Assembly (NCBI GenBank): GCA_000702085.1
Contig: JNKP01000001.1
Coordinates: forward strand, 682,001 to 746,000
Source: Lachnospiraceae bacterium P6A3
Lineage (GTDB): Bacteria > Bacillota > Clostridia > Lachnospirales > Lachnospiraceae
Direction of reading: 5' to 3'
Length of the DNA: 64,000 bases
Shown: positions 1-64,000 of the stretch, in pieces
How positions within the stretch are numbered: position 1 is the stretch's first letter
Layout: each line of letters starts with the position of its first letter
The notes under the pieces: generated by a model
The model's database searches: none
The model's input: the letters and a program-made list of their open reading frames with translations, nothing else
Told to the model about the DNA's origin: nothing
Program-made: the position numbers and the translations under genes

Positions 1-391
1 TTCCGCCGTTGTCGAGCTGGAACTGTCCGGCTCTTGAATATTTGGTGCTGGTCTCACCGGCTTTGTTGGTGAATTCTATTGCGAAGAATCCGTTTCCGCC
101 GAGTGCAAGGTCATAGGTGTTACCTGTGATCCTGAATGACCCCTGGGACCAGTCGGTGTAGTTCTCACCGATCTTAACTCCGCGGCTGGTGTAGCCTTCT
201 CTGGTAACAAGGTTATATCCTACGGTAGAATCTTTGATCTTAAGATCAAGTACCTGATCAAAGGACTGGCTGGTGGCACCTTCTTTTTTATATCCGACGG
301 TGGTGACATTAGCCATATTATTACTGAGAACGTCCATACGATTCTGCTCGTTGATCATTCCGGTATAAGCTGTGTACAGTCCTTTAACCAT
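1..391 (-). CDS. flhO: Flagellar basal-body rod protein FlhO/FlgF-like (partial, N-terminal part)
   Basis: The first 130 residues of a flagellar rod/hook family protein are present; the C-terminus lies beyond base 1. The start region carries the family signature SNNMANVTTVGYK, the helix that packs in the rod, followed by the start of the rod beta-domain with a LALGGNGFFAIE segment. The ATG at 391 is preceded by a GGAG site. The gene lies directly downstream of an mreB/mbl gene on the same strand. Bacillus subtilis has the order mbl-flhO-flhP, which supports FlhO rather than FlgG of the main fla/che operon; FlgF and FlgG cannot be told apart from the N-terminus alone. The role would be distal or proximal rod assembly outside the membrane. 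Confidence 0.85.
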   Translation of the reverse strand, partial: MVKGLYTAYTGMINEQNRMDVLSNNMANVTTVGYKKEGATSQSFDQVLDLKIKDSTVGYNLVTREGYTSRGVKIGENYTDWSQGSFRITGNTYDLALGGNGFFAIEFTNKAGETSTKYSRAGQFQLDNGG

Positions 392-431
392 AGATTATTC
401 TCCGAGTGACAGCGGGATGCCCGCCGTACAA

Positions 432-1430
432 TTATTCTATAGAGCTTCTGAATGTTGAAATAAACTCTACGTATTTGCCTGTTCCGATTGCAACTGCGGT
501 CATGGGATCTTCCGCGGTCATGCAGGCAATTCCTGTTCTGTCGGTGATAAGATCTTCAAGTCCTCTGAGAAGTGATCCGCCTCCGGTAAGAACGATTCCG
601 CGGTCTGCGATATCTGCGGAAAGTTCGGGAGGAGTTCTCTCAAGTACGGAGTGGATGGCTTCGACAATGCTGTTGGTTGAATCTTCGAGAGCCTCTTCCA
701 TCTCTTCGCTGGTTACTTCGATTGATGTGGGAAGTCCCTTTACGATGTGACGTCCCTTAACTTCCATCTTATCTACTTCGGGTCTTCTGAAGCAGGTTCC
801 GATCTTGATCTTTACATCCTCTGCGGTTCTTTCACCGATGCTGAGGCTGTGATTTTTTCTCATGTATTTTACGATGGCGTCGTTGAAATCATCTCCCGCA
901 ACCTTGAGTGATGCGCTCTCAACAGCGCTTCCGAGGGAAATGACTGCGATGTCGGTGGTACCGCCTCCGATATCAACGATCATGTTTCCGCAGGGCTTGG
1001 AGATGTCAATTCCCGCACCGATTGCAGCCGCGATGGGCTCCTCAATGATGAGGGTTTCTCTTGCGCCTACCTGGTAAGCCGCATCTTCAACCGCCTTCTT
1101 CTCAACTTCGGTAACGCCCGAAGGTACGCATACAGCGATTCTGGGCTTTCTGAGAAGTCTGTGTCCCACTGCCTTCTGAACGAAGTACTTCATCATCTTC
1201 TCGGTTACCTGATAATCGGAGATAACGCCCTGCTTAAGAGGACGTACCGCTACGATGTTGGCAGGTGTTCTACCGAGCATGAGTCTTGCATCCTCGCCGA
1301 TAGCTTTTACTTTCTTGGAATTCTTATCAATCGCTACAACCGAGGGCTCCTTGAGGACAACGCCCTTGCCTTTTATGTATACGAGAACCGATGCGGTTCC
1401 CAAATCTATTCCGATGTCTAATGCTGCCAT
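432..1430 (-). CDS. mbl: Rod shape-determining actin homologue MreB/Mbl
   Basis: A 332-residue bacterial actin. It shows the phosphate-1 motif IDLGTASVLVY near residue 7, the phosphate-2 motif DIGGGTTDIAV near 155, and the adenosine motif LTGGGSLLRG near 283. It polymerises under the membrane and guides peptidoglycan synthesis along the cell cylinder. The ATG at 1430 has an AAAGGGG site in good position; an in-frame codon at 1472 lacks one and would add 14 residues unlike the family. The flagellar gene downstream, in the order seen in Bacillus, argues for Mbl, though MreB and Mbl are hard to separate by eye. Confidence 0.95.
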   Translation of the reverse strand: MAALDIGIDLGTASVLVYIKGKGVVLKEPSVVAIDKNSKKVKAIGEDARLMLGRTPANIVAVRPLKQGVISDYQVTEKMMKYFVQKAVGHRLLRKPRIAVCVPSGVTEVEKKAVEDAAYQVGARETLIIEEPIAAAIGAGIDISKPCGNMIVDIGGGTTDIAVISLGSAVESASLKVAGDDFNDAIVKYMRKNHSLSIGERTAEDVKIKIGTCFRRPEVDKMEVKGRHIVKGLPTSIEVTSEEMEEALEDSTNSIVEAIHSVLERTPPELSADIADRGIVLTGGGSLLRGLEDLITDRTGIACMTAEDPMTAVAIGTGKYVEFISTFRSSIE

Positions 1431-1480
1431 TGCTAAAACCCCTTTCGGATACTTACTTAAATATATATACAATCCGATTT

Positions 1481-1509
1481 ATTATACCCGATTTTGGGGG
1501 AAATTAACA
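1481..1509 (-). promoter_or_regulatory. Probable sigma-A promoter of mbl
   Basis: On the minus strand a perfect TATAAT (1481-1486) lies about 50 bases upstream of the mbl start codon. The matching -35 region (about 1504-1509, TGTTAA) is weak. It is the only good -10 box in this gap. Confidence 0.45.
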
Positions 1510-1596
1510 GTTCTTTTTATGTATATTGACTGTATGTCAATAATTTGCCGTTTGCCGAAGAACTTATTATTCTCAACGGTGCCTGCGAGCACCCAT

Positions 1597-1634
1597 AAAA
1601 AAGCGCACGGAATTGCATTATCTGCATCCGTGCG
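1597..1634 (-). terminator. Intrinsic terminator of the glycosyltransferase gene
   Basis: An 8-bp stem (CGCACGGA at 1604-1611 pairing with TCCGTGCG at 1627-1634), extended by inner TGCA/TGCA pairs, is followed on the minus strand by six T residues (1597-1602). It lies about 54 bases after the stop of the glycosyltransferase and before the mbl promoter. Confidence 0.8.
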
Positions 1635-1687
1635 AGATGGGTAGAGTTATCCTTACATTCCGTATATCGGAGTCCGGGTATAAAAGA

Positions 1688-2506
1688 TTAACCCCTGTGA
1701 TAGATTTTTTTTACGAGACCGTTATAGATGCCGGAAAGAGGACCGGTGGAGATGGCGTGACGAAGGGGCTGAAGTGTCACGATCATGTAGAGCTTGCAGT
1801 AAAAACGCTGCCATCCCGTCAGATACATGCCCGTGATTTCCTTATGCTCTTCTGCAGAACGTTTTGCCTGCTTGGGATTATCGGAATAACCTCCGCCTTC
1901 GTAACGGCATACGGGTTCTTCAACATAAACCGTGGCGGTATTGTTTTTAAGAACGCTCCAAAGGAAGTGTTCGTAATCCGCACGGACTTTATACTCGGGT
2001 CTGAAAAGGCGTTTTGCAAAACATTCTTTGGAGTAGAGAATTGCCTGATGACAGGGAATGTTTCTGTAGCAGACCAGAGGTGTGATCTTGGGTGAAATAT
2101 ATTCAACACTGCCGGTCTGAGACGCGAACCTGCTTCCGTAGAGGATCAGAGGTTTTCTTTCCGTCGGCTCACCGTTAGCAGAGATGTACTCTTCCGCAGC
2201 TTTCTTAAAACGCGCAAGCACCATATCGTCGTAAAAGAAATCGCCGCAGTTCATGAAGATGTAGTAATCACCCGCAGCATTAGAGATACCCTGATTCATG
2301 CCGTCGTAAATTCCGGTATCCTTCTGCTCAAAAATTCTGACACGTGTGTCGCCAAGTGCTTTTACCGCATCAACGGAACCATCCTTTGAAAGACCGTCTT
2401 TAAGTACGACTTCAAGATCAGCATCCTTCTGAGCAAGAATATTGTTTACGGTTTCTATCAGTTTTTCTCCCGCATTGAGGGATACGACAATTATTGAAAA
2501 TTTCAT
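1688..2506 (-). CDS. Family 2 glycosyltransferase
   Basis: A 272-residue GT-A fold transferase. The N-terminus has the nucleotide-sugar binding strand FSIIVVSLNAGEKLIETV, followed by QKDTGIYDGMNQGISNAAGDY near residue 75 and MNCGDFF, which holds the usual metal-binding acidic position. It probably moves a sugar from a nucleotide donor onto a surface polysaccharide precursor; the acceptor cannot be told. The ATG at 2506 with a GAGAGAT ribosome site is preferred over the longer frame, whose first 25 residues come from the adjoining palindromic repeat. It follows the cobalamin operon on the same strand but is unlikely to share its function; a terminator follows it. Confidence 0.8.
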   Translation of the reverse strand: MKFSIIVVSLNAGEKLIETVNNILAQKDADLEVVLKDGLSKDGSVDAVKALGDTRVRIFEQKDTGIYDGMNQGISNAAGDYYIFMNCGDFFYDDMVLARFKKAAEEYISANGEPTERKPLILYGSRFASQTGSVEYISPKITPLVCYRNIPCHQAILYSKECFAKRLFRPEYKVRADYEHFLWSVLKNNTATVYVEEPVCRYEGGGYSDNPKQAKRSAEEHKEITGMYLTGWQRFYCKLYMIVTLQPLRHAISTGPLSGIYNGLVKKIYHRG

Positions 2507-2517
2507 ATTATCTCTCT

Positions 2518-2582
2518 GGTGACATTGGGGACGTTTCATTTTTGTCACCGGGTGACAAAAATGAAACGTCCCCAATGTCACC
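2518..2582. repeat. REPIN palindrome A (65 bp, perfect)
   Basis: Two 32-bp arms are exact reverse complements around a single central base. Each arm runs from GTGACATTGGGGACG to TTTTTGTCACC. This is the most symmetrical member of a family of related palindromes at 36.9, 38.5, 41.0 and 46.8 kb. The stop codon of the upstream Cys-rich gene (2578-2580) lies inside the outer end of the arm. As RNA it would form a very strong hairpin and could act as an operon boundary. Confidence 0.9.
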
Positions 2583-2814
2583 TCTTTTTAAGGTATTCCA
2601 TCACTTTATCGTAGTTACCGGGAACGTGAGGAAAATTACAGTTTTTGCAGCTCTTAATCTTCCTGTCCCCTTTATCGATTATAGTATAATTTCCCGGACA
2701 GGCAAGATTATAGAGAGGACAAAAGCAAAAAAGGCAGTTCATATCACCTTCTATCTTGTGACATGGATAGTACTGACATTCTTTATTTGCAAAAAACTTA
2801 CTTGAGTTTTCCAT
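2578..2814 (-). CDS. Small cysteine-rich protein of the cobalamin-associated zinc-binding type
   Basis: 78 residues with nine cysteines, several in pairs (CLFCFCPLY, CKNC). This pattern fits the cysteine-rich small-domain family (PF04071-like) that is often next to cobalamin genes; its biochemical role is not established. The ATG at 2814 has a GAGGT site and overlaps the end of cbiA by 17 bp, so it is the last gene of the cobalamin operon. Its TGA stop is supplied by the first bases of palindrome A, so the original C-terminus may have been different before that repeat arrived. Confidence 0.75.
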   Translation of the reverse strand: MENSSKFFANKECQYYPCHKIEGDMNCLFCFCPLYNLACPGNYTIIDKGDRKIKSCKNCNFPHVPGNYDKVMEYLKKR

Positions 2815-4207
2815 CTCTGACCTCTTTCATTCTTTCGATAAAAGCGTCGACAAATCCCGGATTCGAACCATAGTAAAAATGAGGAAATCCCCAGATTCCG
2901 TTGTTATGATTCACAATGCACTTCCACTGAGTATCTCTGAAAGGTTTCTTTGCCGTGCAGCTTTCTCCGTTCATGCTCGAATCATAATAATGGAATTCAT
3001 GTCCTTTAAGACCGTTTACACTTCCGTAAAATAAATCGTCCACGTCAGCATCAGTTATATGCATGTATCCGAATCTGACAAGTCTTCCGGTGAATCTGCA
3101 CTCGCCGTCATAAACACCCGCCATTTCAAATACATTACCATTATCATCTTCAATGGATTTACCAAGATACATAAATCCGCCGCACTCCGCAAGGGAAGGT
3201 TTCTTTTCACTTACGAAAGATCTTATGGATGCAAGCATTGATTTATTTGCGGACAGTTTCTCAAGATACAGTTCGGGATAACCGCCGCCAAGAAGAATTC
3301 CGTCAGCACCCTTCGGGATTTCGCTGTCATTAAGAGGCGAAAAGTATTTTATCTTCACTCCTCTTTCTTCAAACATTTCTATATTATCTCTGTAGTAAAA
3401 ACAAAACGCATCATCAAGGGCAACGGCGAGAGTAAGGCCTTCACCTTTATGAAGCAATTCGGTTTTGACTCCGGCCGCGCATTCAAGAATCTGCGCATTT
3501 TCCATTATGGATAACATTTCAGAGATATCGATATTTTCTTCAAAGACTTTAGATGCAGCCTCTATCTTATCGCCCGTATCATCGGACTCGCCGGGAAGCT
3601 TAAGCCCCAGATGTCTGCTTTCAAAATCTATTCCCTTGGTCTTGGGGAAAAATCCGAGCAATTTAATATCCGATCTTGATTCGGATAATGCTTCTTCAAG
3701 TTCCGGGAAAAGCATCTCATAAAACTTTTCGCTTATGTTATTCAGAATGATACCTTTTATAAGTCTTCTTTCATCATCAGCGATCACACCTTTAATCATC
3801 GAGATAACTGTTCTTCCGACTTTTCCGGCGTTCACAACGAGAATGACCGGCGTTGATGTGATCTCTGCAATCTCATAGCAGGAGCCTGCTGATGATGAAG
3901 GATCATTGCCGTCATATATCCCCATGGCACCTTCAATCACCGCATATCCGTTTCCGGCTTTTGCCACGTTTTTCTTTACCATATCTTCACCCATAAAAAA
4001 GACATCGAGATTTCTGCTCTCTATCCCGAAAGCTTTTTTGTGAAACATGGGATCGATATAATCCGGTCCGCATTTATAAGACTTAAGATCGTATCCTCTC
4101 TTCTGAAGGCATCTTAAGAAAGCACAGGTAAGAGTTGTCTTTCCGCTTCCGCTGGTCATACCTGCGATCAATAATCTGTTAACTTTTACAGGCGTATTTT
4201 CATTCAT
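2798..4207 (-). CDS. cbiA: Cobyrinate a,c-diamide synthase CbiA
   Basis: A 469-residue ATP- and glutamine-dependent enzyme that amidates the a and c side chains of cobyrinic acid. The N-terminal dethiobiotin-synthetase-like half has the P-loop GMTSGSGKTT near residue 16 and YKCGPDYIDP near 47. The C-terminal class I glutamine amidotransferase half has the nucleophile motif LAECGGFMYLG near 335. The ATG at 4207 forms an ATGA overlap with the stop of the upstream gene; a GTG at 4228 is in frame but the overlap makes 4207 more likely. Length is normal for the family. Confidence 0.95.
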   Translation of the reverse strand: MNENTPVKVNRLLIAGMTSGSGKTTLTCAFLRCLQKRGYDLKSYKCGPDYIDPMFHKKAFGIESRNLDVFFMGEDMVKKNVAKAGNGYAVIEGAMGIYDGNDPSSSAGSCYEIAEITSTPVILVVNAGKVGRTVISMIKGVIADDERRLIKGIILNNISEKFYEMLFPELEEALSESRSDIKLLGFFPKTKGIDFESRHLGLKLPGESDDTGDKIEAASKVFEENIDISEMLSIMENAQILECAAGVKTELLHKGEGLTLAVALDDAFCFYYRDNIEMFEERGVKIKYFSPLNDSEIPKGADGILLGGGYPELYLEKLSANKSMLASIRSFVSEKKPSLAECGGFMYLGKSIEDDNGNVFEMAGVYDGECRFTGRLVRFGYMHITDADVDDLFYGSVNGLKGHEFHYYDSSMNGESCTAKKPFRDTQWKCIVNHNNGIWGFPHFYYGSNPGFVDAFIERMKEVRDGKLK

Positions 4208-6192
4208 AATGTAAACGAGAATATCCACACGGGATTTTGTGCACTCATCAGATGATGATCTCCGGCTTTTCTGACACCGGTGACGGAAATCTGAACTATC
4301 TCATCATCAGATACTTCATATTCTTCCATGAGCTTTTTTACTTCTTCGAAGGTCTCAAGGCTTACGGCATTAATAACGTACCTGATGCCTTTCTTCCTGT
4401 CTGAAAGATTCTTTATTATCCCGGACAGTTTTCCGTCACTGCCTCCGATAAACACTCTGTCGGGAACAGGTAGTCCTTCAAAGGTATCCGGTGCATCGCC
4501 TTCGATAACTTCAACATTATAAAGGCCCGTTTTTTCGATATTTTCTTTGATAAGTGCGACCGCTTCCGGTTTCCTTTCAAAAGAATACACTTTAAGATTT
4601 CTCGAAAGAGATGCGGCTTCTATAGACACCGAGCCCGTCCCGCCTCCGATGTCATACATCACATCCCCATCACAAAGTCCGAGTCTGATGATGCTCTCGT
4701 GGCGGATGCATTCTTTGGTCATGGGAATGTCGCCTCTGATCATGTCACTGTCTTTAACGATATTTATCAGAGGTTTTTTATCGGGAGATGCATTGTAAAT
4801 AAACGCTGTTGTAATTCCGGTTTTATCGTAAGACAATGCTTCATCCGGAGTCATGGTTATAACGGATTCATCTTCATAAGAAAGACCGGCACCCGCGGTT
4901 ATCTTTCCGTCAATGCAGAGTGACTTCATCCGACCGGCAATCTTCGCAATATCCTTACCGCCCGACAGCAGAGCAACAACTTTATGATTATATCTGACCG
5001 CATCACCGAGCTTTGCCAGATCCTCATCGGAGTCCTTGCCGTGAAGGCTGAATAAAACAGCATCATCATATGAGAGTCCGAGTTTTGCGGACATATATGA
5101 AATCGAAGATATTCCGGGAAGAACTTTTATGCAGACGTCCGGATCCCACTCCTTCAGTGCCGTGATCATCTTCTGCGCCCCGCTGTAGAATCCCGAATCC
5201 CCGGAGTACAGAATAACGGGATGCAAAGGCTTTTCCGATTCAAGAACCGGAATGATATCCTTGGCAAGATACAAAGAATACTTTCCGGTTTTATCAATTC
5301 CGTCAATAAGTCTTGATGCACCGAATATGACATCCGCATCTTTTATCGCAAGACTCACATCCAAAGTTTCGCATCCGGCAGATCCCATTCCGATTCCGGC
5401 TATAGTCACTGTCATTGCAGGGGTTTCGCATTCCACAATCATGGACAGTGCAGCTTCCATGCTTACTCCTTCTTCTTTGGAGGGTCTTTCTATAATGTGA
5501 GCTGTTATTCCCTCTTCCCGGGCAGCCATGATTTTCTCCTCAAATCCGCCTGCTCCGCCGCTTTCTTTTGTGACAAGATGTTTTATCGAATACTGCCTGA
5601 TAAGTGCGGCATTCATATCCTTGGAAAAAGGTCCGTGCATTGCGATGATATGAGTCTTTTCTATTCCCGCTTTTTCGCAAAGCTCGAGACTCTCAATCGA
5701 AGGAAGAACTCTCACATAAGTTCTTTCAAGAACTTCCTTCGAAACATTTTCGCAATACACTCCAAGTTCTTTACTGCCGGTTGTAAGGAGGATATTTGAA
5801 TCCGTTTTGTTAAGAGCTTTTGCACAGTCCGCTGCATTTGCATACTTGGGATAACCGGCAGCAACGGATTCATCGCCGGATCTTATAACTCTTACATATT
5901 CAAGTTTCGCATCATTACAAGCTGATTTTATGTTAGCAGTCACTTCCGAAGCATATGGATGAGTTGCATCGATGATAAGCGTATCTTTGCCGGTGCCTGA
6001 GATTTTGAAGAATTCCTTCATGGCATCCGCATCCATTCTTCCCACGTGCACTTCACGGTAAGGATCTTTTGACATCATCTCCTCCCCGTAATTTCCCGCA
6101 ACGCAAACGATATGCTTCATCCTGTGAGCCGATAAAGCATCGGAAATGGTCCTTCCTTCCGTTGTTCCCGAAAAAACAATACATCTGATCAT
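4204..6192 (-). CDS. cbiJET: Trifunctional CbiJ-CbiE-CbiT fusion (precorrin-6A reductase / C5- and C15-methyltransferase)
   Basis: One 662-residue chain carries three consecutive corrin-ring enzymes. Residues about 1-250 are CbiJ, the cobalt-precorrin-6A reductase (VFSGTTEGR, IDATHPYA). Residues about 258-470 are CbiE, a tetrapyrrole methylase (IAGIGMGSAG, LYSGDSGFYSGA) acting at C5. Residues about 480-662 are CbiT, a Rossmann SAM methyltransferase (YDIGGGTGSVSIEAA) that methylates C15 and decarboxylates the acetate chain. CbiE-CbiT fusions (CobL) are well known; adding CbiJ at the front links three successive steps. The start makes an ATGA overlap with cbiH and the end an ATGA overlap with cbiA. 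Confidence 0.93.
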   Translation of the reverse strand: MIRCIVFSGTTEGRTISDALSAHRMKHIVCVAGNYGEEMMSKDPYREVHVGRMDADAMKEFFKISGTGKDTLIIDATHPYASEVTANIKSACNDAKLEYVRVIRSGDESVAAGYPKYANAADCAKALNKTDSNILLTTGSKELGVYCENVSKEVLERTYVRVLPSIESLELCEKAGIEKTHIIAMHGPFSKDMNAALIRQYSIKHLVTKESGGAGGFEEKIMAAREEGITAHIIERPSKEEGVSMEAALSMIVECETPAMTVTIAGIGMGSAGCETLDVSLAIKDADVIFGASRLIDGIDKTGKYSLYLAKDIIPVLESEKPLHPVILYSGDSGFYSGAQKMITALKEWDPDVCIKVLPGISSISYMSAKLGLSYDDAVLFSLHGKDSDEDLAKLGDAVRYNHKVVALLSGGKDIAKIAGRMKSLCIDGKITAGAGLSYEDESVITMTPDEALSYDKTGITTAFIYNASPDKKPLINIVKDSDMIRGDIPMTKECIRHESIIRLGLCDGDVMYDIGGGTGSVSIEAASLSRNLKVYSFERKPEAVALIKENIEKTGLYNVEVIEGDAPDTFEGLPVPDRVFIGGSDGKLSGIIKNLSDRKKGIRYVINAVSLETFEEVKKLMEEYEVSDDEIVQISVTGVRKAGDHHLMSAQNPVWIFSFTL

Positions 6193-6923
6193 ATATCGTA
6201 TCCTCTGGGTGTAACCAGCATATCTCCCGTGATTTTTGTTTTGGAATTTCCTATAAACACGGTAACAAACATATCAACATTTTCATCAGCAAGCTGCTTA
6301 AGAGTGCAAGTCTTTTTTTCTTCGCCGTCTCTTCCGATATTACGTACATATCCGCAGGAAGTATCTTCCGGCAAAACAGTACGGAGTATCTCGCATGCAC
6401 GTTTAAGATAATCCGATCTCTTTTTGCTGGAGGGATTATAAATCGCAATGCTGAAATCTCCCTCGGCAGCTTTGATCAGTCTCTTTTCGATCACTTCCCA
6501 GGGAGTAAGAAGATCACTCAGGCTGATAACACAAAAATCATGTGACAACGGGGCACCCAGAACAGCACTTCCGCTGAGCGCTGCGGTAACGCCGGGAACA
6601 ACTTCCACATTGTCAAGCCCTCTCCGGCTTGCAATTTCAAGCAGAGGCGAAGCCATTCCGTATACGCCTGAATCACCGCTGCAGATAAGTGCAACTGCTT
6701 TACCCTCAAGTGCAAACTCCACACATTTTTCACAGCGTTCTATTTCACCGCGCATTCCGTTTTCGTAAAATTCTTTATCGGAAAACAGATCTCTTACAAG
6801 TTCTACGTATGTCTTGTATCCCGCAATGATATCGCAGCTTTCCAAAACATGTCTTGCTCTGACTGTCATGTCATCGGCATTTCCCGGGCCGATTCCCACA
6901 ACATATATTTTACCCACGTTCAT
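6189..6923 (-). CDS. cbiH: Cobalt-precorrin-3 C17-methyltransferase CbiH
   Basis: A 244-residue SAM-dependent tetrapyrrole methylase that methylates C17 and drives ring contraction in the anaerobic corrin pathway. The N-terminal VVGIGPGNADDMT (residues 9-21) and the LICSGDSGVYGMA motif near 79 are diagnostic of the CbiH/CobJ group, as is AIYNPSSKKR near 160. It lies 11 bp downstream of cbiG, whose product acts immediately after it in the pathway. Confidence 0.95.
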   Translation of the reverse strand: MNVGKIYVVGIGPGNADDMTVRARHVLESCDIIAGYKTYVELVRDLFSDKEFYENGMRGEIERCEKCVEFALEGKAVALICSGDSGVYGMASPLLEIASRRGLDNVEVVPGVTAALSGSAVLGAPLSHDFCVISLSDLLTPWEVIEKRLIKAAEGDFSIAIYNPSSKKRSDYLKRACEILRTVLPEDTSCGYVRNIGRDGEEKKTCTLKQLADENVDMFVTVFIGNSKTKITGDMLVTPRGYDI

Positions 6924-6934
6924 ATATATCTCCG

Positions 6935-7936
6935 TTAAATACTCTTAAAGCCTGCCCGTTTAGCGATTGCTATGGTCATTCCGTTCTTTACCGTCTTTTT
7001 CAGGATCAGTTCTCCGCAGCCGGAGCCGAGTACTGCGGCTCTTTCACACACATTGTCAACGCCTGTGGTCTCACGGACAAACTCCGATGAAGTAAAGTCT
7101 CCCGGAGCTTTGTTAAGAAGCTCGGCATCAAAAGAAAGAACCGGGATCCTGTATTTATCCCTCAGATTAATTATCGCATTTTCATCTTCCTTGATATCAA
7201 TGGTACAAAGGGCATATACATCACTTACGTCCAACCCATTCTGCACCAAAGTCTCAAGAAAGAATTCTTCAACCTCCGAAGGATCTTTATCCTTCTTCAT
7301 CCCAAGACCGACCGTATACATCTTAGGCTTAAGCAAAAGCAAATGCTCGGCATCGGTTTCATCAGCGACGATAACATCAACAGGTACTTTGGGAGGATAA
7401 TCCTTAATTGATAAAGTCACCTTTTTATTTTCCAGAGCTCTTGAAGAAACCTTTTTGATTCCCTTCTTATCCATGATGGATAATCTGTTTTCCACAGCAA
7501 ATGTATCCACGGAAAAAGAATCATTAACATCACTGGAAGTAGTGACGACCGGAATCGCATCCAGTAAATCAGCCAGGATTTCCGCAAGCTTATTGGCATT
7601 TCCCGCATGTCCGGAAAGAATAGGAATGACAAATCTTCCGGCATCATCTATTACAATCACAGGGCAATCGGAAAGCTTATCCTTAGGAAGTTCTGAGAGT
7701 GCTCTGACAGCGATACCTGCAGCTCCTATGAAAATAAGTGCATTGCCTTCGATGAAATTTTCGGAAGTCCACTCATATATATCTCCGCTTACACGGATAA
7801 AAACATCGGAGATTTCTTCTGCAGAGCTGAGCGCATAGGAAATCACAGGTGCGATGTCCTTACCCGCACACGCCCTGTTAATCTTCTCTATGATATTTGC
7901 TCCGTTTTTTGAAAAACAGATTGCAAGTTTCTTCAC
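6935..7936 (-). CDS. cbiG: Cobalt-precorrin-5A hydrolase CbiG
   Basis: A 333-residue protein that opens the delta-lactone of cobalt-precorrin-5A and releases the C20 carbon as acetaldehyde. The central FIGAAGIAVRALS and PVIVIDDAGRFVIPILSGH segments (about 70-115) are the CbiG core. The C-terminal domain carries VGLGMKKDKDPSEVEEF near 210, typical of the CobE-like part. The ATG overlaps the cbiF stop by four bases (ATGA), so the two are probably translated together. Confidence 0.95.
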   Translation of the reverse strand: MKKLAICFSKNGANIIEKINRACAGKDIAPVISYALSSAEEISDVFIRVSGDIYEWTSENFIEGNALIFIGAAGIAVRALSELPKDKLSDCPVIVIDDAGRFVIPILSGHAGNANKLAEILADLLDAIPVVTTSSDVNDSFSVDTFAVENRLSIMDKKGIKKVSSRALENKKVTLSIKDYPPKVPVDVIVADETDAEHLLLLKPKMYTVGLGMKKDKDPSEVEEFFLETLVQNGLDVSDVYALCTIDIKEDENAIINLRDKYRIPVLSFDAELLNKAPGDFTSSEFVRETTGVDNVCERAAVLGSGCGELILKKTVKNGMTIAIAKRAGFKSI

Positions 7937-8694
7937 TGTTTTTTACCCTGTCTGAATTCCGTAGTAAATTCAGGATCATATAATTTGGATCTTTCATAAT
8001 CCGCATTTGCTATCACATCGCCCACAAGCACGATGGCTGTCTTTGTGATTTTTTCTTTTTCAGCCTCGGCAGCGAGATTCTTCAACGTACAGACAATCTT
8101 TTTTTCTTCGGGCCATGTAGCCTTATACACAATTGCTGCGGGTGTATCTTCCGAATATCCGCCTGCTATAAGTCTTTTACTTAATTCATCAAGCATTCCG
8201 GCACTTAAGTAAATTGCCATGGAAGATCCGTGAGCTGCCAGGCTTTCAATTTTTTCTTTTTCGGGAACAGCGGTTTTACCTTCCATCCTGGTAATGATAA
8301 GAGTTTGCGATATTCCGGGAAGGGTGTATTCAAGATTAAGAGATGATGCAGCACCGAATGCAGCGCTCACGCCCGGACAGGTTGCGTAAGGAATACCCTT
8401 CTTATCCAGTTCATCCATCTGCTCCCTTATGGCACCGTATATACTCGCATCACCCGTGTGAAGCCTTACAACTTCTTTACCGGTCTCAGCTGCAGGGATC
8501 ATCACATCAAGCACTTCTTCCAGAGTCATTTTGGAACTGTCGTAGATTTCAGCTTCTTTTCGGGCATAATCAAGAAGAGCAGGATTAACGAGGCTTCCCG
8601 CATAGATAATGATATCCGCTTTTTTGATCAGCTCCATTCCGCGAACAGTTATAAGATCCGTCGCTCCGGGACCCGCTCCCACAAAATTGATCAT
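7933..8694 (-). CDS. cbiF: Cobalt-precorrin-4 C11-methyltransferase CbiF
   Basis: A 253-residue tetrapyrrole methylase acting at C11. Motifs seen are FVGAGPGATDLITVRG (residues 3-18), YAGSLVNP near 35 and RLHTGDASIYGA near 85, matching CbiF/CobM. The ATG at 8694 forms an ATGA overlap with the cbiD stop and has an AAAGAGAT site; the frame is open further upstream inside cbiD but that extension has no family resemblance. Confidence 0.95.
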   Translation of the reverse strand: MINFVGAGPGATDLITVRGMELIKKADIIIYAGSLVNPALLDYARKEAEIYDSSKMTLEEVLDVMIPAAETGKEVVRLHTGDASIYGAIREQMDELDKKGIPYATCPGVSAAFGAASSLNLEYTLPGISQTLIITRMEGKTAVPEKEKIESLAAHGSSMAIYLSAGMLDELSKRLIAGGYSEDTPAAIVYKATWPEEKKIVCTLKNLAAEAEKEKITKTAIVLVGDVIANADYERSKLYDPEFTTEFRQGKKQ

Positions 8695-9812
8695 TTCAGT
8701 ATCTCTTTCTTGGCTTCTTCTATGAAACTGTCGGCATTTTCGGTCTTTCCGAGAAGTCCGTAGGCATTGGCATATACCATGCACTCAACCTTCATCTTAT
8801 CCGCACTTCTTTTATTCAGATAAAAATAAATCTTATCGGTAATGTACTCAAAGCATTTGTCCTTGATGTTTTCTTTTACCAGTATTTCTATCGCTTCCTC
8901 GGTTGCAACGCAGTCGAGGATCTTATTAAGAACTTCATTCTCAGCGCCGCACCTTGCGGCAGCTGCAGCCATGAGTTCCATTCGGCAATCGCCTTCCTTA
9001 GAATGAGTATTCATAATTCCGCCGGATACTTTGATGAGTTTTCCGATATGACCGCACAGGAGCATTTTCTCAAAACCAAGTTCCGATGCCATGTCAATGG
9101 TGTCACCGATAAAGTTGGAACATTTTACCGCACGGTCCAGATCAAAATCATAGGTGTCCCTCATGAAATCAAGGCCGTAATTTCCGGGAGAAATTACAGC
9201 TACGGTTGCTCCCAGCTCTTTAAGCTGATTGAGTTCAACCCTTATGGTATCAAGCAGAGCCTTTGTACTCATGGGTTCAACTATTCCCGTTGTTCCGATA
9301 ATTGATATTCCGCCTTCTATTCCGAGTCTGGGATTAAATGTCTTAAGAGCAATCTCTTCACCGCCGGGAACCGAGATTTCAACATTCAGCGCACCTTCAT
9401 GATCAAACAGATCCATGATCTGAATCACTTCATCTCTGATCATCATTCTCGGTACCGAATTAATCGCCGCATTACCCACAGGCTGATCCAGTCCCGGTCG
9501 GGTTACTTTGCCCACGCCTTCGCCACCGTTTATGATGACTCTTTCACTCAGGTCACCGCCTGCTTCCGCATAAGAAACCTTCGCATAAACAAGGCTTCCG
9601 TTTGTGATATCGGGGTCATCTCCGGAGTCTTTCCTGACCGCACATTTTACAAACGACTCACCCCTGGTGATATCCTCGATATCAGGATTGTAAAGAATAC
9701 CTGCAGGTGTAGTGATCTCTATTTTATTTTTCTCACTCCCGGATAAAAGCATCCATGCCGCGGCTTTCGATGCCGCTGCGGCGCAGCTTCCGGTTGTAAA
9801 GCCTTTTCTCAT
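8691..9812 (-). CDS. cbiD: Cobalt-precorrin-5B C1-methyltransferase CbiD
   Basis: A 373-residue enzyme of the anaerobic pathway that methylates C1. The diagnostic N-terminus RKGFTTGSCAAAASKAA begins at residue 2, and RPGLDQPVGNAAIN and GTTGIVEPMS lie in the middle, all conserved in CbiD. Its presence instead of CobF shows that the route is the oxygen-independent one with early cobalt insertion. The ATG at 9812 has a GAGGCAAC ribosome site; the upstream open frame lies in cbiC and is not used. Confidence 0.95.
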   Translation of the reverse strand: MRKGFTTGSCAAAASKAAAWMLLSGSEKNKIEITTPAGILYNPDIEDITRGESFVKCAVRKDSGDDPDITNGSLVYAKVSYAEAGGDLSERVIINGGEGVGKVTRPGLDQPVGNAAINSVPRMMIRDEVIQIMDLFDHEGALNVEISVPGGEEIALKTFNPRLGIEGGISIIGTTGIVEPMSTKALLDTIRVELNQLKELGATVAVISPGNYGLDFMRDTYDFDLDRAVKCSNFIGDTIDMASELGFEKMLLCGHIGKLIKVSGGIMNTHSKEGDCRMELMAAAAARCGAENEVLNKILDCVATEEAIEILVKENIKDKCFEYITDKIYFYLNKRSADKMKVECMVYANAYGLLGKTENADSFIEEAKKEILK

Positions 9813-9822
9813 CAGGTTGCCT

Positions 9823-10446
9823 CTACATGTTATATAAAACCGCGTTGCATATAGCAGCCGATATATTGCTTCCGCCTTTTCTGCCTCTGTTGATGATGTA
9901 AGGAACATCAGAATCCAGGAACAGTTCCTTTGATGCAACAACATTTACGAAGCCTACGGGAACTCCTATAACAAACTTCGGAGTATATATTCCCTCTTCC
10001 ATCATCTCATGCAGTCTTATAAGTGCCGTGGGTGCATTTCCTATGGCAAATATGATATCTCTGTCAAGTTTCGAAGCTTTTTCCATGGATACGGCTGCTC
10101 TGGTAATACCTCTGTCTTTAGCCTCAGCAGCAACCTCTTCATCTGCCATGAAGCAAAGAGCCTTACCTCCGTAGCTTTCCAGTTTTTTCTTGTTGATGCC
10201 CGCAAGAGCCATATTGGTATCGGTCACGATGTATGCGCCACTCCTTATCAGCTCCTTCATTTTCTCAACCGCACCATCGGAAAAAGAAAGAGTCTGCGCA
10301 TAGTCAAAATCCGCAGATGTATGAATGCAGCGTTTAATAACAAGTTCGTTAACGGGATCCAGGACAATACCTTTTTCCTCAAGCTCGCTTGTGATTATTT
10401 CAAAGCTTCGTTTTTCAATTTCCGCAGGGCCTAATTTCTCAAACAA
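9823..10446 (-). CDS. cbiC: Cobalt-precorrin-8 methylmutase CbiC
   Basis: A 207-residue enzyme that moves the methyl group from C11 to C12, giving cobyrinic acid. Motifs are KRSFEIITSE, CIHTSADFDYA with the catalytic histidine, VTDTNMALAGI and VGFVNVVASKE. No ATG fits. A TTG at 10446 has a GGAG site six bases upstream and gives the usual N-terminal length; an in-frame TTG at 10467 would add seven residues and has a poorer site. The start lies within the end of cobD, so translation is probably coupled. Confidence 0.93.
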   Translation of the reverse strand: MFEKLGPAEIEKRSFEIITSELEEKGIVLDPVNELVIKRCIHTSADFDYAQTLSFSDGAVEKMKELIRSGAYIVTDTNMALAGINKKKLESYGGKALCFMADEEVAAEAKDRGITRAAVSMEKASKLDRDIIFAIGNAPTALIRLHEMMEEGIYTPKFVIGVPVGFVNVVASKELFLDSDVPYIINRGRKGGSNISAAICNAVLYNM

Positions 10447-11485
10447 TGTTTTCTCCGATCCTGTCAATTAATTCTTTATTGTCTGCTTCGTTTCTGACGG
10501 CTATCCGGTAGAAGCCTTCACCAAGTCCTTCGTAATCGCTGCACTCCCTGATCAGAATTCCGGACTGCAGCAGCTTTTCTTTTAAGCCTGTAGGGCCTTC
10601 GAATAAGACAAAGGATGTATCGCTGTCATATACTTTAAAACCAAATCCCCTGAGATTCACCGTAAGGTAATCCCTTCCGGATTTTATGGTATCAAGGGTT
10701 TGTCTCATGAATGATTTATTTTTCAAAAGGTCATATCCGGCAGAGATTGCCGCTTCACTTGTAACAGGAAGATTCCATTCGGGAAGCTTGTTATGTATTT
10801 CTTTTATGGCTTCGTGGGAAGCAAATACTACTCCCGCTCTTATTCCCGGTACATTAAACAGTTTGGTAAAGGATCTGAGGATATATAGGTTATCGTATTG
10901 TTTTAAAAGCTCGATGCTTTTCGATCTGTACGAACTTCTGCATCTTTCGGACATAAGATAAAAGCTTTCATCAAGAAGCACCTTTGTGCCCGCACTGTCG
11001 GCTTTTCTTATTACTTCCTCAAGTACATCACTCCGGATGTTTTTTCCTGTGGGATTAATGGGATCGCACAGAAAAACAAGTCCGGTTTTATACGTAATGG
11101 ATGAAAGATCATCCATGGTCAGATCATAATCCGACTCTTTAAGAGTATTGTGATAGCAGATATCCACTCCCGCATTGTCCAAAGCGCGCTCATATCCGGT
11201 ATATGAGGGAGCAAAGATCAGCGCATTATCCGGAGCAATGCTTCTTATGATCGCAGGAATAAGTTCCGATGCTCCGCATCCGGCAAAAACATTTCCGTAA
11301 TCCAGTCCTTCTTCGGTCGCTATCTTTTCCCTGATGATCCTCTGCTCCTGATCCGGATATTCTTCACATCTGTCGAGGGACCTGATAAGAGCTTCTTTCA
11401 TCTCATCACGAATACCGAGAGGATTCAGATTAACGGAAAAATCTATATTCACTTTATTTCTGTATATATCTCCGCCGTGTGACAT
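10439..11485 (-). CDS. cobD: Threonine-phosphate decarboxylase CobD (aminotransferase fold)
   Basis: A 348-residue PLP enzyme of the histidinol-phosphate aminotransferase type. In this operon it most likely decarboxylates threonine phosphate to (R)-1-aminopropan-2-yl phosphate, the linker of the nucleotide loop. Seen are MSHGGDIYR and DFSVNLNPLG at the N-terminus, DPINPTGK near 150, and RSFTKLFNVPGIRAG with the PLP lysine near 215. The ATG at 11485 has a perfect AGGAG site; upstream in-frame codons do not. Its product is used by CbiB, encoded just upstream. Confidence 0.93.
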   Translation of the reverse strand: MSHGGDIYRNKVNIDFSVNLNPLGIRDEMKEALIRSLDRCEEYPDQEQRIIREKIATEEGLDYGNVFAGCGASELIPAIIRSIAPDNALIFAPSYTGYERALDNAGVDICYHNTLKESDYDLTMDDLSSITYKTGLVFLCDPINPTGKNIRSDVLEEVIRKADSAGTKVLLDESFYLMSERCRSSYRSKSIELLKQYDNLYILRSFTKLFNVPGIRAGVVFASHEAIKEIHNKLPEWNLPVTSEAAISAGYDLLKNKSFMRQTLDTIKSGRDYLTVNLRGFGFKVYDSDTSFVLFEGPTGLKEKLLQSGILIRECSDYEGLGEGFYRIAVRNEADNKELIDRIGENIV

Positions 11486-11556
11486 ATTCTCCTGCTTTCG
11501 TATCCGTAGGCCGTATGTGCGTTTCCGGTTTACAGAGCTCATCCGGCAACACCGGA

Positions 11557-12576
11557 TTATAACGTTCCGTTAAAAATCATTACTACCGAGGCTATTATCA
11601 CGATGATTAAAACCGTGATAACTTCAGTCATGAACATCAGTGCATTCGATCTTGAAATATCTTTTAATTCCGCTTTCCTGATCTCATCTCCGATAAACGG
11701 TTTGTCTACCATAACGCCGCCGTACAGATGAGGTCCGCCCAGTTTGAGTCCAAGTGCGCCGGCACACACGCTTTCCGTCTGTGCCGAATTGGGAGACTTA
11801 TGATTAAGCCTGTCTCTTTTCCAGATCCTTGCGGCGCCTTTAGCATCATATGCCTTACCGAATATCCCGAGAACAAACGTCCCTGCAATCATAAACAGGG
11901 CACTTATTCTTGAGGGCAGGAAATTAAACACATCATCAGCCTTCGCCGCAAAAAAACCGAAATCCTTAAATCTGTCGTTCTTGTATCCGAGCATGGAATC
12001 CATGGTATTGACCGATTTATATAAAAAGCCCAGAACCGGTCCGCCGATGGCTGTATAAATGAGAGGAGCGATAACTCCGTCGGATGTATTTTCGGAAACA
12101 GTCTCAACAGCCGCTTTTACTATTTCTTCTTCGGAAAGCTCCGCGGTATCTCTTCCCACTATCATTGAAAGCTTGTATCTCGCACCGGGAACATCTCCCT
12201 TCTCAAGCTCCTTCGAAACCGCCATGCTCTCTTTGCAGAGACTCCTTGCCGCAAGTATGTAACATGTCAGGATGCTTTCAACAACCACTCCGAGATATTT
12301 ATTTATCAGGTATGAACCTATGACTATAACTGTTGAAAAAAATACCGTCGCAAAGACCACGATAAACCAGGTAAGTATTCCTCGTCTTTTCTCACTGCCC
12401 GGATTTCTGTCCGAAACGCCTTCCGTTTCACCCAGCAGTTTCTTTTCCAGTACCATGATCAGCTTTCCGATATCCCTTATGGGATGCGGCATAAAGTACG
12501 GATCTCCGATCAACTGATCAAGTAAAATTCCGCAGATCAACGCGATCATATGTAGTTGCAACAATATTCTTACCAT
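11557..12576 (-). CDS. cbiB: Adenosylcobinamide-phosphate synthase CbiB
   Basis: A polytopic membrane protein of up to 339 residues that attaches aminopropanol (phosphate) to adenosylcobyric acid. Family motifs are LLDQLIGDPYFMPHPIRDIG at the N-terminus, ETVSENTSDGVIAPLIY near 165 and the late NSAQTESVCAGALG and LGGPHLYGG. Several hydrophobic helices are visible, including the last 25 residues. The ATG at 12576 has a GGAG site and overlaps the preceding gene; an ATG at 12549 lacks a clear site but would begin nearer the family core. Confidence 0.94.
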   Translation of the reverse strand: MVRILLQLHMIALICGILLDQLIGDPYFMPHPIRDIGKLIMVLEKKLLGETEGVSDRNPGSEKRRGILTWFIVVFATVFFSTVIVIGSYLINKYLGVVVESILTCYILAARSLCKESMAVSKELEKGDVPGARYKLSMIVGRDTAELSEEEIVKAAVETVSENTSDGVIAPLIYTAIGGPVLGFLYKSVNTMDSMLGYKNDRFKDFGFFAAKADDVFNFLPSRISALFMIAGTFVLGIFGKAYDAKGAARIWKRDRLNHKSPNSAQTESVCAGALGLKLGGPHLYGGVMVDKPFIGDEIRKAELKDISRSNALMFMTEVITVLIIVIIASVVMIFNGTL

Positions 12577-13135
12577 CCGTCTCCAGATCCATCACCCGGC
12601 ATTCCAGGTTCTTAGTCATAAAATGAAAATAGTTTTCTCCGGTCAGGTAACTTAACATACCCATGATGTTCCCGCCGTGACATACTATCGCAATGCATTC
12701 GTCCCTATTCATATCACCCAGTGCTTTCCTAAGACCTTCCATCGATTTTGCAATCAGGTCTTCTCTTTTTTCCGCACCGGGAATCGGATCTTCCCCGTTT
12801 GAATCTATCCATTTCTGATAGATTGGATCTCCGTTAAGGTCCGCATAGTTCTTGCCTTCAAAATACCCAAAATCCGTCTCGGTCAATTCGTCAATAACTT
12901 CCACTTCACGGTCTCCGAACAAAATCCTTGCAGTCTCCCTTGCCCTTATCATCGGACCGCAGAACACTTTATCGATCTGTTTGTAAAAAGAAGCAGGGAT
13001 GTGTGATCTGAGTTCCTCCGCAGCCTTGATTCCTTCTTCGCACAAAGGCTGATCGGTATGCAATCCGATATATCTCTTCTCGATATTCCCGATTGTCTCT
13101 CCGTGTCTTATAAGATAAACTCTTTTATTTGCCAT
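12518..13135 (-). CDS. cobC: Histidine phosphatase, CobC-like (alpha-ribazole phosphatase candidate)
   Basis: A 205-residue phosphoglycerate-mutase-like phosphatase with the catalytic YLIRHGETIGN near residue 7, a second arginine in CGPMIRARETA, an acidic ETDFGYFEG, and the second histidine in VCHGGNIMG. Placed between cobS and cbiB, it most likely removes the 5-prime phosphate from alpha-ribazole phosphate or cobalamin phosphate. The family is broad, so the substrate is inferred from context. The ATG at 13135 overlaps the cobS stop (TGATG) and has a GAGG site. Confidence 0.82.
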   Translation of the reverse strand: MANKRVYLIRHGETIGNIEKRYIGLHTDQPLCEEGIKAAEELRSHIPASFYKQIDKVFCGPMIRARETARILFGDREVEVIDELTETDFGYFEGKNYADLNGDPIYQKWIDSNGEDPIPGAEKREDLIAKSMEGLRKALGDMNRDECIAIVCHGGNIMGMLSYLTGENYFHFMTKNLECRVMDLETDGKNIVATTYDRVDLRNFT

Positions 13136-13953
13136 CAAAGTAACCTCAATATGAGCAGCATGACAGCTGCCGTAAGAATCGCTCCGGCTTCGGATACGCT
13201 GACATACATTCCCGCAGTGTCTCCCGTTACCCCGCCGAATTCCTTCTTAGTTTTAAACTTATAATAAAGAGTGTAGCCCGCAAAAAAAGCAAGTGCGGGA
13301 ATTGCGGTTATGGGATCAAGAACAAGCATCGCAGTTGCAGAAACAACAAGCTGCAGGCCCAGAAGTATAACACTGCTCTTTTTTCTGTGCGCAGTCTCCC
13401 CCGCAAGCATTCCGTTTTTTCTGGCCTTCGTCAAAAAGAGTGAGGTCAGTCCCGAGATGCATCTGCTTACAGTAAAAACAAGTGCGCATGTGATCACGGT
13501 TTCTTTTGAAAGATTATCCTGTGACAGAATAAATGCGGAAGATGCAAGTGCTGTCAGCAGCAGCTTCACAAGTGAAATAACCGCGAAGGCTCCGATGTGC
13601 GGATCCTTTAAAATCTCAAGTTTCTTCTCCGCATCTCCGTATGAATTAAGTGCATCCGAAGTATCCATAAATCCGTCCAGATGAAATCCGCCCGTGATAA
13701 GGATTGGGATAAGAACGGATATCAATGACCTGACATAAGGATTAATATATATGCTTAATGGTCCGATATTAATCAGACAGATAAGTGTTCCGATGACCAC
13801 ACCGACCAAAGGGAAGAAATCAAGACTTGTGGTCATATCGTCTTCCTTCCACTCGAATCTCGGCATCGGTATCCTTGAATAAAGCGTAAATGAAATTGCA
13901 ATTCTTCTGAAAATCTTCAAATCAATTCCCTTCGTTTTCGGAAAGCAGATCAT
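13135..13953 (-). CDS. cobS: Adenosylcobinamide-GDP ribazoletransferase CobS
   Basis: A polytopic membrane protein of 272 residues that joins adenosylcobinamide-GDP to alpha-ribazole, closing the nucleotide loop. Motifs are FTLYSRIPMP near residue 22, LVGVVIGTLI, GGFHLDGFMDTSDAL near 90 and GVTGDTAGM near the C-terminus. The start is uncertain: the ATG at 13953 lies in the end of cobU with a weak site, and a TTG at 13920, just after the cobU stop and preceded by GGGAA, would remove 11 residues and fit the family N-terminus well. Confidence 0.93.
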   Translation of the reverse strand: MICFPKTKGIDLKIFRRIAISFTLYSRIPMPRFEWKEDDMTTSLDFFPLVGVVIGTLICLINIGPLSIYINPYVRSLISVLIPILITGGFHLDGFMDTSDALNSYGDAEKKLEILKDPHIGAFAVISLVKLLLTALASSAFILSQDNLSKETVITCALVFTVSRCISGLTSLFLTKARKNGMLAGETAHRKKSSVILLGLQLVVSATAMLVLDPITAIPALAFFAGYTLYYKFKTKKEFGGVTGDTAGMYVSVSEAGAILTAAVMLLILRLL

Positions 13954-14470
13954 AGATCTTATCGCAACAGAGGCGTATCAGTTCATTGGTTCTGCTCAGA
14001 GTCTTAACATAAAATCTTGTGGAATCATCATAACCTTCTCCGTCTCTGTCATACTCATTTGTTACGATGATAAGGTTATGTACATTTTCCGATAAAGCTT
14101 TGATCTCACCGGTTACTTTTGAAGCGATATTTTCACATGCACTGTCCGGAACAATCTTGTTCATGTCAAAATCCGGATCATCGAAAATATAATTCGATAC
14201 CAGATTTGCGACGCACTCCAGTAACACAGTCGAACTTTGCGCATCATCAGTTTCGAACGGGATGCCTGCGATGTCTTTTTGCTTTTCTATAGTGATAAAG
14301 CCTTTACCCTCACGCTGTTTTCTGTGCTTTATGACACGTTCTCTCCCCGCATCATCCATTACATTCATAGTAGCCAGGTAATACACTTTTTCATCGCCTG
14401 TTTCAAGAGCAAGCTTTTCCGCCAGTTCGGATTTGCCCGTATTTGATTTTCCGACAACCAGCGTGATCAT
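13922..14470 (-). CDS. cobU: Adenosylcobinamide kinase / guanylyltransferase CobU
   Basis: A 182-residue bifunctional enzyme that phosphorylates adenosylcobinamide and transfers GMP to it. The N-terminal P-loop LVVGKSNTGKSELAE (about residues 4-18; the usual family form is GGxxSGKS) is followed by YYLATM and ERVIKHRKQR, in the region that holds the guanylylated histidine of CobU. The later VTNE box is conserved. It has an ATGA overlap with cobT upstream and overlaps cobS downstream by up to 32 bp. Confidence 0.93.
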   Translation of the reverse strand: MITLVVGKSNTGKSELAEKLALETGDEKVYYLATMNVMDDAGRERVIKHRKQREGKGFITIEKQKDIAGIPFETDDAQSSTVLLECVANLVSNYIFDDPDFDMNKIVPDSACENIASKVTGEIKALSENVHNLIIVTNEYDRDGEGYDDSTRFYVKTLSRTNELIRLCCDKIYDLLSENEGN

Positions 14471-15537
14471 TTATCGTCAAACCTTTCGTACTCTTCAATC
14501 GTTGTATCCGAAAAAGCAGTTCCGCTCATATACATGGACATTGCCATATCAAGAAGAGGGAACAGCATCACCGCACCGGTTCCTTCACCCAAGGCAAGGT
14601 TCGCATGTATCACAGGTTTCAGATCAAGTTTTTCCGAAAGGATCTTCATTCCGTTTTCTTTTCCCAGATGGGATGCGATCATATAATCCCTACAGCCGGG
14701 AATAACGCGTTCAGCGATCAATGCCGAGATCATACTGATAAATCCGTCGATGACTATGGGAACTTTGTAAATCGCACCTCCGATAAAAACTCCGGTAAGT
14801 CCCGCAATATCAAGTCCGCCTATTTTACAAAGCGCTTCAAAAGCATCCGCATTTCCGTCAGGAAAATGGAACGCAATTCCGCGGGTAATCACATCAATCT
14901 TGCGCTTCAGTCCGTCATCCGAAAGTCCGGCACCTCTTCCGGTGCAAAGTTTGACATCAAGGCCGGTCAGCAGACTCATAAGTGCAGAGGAAGTTGTGGT
15001 ATTTCCAATTCCCATCTCTCCGGTTGCGATGATTGAGATTCCTTTGTCCTTTAATTCCTTTACACACTCGATTCCTGCTTCGATCGCATTTAATGCCTCT
15101 TCAGGAGTCATAGCAGGCTCGTGCAAAAAATTACGTGTACCTTTTGCGACTTTCTTATCTATTACACCTTCCGGTGTGACATCGGAATCAATTCCGATAT
15201 CTACGGTCATGATCTCTGCGGGATAATCTTTAAGCATTATCCCTACACTGCTTTTCCTCTTACCCATCAGTGCGGCAACTTCGTAAGTGACTTCCTTGCC
15301 GGTCTGGGATACACCTTCGCTGACAATTCCGTTATCGGCACACATTATGATCAGACCTTTTATATCAAGGTTGAAATCCAAACTGCCGTACATCCCCGCA
15401 ATCCTGCAAACGGTTTCTTCAAACATGCCCAGTCCGTCTATGGGTTTGGCAAGTGCGTCCCATTTTTTCTTCGCGGAATTTATTATATTTTCATCCGGTC
15501 TCTCTATTTTCAGAGAGAGCAGTTCTTCTTTGGTCAT
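14467..15537 (-). CDS. cobT: Nicotinate-nucleotide-dimethylbenzimidazole phosphoribosyltransferase CobT
   Basis: A 356-residue enzyme that makes alpha-ribazole phosphate from the lower-ligand base and nicotinate mononucleotide. Motifs are KPIDGLGMFE near 33, MCADNGIVSEGVSQTG near 70, GEMGIGNTTTSSAL near 175 and the C-terminal LGEGTGAVM, where the catalytic glutamate lies. The base activated here may be dimethylbenzimidazole or another benzimidazole or purine; no base-synthesis genes are visible nearby. It overlaps its neighbours on both sides by four bases. Confidence 0.95.
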   Translation of the reverse strand: MTKEELLSLKIERPDENIINSAKKKWDALAKPIDGLGMFEETVCRIAGMYGSLDFNLDIKGLIIMCADNGIVSEGVSQTGKEVTYEVAALMGKRKSSVGIMLKDYPAEIMTVDIGIDSDVTPEGVIDKKVAKGTRNFLHEPAMTPEEALNAIEAGIECVKELKDKGISIIATGEMGIGNTTTSSALMSLLTGLDVKLCTGRGAGLSDDGLKRKIDVITRGIAFHFPDGNADAFEALCKIGGLDIAGLTGVFIGGAIYKVPIVIDGFISMISALIAERVIPGCRDYMIASHLGKENGMKILSEKLDLKPVIHANLALGEGTGAVMLFPLLDMAMSMYMSGTAFSDTTIEEYERFDDK

Positions 15538-17924
15538 CTGTTTATTCCGAGTATGCTGTAGATATAGTCCATATCGAGGCTGCTTTTAAGATTCTCCGCA
15601 AGCTTATCGTAAACGATTTCCTTACGGTCTTTATAATCCTCAACCGGGTCAGCATTTATAGTTTTGCTTCGTGATGCTGCTATTTTAGAAACAATGCCAC
15701 GGAGTATTTCTTTTTTATCGAAGAATCCGTGTACATAAGTTCCGTACACATTGCCCAGGCAGTATCCTGTTTTTCCGGAAGTAAATTCCGTAAGTTCCTT
15801 TGTCGGAACGGTCTCTCCCATATGAATCTCATAACCTGTTACGGGAGCACCATTAAGGCCTTCCAATACTCCGGTTGTACCTGTAATCTCTCCGGTATAG
15901 ACGGTTCTGATCTTCTCACTTCCGATAACAGTCTTCACCGGCAAAAGTCCGAGTCCGGTTTCTTTTCCACCTATTTCGGAACAATACGGATCTTCCACAA
16001 CCTCGCCAAGCATCTGGTATCCGCCGCAGATTCCGATGATACACGTGCCTTCTTTTGCCTTCCTGATAATCATATCATAGAGACCGGACGCCTTAAGTTC
16101 TCTGAGGTCTCCGATAGTATTTTTTGAACCGGGGATGATCAAAAGATCGGGATCACCCATCTCCGAAGAAGTTTCAACATACCTGACGGATGTTTCTTCG
16201 AACTGATCGAATGTATCAAAATCGGTAAAGTTTGAAATCGCCCTGAGTCTTATTACAGCAACATCAAACCTGCCGGGCTTCTTATTCAGGAATCTTTCGG
16301 AAAGAGAATCTTCATCATCTATTTTGAGATCCATGTAGGGAATCACTCCGACAACTTTGCATTTCCCCTTTTCCTCAAGAATCTTTATTCCGCTTTCGAA
16401 TAATTTTCCGTCGCCGCGGAATTTATTTACCACAAGTCCCTTAATGCGTTTTCTTTCATCCTCATTAAGAAGGTCGAGAGTCCCGAGAAGCTGAGGGAAA
16501 ATCCCTCCCCTGTCGATATCTCCCACCAAAAGAACCGGAGCATCTATCATCTCTGCCAGTCCCATATTTACGATATCGCCATCTTTGAGATTAAGTTCAA
16601 CCGGAGATCCCGCGCCTTCAACGACAATGATGTCATTTTCTCCGGACAACTTATCGTATGCCTTAATGATCTCGGGGATGTAATCCTTTTTATGGCGGAA
16701 GTAATCCATTGCTTTCATGTTGCCGACTACTTTTCCGTTTACGATAACCTGAGATCCCATGGCTGATGTAGGCTTTAAGAGAATGGGATTCATCTCGGCA
16801 ACAGGTCTTGTCTTCGCGCACTCAGCCTGGACCACCTGTGCTCTTCCCATCTCAAGACCTTCGTCAGTGATGTAGGAATTGAGCGCCATGTTCTGGGATT
16901 TAAACGGAGCAACCTTGTATCCCTCGTTTGCAAAGATCCTGCAAAGTCCCGCGGCGACGAGACTCTTTCCCGCATTCGACATAGTGCCCTGGATCATAAT
17001 AACCTTGGCACCGCGGGATCCGGCAGATGATTTTTCACTTTCCTGTTTCAACCGGTCATTGCAGTTTTCGCCTGCTTTTTCACCGGCTCTCATATCCGAA
17101 GATATTTTCTCAGCATTTTTCAATGAAGTCTGATATGAGGCAGGCTCATCCGTATTCTTTTCCCAGTACTGATCTCCAAGCAGTTCTGATTCAACTCCCT
17201 CGATGTTATAAAGCTTCCTTATAAACTCTTCCGTGCAAACTTCCCGGGGAGTTCCGATCTTAAGCACCTTTCCATCGCCCACGGCAACTACCACATCCGA
17301 TATTTTTCTTGCAATGTCAAGTTCATGAAGAGACATAAGAACAGCTATGTTTTTTTCGGAAGCGATAGAGCGGATCTTTTTTAACAGATCGATCTTGTAT
17401 CTGATATCAAGATAGGATGTAGGCTCATCAAGGATAAGCACATCCGGCTCCTGACAGATTGCCTTGGCCAAGAGTACTCGCTGCTTTTGTCCGTCGCTTA
17501 ACTCGGAAAACAAAGAATCCGAATAGGATGCTGTATCCGTCTGCTCCATCGCATCACGGACTTTATCTTTATCTTCCTCGGATAGGATACCGAGCTTTCC
17601 CGTATAAGGATATCTTCCGACTTCAACTACCTCTCTGCAGGTCATAAGTTCCGGTTTTATTTTCTCTGTCATTACCATGGACAAAGATCTTGCTATATCG
17701 TAAGCAGACATCTCGGATCTGTTCCTGTCGCCCAGATATATCACACCGCCCCTGCTTTTCAGTTCACCTGTCAGCGTTTTAAGCAGTGTGGTCTTTCCCG
17801 ATCCGTTCGGTCCGATCAAAGTAACGACTTTTCCGGGCTGTACCTCGATGCAGATATCCGAGATCAGATCACTGCCATAACCAATATTCAGATTTTCGGT
17901 CTTGATGCCTCTTACCTCAGACAT
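15534..17924 (-). CDS. Fusion of corrinoid/iron ABC transporter ATPase (BtuD/FecE-like) and cobyric acid synthase (CbiP)
   Basis: One uninterrupted 796-residue frame joins two proteins normally separate. Residues about 1-250 are an ABC ATPase: Walker A GPNGSGKTT near 38, signature LSDGQKQRV, Walker B DVLILDEPTSYLD, and a switch histidine in SLHELD. A charged, low-complexity linker (about 255-305) follows. Residues about 308-796 are CbiP: MIQGTMSNAGKS, FKSQNMALNS, the amidotransferase nucleophile in IIGICGGYQMLG and the histidine in YVHGFFD. CbiP amidates the b, d, e and g side chains. The upstream gene is the BtuC permease, so the ATPase half probably powers that importer. No internal stop or strong internal start was seen. 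Confidence 0.92.
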   Translation of the reverse strand: MSEVRGIKTENLNIGYGSDLISDICIEVQPGKVVTLIGPNGSGKTTLLKTLTGELKSRGGVIYLGDRNRSEMSAYDIARSLSMVMTEKIKPELMTCREVVEVGRYPYTGKLGILSEEDKDKVRDAMEQTDTASYSDSLFSELSDGQKQRVLLAKAICQEPDVLILDEPTSYLDIRYKIDLLKKIRSIASEKNIAVLMSLHELDIARKISDVVVAVGDGKVLKIGTPREVCTEEFIRKLYNIEGVESELLGDQYWEKNTDEPASYQTSLKNAEKISSDMRAGEKAGENCNDRLKQESEKSSAGSRGAKVIMIQGTMSNAGKSLVAAGLCRIFANEGYKVAPFKSQNMALNSYITDEGLEMGRAQVVQAECAKTRPVAEMNPILLKPTSAMGSQVIVNGKVVGNMKAMDYFRHKKDYIPEIIKAYDKLSGENDIIVVEGAGSPVELNLKDGDIVNMGLAEMIDAPVLLVGDIDRGGIFPQLLGTLDLLNEDERKRIKGLVVNKFRGDGKLFESGIKILEEKGKCKVVGVIPYMDLKIDDEDSLSERFLNKKPGRFDVAVIRLRAISNFTDFDTFDQFEETSVRYVETSSEMGDPDLLIIPGSKNTIGDLRELKASGLYDMIIRKAKEGTCIIGICGGYQMLGEVVEDPYCSEIGGKETGLGLLPVKTVIGSEKIRTVYTGEITGTTGVLEGLNGAPVTGYEIHMGETVPTKELTEFTSGKTGYCLGNVYGTYVHGFFDKKEILRGIVSKIAASRSKTINADPVEDYKDRKEIVYDKLAENLKSSLDMDYIYSILGINR

Positions 17925-17925
17925 A

Positions 17926-18930
17926 TCAGTGATCCTTTTTTCTGTTCATCATTACATATATTACAACCGGCACAAGAAGCAGAGCCGTTACCGAACTGAT
18001 ACTCACTTCAGTAGGTGCAAATACTGTTCTTGCTATTGCATCACTGAGAAGTGTTACTATCGATCCGCCGATAAATGACGCCGGGATGACTATTCCCGCC
18101 CGGTCTGTTTTTAAAGAAGATCTGACCAGATGAGGAACCGCAATTCCAACAAATGATATAGGACCCGCAAATGCAGTAACGCAGGCAGCCAAAAGACTCG
18201 AAACAAGTATCAGTATCACGCGCAGCATTCTGAGATTAACGCCCGCATTTCTCGCATAGTTTTCACCGAGCCTGTAAGCATTCATAGGCTTAATGATCGT
18301 AAGGGATATGACCAGACAGATCATGATAACTGCAGTAAATACTTTTATCTCTCTCCAGCCGATTCCCGACAGACTTCCCATGGACCAGTTATGCAGGTTT
18401 ACAATATTTGAATCATCCGCAAAGGTTACCACGAAATCCGTGATTGCCGAACAGATATATCCGATCATGATTCCGCACACCACAAGAATTCCCATGCTTT
18501 TTACTTTGACGGAGATGGCCAGAACAAATGCCATAACTATAAGAGATCCGGCAAATGCGGAAATCACCATTCCCGCAAGTCCGATGTTTCTTCCTCGAGA
18601 TAACACATAGATCATCATAAGTGCGACGCAAAGCTTTGCACCTGAAGAAACTCCCAGTACATAGGGGCCGACGATGGGATTTGCAAAGAATGTCTGCAGC
18701 AGATATCCCGACAGCGCCAGTGCACCGCCAAGCACCAGAGCAGCCACAGCCCTCGGAAGCCTGATGTTCTTGATAATCGCTTCGGTAGTGGCATCGGCTC
18801 TTCCCGCAAATGCATCCATGATTCCCGAAAGCGAAACGGAAGTGCTTCCCAGAAGGATGTTTATTGCAAACAGTCCCGCCACCAGCAATATGCATATTGT
18901 AAAAAAGATTATGCTTCTCTTCTTACTCAT
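17926..18930 (-). CDS. btuC: BtuC/FecCD-type ABC permease
   Basis: A 334-residue polytopic permease of the vitamin B12/iron-siderophore family with about nine to ten hydrophobic helices. Motifs are LPRAVAALVLGGALALSG near 57, FFANPIVGPYVLGVSSGAKL near 85, and the ATPase-coupling segment GPISFVGIAVPHLVR near 258. Its position between a binding lipoprotein and a BtuD-like ATPase, inside a riboswitch-controlled cobalamin operon, supports corrinoid import over iron. It ends 1 bp before the fusion gene. It is separated from the binding-protein gene by the 73-bp repeat array. Confidence 0.9.
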   Translation of the reverse strand: MSKKRSIIFFTICILLVAGLFAINILLGSTSVSLSGIMDAFAGRADATTEAIIKNIRLPRAVAALVLGGALALSGYLLQTFFANPIVGPYVLGVSSGAKLCVALMMIYVLSRGRNIGLAGMVISAFAGSLIVMAFVLAISVKVKSMGILVVCGIMIGYICSAITDFVVTFADDSNIVNLHNWSMGSLSGIGWREIKVFTAVIMICLVISLTIIKPMNAYRLGENYARNAGVNLRMLRVILILVSSLLAACVTAFAGPISFVGIAVPHLVRSSLKTDRAGIVIPASFIGGSIVTLLSDAIARTVFAPTEVSISSVTALLLVPVVIYVMMNRKKDH

Positions 18931-18983
18931 TTTGTAGGTTCTTTACCTCATTGAGGAGACATCTCACAGGTTCATCTCCTCCG

Positions 18984-19529
18984 GGCTAATAATCCTTTGG
19001 ATTGCGGCGATTTATTAGCCCTAAACTCTCAAATGATATGCTTATCTACAATTAAAGGCTAATAATTCTGGAGTATTCTTCATTTTATTAGCCGATTTTG
19101 CTTCATATTGGCACTTTTTCCTGCCTCCGGCTAATAATTTCTTGAATTTCCGTAGTTTATTAGCCTAATTCTTTCACATAAGGCTTCTTCTGCCATCCGA
19201 AGGCTAATAATTTCTTGGATTACGTCGATTTATTAGCTTCGAACTCTCATTCAAGACTTCTTTTGCCTTCCGGGGGCTAATAATCCCGGCATTAGTTTCA
19301 AATTATTAGTTTTGAGCTAGCCCCTAAGAAGCTAATATACTTCCCCGGCTATAATTTCCCGGGATTCCGCCTGATTTATAGCCTTTTTTGCTCATTTAAG
19401 CCTCTTTCAGCAGGCTGATGGCTATAATTCTCCTGATTTCCACGGAAATTATAGCCCCGGCAGATCTTTTCAAACGCTTTACCGCCTTAAATGGCTATAA
19501 TTCTTCTGGTTTCCTCGGAAATTATAGCC
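18984..19529. repeat. Eight-unit 73-bp tandem array of 37-bp palindromes within the operon
   Basis: Eight 37-bp imperfect palindromes start at 18984, 19057, 19129, 19202, 19275, 19347, 19420 and 19493, a period of 72-73 bases. Units 1-5 have arms of the type GGCTAATAA/TTATTAGCC; units 6-8 have GGCTATAATT/AATTATAGCC, so both arms changed together. The sequences between palindromes also resemble each other (recurring CTTCTTTTGCC-type stretches), so the whole 73-bp unit is repeated. The 661-bp gap between the binding-protein gene and btuC holds nothing else recognised. 73 is not a multiple of three, so it does not code. Confidence 0.9.
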
Positions 19530-19591
19530 CCGCAGCCGGAAGCCGCAAGAACCATAACAGCTAATCACGAGCACCCGCATCCTGCGCGGCT

Positions 19592-21133
19592 TCACTCCAG
19601 CTTATAGATATACGTGTAATCCCGCTCCACGCCATTAAATATATCACTCAAGTCCTTCACAAACTCCGCCATACCGGTGGTTTGCTGGAAAAGGTTGCGC
19701 TCGGTGCAGTAAACCCGGCCTTCCTTAACAGCTTTGAAATCCGCAAAAAGAGGATTGAGTCCGATCAATTCATCTATGGAAGAAATCTCTCCCCCTATAG
19801 TTGAATTATATATCAATATGTCCGCATCTTTGGCACCGGCATAAAAATCTTCGGCCTGCATGTTCATGGTTGAAAGTGCATTTTGACCATCACCTGCATT
19901 CTCCGGAACATAATGTCCGCCGGCAATCCCGATCATACTCGTGATGTAGTCGCCGTCCTTACGCACGTTTATCATCCCGTTTGCCGTTACATGGAAAAAT
20001 GCAACCTTCATTCCCGTATCAGGCTTTTCTCTGAGAATACCTTCAAGTTCACTCAGCTGCTCCTCAAAATACGCTTCCGCATCATCTTCCATGTCGAAAA
20101 GAATACCGTAAAGCCTTATCCACTCAAGCCTCCCCAAAGGATCCTTCTCATAACTGGACGTTTCGATAAGAACAGGAATTCCCAGTTCCTTAAGCTTCTC
20201 TATAACCGAAGGCTCGTGATATATCATCGTATTTTCAATAGCAAGATCACATCCCGTGTTCAGTAAAAGCTCATAATCCGGCGCCCTGTATTTACCGGCA
20301 TAAAGAATATCGCCGGAAGCCATAGCCTGTGCCGCTTCTTCAACATACCAGTCACTTTCTTTGGTTCCCGATAAAACAATACTGTCAAGCGCTCCGCAGG
20401 TTACTATCAGATCCATCGCGGAAGTAGATACAAGATATGTCCTGTCGAGAGGTTTGAACAAACAGACGACTCCCTCCGGTAATCCTTCGGGCACGCTTCC
20501 TTCCTCCGGGATAAGCAGATATTCTCCGGAGTTATCTATTGAGATGACGCTATAATCTCCGAAATATGTCACTCTGTAACCCACAGCATACTCAGGGATC
20601 ATCTCTCCCGTTTTGGAAAATCCTGCTTTTTTGAGAGCATCAAAAAGCTCACTTTCCGAAACAGAAGAACCACCAAAAGTTTCAGTTGAAGTTACGGTCT
20701 TCTCGCCCCAGACAACCGTATATTCGATCTCGTGAGGTGTACTCATTGCAACAGTATCACCGATAACAGTGAGGGGCTCGGTGATATTATCAATACTTAC
20801 GGTAAAAGTAGAAGGTCCGCCCGGATTCTCATTATCGTATCTGATACCGTTTACGATCATGTAATCGTAATTGACACTGCTCCATACAAAAACCGCTGAC
20901 AGGTCTCCGTCCACAGAAGTGACTTCAACGGGAGACTCTATAAATGCTTTTCCGGTGCCGCCTTCGAAGCCTATTTCAACCAGATAAGTCTCTCTGACAG
21001 ATTCAAACCCGGGCTCTTCATTTGTCTGATTAACAAAGGTAACCCCCTGCGAAGTGCAGGAGGTTACGCTCAGTAATACCACTAATGAAAATAATACAGA
21101 TATGCTATTCTCTAATTTTTTCTTCAGATTCAT
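19592..21133 (-). CDS. ABC transporter substrate-binding lipoprotein with N-terminal NEAT-like domain (BtuF/FepB-type)
   Basis: A 513-residue lipoprotein with a hydrophobic signal and lipobox LLSVTSC at about residues 20-26. Residues about 45-135 form a beta-rich domain (VWSSVNYDYMIVNG, STPHEIEYTV) of the NEAT/Tp47-like type that occurs in clostridial surface proteins. Residues about 230-510 are a class III periplasmic-binding fold (IVLSGTKESDWYVE, CDLAIENTMI, DADILIYNST) as in BtuF and FepB. It probably captures corrinoid (or haem/iron chelate) and hands it to the BtuC permease. It starts 3 bp after the preceding reading frame ends and is part of the riboswitch operon. Confidence 0.85.
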   Translation of the reverse strand: MNLKKKLENSISVLFSLVVLLSVTSCTSQGVTFVNQTNEEPGFESVRETYLVEIGFEGGTGKAFIESPVEVTSVDGDLSAVFVWSSVNYDYMIVNGIRYDNENPGGPSTFTVSIDNITEPLTVIGDTVAMSTPHEIEYTVVWGEKTVTSTETFGGSSVSESELFDALKKAGFSKTGEMIPEYAVGYRVTYFGDYSVISIDNSGEYLLIPEEGSVPEGLPEGVVCLFKPLDRTYLVSTSAMDLIVTCGALDSIVLSGTKESDWYVEEAAQAMASGDILYAGKYRAPDYELLLNTGCDLAIENTMIYHEPSVIEKLKELGIPVLIETSSYEKDPLGRLEWIRLYGILFDMEDDAEAYFEEQLSELEGILREKPDTGMKVAFFHVTANGMINVRKDGDYITSMIGIAGGHYVPENAGDGQNALSTMNMQAEDFYAGAKDADILIYNSTIGGEISSIDELIGLNPLFADFKAVKEGRVYCTERNLFQQTTGMAEFVKDLSDIFNGVERDYTYIYKLE

Positions 21134-21136
21134 ATA

Positions 21137-21451
21137 TTAATCTGCCAAAGATACGGTGACCTTATGGTCATACCAGACTCCCTTTGTTCCGATAAGGGCA
21201 AGATCGAACTCTCTGTCCAGATAAGGAACGGGTACATCAAATCCGTAAACGGTCTCAGTAAGTCCGTCACTGTATGTAACCTCATCCTCGGTGGGCTGAA
21301 GGAGATTTGCTCCGTCCTTAGCCGCATCATCGGCAAGACCGGGAAACAGATTTACGATGTTCTTGGAAGGAAGTGTGATGTGAACGGTCATCGCGCCGTT
21401 TGCAACGGTGAGAGTAGCTCTATTATCATACGCTTCATTGATATGAAACAT
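21137..21451 (-). CDS. NEAT-like domain, probably the C-terminal part of the CbiK-like lipoprotein in a shifted frame
   Basis: 104 residues, beta-rich, with TLTVANGAMTVHITLPSKN and a C-terminal GVWYDHKVTVS typical of Tp47/NEAT-like domains in clostridial lipoproteins. It has no signal peptide and no ribosome site before its ATG, and its frame stays open upstream into the end of the CbiK-like gene. The two frames meet at a nine-T tract. A -1 shift there would give one protein reading VFFFLTDSSMFHINEA across the join. It is therefore best seen as the tail of the upstream protein, made by slippage, switched by tract length, or separated by a sequence error. Confidence 0.7.
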   Translation of the reverse strand: MFHINEAYDNRATLTVANGAMTVHITLPSKNIVNLFPGLADDAAKDGANLLQPTEDEVTYSDGLTETVYGFDVPVPYLDREFDLALIGTKGVWYDHKVTVSLAD

Positions 21452-21462
21452 AGAGCTGTCAG

Positions 21463-22752
21463 TTAAAAAAAAACTTCGTACTCTCCATCCTCAAGTGAAG
21501 CGGTCTTAATATCAAGTCCGTTGATAACCTCAGCGGTGTGAGCTACGTAAAGCTCCTGAACTGCGGAGATCCTTCCGAGGCCTTCGATCTGGCAATCAAT
21601 GGTATCGAAGTACCCTGAAGCTTCGAACATGCTCTTCCAGGAATCCTCGTCATCGCCAGCCATGTCGTTGTTGGCATGATCGCCGGCAACTACCATAAGG
21701 GGACGAAGAATTACTGTGGTGTAACCTGCTGCATGAACTTCCTCAATGATGTTCTCGCAAGCGGTCTCTTCAGGCTCTCCTTCTACGGTTCCGATGAATA
21801 CGTTGTCATATCCGAGATTTGCCATCTGGGTAGCCATCTGGCTGTAAGAAACCTTTGCTGTGTGAGCGGTTCCGTGTCCCATGAATACAAATGCAACGCC
21901 TGCTTCAGCTGCTGCATCAAGAGTCTCATATCCGGAGATCTCAAGGCTCTCTGCTACGATTGCCTCTGCTACTGCCTTCTTGTCATCATTGATAACGGTA
22001 GCATCACTTCCTACTTCTCCGAGAAGGGGCTCAGCGATTGCGATGGTTTCGAACTGATCCTTGTACTCTTCAACCACATCCATGAGCTCATCATATTCCG
22101 CACCATGCATAAGGTGAGTAGGCTGGATAACAAGATTCTTTACTCCGTTTGCAACTGCTCTCTCAAGTGCCTGCTGAACATTGTCAATCTTCTCTCCGTC
22201 TCTTGCCTGAACATGGTTGATAATGATCTGAGCGGTAAATGCTCTTCTTACGGACCAGTCGGGATTAGCTTCTGCGATTGCTCTCTCAATGCCGCCGATA
22301 TCGGTTGCACGGCTGTCGTTGAAAGAAGTACCGAAAGAAACAACAAGAATCTCGTTCTCTCCGATGCCGTCAGCGTTCAAAGGATCGTCCTTGGAAGCAT
22401 CGCCGGTGTCTCTTCCGAAATAATCGGGATCTGCCTCTTCTCCCTCAACGAGCTCTTTCTGCTCATCGGTGAGTGCGTCCCATGCAGCCTTTGCAGCTGC
22501 ACAAAGCTCATCGGTCTCCTCGGTCCATTCCTGAACATAGATAGCATCGATAAGATCTGCAACTTCCATAGCAAGCTCCTCATCACTGGGAACAGGGGGC
22601 TCCTCAACAGGCTCTGCAGGCTCAGCGGAAGGCTCCTCTGAAACAGGCTCGGTTACCTCTTCCTGAACCGCAGGCTCGGTGTTTCCGCATCCGGAAAGCA
22701 TCATGGCAGTCATGGACGCTGCCAAAACAAGTGACAACAATTTCTTTTTCAT
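21463..22752 (-). CDS. CbiK-like sirohydrochlorin cobaltochelatase domain lipoprotein
   Basis: 429 residues. The N-terminus is a lipoprotein signal with lipobox MLSGC near residue 22, followed by an acidic proline-rich stretch (about 25-60). The rest matches CbiK: ILVVSFGTSFNDSRATDIGG near 137, PTHLMHGAEYDE, FMGHGTAH and VAGDHANNDMAG, which hold the histidines that bind metal in the chelatase family. CbiK inserts cobalt into sirohydrochlorin in the cytoplasm; a surface-anchored form may instead bind or shuttle cobalt, haem or a tetrapyrrole, as suggested for periplasmic CbiK of Desulfovibrio. The ATG at 22752 has a perfect GGAGG. It is the first gene after the cobalamin riboswitch. Confidence 0.88.
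   Translation of the reverse strand: MKKKLLSLVLAASMTAMMLSGCGNTEPAVQEEVTEPVSEEPSAEPAEPVEEPPVPSDEELAMEVADLIDAIYVQEWTEETDELCAAAKAAWDALTDEQKELVEGEEADPDYFGRDTGDASKDDPLNADGIGENEILVVSFGTSFNDSRATDIGGIERAIAEANPDWSVRRAFTAQIIINHVQARDGEKIDNVQQALERAVANGVKNLVIQPTHLMHGAEYDELMDVVEEYKDQFETIAIAEPLLGEVGSDATVINDDKKAVAEAIVAESLEISGYETLDAAAEAGVAFVFMGHGTAHTAKVSYSQMATQMANLGYDNVFIGTVEGEPEETACENIIEEVHAAGYTTVILRPLMVVAGDHANNDMAGDDEDSWKSMFEASGYFDTIDCQIEGLGRISAVQELYVAHTAEVINGLDIKTASLEDGEYEVFF
21465..21473 (-). other. T9 slippery tract ending the CbiK-like frame
   Basis: On the minus strand nine T residues directly precede the A A of the TAA stop. In the zero frame the last codons are GTT TTT TTT TAA, so the heptamer T TTT TTT is in the classic phase for a -1 shift. 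After a -1 shift, reading continues through TTA ACT GAC into the NEAT-like domain. Confidence 0.7.
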
Positions 22753-22785
22753 TTTTACTCCTCCTAATCTATACAAAGAAGGCAA

Positions 22786-22814
22786 ATAAAAAACTCATCC
22801 CGGATAAGGATGAG
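22786..22814 (-). terminator. Riboswitch expression-platform terminator
   Basis: On the minus strand the stem CTCATCC/GGATGAG (22808-22814 with 22794-22800) is followed by a T-rich run (22787-22793). It sits between the cobalamin riboswitch and the ribosome site of the first gene, where a ligand-controlled terminator is expected. Confidence 0.85.
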
Positions 22815-22904
22815 TAAAGGGCGCACACAAAGTGCAGGGCATGAACCCTGCTTATGTGATACGATCAATTACTCGTGATCCGGACATAAATCCTGTATCG
22901 TTAT

Positions 22905-23095
22905 ACATGGCAGGTTTCCCGGCTCATACCTCCTGGCGGAAAAGAAAACATCCCGCCGGCGCAGCTTTCTGCCTTCCCGGTTTCCCAGTGACCTTCTCGA
23001 AAGACTGCTCGGTATCTACGGTGACGAGTTCGCACAGGCCTTAAACCTGTTTCCCTTTTAACGTCGGAAGCAAAAACGCTTCGTCGGCACCACAT
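22905..23095 (-). promoter_or_regulatory. Cobalamin (adenosylcobalamin) riboswitch
   Basis: The minus-strand RNA shows the elements of a cobalamin riboswitch in order: GGTGCC near the 5-prime end (about 23090), AAAAGGGAA (about 23050-23058), a CAGG...CCTGTGCG helix with TCACCG, GGTCACTGGG, and the hallmark GAGCCGGGAAACCTGCC (22909-22925). High cobalamin would stabilise this fold and favour the downstream terminator, reducing expression of the whole transport and synthesis operon. Boundaries are approximate. Confidence 0.93.
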
Positions 23096-23121
23096 ACCCT
23101 TCTTTGTTAAATTGCCCTACG

Positions 23122-23150
23122 ATTCTAACACAAAAAGGCGTAATCAACAA
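23122..23150 (-). promoter_or_regulatory. Promoter of the cobalamin operon
   Basis: On the minus strand TTGTTG (23145-23150), a 17-base spacer and TAGAAT (23122-23127) with an extended TG form a plausible sigma-A promoter about 30 bases upstream of the riboswitch. The -35 box lies in the loop of the preceding gene's terminator. Confidence 0.6.
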
Positions 23151-23163
23151 GATTACGCCTTTT
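23132..23163 (-). terminator. Intrinsic terminator of the 23.2-kb glycosyltransferase gene
   Basis: A perfect 10-bp stem (GGCGTAATC core at 23136-23145 pairing with 23151-23160) is flanked by A5 on the left and T3 on the right. On the minus strand it ends in five T residues, a few bases after the stop codon at 23165. Confidence 0.88.
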
Positions 23164-23164
23164 C

Positions 23165-23986
23165 TCACATCATTTTTCCGTTATCATCAAATTTGCGTTT
23201 TCCGTTCACGCCTTCCTTTATACCAAGGAATAATAGATCTCTTGCACGCTTATAGGGGTAATCCTTCTCATACTCGGGTCTCATCTTGTATACCCAGCGA
23301 AATCCCCAAAGCTTTGCCCATTTCCCGTAAAGGAAGTGATACAAAACTCCCCTGTCGTAGAAGATCTTATCGTTATATCCGTTAAACCAGGTGGAAGGCC
23401 TGGGTACCTCTTCTCCCAGAACCACAGGTGAAGCCAGCATCTTAAATCCTGCTTTTCTCATGTCCTTGATAAAAAGAGAATCTTCACCGTTCGAAAACTT
23501 TGCGCCGCCTCCGAAAAACAGGCTGTACTTGACGCCAGCTGCCTTCAGCTTCGATGCTCTTACGGCGATACTGTACGCCGGATACCTTCCGCTGTTGTAC
23601 CACCTGACCTGTTTGTAGTCATCATTCCAGTAGGTTCTTCTCTCCTCACACACTCTTACGTTAAAGAAGATCGTATCCGCTTCGGGATGATCCGCAAATT
23701 CTTTCAGCACCTTTGCTTCATACCCTTCGTCGTATACGATATCCTCATCCGCAAAAAGAATGATGTCCGCACTCGATTGTTCGATGCAGGTATTGCGGTT
23801 AAGACCCACACCTTTTGTCCTTGACTTGATGGAGTGGATTTTCTTTTCACCCAGGTCAAAAAATTCTTCCGATGTATTATCCTCAAGCTGGGATACGATG
23901 ACCGCATCGGAAGCAATATTCATTTTTTCCGCAAGTTCACGTGCATCTTTCTGTACACATGAAACAAGGAGTTCAAAAGTCATCAT
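23165..23986 (-). CDS. Family 2 glycosyltransferase
   Basis: A 273-residue GT-A type protein. FELLVSCVQKDAREL starts the fold, GVGLNRNTCIEQSSADIILFADEDIVYD (about 60-87) holds the nucleotide-sugar site with an acidic DED metal-binding motif, and FFGGGAKFSNGEDSLF near 160 resembles the acceptor-side catalytic loop with ED. Probable role: sugar addition to a surface glycan. It is a single-gene unit, 41 bp downstream of uvrA and closed by a strong terminator; no functional link to DNA repair is implied. Confidence 0.8.
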   Translation of the reverse strand: MMTFELLVSCVQKDARELAEKMNIASDAVIVSQLEDNTSEEFFDLGEKKIHSIKSRTKGVGLNRNTCIEQSSADIILFADEDIVYDEGYEAKVLKEFADHPEADTIFFNVRVCEERRTYWNDDYKQVRWYNSGRYPAYSIAVRASKLKAAGVKYSLFFGGGAKFSNGEDSLFIKDMRKAGFKMLASPVVLGEEVPRPSTWFNGYNDKIFYDRGVLYHFLYGKWAKLWGFRWVYKMRPEYEKDYPYKRARDLLFLGIKEGVNGKRKFDDNGKMM

Positions 23987-24027
23987 TATTCTTCCGTTTA
24001 TTATTTATTTTGGCTCAGCACGAATTA

Positions 24028-26958
24028 TTATTCTTCAGACTTCTTCTTTGTAGAAGACTTCTTGGCAGGAGCTTTAGTCTTCGCAGCCGGCTTTCCCTGA
24101 GCCTTCTCTCTTTCCTTCGCACGGTCCAGCATCTGTTTTACATAGCGGCCCGTGTAGGAAGCCTTCACTTTGACAATTTCTTCGGGAGTTCCTTCTGCGA
24201 TTACTGTTCCGCCTCTGTCGCCGCCCTCGGGGCCCATATCAATAATATAATCCGCACACTTGATGACGTCCAGATTGTGCTCGATGACAACGACCGTATT
24301 ACCGCCGTCGGAGAGTCTTGCAAGGATTTCAACCAGCTTGTGCACATCCGCAAAATGAAGACCGGTTGTAGGCTCATCCAGGATGTAAATAGTCTTGCCC
24401 GTTGCGCGCTTTGAAAGTTCGGTGGCAAGTTTGATACGCTGTGCCTCACCGCCCGAAAGCTCAGTTGAAGGCTGTCCGAGCTTAATATATCCGAGACCCA
24501 CATCATAAAGAGTCTGGATCTTATTTCTGATTGAAGGAATATTTTCAAAGAACTTAAGTGCTTCCTCGACTCTCATATCAAGCACATCGAAAATACTCTT
24601 TCCCTTGTATTTGACCTCGAGTGTTTCTCTGTTGTAGCGCTTACCGCCGCAGACTTCGCAGGGCACATAAACATCAGGCAGGAAGTGCATCTCGATCTTG
24701 ATGATACCGTCACCGGAGCAGGCTTCGCAGCGTCCTCCTTTTACGTTAAAAGAAAACCTTCCCTTGGCGTAGCCCATGCTTCTTGCATCTTCCGTTGATG
24801 CAAAGAGGTCTCTGATCATATCGAATACACCCGTATATGTTGCGGGGTTTGATCTGGGGGTTCTTCCGATGGGGCTCTGGTCGATGCAGATAACTTTATC
24901 GAGTTTTTCAACACCCGTGATGCCCTTGCTCTTTCCGGGAATCGTATGAGCGCGGTTAAGCTTTCTTGCAAGATACTTATAAAGCACTTCATTTACAAGA
25001 GAGGATTTACCGGACCCCGAAACACCGGTGACGCAGGTAAATACTCCGAGAGGGATCTTAACATCTATTTCCTTCAGATTGTTTTCCGCTGCGCCTTTAA
25101 CGGTTATCCATCCTGCAGGCTTTCTGCGAACCTCGGGAACAGGTATCACTACCTTGCCCGACAGATACTGACCCGTCACAGACTCGGGAACCTTCATTAT
25201 CTCCTCCGCGGTTCCTACGGCAACCACTTCACCGCCGTGTGAACCCGCGCCCGGTCCGATGTCTACGATGTAATCCGCGGCAAGCATGGTATCCTCATCA
25301 TGCTCGACCACAAGAAGAGTATTACCCAGGTCTCTTAAGTGCTTGAGTGTTGCAAGGAGTTTATCGTTATCTCTCTGATGAAGTCCTATACTGGGCTCAT
25401 CGAGAATGTAGCACACACCCACCAGTCCGGATCCGATCTGTGTCGCAAGCCTTATACGCTGTGCCTCACCGCCCGAAAGAGTTGCGGTAGCTCTGGAAAG
25501 CGACAGATAATCAAGTCCAACATCAACAAGGAATCCTACGCGATTCTTGATCTCTTTTAATATTCTCTCTCCGATAATAGCCTGCTGCTTGGTAAGGTTA
25601 AGATCTTCGAGAAATGACTTCAGATCCAGAATGGAAAGCGTGGTCATCTCGTAGATATTCTTATCACCCACAGTAACGGCAAGAGATTCTTTCTTAAGTC
25701 TCTTTCCGCCGCACTCCGAGCAAGGAGTAATACGCATGAAAGCTTCATACTCTGCTTTCATTGATTCGGAGAAAGTTTCCCTGTAACGACGTTCAACATT
25801 CTTCACAAGGCCTTCAAACGTAGTAGGATAAACACCAGATCCGCGCTGTCCCACATAATGAACATCTACGCTGACATCTGTTCCGTTCAAAAGAATATCT
25901 TTAACCTTATCCGAATAATCTTCAAAAGGAGTATCCAGATCGAATTTAAATTTCTTGCAAAGAGCCTGAAGGAGTGCGTTGGTAAAGCTGCCTTCCTGGT
26001 TGCATGACTGCCAGCCCGTTACAATGATTGCTCCGTCATTGATGGAAACGGATGTATCGGGAATCATGAGCTCGGCATCAAATTCCATCTTATATCCGAG
26101 ACCCGCACAAACGGGACAGGCACCGAAAGGATTGTTAAAAGAAAAGCTTCTGGGTTCAACCTCGGAGATACTTACTCCGCAATAAGGACATGCATAGGAT
26201 GTGCTGAAAGAAAGAGTCTCTCCTCCCACAACATCCACATTAAGAAGTCCGTCAGCGATGCGGAGTACGTTTTCCGATGAATCGGTAAGTCTTCTCTGTA
26301 TTCCGTCTTTTATGACAAGTCTGTCAACTACGATATCAATGTTATGCTTATCGTTTTTCTCAAGAGTAATATCCTCGGAAAGGTCGTACATGATTCCGTC
26401 GACTCTGACTCTTCCGTATCCGGATTTTCTCGCCTGCTCGATAACCTTCTCATGTCTTCCTTTTCTTCCTCTTACAACGGGAGCCATGAGCATGATCTTG
26501 GTTCCTTCGGGAAGCTCCATGATACGGTCTACTATCTGGTCAACGGTCTGACGCTCGATCACTCTTCCGCACTCGGGGCAGTGAGGGATACCTACTCTCG
26601 CATAGAGAAGTCTGAAGTAATCGTAGATCTCGGTTACGGTTCCTACCGTGGATCTGGGATTCTTATTGGTAGACTTCTGATCGATGGAGATTGCGGGAGA
26701 AAGTCCTTCAATAGATTCCACATCAGGCTTTTCCATCTGGCCCAGGAACATCCTCGCATAGGAAGAAAGCGACTCCATGTAGCGTCTCTGACCCTCAGCA
26801 TAGATCGTATCAAAAGCAAGTGAAGATTTTCCCGAACCCGAAACACCCGTCATTACGACAAGGGCATCGCGGGGAATCTCCACCGATAAATCTTTCAAGT
26901 TATTTTCTTTAGCACCGCGAACAACTATCTTGTTCTTGGGCAGCATCTTAACAGCCAT
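24028..26958 (-). CDS. uvrA: UvrA, excinuclease ABC damage-recognition ATPase
   Basis: A 976-residue protein with two ABC ATPase halves: Walker [10 protein letters not shown] near residue 39 and again near 660, and two ABC signatures ([12 protein letters not shown] and [12 protein letters not shown]). CPECG, CPYCG/CPVC and CEAC/CEVC pairs form the zinc modules. UvrA dimers find bulky lesions and load UvrB. The C-terminus is a lysine-rich tail ([16 protein letters not shown]), which is longer and more basic than usual. ATG at 26958 has an AAAGG site; uvrB ends 50 bp upstream. Confidence 0.97.
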
Positions 26959-27008
26959 TACAATACCTTTCTATTTCCGGACCGCCGTCACGGCGGACCC
27001 GATGTACT

Positions 27009-28979
27009 TTATAAATTCGTCTTCAGTTCAAAGAGTTCGTCGCGGAGAAGTGCAGCCTTCTCGAAATCCAGTTCCGCGGCAGCCTTTCGCATTGCAGCCT
27101 CGGTCTGCTGGATGAGAGCTTTAAGTTCCTTCTTGGACATGGACTCGGGATCTTTTTTCCACTTAATATCGTCCGCATCAACCTTCTTGGAAATGCTGAT
27201 GAGATCACGAACGGCTTTTTCAATGGTCTTAGGAGTGATACCGTTTGCCTCGTTGTATGCCATCTGAATCTCACGCCTGCGGTTTGTCTCATCAATGGCA
27301 GCCTGCATGGAACGTGTGATGGTATCGGCATACATTATTACATGACCTTCGGAATTTCTGGCAGCTCGTCCTATGGTCTGAATGAGAGAAGTTTCAGAGC
27401 GAAGGAAGCCTTCCTTGTCGGCATCGATAATCGCAACAAGAGTGATCTCCGGAATGTCCAGGCCTTCTCTTAAAAGGTTTATTCCAACGAGAACATCAAA
27501 CACATCGGTTCTCATATCACGGATAATCTTGGTTCTTTCAAGAGCCTTGATATCCGAGTGCATGTAGTTGACTCTGATGTCCGCTTCCTTGAGATAGTCC
27601 GTAAGGTCTTCCGCCATCTTCTTGGTGAGAGTTGTGACGAGAACCTTGTGTTTATTTGAAACTTCCTTCCTGATCTCGGTGATAAGATCATCTATCTGTC
27701 CCAAAGTAGGACGCACATCTACCTGAGGATCAAGAAGACCCGTGGGCCTTATTACCTGCTCGGCTCTAAGGAGTTCATGCTCCGCTTCATAATCGGAAGG
27801 AGTTGCGGATACAAAAAGCATCTGGTCTATATGTGATTCGAATTCTTCGAAATTCAGCGGCCTGTTGTCAAGAGCCGAGGGAAGTCTGAAGCCATAGTCC
27901 ACAAGCGTGGTCTTACGGGATCTGTCTCCCGCATACATTGCCCTTATCTGAGGGATGGTCATATGTGACTCGTCAATGATGATCAGAAAATCATCCGGGA
28001 AGAAGTCCATAAGAGTAAGAGGAGGTGCACCGGCGGGAAGATTGTTCAAATGTCTCGAATAATTCTCGATACCTGAACAAAAGCCTGTTTCCCTGAGCAT
28101 CTCAAGATCAAATCCCGTTCTCTCCGAAATTCGCTGGGCTTCGATAAGACGGTCTTCGCCCTTGAAGTATTTGATTCTTTCTTTTAACTCTTCTTCTATT
28201 GCATCGCATCCCTTCAGAAGAGCATCGCGGCTTACAACATAGTGCGATGCGGGGAAAACAGCGATGTGTTCAAGCTGTGCGATGGGCTTGGCGTTAACGG
28301 GATCGATTTCAAGTATTCTGTCTATCTCATCTCCGAACCACTCGATCCTGATGAGATAATCTCCGCCCTGAGCGGGGTAGTATTCGAGAATATCACCGTT
28401 TATACGGAAAAGTCCCGGTTTCTTTTCCAGGTCATTCCTCTCATACTGCATCGCGATCATGGTCTTTGCAACTTCATCCCTGTCGATGTTCTGACCGGGT
28501 CTGAGTGAAAGAATCATTCCCTTATATTCGTCGGGCGAACCCAGACCATAGATACACGAAACGGAAGCAACCACTATTACATCCTTGCGCTCTGCAAGCG
28601 ATGCGGTTGCGGAAAGCCTAAGCTTGTCAATCTCGTCATTTATGGAAGAATCTTTTGCGATGTAAGTATCGGACTGGGGAACATAAGCCTCGGGCTGATA
28701 ATAATCGTAGTAGGATACAAAATACTCAACGGCGTTTTCGGGAAAGAATTCTTTCATCTCTCCGTAAAGCTGTCCCGCAAGAGTCTTGTTATGGGAAATG
28801 ATCAGCGTAGGCTTATTCAGGCGCTCGATAACATTGGCCATGGTAAATGTTTTACCGGAACCCGTTACACCGAGAAGTGTCTGAAACTGGTTCCCGGCTT
28901 TAAATCCCTCTACAAGCTCGTCTATCGCCTGCGGCTGATCTCCTGTTGGTTTGTAATCTGAATGCAGTTTGAAGTTCAT
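27009..28979 (-). CDS. uvrB: UvrB, excinuclease ABC helicase-like subunit
   Basis: A 656-residue protein of normal length. [14 protein letters not shown] (Walker A, near 39), the beta-hairpin [12 protein letters not shown] near 92, DESHMT (Walker B), and the helicase motif [23 protein letters not shown] are all present; the C-terminal UVR domain (about 618-653) ends the protein and binds UvrC. The ATG overlaps the upstream response-regulator stop by four bases (ATGA), which is unusual for uvrB and suggests coupled translation. Confidence 0.97.
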
Positions 28980-29737
28980 ATTTTTTTCTGTGAAAGGAAA
29001 AACTGTTCTATATTAAGCAGCAGCTGTTCCTTGCTGTTGGATTTAAGCTGATAACCTGCAGGCTTAAGGGCAAGCACATTCATGATGCTTTCCTTGTCAC
29101 TTTTTCCTGTCAGGAACATTACAGGGAGGTCCGCTAACATATCATCCGATCTGATCATCTCAAGAACCTGGGGCCCGCTTGTAACCGGCATTTCATAGTC
29201 AAGAAGCACCAGGTCCGCATTGTTTTTTGCAAGCCACTTTATGGCCTGCATGCCGGAATTCACTGTAGCGACACGGTATTTGTCCTTAAGCCAGTCCATT
29301 ACCATGCTCATATAGGACACGTCATCGTCAACTATAAGGATACTTTTTCTTCTCGCATACTGCGCTTCGCTTTCGAGATACTTCTCAATATCAGTCAACA
29401 GTGTCTCCATATCAAGAGGTCTCTCATAGAATTTGAATATATGGCTGTCCGGAATGAATCCGTTAACGGTATCAAATTCCATCTTGGATCCGATCACTAT
29501 GACCTGTTCATCAAGCTCAGCGCATCTGTCCTTAATATACACAAGACCGGTCGCATATTCCTCCGCTTTGTCATCCGTATACAGCATCACAAGATCTGTT
29601 TCATTTAATTTACCTTCCAGATCTTTCATTCTGGGTGATGAATAAACTGAATCTATCCCTATGTTTTTGAGCTTCGTTTCAATTCCCTTTACAATAAAAC
29701 CCTCTGTTGCCGCTACAATGAGCACCCTGCGATACAT
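28976..29737 (-). CDS. Two-receiver response regulator (pseudo-receiver plus receiver)
   Basis: 253 residues with no DNA-binding or enzymatic output domain. Residues about 4-120 resemble a receiver fold that lacks the usual acidic pair (VLIVAATEG). Residues about 131-250 form a true receiver with VDDD, the phospho-acceptor aspartate in LVLLDYEMP, threonine in MFLTGK, and a lysine in YQLKSN. It should take phosphate from the hybrid kinase encoded directly upstream (18 bp gap) and signal through protein contacts. ATG at 29737 has GGAGGAG. It is translationally linked to uvrB downstream. Confidence 0.85.
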
Positions 29738-29755
29738 GGCATTCTCCTCCGTGAA

Positions 29756-32698
29756 TTATTCAACCTCTTTAAGTATTTCCCTTATTCCGTCCCAGTCCAT
29801 CTGTGCCAGTTTTGAATCTATACGTTTAAACCGTTCTTCATCGCTTTCGGGAAGTCTGTATTCTTTAAGTGAATCCACTACCATGCGTGCCAATTCGTAA
29901 TCCTGTATCTGAGCAAATTCAGACAGCCCTCCATATGCATCGGCCAGCATATCCGCAGGCACATTCGGCAGGTCTTCGGATTTCTCCGAGACAGGTGAAA
30001 GTATTTTTTCATAAGAACGATAAAGGCTCAGTAATTCAGCAGTATTTTCTTTAATGAAACCGGTATTGTTTTCATTACCGGCTTCCTCAAGCAATCTTGC
30101 CTTTTCGGAAAGTTCCATAGCCCCGATTATCCGGGCAGATGATTTGAGTGCATGCACCTTGATAGTATAATTCTTAATATCATCATTATGGAAAAATGTC
30201 TCTATCTCATTTGCTTTGTCAGAAACTGCGGCATGAAATCCTTCAAGAACCGTTAAATATTCTTCAGTTCCCCCGCAGTTTTTAACTCCGAGCCCGGTAT
30301 CGATTCCTTCGCATTTCAGCAGCCATTCCGGAAGCGGTTTTTCTTCCTCAAGGGCGCCAACCTCACTTTCGGTTAAAACAACCTTCTCCTCCGGAATAAT
30401 TCTTATAAGCATTTCTTCAAGCTTATCCGCATCTATGGGTTTGGTCAGATAATCATCAAATCCCTCAGAAATGTATTTCTCCCTCGCACCGCTTATGGCG
30501 TTTGCGGTCAGGCATACAGCGGTAGTATTTCTGTTGGGATTGTCCGTCATATCACGCATTTCATGCAGCGTTTCTATACCGTCTTTGTCCGGCATCATAT
30601 GATCGAGGAATACAATGTCATACTTCTTTGCCTGTGTAAGCTTCAGGCATTCCTCCCCGCTCGATGCGGTATCAATACGCACTCTCGTCCGCTTTAAGAG
30701 ATTCTTAAATACATCAAGATTGGTTGCGGTGTCATCAACAACAAGAACATCCGCTTCGGGAGCGGTAAACTTTTCCTTGTACTTCACACGTGCGGACAAA
30801 GAATCCCTGTATGAAGTTTCGTAATCTCCGATGGGATTCCATTTGACGACTCTCTGCCTGACAATAAAATGGAAATCCGAGCCCTCTCCATAGACACTGT
30901 CTACTTCAAGAGACGAATCCATCATCTCCAAAAGCCTAAGGGTTATGCTCATTCCCAGACCGGTTCCTTCGATATTACGATTACGCTTTTCCTCGATACG
31001 TTCAAACTTTGAGAACAGTTTGCCCATATCCTCTTCTTTTATACCGATTCCTGTATCTTTAACCGAAACCTTTAATCCGATCGTTTCATTATCCGTTCCT
31101 GTTTTTTCAAAGCTTACCGCAAAAGTAACGCTTCCTTTTTCGGTATATTTCACCGCATTTGTGAGTATATTTGTAATGACCTGTTTGATCCTTACCTCAT
31201 CACCGAACAGATTATTCGGTATCTCTTTATCTATGTCGAGTTTCAGTTCCAGTCCCTTGTCATCTGCTTTCGTACGGATCATATTGACAAGATCGTTGAT
31301 AACCGAAGAAAGCTCATACTCGACAGGGATTATCTCCATTTTGCCTGCCTCAATCTTGGAAAAATCAAGTATATCATTGACCAGTCCCAGAAGGCTGGCC
31401 CCTGCGGTCTTGATACTCCCCGCATAAGTAAGGATATCCTCATCCTCACTTTCTCTCAGTATCATCTCATTCATACCCAGCACGGCATTGATAGGTGTAC
31501 GTATCTCGTGAGACATGTTCGACAGGAATGCCGATTTGGCCTCACTTGCGGCAACCGCGCGCTCGGATACATCTATAAGTCTTTCTCTCTCTTTTCTTTC
31601 TTTGTCTATATCCTCGGATACCCACAGAATACGTGTAATCTTCCCATCATCATTTCTTTTGGATACGATGATACGTCCACGTCTCCATTTCTTTTCCGGA
31701 TTCATGACCTCCCTTGTCCAGATATCCGTATCCCGCATCCTGTCGTCTAAGGTGCTCAGATTCATCGCCTCTAAAAGATCTTCATCCATACACGATGCAT
31801 CTACCGTTTTATTGATTGCGGTATTAATCATCTGCTGAAGGTCTGTCTGTTTTTCCTCGACCACATCGTCGGCAGATACATAATCTGCACGTAACTCACG
31901 AAAAGTATTCTTCTCAATGTCAAGTTCATACATCGAGTTGTAAATATTGGCAATGGTGGAAATGATCTCCATCTGCTCTTTGTTCTTCTGCTCTGTCCTC
32001 TCTTTTGCCTCTTTTGCATGATTAAGATCGATCAATACAAACACATACAGCATTACACATGTACCGACAATAAAGATGTCGGTTATGGACAGTCCGTATA
32101 TAAAGAATTGAATTAAAGAGCCGACAAAGGGAGCTATCGTAAACAGAATGAGCGAAATCCTGATATCTTTGTTGATCTTCTTATAATACTGACATATTAC
32201 CGTCAAAAATAATACAAGAACGACCAGCGGAATGACATAACAGATCATGAAGGCCCATGAACGATGATAAGTGTTCTGCTCATCGATCACATAATAATAC
32301 TTTCCGAAGATGTTTCCGATTATAAGGATCTCACTTATAACCACAAGGACATAAATCGATTTCAGGCGCTTAGGGATCTTTTTTACTCCGACATCGTTCT
32401 TCAGAAGATCGGTAAGATAATATGCAAATCCACCCATAAGGACCGGCATCATCGCAAAGGTCATGAAATTGCCGATGCGAACCATCCAATAGCCGAGTTT
32501 GCTCAAATCACCTTTGTAGATGTATGAAAACATCTCGAATATGAGCAGGATCGTGCCACCGATTTCCATTATCATCAGCGAGACTTTTCTGCCTTTTTCC
32601 AATGAACCGGTCAAAAAGACGAAAAATGTCGTCATGGCACAGATGCTGCTCAGTGCAAGCATTACATCTGTCTGATGTCTCATAAGAAATTCAAGCAT
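29756..32698 (-). CDS. Membrane hybrid histidine kinase with receiver and Hpt domains
   Basis: A 980-residue sensor kinase. Seven hydrophobic helices occupy about residues 10-230; a PAS-like linker follows to about 385. The kinase core has the H-box SNMSHEIRTPINAVLG (about 400), N-box IKQVITNILTNAVKYT, and G-boxes DTGIGI and GTGLGMSI. A receiver (VVDDTATN, VFLDHMMPD, TKPID) spans about 660-785, and an Hpt domain with VHALKSSARIIGA lies near 865. The full phosphorelay is therefore present in one chain. No ligand-binding motif identifies the stimulus. It is between the radical SAM gene and the response regulator on the same strand. Confidence 0.92.
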   Translation of the reverse strand: MLEFLMRHQTDVMLALSSICAMTTFFVFLTGSLEKGRKVSLMIMEIGGTILLIFEMFSYIYKGDLSKLGYWMVRIGNFMTFAMMPVLMGGFAYYLTDLLKNDVGVKKIPKRLKSIYVLVVISEILIIGNIFGKYYYVIDEQNTYHRSWAFMICYVIPLVVLVLFLTVICQYYKKINKDIRISLILFTIAPFVGSLIQFFIYGLSITDIFIVGTCVMLYVFVLIDLNHAKEAKERTEQKNKEQMEIISTIANIYNSMYELDIEKNTFRELRADYVSADDVVEEKQTDLQQMINTAINKTVDASCMDEDLLEAMNLSTLDDRMRDTDIWTREVMNPEKKWRRGRIIVSKRNDDGKITRILWVSEDIDKERKERERLIDVSERAVAASEAKSAFLSNMSHEIRTPINAVLGMNEMILRESEDEDILTYAGSIKTAGASLLGLVNDILDFSKIEAGKMEIIPVEYELSSVINDLVNMIRTKADDKGLELKLDIDKEIPNNLFGDEVRIKQVITNILTNAVKYTEKGSVTFAVSFEKTGTDNETIGLKVSVKDTGIGIKEEDMGKLFSKFERIEEKRNRNIEGTGLGMSITLRLLEMMDSSLEVDSVYGEGSDFHFIVRQRVVKWNPIGDYETSYRDSLSARVKYKEKFTAPEADVLVVDDTATNLDVFKNLLKRTRVRIDTASSGEECLKLTQAKKYDIVFLDHMMPDKDGIETLHEMRDMTDNPNRNTTAVCLTANAISGAREKYISEGFDDYLTKPIDADKLEEMLIRIIPEEKVVLTESEVGALEEEKPLPEWLLKCEGIDTGLGVKNCGGTEEYLTVLEGFHAAVSDKANEIETFFHNDDIKNYTIKVHALKSSARIIGAMELSEKARLLEEAGNENNTGFIKENTAELLSLYRSYEKILSPVSEKSEDLPNVPADMLADAYGGLSEFAQIQDYELARMVVDSLKEYRLPESDEERFKRIDSKLAQMDWDGIREILKEVE

Positions 32699-32758
32699 GA
32701 TCGTATCTCCGTTGGAAAATAATATCAGCGTGCTATGGACAATTACCTCATTCGTATA

Positions 32759-33631
32759 TCAGAAAAAACTAAGCTGCTCATATCTGTCGGGCAGTTCGTA
32801 CATGTATTTAAAACAGTCATCCGGTCTGTAGAGCATGCCGCGTTCTTTACATTTATTCCTGAAAAGATTCATCAGTGCCTTGGAATCCGGCGAAGGAACT
32901 TCATAGGCGTTGCCGTAACGGGCAATGTATTTTTCTTTAAGTCCGGGAAAATGTTTATCCAGTGCGGCATAGTAATACTCTCTGTCTCCTTCACGGAGAG
33001 TAAGTCCCATGTCAAAACAGATAACACCTTTGACACCAACTCTCGAGCACTCTTCAAGTATTGAAGTAATATTTTCGGGTGTGTCATTGATAAAGGGACA
33101 TATGGGAGTCAGCCATACGATAGTAGGAATACCGCGCTCATGCATCTTCTCAAGTACTTCTATACGCCTTTTTGTATTGCAGACACTGGGTTCCAGGATC
33201 TTACACAGATCATCGTCATATGTCGTAAGAGTTATCTGTACTACCGCTTTCGCCTTACGATTGATTTCTTCCAGAAGATCAATGTCTCTTAATACCAGAT
33301 CGGACTTGGTCTGCACCGCGATGCCGCATTCATATTTCGAGGCAACCTCGAGGCACTTCCTTGTAAGGCCTAAGCTTTCCTCGCAGTGCATGTAAGGATC
33401 CGACATAGCACCGGTTCCGATCATAACTCTCTTTCTTTTCGACCGGAGGGCGGCTTCAAGAAGCTCGGGAGCATTCTGTTTGACTTCGATGTCTTCGAAG
33501 GGGTGAGTGAACTGGTAGCACTTGCTCCTGCTGTCGCAATAAATACAGCCGTGAGAGCATCCCCGATATATGTTCATTCCGAAATGCCCGCCGCTTCCGG
33601 TGAGCAATCCTTTGGCATCCACAAAGTGCAT
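32759..33631 (-). CDS. Radical SAM protein of the spore photoproduct lyase-like group
   Basis: 290 residues. The [4Fe-4S]/SAM motif is RGCSHGCIYCDSRSKCY (CxxxCxxC) near residue 24; GTGAMSDPYMHCE and VWLTPICPFINDTPENI are typical of the SPL/Rv2578c-like group. The reaction is unknown; a role in nucleic-acid repair is plausible because of the family and of the SOS-like promoter, but this is inference. The ATG at 33631 has a GGGAGGATTG site. The gene heads the run that continues with the kinase, regulator, uvrB and uvrA. Confidence 0.82.
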   Translation of the reverse strand: MHFVDAKGLLTGSGGHFGMNIYRGCSHGCIYCDSRSKCYQFTHPFEDIEVKQNAPELLEAALRSKRKRVMIGTGAMSDPYMHCEESLGLTRKCLEVASKYECGIAVQTKSDLVLRDIDLLEEINRKAKAVVQITLTTYDDDLCKILEPSVCNTKRRIEVLEKMHERGIPTIVWLTPICPFINDTPENITSILEECSRVGVKGVICFDMGLTLREGDREYYYAALDKHFPGLKEKYIARYGNAYEVPSPDSKALMNLFRNKCKERGMLYRPDDCFKYMYELPDRYEQLSFF

Positions 33632-33654
33632 ACAATCCTCCCGCAAACAGAATA

Positions 33655-33683
33655 ATTATACCATTTTGGGCGTATGATGTCCA
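33655..33683 (-). promoter_or_regulatory. Sigma-A promoter for the radical SAM gene and following run
   Basis: On the minus strand TGGACA (33678-33683), a 17-base spacer and a perfect TATAAT (33655-33660) lie about 25 bases upstream of the radical SAM start codon. A LexA-type box is located 8 bases upstream of the -35 element. Confidence 0.8.
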
Positions 33684-33691
33684 TGTTTTTT

Positions 33692-33705
33692 CGAACATCT
33701 GTTCG
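33692..33705 (-). promoter_or_regulatory. LexA/DinR (SOS) box
   Basis: The minus strand reads CGAACAGATGTTCG, matching the Gram-positive LexA consensus CGAACRNRYGTTYC at all but the last position. It sits just upstream of the -35 box of the radical SAM promoter and about 70 bp from the divergent HTH gene. Confidence 0.75.
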
Positions 33706-33741
33706 CAAGTGCGTTGCTCCACTGCTTGGATCTGCATATTT

Positions 33742-33770
33742 GAATTTTTATCGCAGTTGCGATAAAATTC
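33742..33770. promoter_or_regulatory. Palindromic operator-like site before the HTH gene
   Basis: A near-perfect inverted repeat, GAATTTT(T)ATCGCA and TGCGATAAAATTC around GT, ends five bases before the HTH start codon at 33775. Binding there would block initiation, so autoregulation by the HTH protein is the simple reading. Confidence 0.5.
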
Positions 33771-33774
33771 AGGC

Positions 33775-34350
33775 ATGAACAATAATATTAAACTATACGA
33801 ACGACTAAAGACATATCACCTCAATCTCCACACTCTGAGTGAACGCTCAGGGGTGGCTTATTCTACCGTGTACAATCTGTTTACGGGGAAAAAGAACATA
33901 AACGATGCCACTGCAGAGAGCCTATATAAAATGTCCAGGTTTATCGGTCTTTCCATGGATGAACTTTATCACTCTCTTTATGCTGATAATTCTAAATCCG
34001 ATAGCATTTTTCCGGATTTTTTCCTTATGTGGGAAGATGAGGTAACAGCATCCGTAAAAGTAGGGGAAAACGAAATCTATGTGAACAGATTCACTCTCCA
34101 TCCCGCTAAACAGATCTTTTACGCGGATACGATTCCCAATTATAAATTCGGTCAAATATTGAAGGACAGATGTTGGGATGAGAATCGTCCGGATATAGAT
34201 CTTCTTTTGGAAAAGATTGGTCTTTATGAATACAACCCTTACGAGATATGCAAAAAAACCCATGGTAAAATGATCCAGGACCGAACATGGTTCAAATTCG
34301 AAGGTGAAACCATAACATACAGATATTTTACCGAAGGAAAAAATAATTAA
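33775..34350 (+). CDS. Cro/CI-type helix-turn-helix protein
   Basis: 191 residues. Residues about 8-62 form an XRE-like helix-turn-helix (TLSERSGVAYSTVYNLFTGK). The remaining 125 residues are unrecognised and carry no enzyme motif. It is one of only two clear plus-strand genes in the window, divergent from the LexA-box-controlled run. The ATG has a poor ribosome site (CAGGC) and lies directly after a palindrome, which suggests tight self-control. The target genes are not known; it could be a local regulator of the divergent promoter. Confidence 0.75.
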   Translation: MNNNIKLYERLKTYHLNLHTLSERSGVAYSTVYNLFTGKKNINDATAESLYKMSRFIGLSMDELYHSLYADNSKSDSIFPDFFLMWEDEVTASVKVGENEIYVNRFTLHPAKQIFYADTIPNYKFGQILKDRCWDENRPDIDLLLEKIGLYEYNPYEICKKTHGKMIQDRTWFKFEGETITYRYFTEGKNN

Positions 34351-34365
34351 GGGGTTTCATTAGAA

Positions 34366-34399
34366 GGGTGACAAAGCGATAGCATCCCTACTGTCATCC
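34366..34399. repeat. Solitary, diverged REP unit
   Basis: The minus strand reads GGATGACAGTAGGGATGCTA and ends TTTGTCACCC, which aligns over 34 bases with one arm of the REPIN family with several changes. It lies between the convergent ends of the HTH and acyltransferase genes. Only one arm is present. Confidence 0.6.
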
Positions 34400-34405
34400 A
34401 GGCTT

Positions 34406-35368
34406 TCACCTGACTCTGTTTCCGCTTAGGAGCTTAAGTACTTTGGGACATATTTTTTTCATGAGATAAAAAAGAATGAAAGAAGCGGCGCAGGCAAGTC
34501 CGACTCTGATGAGCTCATGGATATTTGCATTACTGACCTGCAGGCGCATTGATAGAAATCCGATGAAATACAAGAGCATCGGATGTGTCATGTTCAGGAA
34601 AAATGCGGGAGCGGTAATAAACCCTACAATCCCGTCATGAACAAAAAGTGATTCCGGTACAGCCTCCCAAACAGCAAAGGGAAGAAGCACACACAGAAAC
34701 CATCTTAAACCGGATGAGAGATCAAATCTCAAAAGAACCAATATCGCTGCCGTAACAACGATACCAATAACCGCGTTCTTAATTCCCACGGAAACCCTGT
34801 TTTTAAACTTAGCCCCCATCACTGCTCCGGCAGCATAAGGCAGCACATACTCGCATATCCTTACCAGATATGCACCCGCAAAGGGAATCTTAAGAAGCAA
34901 TTCCGGAAACAGTGCAAAACCAAGCACAGAAATCAATGCTCCGCCTGCAAAGACCAAAAGTGCTCCGTATTTTTTTGCGAGGATACGGGAAATCAGACAC
35001 GCCGGCAGAAACATGATAAAAAGCGAAAGCAGATACCATGATGGCGTGCACAGAGGATTTATGGTGAAGGTTTCAAGAATGTTATAGGGATAGATTGCAC
35101 CCTGAAACAGCCTGACAAACAGATAGATCAGATTCCAGAGAAAAAAGGGAAGCACAAGTGTTGCGCCCCTCTTTTTTAATTTGTCCGAAGTGCTTTTGTC
35201 ACTTCCGTAAAAAAAGAATGCGGATACGCAGAAAAAGAATGAGTTTGCCGCTATGGTCAGATCGGTGATAAAGCTGAATCTGTACCTGAATTCCGAGTGG
35301 AACAAAACGATGATTCCCACATACAGCAGGCTTAAGAATGAAATTTTTCCGCTTATCTTCTCGTTCAT
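34406..35368 (-). CDS. Membrane acyltransferase, acyltransferase-3 family
   Basis: About 320 residues with nine or ten hydrophobic helices. The N-terminal FLSLLYVGIIVLFHSEF has the histidine expected near the catalytic face in this family (O-acetyl or other acyl transfer to sugars), and PSWYLLSLFIMFLPACL near 110 is typical. Probable substrate: a surface polysaccharide or lipid. ATG at 35368 is chosen because upstream residues derive from the REP-like tandem repeat; its ribosome site is weak. Confidence 0.72.
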   Translation of the reverse strand: MNEKISGKISFLSLLYVGIIVLFHSEFRYRFSFITDLTIAANSFFFCVSAFFFYGSDKSTSDKLKKRGATLVLPFFLWNLIYLFVRLFQGAIYPYNILETFTINPLCTPSWYLLSLFIMFLPACLISRILAKKYGALLVFAGGALISVLGFALFPELLLKIPFAGAYLVRICEYVLPYAAGAVMGAKFKNRVSVGIKNAVIGIVVTAAILVLLRFDLSSGLRWFLCVLLPFAVWEAVPESLFVHDGIVGFITAPAFFLNMTHPMLLYFIGFLSMRLQVSNANIHELIRVGLACAASFILFYLMKKICPKVLKLLSGNRVR

Positions 35369-35380
35369 AGATTTATCCGG

Positions 35381-35460
35381 ATGACATCGGGGACGCCACC
35401 GTTTCGTCATCTTATTTTCCGTGACGTCAGGGACGCTACCGTTTCGTCATCTTATTTTCC
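35381..35460. repeat. Tandem direct duplication of a REP unit (2 x 40 bp)
   Basis: Bases 35381-35420 and 35421-35460 agree at 36 of 40 positions, in the same orientation. Each contains GGGACG, CCGTTTCGTCATC and TTATTTTCC, related to the REPIN arms elsewhere. The stop codon of the MATE gene (35452-35454) lies inside the second copy. This is the only place in the window where units are head-to-tail and not inverted. Confidence 0.8.
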
Positions 35461-36846
35461 GGTTGTGATCTTCTTGATCCACTTTCCGCTTCTCAGACGA
35501 AGAAATGCCCAGAAGGTTTTAACGATCTGATCGGACTTAAGCAAAATATAGATCCAGAACGCGGGCAGATGGAACACATATCCCGCAAGATATCCCAAGG
35601 GGATCGCAATGGTCCACAGGAAAATATTGTCCGCAAGCATCAGCATTCTGGTGTCGCCGCCGCCTCTTAAGACGCCCTTTGTCATGATGGAGTTGGTGGC
35701 CTGGAAAACAATGATGAGAGAGATTGCGATCATCAGGTCGTCCGCAATGAGCTTGGCTTCTGCCTCGACTCCGGTGTAGAAGGCGATGACAGGTCCCTTA
35801 ACAAGCAGAATAAACAGAGCGGACAACAGTCCCAGTCCGATTCCCAGTCCGAAGAAAAGAAAACCCTGCTTCATGGTCTTTTCTTTCTGACCCGTGCCTA
35901 GAGTCTGGCCTGTTACAATGGCGCCGGCCTGGCATACGCCCTGAACCACAACGGTTGAAAGCTGCTGGGTGGGACCGGTGATGGAATTGGCAGAACCGAT
36001 GACAGGACCAAGATTTCCGATAACCATGGTCACGGTGTTGTTTCCGATGGCAAGGATTCCGTCGCTGATCAAAACGGGAATGCTGATCCTGATGTACTCT
36101 CCGATGATCGATCTTGTTTCCATAAGCATGTGCTTAATCCTGAAACCGATCTTTTTATCCACGAAAAGAAGGTATCCCACGATCATGGATGCCTCGAATA
36201 TTCTGGCGATAAGAGTACCCAGAGCCGCACCCGCAACTTCCATACGGGGTGCTCCGAATTTACCGAAGATAAATGTATAGTTTGCGCCCAGGTTTATGAA
36301 AAATGCACCGATGGATACCAGGAAAGGAAGCTTGACCTGCCTTACGCTCCTGAGGGCGATGGTCGTGGTAAGCGATACGCCGAGGAAAAAGTATGTAGGC
36401 ACAGACCAGTTAAAATATGATGTTCCAAGAGCAATGACATCAGCTTCATCCGTATACATGCTCATGATGATGTCGGGTATGAGTGCGGTAGTTGCCGCAA
36501 AAAAAGCCGCAAGAAGAAGCGTGAGCCTGAGCATCAGACATACTGTCTGCTTAAGAGCCCGCTCTGCTTTTTCCGCATCCTCACCGCTTTCTTTCATTCC
36601 GTAATATCTGGATACAAGAACCGATGCGCCCATTCCGAGGCCCATGCAGAGGATGTGATAGATCGAGATAAAAGAATTCGCCAGATTGGTGGAAAACAAA
36701 GCATTTCCCGGAAGCGAGCCCACCATTATGGTATCAAGCATGTTGACGCCGACTGTAACAAGACTCTGAAGTGCAATGGGAAGTGCAAGGGTAAATACGT
36801 TTTTGTAAAATTGCGTTTCGTTTTTATCAAATAATCTGTTTTTCAT
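35452..36846 (-). CDS. MATE-family multidrug/sodium antiporter
   Basis: A 464-residue protein with twelve hydrophobic segments in two halves (FTLALPIALQSLVTVGVNMLD near 18 and IRISIPVLISDGILAIGNN near 250), the MATE pattern. GVLRGGGDTRM near 395 is also conserved. It would export cationic drugs or metabolites using an ion gradient across the membrane. The ribosome site before the ATG at 36846 is weak. The end of the gene is inside a REP duplication; the last residues may have been altered by it. Confidence 0.9.
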   Translation of the reverse strand: MKNRLFDKNETQFYKNVFTLALPIALQSLVTVGVNMLDTIMVGSLPGNALFSTNLANSFISIYHILCMGLGMGASVLVSRYYGMKESGEDAEKAERALKQTVCLMLRLTLLLAAFFAATTALIPDIIMSMYTDEADVIALGTSYFNWSVPTYFFLGVSLTTTIALRSVRQVKLPFLVSIGAFFINLGANYTFIFGKFGAPRMEVAGAALGTLIARIFEASMIVGYLLFVDKKIGFRIKHMLMETRSIIGEYIRISIPVLISDGILAIGNNTVTMVIGNLGPVIGSANSITGPTQQLSTVVVQGVCQAGAIVTGQTLGTGQKEKTMKQGFLFFGLGIGLGLLSALFILLVKGPVIAFYTGVEAEAKLIADDLMIAISLIIVFQATNSIMTKGVLRGGGDTRMLMLADNIFLWTIAIPLGYLAGYVFHLPAFWIYILLKSDQIVKTFWAFLRLRSGKWIKKITTGK

Positions 36847-36879
36847 GGTCTTTTGCCATTTTATCAGAATATGCCAAAA

Positions 36880-36961
36880 GGTGACAGTGGGGACGCTACT
36901 ATTTTGTCATCCGATGTCATATGTTACCGGATGACAAAATAGTAGCGTCCCCACTGTCACC
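36880..36961. repeat. REPIN palindrome B (82 bp)
   Basis: Two perfect 34-bp inverted arms (GGTGACAGTGGGGACG...TTTTGTCATCCG) surround a 14-base centre. The copy at 38.5 kb is nearly identical, including the centre, which differs by one base. It lies between the MATE start and the brnA stop, 5 bp from the latter. Confidence 0.92.
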
Positions 36962-36966
36962 TCTGC

Positions 36967-37182
36967 TCAATGCCATGTAATTGTTAATTCACGATTGTTT
37001 TCCGCACAATCAGTCAAGTATAAGTTAATCAGTGTTTGATACGGGATACCGCATTGCTCAGATTTATTCTTGAAATAGTTAATAGTATCCTCATTCAAAT
37101 TTATGGTAATAGTTTTTTTCAGCCGCTTTGAATAAGGATTCTTTCGGGGATTCAGCTTCTCTATATCATATTCTTTTCTCAT
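36967..37182 (-). CDS. brnA: BrnA-like antitoxin
   Basis: 71 residues. The C-terminal half (KKTITINLNEDTINYFKNKSEQCGIPYQTLINLYL) is a ribbon-helix-helix-like DNA-binding domain as in BrnA antitoxins; the N-terminus is charged and should wrap the toxin. It starts 3 bp after the toxin stop with a GGAGATCTGACT leader. Order toxin then antitoxin is the usual brnTA order. It would bind BrnT and repress the shared promoter. Confidence 0.8.
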   Translation of the reverse strand: MRKEYDIEKLNPRKNPYSKRLKKTITINLNEDTINYFKNKSEQCGIPYQTLINLYLTDCAENNRELTITWH

Positions 37183-37184
37183 AG

Positions 37185-37499
37185 TCAGATCTCCGTGAAC
37201 TGTTTATTATAGGTCCTAATTTCTCTTTTTTCTGCTCTTCTGGCGGAAATTAGTCTAATCGTATCATCACTTCCTCTGTAACAGTGACTTACAATACATA
37301 TTCCTTCTTTTCCCGACATCCCTATTATCAAGAATCTATGTTCTTCTATCGAGTGATCCGGATCGTCAAACACTATGGCATCGTCATCGTAAAACACCGT
37401 CATGGCTTCTTCAAATGAAATACCATGCTTTTTGATGTTTGTTATGTTTTTCTTTTCATCCCATTCAAACGTCAATCCATCTATATTTATATTATACAT
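37185..37499 (-). CDS. brnT: BrnT-like ribonuclease toxin
   Basis: 104 residues with the BrnT hallmark FEWDEKKNITNIKKHGISFEEA near residue 11 and the late ISARRAEKREIRTY, which carries the arginine cluster of the RelE-like active site. BrnT cleaves RNA and halts translation until bound by BrnA. The ATG at 37499 has no ribosome site but lies just after AT-rich sequence that could hold the -10 box, so the transcript may be nearly leaderless. Confidence 0.85.
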   Translation of the reverse strand: MYNINIDGLTFEWDEKKNITNIKKHGISFEEAMTVFYDDDAIVFDDPDHSIEEHRFLIIGMSGKEGICIVSHCYRGSDDTIRLISARRAEKREIRTYNKQFTEI

Positions 37500-37562
37500 A
37501 TATTTTCAATATATTCAACTTTCTACCGGTTTTACTTGTTACAGCAGCGCCCCTTCTGTCAC

Positions 37563-38300
37563 CTATATCCTTTGTATTATTCCACGACTAATTCCGGTCA
37601 AACGTTCAATCTGCCTGATACTCAACCCATTCTTACGCAACAGCCGAATTGCTCTGTTACGTTCCTGTTGTTCATATTTCTGAATATCGAGACAATTATC
37701 AATATCCAACAGTTTCTTTATCCGTTTAATGTCTCGATTATCCTTGCTGACATCCCGATCCCATTCAAGACATTCATCATCATTTTCAGCCTGAATAAAT
37801 TTCATATAATCGTGATTATCCCCAATCAGAATCCTTAATCGATCCAGGTCCATAAAATCCAGTTTTTTATCATATAGGCCATAACTACTCCAAGTATATT
37901 CATTTGCTTTGCATATGCCGGCTTTTTGAGGATTTAAAAGAATATATCGGAAAACAGTCAGCAAATATCTCTCGTCTTCTATAGGTTCACTTTTATACCT
38001 ATTTTGAAAAACATGTCCGCTTCTCTCGTATTTGACATTAAAGTATCCTGCATAATTCACTCCTATTCTTCTCATTAAATTAATTAGAGAATCTTTATCG
38101 GAATATGTCAGCAAATGGACATGGTTTTCCATCAAGCAAAACGCACATATTTTTACCCCGGTCTCTATACAGCACCTTTGCAGTAGTAACAGATATTTTC
38201 GATAATCCGAGGCCGACTCAAACAAAACCTGTCGACCTATTCCGCGAGTAATAACATGCGTATAACCTGTTGATCCGGTTTTTCTGATTGTTCTGGGCAA
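37563..38300 (-). CDS. REP-associated tyrosine transposase (RAYT, IS200/Y1-like)
   Basis: 245 residues. The Y1 nuclease core has the HUH-type pair in MENHVHLL (residues 58-65) and a tyrosine in GVNYAGYFNVKYERSGHVFQNRYKS (80-104). The last 45 residues hold a helix-turn-helix (GLSIRQIERLTGISRG), as in many RAYTs. Such enzymes are single-copy, non-self-mobile and act on REP palindromes. The start is a TTG at 38300 with a perfect AAGGAGG seven bases upstream; the frame continues upstream without a site. Matching REPINs lie on both sides. Confidence 0.9.
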   Translation of the reverse strand: MPRTIRKTGSTGYTHVITRGIGRQVLFESASDYRKYLLLLQRCCIETGVKICAFCLMENHVHLLTYSDKDSLINLMRRIGVNYAGYFNVKYERSGHVFQNRYKSEPIEDERYLLTVFRYILLNPQKAGICKANEYTWSSYGLYDKKLDFMDLDRLRILIGDNHDYMKFIQAENDDECLEWDRDVSKDNRDIKRIKKLLDIDNCLDIQKYEQQERNRAIRLLRKNGLSIRQIERLTGISRGIIQRI

Positions 38301-38481
38301 ACGATAACCTCCTTGACATTCAAATATTAGTAAATTATTTGATACCATTATTAAAACCCAGTCCACATATAAACAATAATAATGTTTTACAATTTTTCTA
38401 AGACACTCGTGTCATTATTCTTGAAAAACAATATAAGAAATCATAAAACACTTGAGTTTCACACTTTTGTTATATATGACA

Positions 38482-38565
38482 GTGTGACAGTGGGGACGCT
38501 ACTATTTTGTCATCCGATGTCATATGTAACCGGATGACAAAATAGTAGCGTCCCCACTGTCACAC
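38482..38565. repeat. REPIN palindrome C (84 bp)
   Basis: Same arms and almost the same centre as palindrome B; together they bracket brnA, brnT and the transposase. It lies just past the terminator of the 38.7-kb secreted-protein gene and about 180 bp upstream of the transposase start. Confidence 0.92.
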
Positions 38566-38571
38566 CCATAG

Positions 38572-38605
38572 AAAAAGAGCCGGAGGTAGGAGTCTCCGGC
38601 TCTTT
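38572..38605 (-). terminator. Intrinsic terminator of the secreted-protein gene
   Basis: A perfect 9-bp GC-rich stem (GAGCCGGAG with CTCCGGCTC) is flanked by A5 and T3, so it may act in both directions. On the minus strand it ends in five T residues. Confidence 0.88.
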
Positions 38606-38659
38606 GGATGTGTCCCTCATGCAGGGAGGGACGATAGAGGGGGTAAGTAGAGGAAATTT

Positions 38660-40855
38660 TCAATCTGAGTAAATAACTGTAAATGCGTAGCCTTCAAGCT
38701 TAGGAATCACGATGCTGAGGGTATCGGCATTTGTATCTGCGTCAGCGTATACGTACAGCTGTCCGGTCTTATCAACCGCCATGATCATGAACTGTCTTCC
38801 TTCTTTTCTCAGATACTTGGGAATGTTGATGGTAAGTGTTCCGGACTTCGAGTTGTAGTTGGGTTTTCCGTCAACAAGTATGTTAAAAGAAAACGCCTCA
38901 GCCCATCCCGTGGGCATAAAGAATTTTATTACTTCTCTGTACTTGGGACCCTGCGTGTCGGGCTTGGCGGTTATGGTTCCGCTCTGTCCTTCAACGACAA
39001 GTCCGACTGCGCCGGGAGTTCCGGAGCCGCTTGCAAGGAGGTTATCCATGTCATGTTTGTACTGGTTAAACTCGGGAGCCGCTGCAGCGGTGCTGTTTGT
39101 AACGCCTGTTTCAGGCTCGCCTTCAACAACTATGATCGTATACTGTGAGAATCTATCCGATTCAAATGTGAGCATTTCAAGATCGGTGTTATAAACCGCA
39201 TCGATCTGCTCGTACACTCCGTCATGTTCGCGGACGATACTGTAGGTCTGTCCCGCCTGAAGATTATTGGGAACCGCAAGGGATAATTCAACGGACGCAC
39301 CGAGCTGATGCTGTTCATGTGCCCAGTAATCTTCCGCATGATCGGCATAGGAAGTGTTACCGCCCTTACTGATGATCTGGGTCATTCCGATATCCACGCT
39401 GCCAACGGTATCAACAAATGCTCCCGCATTGTCCATAGCAGCCTTGATAGTTGCATCAGAAGGAACCGGATCAGAGGAATCTTCGATGGATGCGGCAAGT
39501 GTTCCGCATTCGATACCTCCGGTTCCGGAAAGCGTCGCATATGTTACTGTCTCTGAATCAACAGCCGTCTGGTTGTCTCTCTGTACAAAGACACCGCTTA
39601 TATGAAGAAGATTACGCATTTCAATATTGAACAGACAATCTTCTTCCTGAGGATCCAGAGCCATTCCGTTAATGCTTGCCTGTCCCAGCTGGTATCCGGG
39701 CTTAGGTACGAAGCAGAAAGTAACTATATCATTTTCGCGGCACGCTACATACCAGGATAAAATGACGCTACGGTTCTGATCATATTCGATATTTACCGTC
39801 AGGTTATTGTCATTTCCGACATACTTCTTAATCTGCTGGCCGCCGCCTCTTTCTTCCCACTCCCACTGAGAGTCATCTTCGGGATCATATTCGAAAACAG
39901 AACTGCCGTTTCTTTCAATATTAAGAACTTCGATGGTGCCGGTATTGGGATCCACATAGCAGTCGCCGTTACTGTTGTTTGCCCACTCAGCTTCATCATA
40001 TCCCCAGATAATGTTGGTAAAGCCTGTGTCCACCTCGATGTCTACAACAAAACTAAATGAGTCTCCATCAGACATCTGCACATTGGAAAGAACAGCCTTT
40101 CCGTTTGAAAGAGGCAGATTGCTTCCGCCGTATTGAACAGAATTAATAGTCGCCTGAATCGCGGGCTCTATCTCTATCGTGTATGATTGCGAAACGAAAA
40201 CATCTACAGGACTTCCGTAGGTATTGATACCTCTTTCCTGACCCTGAGCACTTCCCGTCACTTTGATACAGCCTACAAGATCGGATCCCGTACCCGAAAT
40301 ATTGAAGGTAACGCTGATCTCATTATTCTGCTGGGGAGGATTGTTGTTGCCGCCCTGGTTGTTTCCGCCCTGGTTGTTGCCACCCTGATTGTTGCCGCCA
40401 TTACCGGGAGCTGTATCTTCCGCAAAAGTTACTGTGAGAGTATAAGATTTGCCATCGGCTACATCCCAGTTTCCTCCGAAAGAATTATTACCGTTGGCGG
40501 AATAATGCACAGTCTGTTCTTCGACTGCAGAAAAATTATCACCATCGCGAACAACATAAGTAACTTTATATCCTTCGACCAAGCCGACAGAAAAGTTAAC
40601 ATTTCCGCTTCCGGTTACAGAACCAACAGTTGTTACGCCATTGCCCCATACAGCATTACTGTTAACGCTGACAGTACATCCGGCAGCAGATGCACCGACA
40701 CTATCGGTAACAGAAATACTGACAGGTGCGGTAGCCTGTCCTCCGTCCGCCTGTACGCGCATAACTCCCTGTAATCTCTCAAGCCCCGGGATTGCGGCAA
40801 TTACCATAATCACCGTAAGTGCCATGGCCAAGAGACCTTTAATCAAATTCCTCAT
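38660..40855 (-). CDS. Large secreted protein with Gly/Asn/Gln-rich linker
   Basis: 731 residues. A basic, hydrophobic signal (MRNLIKGLLAMALTVIMV, cut probably near VQADG) begins the protein. A beta-rich domain (about 35-140) is followed by a linker of GGNNQ repeats (about 145-180). Two or more further beta-rich segments follow (about 180-440), and a C-terminal region from about 600. No cell-wall sorting signal, membrane anchor or catalytic motif was recognised. ATG at 40855 has an AGGAGCAGGG leader. It is probably an extracellular or cell-surface protein of unknown function. Confidence 0.75.
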   Translation of the reverse strand: MRNLIKGLLAMALTVIMVIAAIPGLERLQGVMRVQADGGQATAPVSISVTDSVGASAAGCTVSVNSNAVWGNGVTTVGSVTGSGNVNFSVGLVEGYKVTYVVRDGDNFSAVEEQTVHYSANGNNSFGGNWDVADGKSYTLTVTFAEDTAPGNGGNNQGGNNQGGNNQGGNNNPPQQNNEISVTFNISGTGSDLVGCIKVTGSAQGQERGINTYGSPVDVFVSQSYTIEIEPAIQATINSVQYGGSNLPLSNGKAVLSNVQMSDGDSFSFVVDIEVDTGFTNIIWGYDEAEWANNSNGDCYVDPNTGTIEVLNIERNGSSVFEYDPEDDSQWEWEERGGGQQIKKYVGNDNNLTVNIEYDQNRSVILSWYVACRENDIVTFCFVPKPGYQLGQASINGMALDPQEEDCLFNIEMRNLLHISGVFVQRDNQTAVDSETVTYATLSGTGGIECGTLAASIEDSSDPVPSDATIKAAMDNAGAFVDTVGSVDIGMTQIISKGGNTSYADHAEDYWAHEQHQLGASVELSLAVPNNLQAGQTYSIVREHDGVYEQIDAVYNTDLEMLTFESDRFSQYTIIVVEGEPETGVTNSTAAAAPEFNQYKHDMDNLLASGSGTPGAVGLVVEGQSGTITAKPDTQGPKYREVIKFFMPTGWAEAFSFNILVDGKPNYNSKSGTLTINIPKYLRKEGRQFMIMAVDKTGQLYVYADADTNADTLSIVIPKLEGYAFTVIYSD

Positions 40856-40979
40856 ATTACCCTGCTCCTTTCCCCATAAACATCCCAAAAACAAAAAGGC
40901 CCCCTCGTAGTTAACATAATGGCATATAACTGCCGTTATAACAATTGACTGGGCGGGTAATTCGATGACAAGAAGCGCG

Positions 40980-41017
40980 AAAAAAAGCCACCGGGGAGAG
41001 TTCTCACCGATGGCTTT
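40980..41017 (-). terminator. Intrinsic terminator of xylB
   Basis: The stem AAAGCCA.CGG / CCGGTGGCTTT (40986-41016) is followed on the minus strand by seven T residues (40980-40986). Palindrome D lies between this hairpin and the xylB stop, as if it had been inserted between gene and terminator. Confidence 0.82.
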
Positions 41018-41030
41018 AGGATGACAACGG

Positions 41031-41111
41031 GTGACAACGGGGACGCTACTGTTTTGTCATCAAGCGACAAGTGTCACCTAATGACAAAACAGTAGCGTCC
41101 CCAATGTCATC
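41031..41111. repeat. REPIN palindrome D
   Basis: Inverted arms GTGACAACGGGGACGCTACT... and its complement from 41061 to 41111 differ at a few outer positions; the centre is longer and less symmetrical than in B and C. A partial copy of the outer arm (GATGACAACGG) precedes it. It ends 4 bp before the xylB stop codon. Confidence 0.88.
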
Positions 41112-41115
41112 TAAA

Positions 41116-42594
41116 TTACTGAGCTTTTACGATGTTGTCGTAGAGAGGCTTGCACTGAGGATACAGTGACTTGTAAACCTGATACTTCTTCTCGTACTTA
41201 GCTACCAGATCAGCTTCGGGCTCTACGGTATCAACTACCTTAACAACCTTGGAAGCAATCTCTTCAACATTCTTGTACTCTCCTGCTGCTACGCATGCGA
41301 GCATTGCGCCGCCGAGTGAAGGGCCTTCCTCAACCTCAAGGATATCGATCTTAACGTTAAGAACGTTAGCCATGATCTTTCTCCAAAGAGGGCTCTTAGC
41401 ACCGCCGCCGCAGATCTTGGATCTCTCGGGATTGATGCCGATGGATCTTGCAGCTTCCATCATGTCACGGAATGCGAATGCAACGCCTTCGAGAACCGCC
41501 TGAGTCATGTCTGCGCGGGAGGTATCCATGGTCATACCAATGAAGGTTCCTCTTGCATCGGGATTGTTGTGAGGAGATCTCTCGCCCATGAGATAAGGCA
41601 AGAAGTATGTATTGTTTTCACCAAGCTTAGTGATTGCAGCCTGCTCCGCCGCATAATCCTTGGTTCCGATTACGCCGTCTTCCCACCACTTGTTGCAGGA
41701 AGCTGCGCTGAGCATACATCCCATGATGTGATAGGTTCCGTCTGCGTGGTCGAATGAGTGAAGTGCGTTGTTTGCATCAACGCCGTAGTTTTTGCTGGAG
41801 ATGAAAAGAGTACCGGAAGTTCCAAGTGAAATGTTACAAGCGTTGTTTCCGACGGTTCCGGTTCCTACAGCAGCTGCTGCGTTGTCGCCTGCGCCTGCTG
41901 CTACAATGGCAGTAGCGGGGATTCCGAGCTCTGAAGCGATATCAGCCTTTACGGTTCCGATGGACTCGTAAGACTCAAATACCTTAGCAAGCTGGGACTC
42001 TTTTACGCCGCAGATATCGCACATTTCCTTGGACCAGGTACGGTTCTTAACATCGAAAAGAAGCATTCCGGAAGCATCGGATACGTCAGTTGCGTGAACT
42101 CCGGTGAGCTTGTAAGCAAGGTAATCCTTGGGAAGCATGATCTTAGCGATCTTTGCGAAGTTATCGGGCTCATTCTTTTTAACCCAGAGAATCTTGGGAG
42201 CGGTGAATCCGGGAAATGCGATGTTTCCGGTGAGCTCGGTGAGCTTAGCCTTTCCGATCTCGTTGTTGAGATAATCGGTCTCGGCTCCGGTACGTCCGTC
42301 GTTCCAAAGGATTGCGGGACGAATGATGTTGTCATTTTCATCAAGTATTACAAGACCGTGCATCTGTCCGCCAAAAGAGATACCGGCAACCTGTGATGCA
42401 TCCTGACCTGCGAGAAGCTCCTTGATACCTGCCACGGACTCCTTGTACCAGTCTGCAGGATCCTGCTCTGACCAGCCGGGATGAGGGAATGAAAGGGGAT
42501 ACTCCCTTGAAACCATATTTACAATCTTTCCTTCTGACGAAAGGAGAAGAAGCTTGACCGCAGAGGTCCCGAGATCGATTCCGATATAAAGCAT
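41116..42594 (-). CDS. xylB: Xylulokinase XylB
   Basis: A 492-residue FGGY-family sugar kinase. IGIDLGTSAVKLLLL near residue 4 is the phosphate-1 loop, WSEQDPADWY near 47 and FGGQMHGLV near 74 are typical of xylulokinase, and NISLGTSGTLF near 255 and ICGGGAKSPLWRKIMA near 395 complete the ATPase fold. It phosphorylates D-xylulose to enter the pentose phosphate pathway. It is a single gene here, with its own AAGAGG site and terminator; no xylose isomerase or transporter is adjacent. Confidence 0.93.
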   Translation of the reverse strand: MLYIGIDLGTSAVKLLLLSSEGKIVNMVSREYPLSFPHPGWSEQDPADWYKESVAGIKELLAGQDASQVAGISFGGQMHGLVILDENDNIIRPAILWNDGRTGAETDYLNNEIGKAKLTELTGNIAFPGFTAPKILWVKKNEPDNFAKIAKIMLPKDYLAYKLTGVHATDVSDASGMLLFDVKNRTWSKEMCDICGVKESQLAKVFESYESIGTVKADIASELGIPATAIVAAGAGDNAAAAVGTGTVGNNACNISLGTSGTLFISSKNYGVDANNALHSFDHADGTYHIMGCMLSAASCNKWWEDGVIGTKDYAAEQAAITKLGENNTYFLPYLMGERSPHNNPDARGTFIGMTMDTSRADMTQAVLEGVAFAFRDMMEAARSIGINPERSKICGGGAKSPLWRKIMANVLNVKIDILEVEEGPSLGGAMLACVAAGEYKNVEEIASKVVKVVDTVEPEADLVAKYEKKYQVYKSLYPQCKPLYDNIVKAQ

Positions 42595-42682
42595 GTTTTC
42601 CTCTTTTCTGCGCCTACGCGCGGTTAAAAATCTGTTATGTCTCCCGATAGTTTCCGGGAAAACGCTATCCTTATTCTAACAT

Positions 42683-42711
42683 AAAAAAAGGCAGCCTTTC
42701 GACCGCCTTTT
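42683..42711 (-). terminator. Intrinsic terminator of higBA
   Basis: The stem AAAAGGC/GCCTTTT (with inner pairs) is followed on the minus strand by seven T residues, about 13 bases after the higA stop. Confidence 0.75.
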
Positions 42712-42723
42712 GCGAAAATTCAT

Positions 42724-43020
42724 TCACTTTTTGCCTACGGCCAACGAAGTGGAATCCGTCACACAGAGAGTCAGTCCCAATTGCTTGAGAATCTTAAGCA
42801 ACGTATCAAGCCTTGGGGTTATTTTACCTGTCTCAATCCTTGCGATTGAAGATTGGGGAATATCACAAAGATCGGCAAGCTCTCGCTGACTCAGCCCCAT
42901 GGCAGAGCGCTGTCTTATCATATCCGAAATAATCCCTGCTTCTATTTCCGCTTCTTCTATAATTTCTTTCCCGACAGGATCTTTACGTTTTACTTCGAGC
43001 TTATAATCATTCCAATTCAT
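42724..43020 (-). CDS. higA: HigA-like antitoxin (XRE helix-turn-helix)
   Basis: 98 residues. The helix-turn-helix is QRSAMGLSQRELADLCDIPQSSIARIETGK (about 38-67), followed by a short C-terminal segment. It overlaps the toxin gene by 14 bp and has an AGGAGAAGG site before the ATG at 43020; the upstream in-frame codon has none. It should neutralise the HigB-like toxin and repress the operon through the palindrome at the -10 box. Confidence 0.88.
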   Translation of the reverse strand: MNWNDYKLEVKRKDPVGKEIIEEAEIEAGIISDMIRQRSAMGLSQRELADLCDIPQSSIARIETGKITPRLDTLLKILKQLGLTLCVTDSTSLAVGKK

Positions 43021-43384
43021 TATCCTTCTCCTTTCGGGTAATATAGTCTTCACGTTCTTTTACAGCCTTATCTATTTCCCGTCCGGGGGTTTTTTGCGTC
43101 TTCTTACGGAAATGGTGAAGTAAGACATACGTATTATTTGCATAATAAAAGAAAAACACCCGATTAACCCCGGGGCGTAATTCCCAAATGCCATCACCCA
43201 AATGCTTAACAATTTCAGCTGGTAAATTAGTCCCATTAATGCTCAAAAGCTCAATATATCTGACCAGCTGACTATATTGAATACGCGCATCCTTAACAGC
43301 CCCTGCTTTAGATCTGAGTGATTCCAATAATTCAATTACATCAGAGAAACCATCAACGGTTTCATAAAATTCAATTTTATACAA
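43007..43384 (-). CDS. higB: HigB/RelE-type toxin (phage Gp49-like)
   Basis: About 125 residues. YKIEFYETVDGFSDVIELLESL opens the domain, and GDGIWELRPGVNRVFFFYYANNTYVLLHHFRKKTQKTP (about 73-110) is the RelE/Gp49 core with basic active-site residues; such toxins cut mRNA on the ribosome. The apparent ATG at 43426 overlaps the promoter -10 box and so is probably upstream of the transcript start. A TTG at 43384 gives the family N-terminus (YKIEFYE) and is chosen here. Confidence 0.85.
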   Translation of the reverse strand: MYKIEFYETVDGFSDVIELLESLRSKAGAVKDARIQYSQLVRYIELLSINGTNLPAEIVKHLGDGIWELRPGVNRVFFFYYANNTYVLLHHFRKKTQKTPGREIDKAVKEREDYITRKEKDNELE

Positions 43385-43424
43385 AGACTTGTCCGTTTCC
43401 GTCCAAATCCTTCTCCGTAAAACC

Positions 43425-43454
43425 ATGATAGCATTTATGCTATCAGAGTGTCAA
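43425..43454 (-). promoter_or_regulatory. higBA promoter with operator palindrome over the -10 box
   Basis: The minus strand has TTGACA (43449-43454), an 18-base spacer and TATCAT (43425-43430). The perfect palindrome GATAGCAT-AA-ATGCTATC (43427-43444) covers the spacer and most of the -10 box, the expected place for repression by HigA. Confidence 0.75.
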
Positions 43455-43455
43455 G

Positions 43456-43483
43456 AAAAAGGGGACTCAATGGGAGTCCCCTT
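43456..43483 (-). terminator. Intrinsic terminator of the HD-GYP gene
   Basis: An 8-bp perfect stem GGGGACTC/GAGTCCCC (43461-43468 and 43474-43481) extended by AA/TT, followed on the minus strand by five T residues. It is a few bases after the stop at 43489 and just upstream of the higBA promoter. Confidence 0.88.
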
Positions 43484-43488
43484 CTATA

Positions 43489-45726
43489 CTACAGTTCCTT
43501 TATATACGCCTCGGCGCCGTCAAACTCGGTGATATAGCCTCTGATCTCGGCGAGCTCTTCGGGCTTTCTGTCGAAGAGCACCACGATGTTGCAGAGGTCG
43601 TCATATTCTATGAGCACGTCTCTCATGGTGAGGCGCTTTCTCACGTAATTGTTAAAATCTGTCAGAGGATCAACCTTGTGTTCATGGGCGCCGCATTCGG
43701 GACACTCATCACCATGAACATGAGGCTCGGTCTCTCCGCATTCGGGACACTTGATCCCCGTAAAGAAGATCTCGAAGCTTCTCTTATTTTTCTCCGCAAG
43801 CTTCATGATATAGCAGATCATACGTACATGGGATGCATGATGCACCAGCTCCGGCTTATCATGAAGATCGTTTTGAAGTCTCTTTTCCAGCATGGAGGAT
43901 CTGTATACGCTGCCGAGCTCGCTTGCTTCCATTCCGTCGATGGTGGCTGCCTTGAAATCCCCACGCTCAATCATCTTGACGAATATCTCTGCGATAGCGG
44001 GATCGAACTGGCTTCCCGCGCATCTCTTTATCTCCGCGATTACATCCTCATCCGAAAGCCTCTTACGATATACACGGTTCGAAGTCATCGCATCATAGCA
44101 GTCCGCAACACAGATGATACGTGCAACAAGAGGGATATCCGTTCCTTCCAGTCCGTCGGGATAACCCTTACCATCGAACCTTTCATGGTGATGACGCACA
44201 CCTTCAAGCAGTCCGTCTATTGAATTATCCATGGATTTCAGAAGGTCGTATCCGATCTCCACGTGCTTTTTCATCAGAGTAAACTCTTCATCCGAGAGCC
44301 TTCCTGCTTTATTCAAAACAGAATCCGCAACACCGATCTTACCGATGTCGTGCATGAAGCCGATGTACTGGATCCTCAGAATATCCTCTTCGGAAAAGTC
44401 ATAATCCGCAGCCATCTCGCGTGCGATCATTCCCGCATAATTACCTACTCTGTCGGAATGGCCGCCTGTGTATTCGTCCTTCGCGTCGATAGCGCCCGTA
44501 ATAGCCTCGATGGTATTCATCAGGCTCTCTTCCTTCTCACGCTCGCGGTAGATGTTTGTTTTTTCCGTGCGGAGCGCGGTCTGTACTATGGTGGCAACAA
44601 GAAGTGCCAGAAGTCCCAGGCAGATATATCCTCCGAAGGTCCATATGTCGGAAAAGAAGAAGCTTACGATCTCCATCATTCCGCAGACCAGGAAAATACA
44701 GGTTCCGATGAAAGATGCAATATATTCTTTGATACGCTTGTTTATGATATCCCTGATCAGGGTGGTCATCACAAGGATGATTCCCACAGCGAACCAGAAA
44801 TGTGAGATAAATACCGTCAGGAAAAGATCCGCAACGCCCAGGAAATTCAGAACCACATTGATCATGATCTGTGCGGTAATAACGCCCTCGCAGACCAGAT
44901 AAAATTTATGATAAACCCTGCTCTGTATCTCATCGAAATAGGAGCATACAAACACTCCGGTTATCTCTATCGCAAAATAGGAAAAATAATTCGAAAGGGA
45001 AGGCGAAGCAAACAGAATCTGCCTTATCCTGCTTTCCGAAAGCATCCACATGGAAAGGGAACACATGAAAAGGCCCATGTAGAAAAATGACTTGTCGATC
45101 TTAAACCTCGCCGAAGCAAATCTGTAGAAAAAGATTACGAAGATACCGACCACAAGGATCATCAAAGCAAAAATTGCGAGGAACAGATTATTTCTTATGA
45201 TGCCGAACCAAGCATTGTTTCCGTAGCCTATCTTAACGCCTTCGATGGTTCCGGTATTCTTTATAACAAATCTTGCTTCGACGGTCTTACCCGCATCTGC
45301 TGCAGTCAGGTCACAGGCAACATATGCACTGGGACTGAATTTACCCACTCTTACAAGCTGTTCCGAAGTGTAGGTTTCTCTCAGTTCTCCGTCCACATAT
45401 ATGTACAGATCTTCCAGCATGGTCCTGAACAGAATCGTGGAAGGTCCGTCAAGATCTTCGGGTAAGGTATTTGAAATGACAACAGTGTCACCGCCCTTTG
45501 CAGGCACTACAGCAGGCAGAGTAAGGTCGCTTTCACTGTATCCTCTCGATTCGTTAACGACGCTCCAGCCCGTATTAAAATCTTCGGCATCAAAATTACC
45601 GATGTATGCTTCACCGGACTGACCGTTTCCGAAAATGGCCATAATGAACACAATTGCCGTGAACATGATGAAGCAATACGAAAAGTAATCTATGAACTTT
45701 TTAAATTTGCTTCTATGCTGCTTCAT
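43489..45726 (-). CDS. Membrane HD-GYP phosphodiesterase with 7TMR-DISM-like sensor
   Basis: A 745-residue protein. One N-terminal helix (about 12-32), an extracellular beta-rich domain (about 40-165), then seven hydrophobic helices (about 175-390). The HD-GYP domain follows (about 400-590) with GFMHDIGKIGV and HHHERFDGKGYPDGL, all metal and substrate residues being present, so cyclic-di-GMP hydrolysis is likely. The C-terminal tail has CPECGETEPHVHGDECPECGAHEH (about 675-700), a probable zinc site not usual for HD-GYP proteins. It overlaps the upstream 7TM gene by four bases. Confidence 0.88.
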   Translation of the reverse strand: MKQHRSKFKKFIDYFSYCFIMFTAIVFIMAIFGNGQSGEAYIGNFDAEDFNTGWSVVNESRGYSESDLTLPAVVPAKGGDTVVISNTLPEDLDGPSTILFRTMLEDLYIYVDGELRETYTSEQLVRVGKFSPSAYVACDLTAADAGKTVEARFVIKNTGTIEGVKIGYGNNAWFGIIRNNLFLAIFALMILVVGIFVIFFYRFASARFKIDKSFFYMGLFMCSLSMWMLSESRIRQILFASPSLSNYFSYFAIEITGVFVCSYFDEIQSRVYHKFYLVCEGVITAQIMINVVLNFLGVADLFLTVFISHFWFAVGIILVMTTLIRDIINKRIKEYIASFIGTCIFLVCGMMEIVSFFFSDIWTFGGYICLGLLALLVATIVQTALRTEKTNIYREREKEESLMNTIEAITGAIDAKDEYTGGHSDRVGNYAGMIAREMAADYDFSEEDILRIQYIGFMHDIGKIGVADSVLNKAGRLSDEEFTLMKKHVEIGYDLLKSMDNSIDGLLEGVRHHHERFDGKGYPDGLEGTDIPLVARIICVADCYDAMTSNRVYRKRLSDEDVIAEIKRCAGSQFDPAIAEIFVKMIERGDFKAATIDGMEASELGSVYRSSMLEKRLQNDLHDKPELVHHASHVRMICYIMKLAEKNKRSFEIFFTGIKCPECGETEPHVHGDECPECGAHEHKVDPLTDFNNYVRKRLTMRDVLIEYDDLCNIVVLFDRKPEELAEIRGYITEFDGAEAYIKEL

Positions 45727-46733
45727 ACCTGACCTTGCAAATTATCAAGCTCGATGATGTAACCCTGTTTTCTGTTGGACTTGTTTCTGATGATACCTAT
45801 GTTATAGAAAAATCTTTCATTCTTCATGAGGAAGTTTCCGGTAAGAAGCTCCTCATCTTCATTTTCCAGATACTTCGTAAAAGGCTGACGAAGATATGTG
45901 TTGAACCTTCCTCCTTTGCCGGGAATCTTCTTTTCAAGCTCCCACTCATTAAGCTCCGGGAAGAATTCGTAAGCCTTCTCGTTACAGCCCATAAAACGCA
46001 TCTTCCTGTCAAAGAATATGTAACCCTTCTGAGCAAGACGGTTTCTGATGATCTCGTTATTTCCCGTGATGGAAAAGGTATTCAGCTTAGTGATGGGGAT
46101 CATAAGAAGCACAAGTCCCGTATCAAAAGCAAAAGGCATCAGCTCAACCTGAAGACCTACCATGCGCTGTGCGATATAAACCGAAACCGTGAAAAATTCA
46201 AGGAAAAAGATAGCGGTGGAATCAGATGCCGAGATCCTTCTTTTGCCCTTAAATACCCCCGTCGAAACAAGGATCAAAAGCAAAAGATAGAAACCCATGG
46301 AGGCCAGCTGGACCGAGTGCATGGGGCCGTAAACTTTGGTCAGAAAGACGATGTCGCCGTTTCTGTTGAATTCAACGGATTTGTAGAAAATATCAAGACG
46401 ACCGATGGTCATGACACAGCAGAATATTCCGAACTGGACAGCATACATCATACACAGTAGCCAGCCGGGCAAATGAACCCTGTAGATCTCACAGGCAATA
46501 GCAAACATAAGCATCGGAGCAAAGCATCCGGTGACATATGTGATCTGCGTGGCAATAAGTGCTTCGGGCAATGAATCCGACAAAGAAAACGGAAAATACC
46601 CGGCATTGCCTACGACAATAACCGTTACCAGAAGGATCTGGTTGATGCTGTAGCCGTCACCGTAAGTGATCATGAACAGCAGGACGGTCATTGCAAGTAA
46701 AAAAGAAAACAAATACCAAATACTGATAGACAT
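45723..46733 (-). CDS. 7TM (histidine-kinase-N-type) membrane sensor with PAS-like domain
   Basis: 336 residues. Seven hydrophobic helices (about 4-215) resemble the 7TM sensor module found at the N-terminus of histidine kinases; residues about 225-325 form a PAS-like domain (KGYIFFDRKMRFMGCNEKAYEFF). No kinase, cyclase or phosphodiesterase domain follows. The ATGA overlap with the HD-GYP gene suggests that it senses a signal and acts through that partner. ATG at 46733 has a GAGGGG site. Confidence 0.75.
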   Translation of the reverse strand: MSISIWYLFSFLLAMTVLLFMITYGDGYSINQILLVTVIVVGNAGYFPFSLSDSLPEALIATQITYVTGCFAPMLMFAIACEIYRVHLPGWLLCMMYAVQFGIFCCVMTIGRLDIFYKSVEFNRNGDIVFLTKVYGPMHSVQLASMGFYLLLLILVSTGVFKGKRRISASDSTAIFFLEFFTVSVYIAQRMVGLQVELMPFAFDTGLVLLMIPITKLNTFSITGNNEIIRNRLAQKGYIFFDRKMRFMGCNEKAYEFFPELNEWELEKKIPGKGGRFNTYLRQPFTKYLENEDEELLTGNFLMKNERFFYNIGIIRNKSNRKQGYIIELDNLQGQV

Positions 46734-46750
46734 GGAACCCCTCGACTTTT

Positions 46751-46841
46751 GTGACTGTGGGGACGCTACCGTTTTGTCATCTGTGTGTCAGCCCCTCCGC
46801 TGTCACGCTGACGACAAAACAGTAGCGTCCCCGACTGTCAC
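46751..46841. repeat. REPIN palindrome E (91 bp, diverged)
   Basis: Arms GTGACTGTGGGGACGCTACC...TTTTGTCAT and GACGACAAAACAGTAGCGTC...GACTGTCAC are inverted with several differences and a 29-base centre. The right arm abuts the sodA stop codon (46842) with no gap. Confidence 0.85.
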
Positions 46842-47453
46842 TTATTTATATCTTTCTTCGGCTACGCTCCAGTCAATGATGCTCCAAAGAGCCTTGAGAT
46901 AGTCGGCACGAAGATTCTTATACTTCAGATAATATGCATGCTCCCATACATCCAGGGTAAGGATAGGCGTGGAATCAAGCTTTAAGCTGTAGCAGTTGTC
47001 CTGATTGGCGGTCTTGTAGGTAACAAGAGTGCCGTCTGCTTTCTTGCCGAGCCATCCCCAGCCTGATCCGAACTGAGATGCTGCAAGGGCACCAAGCTCT
47101 TCCTTTAACTTGTCGACACTTCCGTACTGTTTTTCAATCTGAGCAAGAAGTGCGCCTTCGGGTGCTTTCTTGGCCTGAGCCTCGGGCTTAAGCTGCTCGA
47201 AATAAATATTGTGATTAAGGTATCCGCCGCCCTGGTTTCTGAGACCGGTACGAAGTGCTTCGTCGGAAACAGCATCAAGACCCGAAAGGATCTCCTCTGC
47301 GCTCTTTCCGGTCAGTCCTGCCTTTTCTACCAGCTCATTAAAAGTCTTGGTATAAGCGGCATGGTGCTTTCCGTAGTGAGTCTCAACGGTAGCGGTGTCA
47401 ATAACGGGCTCAAGTCCGGCATTTTCAAAGCTTAATTTGATCTGTTCAAACAT
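46842..47453 (-). CDS. sodA: Iron/manganese superoxide dismutase
   Basis: A 203-residue Fe/Mn SOD. Metal ligands are seen in HYGKHHAAY (near 26), YLNHNIYFEQL (near 78), and the diagnostic DVWEHAYYLKY near 168; GSGWGWL is also present. It converts superoxide to peroxide and oxygen in the cytoplasm, protecting an anaerobe against air. ATG at 47453 has an AGGAGG site and the gene is alone. A PerR-like box lies upstream. Confidence 0.95.
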   Translation of the reverse strand: MFEQIKLSFENAGLEPVIDTATVETHYGKHHAAYTKTFNELVEKAGLTGKSAEEILSGLDAVSDEALRTGLRNQGGGYLNHNIYFEQLKPEAQAKKAPEGALLAQIEKQYGSVDKLKEELGALAASQFGSGWGWLGKKADGTLVTYKTANQDNCYSLKLDSTPILTLDVWEHAYYLKYKNLRADYLKALWSIIDWSVAEERYK

Positions 47454-47512
47454 AGCGCACCTCCTGAAATCTGGTTAACGTAACATGATTGCATTATAAC
47501 ATAACCCGAACT

Positions 47513-47527
47513 TTATAACGATTATTT
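47513..47527. promoter_or_regulatory. PerR-box-like site upstream of sodA
   Basis: TTATAACGATTATTT matches the PerR box TTATAATNATTATAA at 11 of 14 defined positions. It lies about 60 bp upstream of the sodA start, near an extended -10 (TGTTATAAT on the minus strand, about 47492-47500). Confidence 0.4.
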
Positions 47528-47598
47528 CACCCAAGAAAGTGCATTTTTTTCGCAAATCATATATTATTCAAGAGTAAGTGAAAAAAAGGACCTTTCAG

Positions 47599-48975
47599 AT
47601 GACTAAAAAATCCCACAAAAGCTCAATAAAAGAATTCTTCATATACCAGGCCCTTCTCATCATCGGCGTAATCCCCACCTGGCTTGCCGCATGGCCCGGT
47701 TTCTTTTGCTACGATGCGGAGACCGAAGTTTATGAAGTAATGACCTATAAATATTCAAATCACCACCCCATCGTCCACGAGCTCCTTCTCGGAAACCTCT
47801 TCAGGGTGGGCTACCGCATAAACGGTTCGTACAACACCGGTCTGATACTCTTTCTGATCTTCCAGCTTCTTATCATGACCGCGATCTTCGCATATCTCCT
47901 GCAGACCATGAAACAGGTGGGCGTAAAGAAAATCCCCCTCGTTATTTCCGGCCTCTTTTTGTCGGTATTTCCTCCCGTTTCCATCTACCTTGTATGCTCC
48001 GCCAAAGACGTCCTTTTCAGCGGCGGCGTGGTTCTCCTTTTCACCGAGCTTTTCAGGATTGATAAAAGGCTCTCGTCCATCCGTCAAAAGAAAACAATGG
48101 GCATCCTCTTTGCCGGAACTCTCCTCACATGCTTTTTCAGAAATAACGGGATCTACGCGCTGATCGTATTTGCGGCGGTAACATTTTTCCTTTCAAGACC
48201 TTACAGAAAAGTCCTGCCTCCAATCATCATCGGGATTGTTCTCTATGTAGCGGTAACCGAAAGTCTTATCGCGGTTCTTCCCGCCAAAAGAGGCGAAATG
48301 AAGGAGTTCTTAAGCGTTCCCATGCAGCAGCTTGCAAGAGTTTATAACGAGGATAGGGACGCATTTTCCGACGAAGATCTGGAGACTCTTTACGATCTGA
48401 TTCCCGCAGTCATACTGGATAATTACGATCCCGACTGTGCGGATGACGTTAAGGTTAACTTCCTGGAAGATAACTTCAAGGCGGATAAAGGAAGATTTAT
48501 ATCTCTCTATTTCAGAACCTTTTTCAAGAGTCCCGTTGAATACATAAAAGCCTTCCGGTACATGGTTGACAGCTATTTTATCCCCTGGGTTCCGGTTACG
48601 GGATATGAAGGAAATCAGATCGGACAGATGGTTTACGGAGAAAGTGCATACTTCCAGCATGAGATTGAAAATCCCTGCACGGCCCATTCTCTTTTCCCCG
48701 CATACAATAAGGTATTAAGGAGTATGTCCCTTGATATTACCTGGCAGAAGATTCCCTTCCTATCACTGCTTCTGTCACCTGCGACCTACCTTTGGATCTG
48801 CATCGTAGCATTTGTCGTACAGATCGAGCGCAAAGAAAAAGACCGGATGCTGAGATATTTCATCCCGCTTCCGATCTTCCTTACGGTTCTCTTAGGTCCC
48901 ATGGCACTTGTCAGATACGTACTGTATCTTTTCTTACTGTGCCCTCTTTTCATCTGCGATATGAGCAGAGAATAA
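47599..48975 (+). CDS. Polytopic membrane protein, DUF6020-like
   Basis: 458 residues with about ten hydrophobic helices. The N-terminal WLAAWPGFFCYDAETEVYEV and SNHHPIVHELLLG resemble the DUF6020 membrane family, whose role is unknown but whose fold may be GT-C-like; the acidic and histidine residues there are where a lipid-linked sugar donor would be handled. ATG at 47599 has AAAGGA upstream; a GTG at 47578 is in frame. The 3-prime end overlaps the convergent minus-strand gene by 42 bp. Confidence 0.7.
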   Translation: MTKKSHKSSIKEFFIYQALLIIGVIPTWLAAWPGFFCYDAETEVYEVMTYKYSNHHPIVHELLLGNLFRVGYRINGSYNTGLILFLIFQLLIMTAIFAYLLQTMKQVGVKKIPLVISGLFLSVFPPVSIYLVCSAKDVLFSGGVVLLFTELFRIDKRLSSIRQKKTMGILFAGTLLTCFFRNNGIYALIVFAAVTFFLSRPYRKVLPPIIIGIVLYVAVTESLIAVLPAKRGEMKEFLSVPMQQLARVYNEDRDAFSDEDLETLYDLIPAVILDNYDPDCADDVKVNFLEDNFKADKGRFISLYFRTFFKSPVEYIKAFRYMVDSYFIPWVPVTGYEGNQIGQMVYGESAYFQHEIENPCTAHSLFPAYNKVLRSMSLDITWQKIPFLSLLLSPATYLWICIVAFVVQIERKEKDRMLRYFIPLPIFLTVLLGPMALVRYVLYLFLLCPLFICDMSRE

Positions 48976-49779
48976 TCTGAATAAACCCCACACGCCGGCA
49001 GGCAGGCAGTAAAGCCAAAGCATCTGAATAAGCCAGGGAATGCCGCTTTCAAAAGATAATCCTGTGAGCGCATCGTAGCTTAAGAAATTCACCTGCCCGA
49101 AGATTCCGGTTAGGAATCCGAAGCCGTTTATTACGCCAAGGAAACCGGAGGTCAATGCGGTCAGACATACGGAAAACAAAACGATTGCAAAACCGGTCTT
49201 TGGGCCGGTTTTTTCTTTACCGTGAGATCTTCTGAATCCCGCTAAAGCAGATTCTGCAAAAAGTACAAGAACCAGTGCCGGGCTAAACAGCATTCCGAGT
49301 GCGTAAAATACGATTCTTAAAAGATCCTTCTTTCTTCCGAAACTATAAGCCCATAAAAAGCATGCTATTCCGAAAGAATCAGTCATACTCCATACGATTC
49401 CCCGAAGCAAAGTAAAAGGCATTATAAGTGCAACTGCGTAGAAAACAAGACTGCGCTCTGCGCTTTTTTCGGAATCGCCGGCCAACTTCCTAAGCGCAAG
49501 TGCTCCGCATGCAGCCATGGCAAAATCTCCCGCAGCGGCAACCCACTTCATAAAGTGTACGGGAAGAATGGGGAATAACATTCCCGCTCTCATAAGAAGC
49601 CACCACAGCATTCCCTGCACCATGTGGTCATGTCCGTCGTAATAAGAAACCACGCCCTCAACAGTCCACCATACGGCGATCTTTCGAAGGAAGAGATTAA
49701 GAACCGTTACGAATATAAAACCTATGATTATCCTTTTGGACTTAAGCCATTCCAGAATCTTATCTTCAAATTTCGTCAT
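48934..49779 (-). CDS. Polytopic membrane protein of unknown function
   Basis: 281 residues with seven or eight hydrophobic segments and no recognised catalytic motif. VVSYYDGHDHMVQGMLWWLL near 43 could be a lumenal/extracellular loop with acidic residues as in GT-C transferases. The ATG at 49779 has an ideal AGGAGG and forms an ATGA overlap with the upstream GT-C-like gene, so the two probably work together, perhaps on glycan assembly. Its end overlaps the plus-strand DUF6020 gene by 42 bp. Confidence 0.65.
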   Translation of the reverse strand: MTKFEDKILEWLKSKRIIIGFIFVTVLNLFLRKIAVWWTVEGVVSYYDGHDHMVQGMLWWLLMRAGMLFPILPVHFMKWVAAAGDFAMAACGALALRKLAGDSEKSAERSLVFYAVALIMPFTLLRGIVWSMTDSFGIACFLWAYSFGRKKDLLRIVFYALGMLFSPALVLVLFAESALAGFRRSHGKEKTGPKTGFAIVLFSVCLTALTSGFLGVINGFGFLTGIFGQVNFLSYDALTGLSFESGIPWLIQMLWLYCLPAGVWGLFRLFSAHIADEKRAQ

Positions 49780-50996
49780 GCGGCACCTCCTTTTACGGAA
49801 GAACCTTCGGAAGAGGTGACCTGCGCATCCTCTCGCTGTGAGCGCAGACTTCCGATAACACCTGCGGTAAGGCACGCATACACAGCCATGTTCAGAAGCG
49901 AAAGCCCGTAAAACTCAGCCTTTCCCCATCCGTAATAAGACATTCCGTTACATAGAAGTCCTGACAGTACAAGTACTGCCGCAGGGATTCTGTATTTTTT
50001 TTCGAAGACTGCAAGAACAGGCAGCATTACCTCAACGGGATAATTGTACCTTTCGTGCATGGCGGGAAGGAACATAGTGCAGGTCATGATCGACCACAGC
50101 AAAAGCTCAAGATCCATGGAAAGAGTCCAATTCTTTTTCCTGCAAACTCCCACATACTTAACCGTATAGAGCAGGAATGCGGTGATCATCATTCCGATGC
50201 CCACCTTGCCGAAGACATAGTAGGGAAGATCTCTCATCCAGATCCAGATGTTCGGATAATAGTAATAAACAAAAGGATATAATCCCGACTGCTCGAAGAA
50301 GTGCTTCCAGAAATAGAAAAACGAATTGCCGCCTATCATCGAAGGAATGCTGAGCACCTGAATGACAGCCGGAACGATCAGGAAGTGCAATACCGAGAAT
50401 GATTTTGACCTGTAATAAAACAGGAAGATAAAAGGTAGGAAGAATATTCCCTGAGGCTTCATGGCAAATGAAATCGCAAAAAAGATCATGCCGGGAACTG
50501 GGCGCTTTTTGCAGAACATGTAAACGGCCAGAAAACCGTTGAAAGCCCACATAGCTTCAAGCTGGGCCTGATATCCGCCGTTTCCTATCGTAATGGGAGA
50601 AAGCCAGATAAGTGCCGCGCAGAGCTCACCGAAATGCCTTGCAGTATCTTTATTTTTACCCGCCTGATGAGCAAGCTCTCTTCCAAACAGGAAACCGGCT
50701 ACGACACCGAACAGATCGAAAAACAAAGCAATCAGCTTAACACAGACAAAGTCCGAAAAAGGAAGGAAGGTGACAAAATACATCAGTGCAATGTAAGGCA
50801 CATTGTAGTCACCGACAAAATCCGTAAATACTGAAAGATCACCTATCTCCCGGATTGATCTGAACCACAATTCGAAAGCATAAGTATCCGCCGATGCGGA
50901 ACGGAAAAAGAATAACCTGAGTCCAAGCCCCAGCGCATAAAGCACGGGAACCAGGATCAGTTCAGGATATTTAAAACTGTATTTCTTACCAGACAT
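49776..50996 (-). CDS. GT-C-like membrane glycosyltransferase
   Basis: 406 residues with about ten hydrophobic helices. The first extracellular loop has SASADTYAFELWFRSI (about 33-48) with the acidic residue typical of polyprenyl-sugar-dependent GT-C enzymes, AMKPQGIFFLPFIF near 180 and PAMHERYNYP near 308 are patterns of bacterial mannosyltransferase-like proteins. The likely job is sugar transfer at the outer face of the membrane; donor and acceptor are unknown. Confidence 0.68.
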   Translation of the reverse strand: MSGKKYSFKYPELILVPVLYALGLGLRLFFFRSASADTYAFELWFRSIREIGDLSVFTDFVGDYNVPYIALMYFVTFLPFSDFVCVKLIALFFDLFGVVAGFLFGRELAHQAGKNKDTARHFGELCAALIWLSPITIGNGGYQAQLEAMWAFNGFLAVYMFCKKRPVPGMIFFAISFAMKPQGIFFLPFIFLFYYRSKSFSVLHFLIVPAVIQVLSIPSMIGGNSFFYFWKHFFEQSGLYPFVYYYYPNIWIWMRDLPYYVFGKVGIGMMITAFLLYTVKYVGVCRKKNWTLSMDLELLLWSIMTCTMFLPAMHERYNYPVEVMLPVLAVFEKKYRIPAAVLVLSGLLCNGMSYYGWGKAEFYGLSLLNMAVYACLTAGVIGSLRSQREDAQVTSSEGSSVKGGAA

Positions 50997-51007
50997 AATT
51001 CCACCAT

Positions 51008-51985
51008 CTATTTGTTCTTAGCAAGTACACCGAATCGGTGCTTCATTAATTCCGACATGCCTTCCTTCATATCGCCCGGAAGGAAACTTTTCTCCAGCTC
51101 ATCAAGTGCCATATCCTCAAGTCCCAGAAATTTCTCCATTATTTTCTTGGATGCAATAGGATTTATACCCAGTCCATCAGCGTATGTAAGGAAGTCTTTA
51201 CGAGTCAGGTTCCGCTTCTTACCGTTAAGAGGAAGCGCCGTTTCTTCGGTATCCTCAGGCATCACCAGATTTACCGGAAGCAGATCATACGCAGGCGATA
51301 AAACGAACTTCCTGCTTTTTGCCTTAGTCTCAATCAACGAAAAATTCTTCAGATGCATATCCGAATTCCCGGTAAGATAACAATAAAGCAGCCTCATGTA
51401 CAATTCCGAAGAATCTATTATGGGATTGGATGAATACTGCATTAATATCTTTCCAACCTTTTCGCAGGAACTCTTATATTTCTCCTGAGTCAGTCTCTGC
51501 CCCAGCTGGCAGAAATCTTCCATGGCAAGCATCTCTGTTTTGCCGGAAGATGTAACTCTGTCCACCCTCTTTGTGATATATGCATATGAAGAATCATCCT
51601 TGTCATGAAGCCTCACAAGAGCGCAGGGCACTGCCTTGATTCCGAATTTCAATGCCAGCTTCATAACGAAATGCTCTGCTTCAGGTAATGCTCTGAAGCT
51701 CTCACTCTGAGGCTTGAGGATATATCCCGTAGGATAGTCCACCATAGTGAGTCTGGGTATTCCGTCTTCCTGAGACAGGTGAAGCGACAGCTTCTTCTGA
51801 ACCCCCGGTACAGTAAGTCCTTTGTTAACAGTCTTGACTACAAGAGCTTCCAGTTCGGCATTACTGACATCTATGTCAGGCATACGGTCTGTTTTAAAAA
51901 AAGACCGAATACACTTTGAATGCCACTGAATCTTGTTCTCTTCACCTGACGTATTTAACTGTTCTCCGCAAAACAAACAGTACAA
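51008..51985 (-). CDS. hipT: HipT, HipA-like serine/threonine kinase toxin
   Basis: 325 residues. CLFCG (C3, C6) with WHSKC (22-25) forms a small zinc-like knuckle. TVPGVQKKLSL near 58 corresponds to the regulatory Ser/Thr loop of HipT (SIS in E. coli O127). KPQSESFRALPEAE near 92 binds ATP, LTGNSDMHLKNFSL near 210 is the catalytic loop and SPAYDLLP the magnesium site. The N-terminal subdomain of HipA is missing here and is encoded by hipS. HipT of E. coli phosphorylates tryptophanyl-tRNA synthetase. TTG start at 51985, preceded by GGAGGA and the hipS stop. Confidence 0.88.
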   Translation of the reverse strand: MYCLFCGEQLNTSGEENKIQWHSKCIRSFFKTDRMPDIDVSNAELEALVVKTVNKGLTVPGVQKKLSLHLSQEDGIPRLTMVDYPTGYILKPQSESFRALPEAEHFVMKLALKFGIKAVPCALVRLHDKDDSSYAYITKRVDRVTSSGKTEMLAMEDFCQLGQRLTQEKYKSSCEKVGKILMQYSSNPIIDSSELYMRLLYCYLTGNSDMHLKNFSLIETKAKSRKFVLSPAYDLLPVNLVMPEDTEETALPLNGKKRNLTRKDFLTYADGLGINPIASKKIMEKFLGLEDMALDELEKSFLPGDMKEGMSELMKHRFGVLAKNK

Positions 51986-52324
51986 TTATTCTCCTCCGCG
52001 TACAGCTACGTCACCTATGCAATCCTCACAGCATACAAGAAGCAGACCGAATCTGTCCGCAACATCAAGCTTCCAGTTTCTGGCTGACAGATCAAGCAGC
52101 CACCCTTCCGGAATCAAACCGTCAAAAAACGGAAACAGAATATCCGATTTATATTCCTCTTCCCTGCAGGGCATATTTATACATACGGGCAGTGGATTCT
52201 TCGATTTCAGATACTCTTTGTCATAAGTAAAAAGATACCCTTCATCGGTTTCTTCGATCACACCTGCAAATCTGTCTTGAACATATACTCTTCCAAAACG
52301 AAAACCGGTATTACTGTCCTTCAT
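51986..52324 (-). CDS. hipS: HipS, HipA N-subdomain-1-like antitoxin
   Basis: About 112 residues matching the N-terminal subdomain of HipA: GRVYVQDRFAGVIEETDEGYLFTYD and FPFFDGLIPEGWLLDL. In the three-gene HipBST system this separate protein, not HipB, neutralises the kinase HipT. The ATG at 52324 overlaps the end of hipB by 14 bp; the stop TAA is directly followed by the hipT TTG. The frame is open upstream but those residues are in hipB and unlike the family. Confidence 0.82.
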   Translation of the reverse strand: MKDSNTGFRFGRVYVQDRFAGVIEETDEGYLFTYDKEYLKSKNPLPVCINMPCREEEYKSDILFPFFDGLIPEGWLLDLSARNWKLDVADRFGLLLVCCEDCIGDVAVRGGE

Positions 52325-52529
52325 TCTTCTTAATATCCAACTCTCCCGGAACGGCCTGCATTCCGAACATATATAAAGCCTGATTAACCTTATCGAGTCT
52401 GACAGTTTCCTTGCCCTGTTCAAGTTCACGCACAAAACGAAGACCCAGACCGGAACGAAGTGCAAATTCCTCCTGAGTAAGATGTGCTTCTTTTCTTTTT
52501 TGCTTTATATATTCACCTATTATGTTCAT
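52311..52529 (-). CDS. hipB: HipB, XRE-type DNA-binding protein
   Basis: 72 residues with a helix-turn-helix KEAHLTQEEFALRSGLGLRFVRELEQGK (about 12-39), the HipB pattern. There is no ribosome site before the ATG at 52529, while TATAAT lies at 52539-52544; the transcript would start about three bases before the ATG, so it is probably leaderless. It should bind the palindromes around 52.55-52.66 kb and repress hipBST, and help hold the complex together. Confidence 0.85.
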   Translation of the reverse strand: MNIIGEYIKQKRKEAHLTQEEFALRSGLGLRFVRELEQGKETVRLDKVNQALYMFGMQAVPGELDIKKNEGQ

Positions 52530-52539
52530 GAATACAATA

Positions 52540-52558
52540 TTATACCTTATCGGGTATG
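52540..52558. promoter_or_regulatory. hipBST promoter/operator O1
   Basis: TATACCTTATCGGGTAT is an imperfect inverted repeat (ATACC/GGTAT) overlapping the hipB -10 box. A near copy in reverse orientation (TATACCTTTTCGGGTGT on the minus strand) is at 52593-52609. The spacing resembles the TATCC-N8-GGATA operators of E. coli HipB. Confidence 0.6.
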
Positions 52559-52580
52559 ATATCAAGAGAAAAGAAATAAA

Positions 52581-52620
52581 ACAAGCTATATTACACCCGA
52601 AAAGGTATAATATAGCTTGT
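52581..52620 (-). terminator. Hairpin terminator carrying an O1-like motif in its loop
   Basis: A perfect 13-bp inverted repeat (ACAAGCTATATTA with TAATATAGCTTGT) has a 14-base loop holding the second operator-like motif, and is followed on the minus strand by TTTTATTTCTTTT. It follows the rubredoxin-flavoprotein gene and precedes the hipBST promoter, so it can end that transcript. Confidence 0.7.
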
Positions 52621-52638
52621 CAAACTTGTTTAATGTGA

Positions 52639-52666
52639 GTTTTTATACCCTATAGGGGATAAAAAC
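52639..52666. repeat. 28-bp near-perfect palindrome (operator-like O3)
   Basis: GTTTTTATACCC-TATA-GGGGATAAAAAC has only one mismatched pair. It lies two bases after the rubredoxin-flavoprotein stop codon. Its CCC/GGG core and flanking TAT/ATA echo the other two hip operator-like sites; it could be a third HipB site or a transcript-end hairpin. Confidence 0.6.
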
Positions 52667-52667
52667 A

Positions 52668-53297
52668 TCACTCCACCATCTCAAAATCACTTGCAGGATG
52701 CTTACAGATAGGACAGATAAAGTCATCCGGAAGCACAGGGCCTACATATTCATAACCGCAGATCTTGCAGCGCCACTTGTGAACGCCTTCGGGAAGCTTG
52801 TTCTCTGCAGGTGCACTCGAAGCCTTAGGCTTGATATTATCCTGATAATAGGCATAGGTTGCGGAGGGAGCGCTCGAAAGGACAACCATATCCGTGGGAA
52901 CACCGATAAACAAAGTGTGGGATCCCAGATCGACAGTCTGCGTTACATCAATTGAAAAGTAAGCATTAGTCCCCTTTGTAATATAGGGTATACCGTTCTC
53001 TGCTCTCTTATAATCCGCAAAGCCTTCGAACTTGTTCACATCCCTTCCCGTCTGAAAACCGAAATGCTTGAACAGATCAAATGCCGCCTCTTCACTGATA
53101 ACGGAAATATTTGCTTTCCTGGATTCCATTACAAGATCATGGGTGTAGTTAGCTTTATTTATTGCAAAAGAAATCTGATTGGGATCCGAGGCAACCTGAA
53201 TGGCGGTGTTTGTAATGCATCCGTTTTCTTTATCTCCGGACTTGGCGGTAAGTACGAACAATCCGTATGACAATTTGTACATTGCTTTGTTATCCAT
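52668..53297 (-). CDS. Flavin reductase-like protein with C-terminal rubredoxin (high-molecular-weight rubredoxin)
   Basis: 209 residues. Residues about 1-155 are a flavin reductase-like FMN-binding domain (SYGLFVLTAKSG, CITNTAIQVASDP). Residues about 172-206 are a rubredoxin with KWRCKICGYEYVG and ICPICKHPASDFE, giving the four cysteines for one iron. This Hrb architecture feeds electrons from NADH to flavodiiron or peroxide reductases in anaerobes, so oxygen/peroxide defence is likely. ATG at 53297 has an AAAGGAGG site. Confidence 0.9.
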   Translation of the reverse strand: MDNKAMYKLSYGLFVLTAKSGDKENGCITNTAIQVASDPNQISFAINKANYTHDLVMESRKANISVISEEAAFDLFKHFGFQTGRDVNKFEGFADYKRAENGIPYITKGTNAYFSIDVTQTVDLGSHTLFIGVPTDMVVLSSAPSATYAYYQDNIKPKASSAPAENKLPEGVHKWRCKICGYEYVGPVLPDDFICPICKHPASDFEMVE

Positions 53298-53315
53298 GGC
53301 GCCTCCTTTAGACTA

Positions 53316-53678
53316 TTATCTGCTAAACAAATTATTCAGGTTCTCAACGCTCTCTTTCAGTCCTTCAATAGATTCATTAAGCGCATCAACATCCAGAGAG
53401 TTAATCTTCTCCATCGCTTCAGACACATCGGACATCGCACTTGCGGTACTTTCATCTATGCTTTGAATTGTCTCCGAAAGCTTCAGAGTTGTCAACTGTT
53501 CCGAAACTTCCTGCATGTTATCAAGAGTGGTCTGAGCCGTACCTATAAGTCTTACTGCCTTAGGTACGATCACAAGTGCACATATAAGAAGAATCAGGAA
53601 TGTCAAAACAGAACATCCCGCGATGATCATGGTGAAAAAATATGTGCCTTTGGTGTATTTTATGTTCTCACTTTCCAT
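53316..53678 (-). CDS. Small membrane protein with C-terminal coiled coil
   Basis: 120 residues: one transmembrane helix (about 16-40, FFTMIIAGCSVLTFLILLIC) then a heptad-patterned acidic coiled coil (about 45-118) rich in Leu, Glu and Ser, similar to DUF948-like or chemoreceptor-stalk proteins. No function can be assigned. It lies 18 bp upstream of the rubredoxin gene and may be co-transcribed. The ribosome site (AAGG) is weak. Confidence 0.65.
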   Translation of the reverse strand: MESENIKYTKGTYFFTMIIAGCSVLTFLILLICALVIVPKAVRLIGTAQTTLDNMQEVSEQLTTLKLSETIQSIDESTASAMSDVSEAMEKINSLDVDALNESIEGLKESVENLNNLFSR

Positions 53679-53711
53679 TATACATAACCTTCAAAAATCC
53701 GAATTTTATAT

Positions 53712-53737
53712 TTTGATAATCTATAAAAAGTGCCCGC
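53712..53737. repeat. Left 26-bp inverted repeat flanking the precursor-like gene
   Basis: TTTGATAATCTATAAAAAGT and the following GCCCGC match, in inverted orientation, the repeat at 53918-53943 in 23 of 26 positions. It lies between the precursor-like gene's stop and the 53.3-kb gene. Confidence 0.75.
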
Positions 53738-53771
53738 CTAAACAAAAAGAGAAATCAGTCAGTTCTAAAAG

Positions 53772-53900
53772 TCAAGGATGATCGTTTTCGTAAATGGACT
53801 TTACGCAATGTCCGCCCTTGCAGGAGGACGCTTCATCAGCATTGCTGTTAACAGTTATGGAAACTTCAATGGTCTTAATCTCAGGCTTCTTATAACTCAT
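53772..53900 (-). CDS. Candidate RiPP precursor peptide, 42 residues
   Basis: A short frame with an excellent GGAGG site six bases before its ATG at 53900 and a TGA at 53772-53774. The peptide begins MSYKKPEIKTIEV, a charged leader-like half, and continues with NSNADEASSCKGGHCVK, so the only two cysteines lie four apart in the second half. It follows the radical SAM enzyme by 38 bp. By size, position and layout it looks like the substrate of the PqqD/SPASM pair; the class (thioether sactipeptide/ranthipeptide or other) cannot be fixed. Similarity to known precursors was not recognised. Confidence 0.7.
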   Translation of the reverse strand: MSYKKPEIKTIEVSITVNSNADEASSCKGGHCVKSIYENDHP

Positions 53901-53917
53901 AATAACCTCCAATCTAA

Positions 53918-53943
53918 GCGGACACCTTATATAGATTATCAAA
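53918..53943. repeat. Right 26-bp inverted repeat flanking the precursor-like gene
   Basis: GCGGACACCTTATATAGATT and ATCAAA pair with the left repeat at 53712-53737 with three mismatches. It overlaps the stop codon of the radical SAM gene (53939-53941). Confidence 0.75.
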
Positions 53944-55030
53944 CAAACCTTTGCAATATTTCATCGGAAGGAACATTATTCCTGTAGTAGTCCTCCCTGG
54001 CCAATGCATATTTACAATCATCGGCACATCTGTAAAAAATATCTCCGCAGACAAATTCCCTTTCCGCCGGGCACACATCACAATATTCACGTGCGGTACA
54101 AGACCTGCATTTATTATCCTCGGGGAATTTCATCTTCTTGTATTCGGCATATGATTCCCAAATCTCATCAAAGTTATCACATGTCAGTTTACGTCCGTGG
54201 TGTCTGAGCCTCATACAGGGACACATATTACCGTTGTAATCAATCACAAAACTTGAGATACCGATCTTGCAATCATATATGTACGGATAGGAAATCGCTT
54301 CTTTACGTTCTCTGTCAATTCCATCCGTTTTATTCTTTTCATGCTCACTTATTTCGTAGCTTAAAATATCCTTTACTGATAACTGCCTTTCCTTGGATGC
54401 TTCATCTCCGTCAATAATCGGGATAATCTCAAAACTGGGTCTGAAAAGAATACCCATATCCGAAGCCACCTTTTTCATGGCATCAATCTCACCATAAGTT
54501 TCTTTCATAATGGGAGATTTAAATGCTATACGGATCCCGGATTCTTTGATCTTCCTGCAGTTATCAATAACTTTAGTGAAAGCACCATCAATACCGGTGA
54601 TCTTCTTGTAGGTTTCATCGCAGCTTCCGTAAAGGGAAACGTCTACCAGAATCGGCGGATACTGTTTTAATACATCAATTATTTCATCATTAAAGAGAAA
54701 GGCATTCGTAAACAGCTCAACGAAAAATCCCTTTTTCTTGGCATAAAGATATATTTCCAAAAAATCTTTTCTGGTGAGTATTTCTCCGCCTGTAAGAGTG
54801 ATGAACAAAATACCTTTATCGTGGAGAATATCAAGAATCTCAAGAACCTCTCCGGTAGATAACTGAGTCTCGGAGTGGCTTTTCTGAAGATAACAATGAA
54901 TGCAATTCATATTGCATTTGGGAGTAAGTTCAAATATGGCAGAATAAGGCTTTCTGTCTCGTTCCCAGTTCTTCCTTCTGTCGGAATCAAAATCCAGAAT
55001 ATTATTGATCAGAGTCTCGGCGTATTCCAT
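53939..55030 (-). CDS. Radical SAM/SPASM peptide-maturation enzyme (PqqE-like)
   Basis: 363 residues. CNMNCIHC (residues 39-46) is the CxxxCxxC motif binding the SAM iron-sulfur cluster; LTGGEILTRKDF near 80 is the GGE motif. The C-terminal SPASM region has MCPCMRLRHHGRKLTC near 275 and CRSCTAREYCDVCPAEREFVC (about 318-338), enough cysteines for two auxiliary clusters. Such enzymes modify ribosomal peptides, for instance by thioether or carbon-carbon bonds. It directly follows the PqqD gene (TAAATG) and precedes the candidate precursor. Confidence 0.9.
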   Translation of the reverse strand: MEYAETLINNILDFDSDRRKNWERDRKPYSAIFELTPKCNMNCIHCYLQKSHSETQLSTGEVLEILDILHDKGILFITLTGGEILTRKDFLEIYLYAKKKGFFVELFTNAFLFNDEIIDVLKQYPPILVDVSLYGSCDETYKKITGIDGAFTKVIDNCRKIKESGIRIAFKSPIMKETYGEIDAMKKVASDMGILFRPSFEIIPIIDGDEASKERQLSVKDILSYEISEHEKNKTDGIDRERKEAISYPYIYDCKIGISSFVIDYNGNMCPCMRLRHHGRKLTCDNFDEIWESYAEYKKMKFPEDNKCRSCTAREYCDVCPAEREFVCGDIFYRCADDCKYALAREDYYRNNVPSDEILQRFV

Positions 55031-55324
55031 TTAATAATTCCCCTCAACAAACCCGTCCTTCAGCAGGCTATTCAAAAATGCGTTAACATCCGACAATATC
55101 TCATCAATAGAGACATCATCCGTTATAGCCTTTTTTATGGAACCTGCAATATCCGATGCCGTGTTTTTTCCATCAATCATATTCCAGATATAGTTTCCGA
55201 TTTCATTGATCTCATACAGTCTGCACTTATCATCGGAATAGTTCTGGGTAATGTCTATCAGGAAATACGAATCATGCACCGTTCTGGCAACAATATTGGG
55301 TTTCTTGTTAACTATCAATTCCAT
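55031..55324 (-). CDS. PqqD-like RiPP recognition element protein
   Basis: 97 residues matching the PqqD winged-helix fold: YFLIDITQNYSDDKCRLYEINEIGNYIWNMIDG, followed by a helical C-terminal part (about 60-95, with LLKDGFVEG). These proteins bind the leader peptide and bring it to the radical SAM enzyme. Its stop codon abuts the start of that enzyme gene. Confidence 0.88.
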   Translation of the reverse strand: MELIVNKKPNIVARTVHDSYFLIDITQNYSDDKCRLYEINEIGNYIWNMIDGKNTASDIAGSIKKAITDDVSIDEILSDVNAFLNSLLKDGFVEGNY

Positions 55325-55395
55325 AAACCGAAAGAAAGCCTCCGATCAACCGAACCGCAACAATTCATTGCATATAACCTACTAATACTATACAT
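55315..55395 (-). CDS. Possible 26-residue peptide ahead of pqqD
   Basis: A short frame from an ATG at 55395, with GGTGAT upstream, overlaps the pqqD start by ten bases. It encodes a peptide with a CC pair (YAMNCCGSVDRR). It may be a leader/coupling peptide, a second precursor or chance; there is no independent support. Confidence 0.25.
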   Translation of the reverse strand: MYSISRLYAMNCCGSVDRRLSFGLWN

Positions 55396-55460
55396 ATCAT
55401 CACCCAAATAATAAACAAAAAACAGGTGTTATATTAAACTATTTGCATTCCTAAATTTGG

Positions 55461-55997
55461 TCACCCTTTTTCAAGCCCAACCGTATCGGCCAAATCCCAA
55501 AAACGCTTTTCAAATTCTTTTACCAATGATTCCTCTCCGCGGGCTTTTGCTCTAGCAATAAAGCTTTTATATAAATAGCTCAACGCATATACCGTTTCGG
55601 AATAGTATTCCGAATCTTTCGGATATTCAGCAAGTCTTTCTTCATATTTTTTTATATTTCCCATCATATCTTTTCCGAGATCCTGCTTCCAAAGAGATAC
55701 GACCATCTGCTTTACGATAAAACGTTCCAGCAAAAGCATCATCATATAGACCAGCCAGGAAATGCATGAATGATAAAAGACTCTTAAATATCCCGGCGCA
55801 TACACCTGTGAAAATAAAGCAACAAACACATATACGGATATGGTCAGGTTAAAAGGAATTGAGATCAACACAGTCATGCATCTCATATAATACGGAAAAG
55901 AGAGTATGGAAAAATGTTTTTGAGATTTTTTCGCAACAGCAACTATAGCTGCAATCGTCAGTATATACAGAAAAAGCGCAAAAAGATAAGCTACCAT
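55461..55997 (-). CDS. Membrane protein of unknown function
   Basis: 178 residues. Three or four hydrophobic helices fill about 1-105 (AYLFALFLYILTIAAIVAV at the start), followed by a soluble charged helical tail with repeated Tyr-Leu and Lys/Glu. The ATG at 55997 has a GGGGGGAT site and overlaps the preceding small gene by seven bases. It is not recognised. It could be an immunity or anchoring partner for the peptide locus, but nothing in the sequence proves a link. Confidence 0.6.
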   Translation of the reverse strand: MVAYLFALFLYILTIAAIVAVAKKSQKHFSILSFPYYMRCMTVLISIPFNLTISVYVFVALFSQVYAPGYLRVFYHSCISWLVYMMMLLLERFIVKQMVVSLWKQDLGKDMMGNIKKYEERLAEYPKDSEYYSETVYALSYLYKSFIARAKARGEESLVKEFEKRFWDLADTVGLEKG

Positions 55998-56140
55998 AAT
56001 ACAATCCCCCCTCGATGAATCATATAAAAGATCATATACAGCAGGCAAATAAAAGAAACTGAGAGAATTATCAGTGTGAGGATTGTATCTATCCTCTCCC
56101 ATTTACGCATCATTAAATATCTGTTAATGAATCGTTTCAT
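55991..56140 (-). CDS. Small single-pass membrane protein, 49 residues
   Basis: A short frame from the ATG at 56140 (GGGAG site) to a TAG at 55991. It has a basic start (MKRFINRYLMMRKWERID) and a hydrophobic helix (TLIILSVSFICLLYMIFYM), so it is probably a small membrane protein. Its stop overlaps the start of the next gene, which supports translation. Function unknown. Confidence 0.55.
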   Translation of the reverse strand: MKRFINRYLMMRKWERIDTILTLIILSVSFICLLYMIFYMIHRGGIVLW

Positions 56141-56170
56141 TTGCTTCTCCCTTCACAACCATTCCTCGGA

Positions 56171-56977
56171 TTATATGCCAAACATTTCATCATAATTTAT
56201 CACAATAGAATTTTCCTCCGGCTCTCCGATCCAATCCGGAAGGCCTTTATAAAACTCATCCTCAGAAACGCAATAATCTTCGGAATCATCCGCATTTATG
56301 TATAATTCGTTCTTTCCGTTCTCTTCAAACGACTCTCTTGAGCCGTCTATGCCTTCATATATTGCAAAACCATGATAATAGGCGGTTTCTTCATGTACAA
56401 TTCCGCTTGCATCTATTATCCAGGCATCTTCCAATTCAACATGATCGGTTACGGAAGACAAATAATACGTGAAGCATCCATTATTGCCATAGTAACATTC
56501 CACAAGTCCGTGTTTTTCGTAATACATAACTATGCCAAAAGAGCCGAACTCTCCCAGATATACAGCTTCTTTCAGCTCGGAGTCATAGTGATAAATGCAA
56601 ACGCCGCAAGCGTGCATGTTACCATACGAAACCAACAATTCCGGAATACCATCATTATCAATATAAGCTGCTTCGAATTTTGGCGTACCGATACTGTTAT
56701 CCGTATCAGCATTATCTATTATCATCTCAATTACCGAATCATAAGCATTAAAAGCATCCCGAATTTTCGGATCACTGTCAGGATCAATCCCTTTTGTATC
56801 AAAAATCTCTTTTAACACAGATGCACCTTTTTCATTTTCATCATCATAGCTTTGACCATTCTCATCCTGCACAGAATAGTCGGTTTCAAATTCAGTGCTC
56901 TCATTGGTACATGCCGTTATCAGCAACATGCATAATAAGCCTAACAGTATAAGATGTTTTTTCTTTGCAAAAGCCAT
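56171..56977 (-). CDS. Lipoprotein of unknown function
   Basis: 268 residues. The signal ends with lipobox LLITAC near residue 22. The remainder is acidic (D/E-rich), with IDNDGIPELLVSYG near 108, a calcium-loop-like FG-GAP/VCBS-type motif found in many clostridial lipoproteins. No catalytic motif. It is probably tethered to the outer face of the membrane. It lies in the same-strand run from 64 to 55.5 kb. Confidence 0.65.
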   Translation of the reverse strand: MAFAKKKHLILLGLLCMLLITACTNESTEFETDYSVQDENGQSYDDENEKGASVLKEIFDTKGIDPDSDPKIRDAFNAYDSVIEMIIDNADTDNSIGTPKFEAAYIDNDGIPELLVSYGNMHACGVCIYHYDSELKEAVYLGEFGSFGIVMYYEKHGLVECYYGNNGCFTYYLSSVTDHVELEDAWIIDASGIVHEETAYYHGFAIYEGIDGSRESFEENGKNELYINADDSEDYCVSEDEFYKGLPDWIGEPEENSIVINYDEMFGI

Positions 56978-57010
56978 AATCCCTCCTACTATGGATGATT
57001 CAAAAATCCG

Positions 57011-58624
57011 TTACGCTTCTGTAACGACGAAACGCTTTGGTGCTCTTATATGAAAATCCATCACTATAGCTCTTTTTTCAATATCCGATAGCGCCCTGTT
57101 GTACTGCACAACAAACTCGCCGTTGCAGTAATTAAACAAAACCGCTCCATGATATTTGCTCTTTTTTTCGGAATTGATAAACGGATTAGTCATTATATGA
57201 TCTCCGCGAATCACTCCGTTTTCCAATCCGCTGCCTATATATGCAAGCCTGTTTCCATGTAATTCAAATACTCCGACAAGAGGTTCATTATCGGAAAACA
57301 AATCGGCCTTTTCATTACCGGATTCACATAATGCGTTTTCCAGTATAAGGGATTTGCATTCATTAATGTTCCGGATAACCGATTGAAGCTTACCTTCATT
57401 ATGCAGCTCGGTAAGGTTCAATATAAGCCTGGGCGTTATAGGATGAATTTTATTGGGATTAACATACTCATCATTTATTTCGCACGAAGCATCAACCAGC
57501 ATATATAAAAGATCAAGCAAATCCTCATCTTCCGAATAATAATTCTTCAGCACGTCCAGGAGTCTCCGATACATTCTTATAATAATTCTGTTAAGATCAC
57601 TGTGTTTTTCAAAGAATGTATTCAGATAACCAATTGAAATAACCGTATCATCATTTATCTCCGAGACCGATATATCATTATCAATACGAGGTCTTAACCG
57701 TTTACCGATACATATATCTCTCAAAATGTCGCCAATAAGTGCCTTAGCATATTCTGTATAAGTTCTTTCAATCCTTTCTCCTGATACGGTAATCGCATAG
57801 GGTTTGACATATGAATGAGCCTTGTCCGCAGTTTCAACATTAATCTTATCTTCCTCAATCCGGTAATTATATAAAGGATTCACCTTTTCAAGAAATTTTG
57901 TTGTTCCGTCTATAATCGCTTCAATCTGCCGGTTTTTGATTATGACAGGACATATATTGTTATCATCATCAACCACCGTGCCCAGAAATTTAGCATTACA
58001 TATTACTTCCAGTCCGGTATCGACATGGTATTCAGCATACACTCTGTCAGATCCCAGAAATGAAAGATATATTATCTTCTTTGCCCTATCAACGTCCAGT
58101 ATCGTATTGTACCTCTCGGAAATAGTGTGATTGGAATATGAATTATTACAAAGCACCCCGGTGAACTCCGAAAAAGGCATATTCATAGCATTTTTACAAT
58201 GTGCACACTTGAAATAATTCTTTTCATTTATTGTAGCTACATAATATATATAGTCATTCATCAAATATGCATTCGGAAGAAAACGGGCCACTGCATTCAT
58301 GGACTCGTAAACCCAATCCGGCACCTCATTTTCATTCAAAGTATCAAACATTTCCTTCGAATTACCAAACTTGAAAAAACCGGAAAGTCTCGGAACCAGA
58401 ACTCCAAGAACACTGCGATAGAGTTCATGAGATGTTAACTCACCACCTTTATATTCCTTAAACGCATTTGTGATTCCGTGAAAAGTCTTATCATCAACAT
58501 ACCCCAGCAATGTGTAATAAACCAGAAATGCCTGGAAATGCATCGGTCCGTAATCCGAGCAGTTTTTTACGCTCAATTCAAATGTAAGGCCATATTTAAG
58601 GCAGTCACCTGCTCGCATAAGCAT
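57011..58624 (-). CDS. Unknown 537-residue protein
   Basis: No family was recognised. It appears soluble: no signal or clear transmembrane helix. CAHCKN near 140 is an isolated cysteine pair. The C-terminal part (about 455-530, VGVFELHGNRLAYIGSG and FNYCNGEFVVQYNRALSD) looks beta-rich, like a small regulatory fold. GGAGGTGAG precedes the ATG at 58624. It ends 33 bp before the lipoprotein gene and begins 13 bp after the VirD4-like ATPase gene, so it is most likely in one operon with it. Confidence 0.6.
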   Translation of the reverse strand: MLMRAGDCLKYGLTFELSVKNCSDYGPMHFQAFLVYYTLLGYVDDKTFHGITNAFKEYKGGELTSHELYRSVLGVLVPRLSGFFKFGNSKEMFDTLNENEVPDWVYESMNAVARFLPNAYLMNDYIYYVATINEKNYFKCAHCKNAMNMPFSEFTGVLCNNSYSNHTISERYNTILDVDRAKKIIYLSFLGSDRVYAEYHVDTGLEVICNAKFLGTVVDDDNNICPVIIKNRQIEAIIDGTTKFLEKVNPLYNYRIEEDKINVETADKAHSYVKPYAITVSGERIERTYTEYAKALIGDILRDICIGKRLRPRIDNDISVSEINDDTVISIGYLNTFFEKHSDLNRIIIRMYRRLLDVLKNYYSEDEDLLDLLYMLVDASCEINDEYVNPNKIHPITPRLILNLTELHNEGKLQSVIRNINECKSLILENALCESGNEKADLFSDNEPLVGVFELHGNRLAYIGSGLENGVIRGDHIMTNPFINSEKKSKYHGAVLFNYCNGEFVVQYNRALSDIEKRAIVMDFHIRAPKRFVVTEA

Positions 58625-58637
58625 ACACTCACCTCCA

Positions 58638-60308
58638 TCAATCTCCGGCTATGATATCATCCAATATTTCATTCAATTCATCCAGATTAACATCAATTTC
58701 TCCGCCATCCCTCGAGCCTTCATTCATCGATTCGGCAAATCTGTCTTTCAACTCGCGTTTTCTGCGTTCTTTCTTGTTCTTCTCCGAATTCATTAACACG
58801 CTCATGATAGAATCGATCTTTTCATCATGCATTTTTTCAACAGCCTTGGAAAAGAGTCCATGTTCCACAACCAATCGTGTTCTCTTGGGAATATCTGCGG
58901 TATCCGAAAGCCCGGGTATTTTACACTGTGAAATGTCCGGCAAATATGTAATATAAGGATAATTTCTGTCCAGCAGCATTAATGCTTCCCCTTTATCCTT
59001 ATTAAGATGTGTCAACCGATCCGGGCTGAGTAAAGGTCTGAGTTCCCTGGTATAGGGATCGATAAGTTTACCGCATCTCTCGCTGATCATCTCCACAAGT
59101 TTTATGTCCGTAGAGGATAAATAAACCAGATTCTGCGAATTACCGACTAAGACTTTTGCCATTTCTTCCGAATAAGTCAGACAAAGCTGGGCAAGACTCT
59201 GCAGTACCAGAACCATCCTGATTCCACGGCTTCTTGAAGCAGTCATATAGTCATTAACATTAGAAAGCTTTGCAATATTGCCGAATTCTTCAAGTATGAA
59301 ATGTACCGAATTCGGAAGGCGATTGTCTTTCCTTTTTTGTGCTTCATCAATCAGGATGCTGTATATGGAATCTATCCATGCAGCAACTATGGTGCTATAA
59401 GTCTGAGGTGCCTCATCACGGGTAATGATGAATAGCGCAATCGGTTTAGTCCCGGAGACAAAATCCGTAATTTCAAAAGTGGATTTCGTTAACAGATCAC
59501 CTATTTCCTCATTTAATGTTATTCTGGAAAGTCCATTCGTGAAAACCGAGAATATGGAAGATCGGGTCTCATTCGGTGCTGTTATCGACGGAATCCCCAG
59601 TTCGTAGCAAAGATCATTTTTATGCTGTTCCAGATACATCAGCATTTTTGTCTTATCTCCCATCTTCTCCAGTCCTTCGATATGGACACGGTATATGGTA
59701 GATAATGTCACGAATTCCGGATCATACAATGTAGCAGCAATGACGAAGTAACATGAAAACAGGCAAATACTGGTCTGAGTCCAGAACATATCGTCCTTAT
59801 CTTCCAAAGGTTCATAAATCGACTGAGCTATACCTCTGACAATTTCAAGTGCACGTCCATGCTGTCCCGCTTTATACAGTTTCGCAGGATATTCAAGAAT
59901 ATTTAACCGGTCGCCCTTCATGGGATCTCTGAGATTAAGGACTCTGACATCATATCCTTTTTTAGTCAGAAGAGCCTTATAAAAAGAATACAATTCACCC
60001 TTGGGGTCATGTACCACCATGCTTTCTCCTGCAAGAGTGCATGACAGCATATACATGGACAGGACTCGTCTTGTTTTACCGGACCCGGTCGAAGATACAA
60101 TAATAGTATTGGTATCATTTCCATCAAGCCAGAATCCGGTAACATTTCCGTCCTTATCATATTTGGGGATAATACATAATCCGGCTTTATAATTGAAATC
60201 CTGTGTGTACATGTTTTCAAAAGAAACTTCGGAATATGCTTTTTTTATCTCATCATCCTCCGCAAAGCGGCTGTTATTCGCATTAGGATCAACAAAGTAT
60301 TTACTCAT
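58638..60308 (-). CDS. VirD4/TraG-like coupling ATPase, soluble form
   Basis: 556 residues. Walker A is VSSTGSGKTRR near 71; VVHDPKGELY near 99, Walker B VHFILEEFGNIAKL near 340 and VLQSLAQL near 373 are hallmarks of type IV coupling proteins. The N-terminal membrane helices of VirD4 are absent, so membrane attachment would need a partner. Such ATPases feed DNA or protein substrates to a secretion channel. No relaxase, VirB4 or VirB6 gene is visible in the window. The neighbours are unrecognised, so a specialised protein-export role or part of a larger element is possible. Confidence 0.85.
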   Translation of the reverse strand: MSKYFVDPNANNSRFAEDDEIKKAYSEVSFENMYTQDFNYKAGLCIIPKYDKDGNVTGFWLDGNDTNTIIVSSTGSGKTRRVLSMYMLSCTLAGESMVVHDPKGELYSFYKALLTKKGYDVRVLNLRDPMKGDRLNILEYPAKLYKAGQHGRALEIVRGIAQSIYEPLEDKDDMFWTQTSICLFSCYFVIAATLYDPEFVTLSTIYRVHIEGLEKMGDKTKMLMYLEQHKNDLCYELGIPSITAPNETRSSIFSVFTNGLSRITLNEEIGDLLTKSTFEITDFVSGTKPIALFIITRDEAPQTYSTIVAAWIDSIYSILIDEAQKRKDNRLPNSVHFILEEFGNIAKLSNVNDYMTASRSRGIRMVLVLQSLAQLCLTYSEEMAKVLVGNSQNLVYLSSTDIKLVEMISERCGKLIDPYTRELRPLLSPDRLTHLNKDKGEALMLLDRNYPYITYLPDISQCKIPGLSDTADIPKRTRLVVEHGLFSKAVEKMHDEKIDSIMSVLMNSEKNKKERRKRELKDRFAESMNEGSRDGGEIDVNLDELNEILDDIIAGD

Positions 60309-60326
60309 TTCCCTGTTTTCCTTTCA

Positions 60327-61151
60327 TTACATGTTAAATCCTATCCTTGCATGTTCGTTAGAATCCCGAGTGTTAGAAATGTTATTGCAAAGAGTCCTCA
60401 TCGAAGAAGATAAAACAACATAATTGCTTTTATCATTCGAAACAGATTCAACAACCATCCTGTCCATCAAAACATTCAACGACTGGTATCCGGAAAAGCT
60501 CTTCTTTGAGATCACAGCGGGTATAAGCTGTTCTTTAAGGAATGTTTCAGCTTCTTTATCAAAGGAGATCTCTTTATGTTTCATTTCGGTGACCACATAA
60601 TCAAAGCTCTCGTTCACCCCGGGTTTATCCAGTATCACTTCCATAACCGGAAAATGTTCCTGAAGTGTAGATACCAGTTTATCTTTTGCTTTAAATTTGC
60701 TTGAAACATGGAAGATAAATCTTATATTTTCACGATTCATATCACAAAATTCCAATAATCTGCGATACGATTCACTATTTATAAGGTCATCGCCATCATA
60801 CTCCGCAAGGGAAACCAGCATGGTCCCGTAAAATCTGTTGGTTGTTGATGCGGATCTTGACGGACTGGAAAAGAACAACGCTTCATTCTCCGCACTTCCA
60901 TTCGGAAATACGAGATTTATATAATTCGTGCTGCCCTTACTTATATGATCAATTGATTCGGAAACTATCTCGGAATACTTTTTTCCGAAATAAGATAATC
61001 CATATAAATCATCAGTTAAAACGACAGTTGCAAAAACAGATTTACGAACTGCTTCAGAGTCCGAATTCAGTATTTTCTTTGTTTTTTCCAATATGGCTCT
61101 CGTCGAATCCGTATACATCATTTCATTAGTATTCTTTTTCCGTCTTCCCAT
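60327..61151 (-). CDS. AAA-like protein lacking a P-loop
   Basis: 274 residues. A central strand pattern (FYGTMLVSLAEYDGDDL near 108, ENIRFIFHVSSKF near 140) and a helical C-terminus (AETFLKEQLIPAV near 210) resemble the middle and lid of CbxX/SpoVK-type AAA proteins. No Walker A glycine-lysine loop exists; the equivalent place reads NGSAENEA. It may be a regulatory or scaffold subunit that lost ATPase activity. This assignment rests on faint similarity. AGGAGG precedes the ATG. It lies 18 bp upstream of the VirD4-like gene. Confidence 0.5.
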   Translation of the reverse strand: MGRRKKNTNEMMYTDSTRAILEKTKKILNSDSEAVRKSVFATVVLTDDLYGLSYFGKKYSEIVSESIDHISKGSTNYINLVFPNGSAENEALFFSSPSRSASTTNRFYGTMLVSLAEYDGDDLINSESYRRLLEFCDMNRENIRFIFHVSSKFKAKDKLVSTLQEHFPVMEVILDKPGVNESFDYVVTEMKHKEISFDKEAETFLKEQLIPAVISKKSFSGYQSLNVLMDRMVVESVSNDKSNYVVLSSSMRTLCNNISNTRDSNEHARIGFNM

Positions 61152-61185
61152 GCTGCTCCTCCTCTCAACCCGCCATCTGTAATCA

Positions 61186-62235
61186 TCACTGTTCGGATAA
61201 ATACAGTTTTATCCTTCGATAATAATCGTATACTGCTTCCTCGGCATATTCTCTTGCATCTTTTTCACACTTCTGACCATAGTATTCCTCAAATTCAGCC
61301 CCATTCTCACAACTTTTATAATCATCAAATTCCTGAGCATACAGGCTTGCGTCATACAGGAAATACGATTCCCGGTCCTTCGTTCCCAAGCTCTCATAGA
61401 TTTCCACATATCTGTGTTGTGCTGCATGAAACATTTCATGGCAAAGAGTATCCAGTGTTTCTCTCGGAGGATCATTCATCAATCTTTCCTCCGATATGTA
61501 TATTGCTGATTGAGAATGCTTATAATATCCGCATGTATTTTCCGGCATATCTTTAACATATATAGATACTTCATCCTCAATGCCAAGATAATTTCTCTCA
61601 ATTCCGGCAATGCACCTCAGCACATCCAATCGTTCATCTTCATCCAATTTATCCCACTCTTCGGGCTGAAGTAATAAGACAGTGTCGATATTTGCTGCTA
61701 TCGTACAAGTATCCTCTTCGGACGTTGAAGTATGTTCAGTGCGATTGATCCATTTACTCACATAGTTTTTACCGAACAGAGAAAGCATCACCACAACAGA
61801 TGCCAAGGTACATACCATCCGCAATGTCAAATATGTCTTTTTTGTACGATACATTTTCTCATTTGTATTTTCAGAGGAGTCAAAGTCCGATATCTGGATA
61901 AAACAAACGGAAATAATAATGACAAATACAGTTGCAAGGATAATTAACCGGAATAACTTCGGCATCATGCCGGCACAGGTTATATAAGCATATATTCCAA
62001 GTGGAATCAGCAGAGATGATACAATCGTAAAAGTACATCTCCTCCAGTTATATGCAAGCTTGGTATGCAGCAGCCAGGAAACTGCAACCATCAGGAGCAG
62101 TATTATCCATGATCCGGTAACTGTTTTACCATCCAAGCATTTAAAAAAGAGGTTGTTATACCATATCAGTGCAATTAATCCCCAGATAATCGATTCCGCA
62201 TAATAATTTTTTTTAGTCAATGAATTGTTGCACAT
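61186..62235 (-). CDS. Membrane-anchored putative zinc metallopeptidase
   Basis: 349 residues. Five or so hydrophobic helices occupy about 14-170. The C-terminal domain has LCHEMFHAAQH near 268, an HExxH zinc-peptidase motif, with downstream acidic residues (NGAEFEEYYGQ) that could complete the site. SIYVKDMPENTCGYY and ETLDTLC precede it. It could process a substrate of the neighbouring export ATPase, but that is inference. AGGAGGG precedes the ATG at 62235. Confidence 0.65.
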   Translation of the reverse strand: MCNNSLTKKNYYAESIIWGLIALIWYNNLFFKCLDGKTVTGSWIILLLMVAVSWLLHTKLAYNWRRCTFTIVSSLLIPLGIYAYITCAGMMPKLFRLIILATVFVIIISVCFIQISDFDSSENTNEKMYRTKKTYLTLRMVCTLASVVVMLSLFGKNYVSKWINRTEHTSTSEEDTCTIAANIDTVLLLQPEEWDKLDEDERLDVLRCIAGIERNYLGIEDEVSIYVKDMPENTCGYYKHSQSAIYISEERLMNDPPRETLDTLCHEMFHAAQHRYVEIYESLGTKDRESYFLYDASLYAQEFDDYKSCENGAEFEEYYGQKCEKDAREYAEEAVYDYYRRIKLYLSEQ

Positions 62236-62270
62236 ATAGCACCCTCCTTTTGATTTATTTATCAGTCCGC

Positions 62271-63119
62271 TCAGCCGTATTTCTTCATATTGTTCATGAT
62301 CTCCCTAATACGATTGAACCGGACCGCCTTACCGGAATTGAGAAATCTCAAAGCCTCAATCCTTTTATTCATCGGATATGTTCCTACATATTTCATTGCC
62401 CAATTCGTAAATCCGATTTTTTTCTCATTCAGATCTTTTCTCGAAAAAGGATGAACCGAATGTAATCTTTCTATAACAAAATCCGCATCATAAGCCGGAG
62501 TATCAGGTTCAGATATTTCCAGACAAGTAACCAGTTCATCCGAGACATCCTCCGAATTGGTCTTTATCGGAGGCAGACTTCCGACAGCGCTTCCGCATGG
62601 AAAAAATCTTACTCCGGGTATATCCGGATCCCCCAAAGCCACGGCAAAGCTGAAAGGAATATCATTATGAGCACGATCAAACGGAAGAGAGTATTCCACA
62701 TTGTGTTCTTCCAGGTATTCGTCCAGCTCTTTTTCATAAAGGCATTTCATTTCATAGTACTCATCAAACGTATTGGTTCTCACATAAGCCATCAGTTTAT
62801 TAATCATAAGCCAGGCTGTCGGCATATACATCCAAGGTATAAACATGCCCTCAACGCTTGCACAAAGTGTATTATCCTCATCAACCCTGAGATTGAAGAT
62901 AACCCCTCCCTCTTCAAAAATCAGAAGGAATGAATTGTCGTTATACAGCGATTCCTGCCCGCCGGTTAAGCCATATTTCAGTATATTTTTGTTATGTCCG
63001 AATAAGATTTTTTCTATGCATTTTTTACTGCCTTCGGGTAACTCTTCCGGCCAGAAAACACTGCATCCTTCATCATTTTCCATAGAAAAGAAGCTTGAAT
63101 ATTTGATCATGTAACTCAT
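62271..63119 (-). CDS. Unknown 282-residue protein
   Basis: Not recognised. It appears soluble, with a mixed alpha/beta first two thirds and a basic C-terminal third (FSRKDLNEKKIGFTNWAMKY, NKRIEALRFLN). An AAGGAGG site precedes the ATG at 63119, which lies 13 bp after the stop of the upstream gene. Its style (SSFFSMENDEG at the start, Pro- and Asp-rich middle) resembles the next protein upstream, so both may belong to one structural set. Confidence 0.55.
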   Translation of the reverse strand: MSYMIKYSSFFSMENDEGCSVFWPEELPEGSKKCIEKILFGHNKNILKYGLTGGQESLYNDNSFLLIFEEGGVIFNLRVDEDNTLCASVEGMFIPWMYMPTAWLMINKLMAYVRTNTFDEYYEMKCLYEKELDEYLEEHNVEYSLPFDRAHNDIPFSFAVALGDPDIPGVRFFPCGSAVGSLPPIKTNSEDVSDELVTCLEISEPDTPAYDADFVIERLHSVHPFSRKDLNEKKIGFTNWAMKYVGTYPMNKRIEALRFLNSGKAVRFNRIREIMNNMKKYG

Positions 63120-63132
63120 TCTTTTAGCCTCC

Positions 63133-64000
63133 TTAATCCGTTTTATATCCCAACAAAGAGTATCTTTTTCTTATACGCATTTCTTCGAGCATCAATCTGT
63201 CCATTGAAACAGTTCCTTTGAAGAAGCGTTTCGAGCTTCTTAACACGCGATTATCTCCCGGCTTTTGAAGAATCCATTCGTAACTTTGCTGCTTCCTGCT
63301 CTCTTTATTAAATCTGATCAACAGATTCATCGATTCGTTCATAGATTCCTCGTGAGTATTCACATCAGCCTGTGTTAAATAGTTCATGACCGCTTCGAAT
63401 GAATCCGGCACATCATAATGTTTAGACGGATCATAATATTCATTAAATAACGCTTTCCCATAAACGGTTAATCCTTGTGCTTTATGTAATATCATTTCGG
63501 AATTGGGACCGAATACGCATCCGTATCCAAATTCATGATGTCTGATATCGGTTATTAGTTTTTTGAAAGCATCCGTGTTCAGTTCATCATTCAGAGGATA
63601 CTCATCAACGGGCAGTAACGGGTTTAAATTGTCTTCTATGTAATATCCGTCCTCCAAGCATTCTCCATCCAGGTAAAAACCATTCTTATAAATATCGATC
63701 AGAAGATCCGGGACGGCATATATTGCTCTGTTATCATTTCCTGAATACGAATATCCTCGTATCGAATAAATAGGCCTCCCCACATAATCCTCTCCGGGAG
63801 AAACAACCTGACAGGCAATAAATGTTGAATCTATCTTCATGAAAAAGACTATTTTCTCCCAGTCTATTGATTCTTCATCCCTCAATCCATCACGCAGAAA
63901 GATGAACTTCTGAATCAAAGGATAGAATTCACCCGGGAAGGATTCAGGTAACAGTTTCCAGCAGTAATCTGTCCTGAGATCTCTGCTGTATTCAAATAGG
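63133..64000 (-). CDS. Unknown protein, 5-prime end outside the window
   Basis: The reading frame is open from the window's right edge (64000) to the stop at 63133, at least 288 residues. A TTG at 63918 could be taken for a start, but the frame continues upstream without an ATG or a ribosome site, so the true start is outside. No family recognised; it has acidic and aromatic-rich segments and a basic C-terminus (SSKRFFKGTVSMD, MRIRKRYSLLG). Confidence 0.55.
   Translation of the reverse strand, partial: LFEYSRDLRTDYCWKLLPESFPGEFYPLIQKFIFLRDGLRDEESIDWEKIVFFMKIDSTFIACQVVSPGEDYVGRPIYSIRGYSYSGNDNRAIYAVPDLLIDIYKNGFYLDGECLEDGYYIEDNLNPLLPVDEYPLNDELNTDAFKKLITDIRHHEFGYGCVFGPNSEMILHKAQGLTVYGKALFNEYYDPSKHYDVPDSFEAVMNYLTQADVNTHEESMNESMNLLIRFNKESRKQQSYEWILQKPGDNRVLRSSKRFFKGTVSMDRLMLEEMRIRKRYSLLGYKTD

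Follow-up and report, generated by a model that had tools for sequence, protein, structure and literature searches.

A probable radical-SAM RiPP locus in Lachnospiraceae bacterium P6A3 and its sparse candidate precursor subfamily

What do a PqqD-like gene, a radical SAM gene and a very short open frame, found side by side in the genome of Lachnospiraceae bacterium P6A3, produce together, and is the short frame a gene at all? We addressed this question in a window of 64,000 nucleotides (contig JNKP01000001.1, positions 682,001 to 746,000), the whole stretch of DNA that was analysed and the one to which coordinates refer unless another contig is named. All three genes lie on the minus strand, and open-frame and Pfam analysis confirmed the places that a sequence-only reading had given them. 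The leading gene (55031-55324) encodes a PqqD-like RiPP recognition element (RRE) of 97 aa (PF05402, E 1.5e-11), which would be expected to hold the leader peptide, and its stop codon abuts the start of the gene for a radical SAM/SPASM maturase of 363 aa (53939-55030; PF04055, E 1.8e-25; PF13186 SPASM, E 1.5e-5). The precursor gene (53772-53900), encoding the 42-aa peptide MSYKKPEIKTIEVSITVNSNADEASSCKGGHCVKSIYENDHP, starts with an ATG at 53900, 38 bases past the enzyme's stop codon, with a GGAGG ribosome-binding site (53906-53910, minus strand) five bases ahead of it; the annotated stretch begins at 53712, 60 bases beyond the precursor's stop codon. The peptide is built of a YxKP leader half, an SSCKGGHCVK core and a C-terminal YxxD tail and has two Cys only, at positions 27 and 32, which bears out the earlier description of a GGAGG-led frame with two Cys and a CKGGHC motif.

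Scanning the species-genome collection with a pattern filter led to five confirmed loci, one of them close. This close locus (L001), from the Lachnospiraceae MAG RUI091, has the same order of PqqD, radical SAM and precursor genes as the window, plus a second precursor in tandem; its two peptides, MHYSKPEMTKIVVDVKVNTNACETGSCAGGHCVKTRYAQDP and MKYEKPEIKELVVSVKVNTNACQLSSCDGGHCVKSRYAGDP, are both encoded behind the enzyme and are 56% (first) and 63% (second) identical to the window peptide, with the cores CAGGHCVK and CDGGHCVK vs. CKGGHCVK in the window. The third codon position held the most differences of the three, both when the L001 copies were compared with the window (22 of 45 and 27 of 47) and when they were compared with each other (22 of 40). 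Once the window's His41 codon had been dropped for a gap-free frame alignment, dN and dS were 0.36 and 1.65 between the window and the first copy and 0.26 and 1.80 between the two L001 copies; for the window and the second copy dN was 0.31 and dS was not computable. With dN well below dS and an excess of third-position differences, the small frame is very probably a real gene, translated and under selection. In favour of a chance open frame, beside an enzyme that acts on something else, it can be said that frames this short abound in any DNA and that scans with the window precursor matched no family, whether in NCBIfam and Pfam (E up to 1) or in PHROGs (E up to 0.01). Against such a frame stand its good ribosome site and the three homologous peptides known from two genomes, as does a YxKP-led counterpart 21-142 bases behind the enzyme in 4/4 loci with an enzyme match to the window of 1e-60 or better (window included); loss or disruption of the small frame beside the enzyme in relatives, which the sequence-only reading had named as refuting, was thus looked for and not found. 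This explanation, rejected on the codon comparison, strikes us as very improbable.

The two more distant of these four loci, L071 (in genome G034) and L073 (in genome G1027), encode the precursors MKYEKPDFSEVEVSTTQNTVDSSGKEGASQCSASCCWGEGCWWA (L071:9357-9491) and MSYSKPMVEKISLEVKGNKAEMSADGPSKCSSSCCFYRDGATW (L073:4728-4859), which share the YxKP leader and carry different cores, CSASCC and CSSSCC, respectively. Across the five precursors (window, two from L001, L071 and L073), YxKP stands at the start of every one (YKKPEI in the window), Asn at position 18 is invariant and a C-x4-C motif lies in each C-terminal half (CKGGHC, CAGGHC, CDGGHC, CSASCC and CSSSCC); the conservation of CxxxxC that had been anticipated for relatives is thus present in 5/5. 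The aligner paired CKGGHC with CWGEGC of L071 rather than with the CSASCC/CSSSCC-type motif, each L001 peptide and the L071 peptide having a second C-x4-C, and the register between the GGHC and CSxSCC core types appears uncertain. Ser is likewise retained in every core and Asn18 in every peptide, so that Cys is not the sole candidate for modification. The GGHC His and the YxxD Tyr are conserved among the three close peptides, but not in those of L071 and L073. Because the GGHC core is common to the window and L001 only, the close core family amounts to three peptides from two genomes, and the CxGGHCVK pattern searched at the DNA level was found in 1/391 genomes of the class, the own one. Nine viral contigs with the same DNA pattern were judged chance matches, no frame with such a leader being present.

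The leader has published counterparts. YxxP is described as a characterised recognition sequence for the RREs of lasso pathways, and W/Y/LxxP/L/I as one for several groups of the PqqD type, PQQ and a sactipeptide among them (PMC12710340). Among Shine-Dalgarno-led small frames around 36 enzyme loci, YxxP occurred within the first 24 residues in 12 of 95 near-enzyme frames vs. 2 of 78 opposite-strand frames (Fisher p 0.022). Leaving out the four frames of the own family weakened the YxxP excess to 8/91 vs. 2/78 (p 0.11), and the wider motif [YWFL]xxPx[ILMVF], again without those four, gave 13/91 vs. 3/78 (p 0.03), suggesting that this leader type may be common to more distant enzyme loci too. 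A likely counterpart of the putative recognition domain stands before the enzyme in the relatives too: by alignment, the PqqD-like stretches of L001, L071 and L073 are 51, 20, and 32% identical to that of the window. For neither L073 nor L071 did Pfam give a PqqD call; their PqqD-like stretches were linked by blastp (L073-L071, 3e-7; L073-L001, 2e-5), which covered L001, L071 and L073, the window frame having been compared by alignment alone. In L071 a single open frame holds both the PqqD-like stretch and the enzyme, and in L073 a 391-aa frame ends with the stretch.

The sequence-only reading had also described the enzyme as carrying CxxxCxxC and many SPASM Cys, and this holds across relatives: in a four-row alignment the three Cys of CxxxCxxC (C39/C43/C46) and seven more (254, 272, 308, 311, 317, 320, and 339) are invariant, the seven being, as judged from the alignment, the full SPASM set. 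The L001 enzyme is 49% and those of L073 and L071 are about 37% identical to the window's by blastp (36 and 34%, respectively, in the alignment). In a 36-row enzyme tree the window joined L001 (97/87) and L071 joined L073 (96/91), both pairs sitting inside a 14-row set (100/99), and no starred branch backed the four as one clade. The enzyme scored under the cut-off for each of the best 25 of 68 NCBIfam families matched. The nearest solved structures by sequence were SkfB (3.3e-17) and PqqE (5.3e-7), and an AlphaFold2 model matched the fold of SkfB at rank 1 and of the streptide enzyme SuiB at ranks 3-7, a coarse fold match only, as the model is weak (mean pLDDT 61.5, residues 296-352 mostly under 50). 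Taken as such, these matches point to an enzyme of the peptide-modifying SPASM kind, one that would be compatible with thioether formation.

Close enzymes are sparse among relatives. With the own genome included in all counts, an enzyme match of 1e-40 or better was found in 2 of 397 genomes of the family (the own one and G034), in 3 of 392 genomes of the order (these two and G1027) and in 1 of 31 genomes of the own genus (the own genome only). Relaxing the family list to 1e-25 gave 46 genomes, those beyond the own one and G034 at 7e-40 or weaker, and some enzyme match occurred in 23/31 genomes of the own genus, the best outside the own genome reaching only 7.9e-19. The genus of G034 gave 1/35 at 1e-35 and the family of G1027 1/48 at 1e-40. 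Searches with the four-enzyme alignment found 2/293 relatives at 1e-60 and, in the phylum, 4/398 at 1e-55, three of these (G1280, G1309, and G1381) being a different system. They were rejected as family members, having a 29% identical enzyme and a different precursor. Their loci (L089, L090, and L088, respectively; three genomes of one genus) encode 61-aa precursors behind these enzymes, with YVKP or YVQP and the C-terminal core C[AS]NxxRTHxGxxCFS, and the gene adjoining the precursors is one that we take to be HPr-kinase-like. A phage or plasmid origin was likewise rejected, since no close relative of the enzyme was found in viral contigs (three loci at 23-25% in one search, none in another), in phage records (9 records, 19.8-28.8% identity) or in plasmids (333 records, all <60% identity; the best 10 of 333 at 25.8-29.3%). 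A plasmid search with the precursor gave nothing at E 1.

Taken together, the sequences show a conserved and apparently selected precursor gene, which in each of four loci accompanies a PqqD-like stretch and an enzyme, as well as the leader motif and the cluster Cys. The earlier proposal of a RiPP locus with the small frame as substrate is supported by this conserved precursor and its pairing with the enzyme. Given a selected precursor with YxKP leaders, and YxxP being a published PqqD-type recognition sequence, we consider it highly likely that the locus specifies an RRE-guided radical-SAM RiPP in general, and we lean, with clearly less assurance, toward the full statement that includes thioether chemistry. 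The PqqD-like protein would bind the N-terminal half of the precursor via YKKPEI and present it to the enzyme, which would oxidise the C-terminal half with a 5'-deoxyadenosyl radical and two auxiliary iron-sulfur clusters. In the likeliest product, Cys27, Cys32 or both would be joined through one or two thioether cross-links to carbons of the nearby backbone or side chains, within or immediately ahead of C-x-G-G-H-C-V-K. Host factors, none of them recognised in the locus, would then cut off the leader and release the peptide. The Pfam scan of neighbours revealed no exporter, leader peptidase or immunity gene, and a C39 peptidase search gave 0 matches in the own genome and was positive in 8/14 control genomes, so that leader removal and export would rest on unrecognised factors. 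The three genes directly upstream of the locus had zero Pfam matches at E 1, and exporter or immunity functions could therefore hide there.

The chemistry is where other readings compete. It is conceivable, at perhaps one chance in a few, that the enzyme performs some other radical chemistry on the precursor, such as C-C or C-O links, desaturation of His31 or epimerisation of residues, with the Cys used later in a disulfide or thiolactone. Enzymes of streptococcal RaS-RiPPs are described as making Lys-Trp, Arg-Tyr and ether links, and GRC subfamily products as containing a Cys thiolactone and didehydrohistidine (PMC13361665); the conservation of the GGHC His and the YxxD Tyr among the three close peptides also speaks for this reading. 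The L071 and L073 peptides keep Cys but neither that His nor that Tyr, and the nearest solved relative is a sactisynthase, both of which weigh against it. A less probable proposal, which we regard as unlikely, is that the mature peptide is a small intracellular metal-binding or redox peptide with a C-x-[GAS]-[GS]-[HC]-C site fixed in one radical-SAM step, and not an exported antimicrobial. Its appeal lies in the interchange of His and Cys before the second Cys of the five cores, of a kind frequent in metal ligands, and in the want of a recognised exporter, immunity gene or C39 peptidase noted above; the ambiguous core register, with CKGGHC aligned to CWGEGC of L071, tells against it, as does the finding that the scanned neighbours yielded nothing recognisably metal-related.

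The sequence-only account had suggested that this may be a new RiPP class, which as stated finds no support: known radical-SAM RiPPs have the same type of leader, PqqD-like domain and type of enzyme. What defines a RiPP class is the chemistry that is installed, and since a sequence does not reveal its chemistry, a new class is unproven. In one version of that reading, which seems to us unlikely, if somewhat less so than the metal or redox peptide, a single radical-SAM enzyme would make a new small ring or metal site out of the C-x4-C core ([HC] ahead of the second Cys) of a mobile-island peptide; the islands also encode a HerA-type ATPase or Hsp70 machinery, and the peptide may work with that machinery rather than as a stand-alone bacteriocin. 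The RRE-guided RiPP remains our preferred reading, and with it a putative new, tiny and sparse precursor subfamily of radical-SAM RiPPs.

The locus appears to sit at the end of a genomic island. DNA of the relative G017 matches window positions 52663-53661 at 83%; identity ends at 53661, which places the left edge of the island somewhere within 53662-53771. In G017, 0.7 kb of other sequence follows before DNA that is 78% identical to positions 774228-774563 of the own contig, and the two matching blocks are 38.6 kb apart in the own genome; right of the second block, the stretches compared gave no further G017 match. The simplest reading would be an insertion of about 38.6 kb in the own genome whose left end carries the RiPP genes, a deletion in G017 being the less simple alternative. 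GC content is 43-48% in the intervals between 44 and 52 kb and 36-42% in those beginning at 53 kb, and it does not mark the exact edge because the fall starts inside a flavin-reductase gene, outside the island. Longest common words at the island ends were 10 bases and were not taken as attachment repeats. Beside the island edge, a gene with a HipA N-terminal domain (PF13657) lies at 51008-52565; the adjacent frames presumably encode the remainder of HipA and a protein of the helix-turn-helix kind, making a HipBA toxin-antitoxin locus possible there.

The island encodes a TraG-like ATPase, two AAA proteins, a HerA-type ATPase, methyltransferases and a radical SAM protein with a weak B12-binding match. 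A run of minus-strand genes at 57011-63918, part of the island, includes a TraG/VirD4-like ATPase at 58638-60308 and several proteins with no Pfam match above cut-off. The conjugative element guessed from the TraG-like gene was dropped, as no relaxase or recombinase was found in the 21 of 36 island frames that were Pfam-scanned, and the matches of defence models were only to the AAA proteins and the TraG-like gene. Outside the window, in the same 38.6-kb stretch (L070:12497-13840, own contig C1:760497-761840), a small peptide with two Cys, MENKKEKLVKIVINNKEKMSGCPQGKLNNDYGTPGPKCK, directly precedes a radical SAM gene whose 392-aa protein is 29% identical to the window enzyme. Mobility genes accompany the relatives: a tyrosine integrase lies 0.6 kb (L001) and 0.9 kb (L073) before the first RiPP frame, an integrase-like frame lies ~15 kb off on the same contig in G034, and two genes that we take to be resolvase-like lie 11-14 kb downstream in L073. 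The L073 stretch (G1027:C59:389-19112) is itself island-like, with RiPP genes, HerA, Hsp70 and a TPR protein flanked by the integrase and the two resolvase-like genes. HerA of the own island is homologous to that of L073 (31% over 546 aa, 5e-60), and Hsp70 is common to L073 and L001 (40% over 521 aa). Beyond HerA, blastp at 0.01 between the own and G1027 islands returned only the radical SAM enzymes and a weak flanking-gene match. That the RiPP genes may go with HerA or Hsp70 island machinery is a lead only. Second radical SAM genes, related to each other (26%, 7e-27), lie 0.8 kb downstream of the RiPP genes in L001 (4609-6170) and 2.5 kb downstream in L071 (11991-13346), the former preceded by a small frame ending CNCNCNCDQN.

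Since the locus looks like island cargo, a role of the peptide in competition or signalling between bacteria seems more likely than housekeeping. The analysis adds a candidate subfamily of precursors, each paired with a dedicated enzyme and recognition domain, that is unnamed by the models scanned (NCBIfam, Pfam, PHROGs) and hosted by Lachnospiraceae and a second family from that order. The precursor duplication in L001 and the contrast of CxGGHC with CSxSCC under one leader type offer a ready test of which residues are joined. If the chemistry is new, it would extend the SPASM enzyme repertoire; if it is ordinary thioether chemistry, the locus would be one more rare, island-borne RiPP.

How, then, does the locus compare with known systems? 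That it fits none of SCIFF, streptide or PQQ, as had been suggested, is supported. The RaS-RiPPs are streptococcal radical-SAM RiPPs described in 16 motif-named subfamilies, including SSH, CGx, CGG, GRC, and NxxC (PMC13361665), and share with the window locus a short precursor, a small conserved core motif and an adjoining radical SAM enzyme. Unlike them, the window locus has a separate PqqD-like gene, and its precursor has no NCBIfam match at E 1. For the SSH model (NF050043), the window, both L001 and the L071 precursors matched 0 families at E 1. It was matched weakly (E 4e-4, 20 of 45 bits) by the precursors of two further loci, L040 and L057, which are YxKP-led with CSGCSTH and CRCSGSSTH and come from genomes of the Lachnospiraceae family rather than from streptococci. 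Lasso and PQQ pathways share a PqqD-type recognition domain and a YxxP leader motif with the window locus (as described in PMC12710340). Neither a transglutaminase-like protease nor an Asn-synthetase-like cyclase of the lasso kind was found among the neighbours scanned (Pfam; 21/36 island frames), and the PQQ models stayed under cut-off (PqqE, 69.6 of 381.35 bits; PqqD, 21.2 of 46 bits). Ranthipeptides (PapB type; SCIFF), whose clusters are described as common in rumen Bacillota_A (PMC13289728), likewise have a SPASM radical SAM enzyme and a Cys-containing substrate; the PapB model gave 55.8 bits vs. a cut-off of 340, the window precursor has two Cys and not the six of SCIFF, and the SCIFF maturase model was absent among the best 25 of 68 NCBIfam families matched by the enzyme. 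Membership of PapB, SSH, PQQ, and lasso systems was accordingly rejected, the model scores being below cut-off or the features not found. As for the sactipeptides, the enzyme lies far under the cut-offs of their models (AlbA, 74.6/850 bits; SkfB, 67.5/300; StsB, 58.1/625), yet it is matched by all three, SkfB is its nearest solved relative, and the core, like theirs, contains Gly and Cys.
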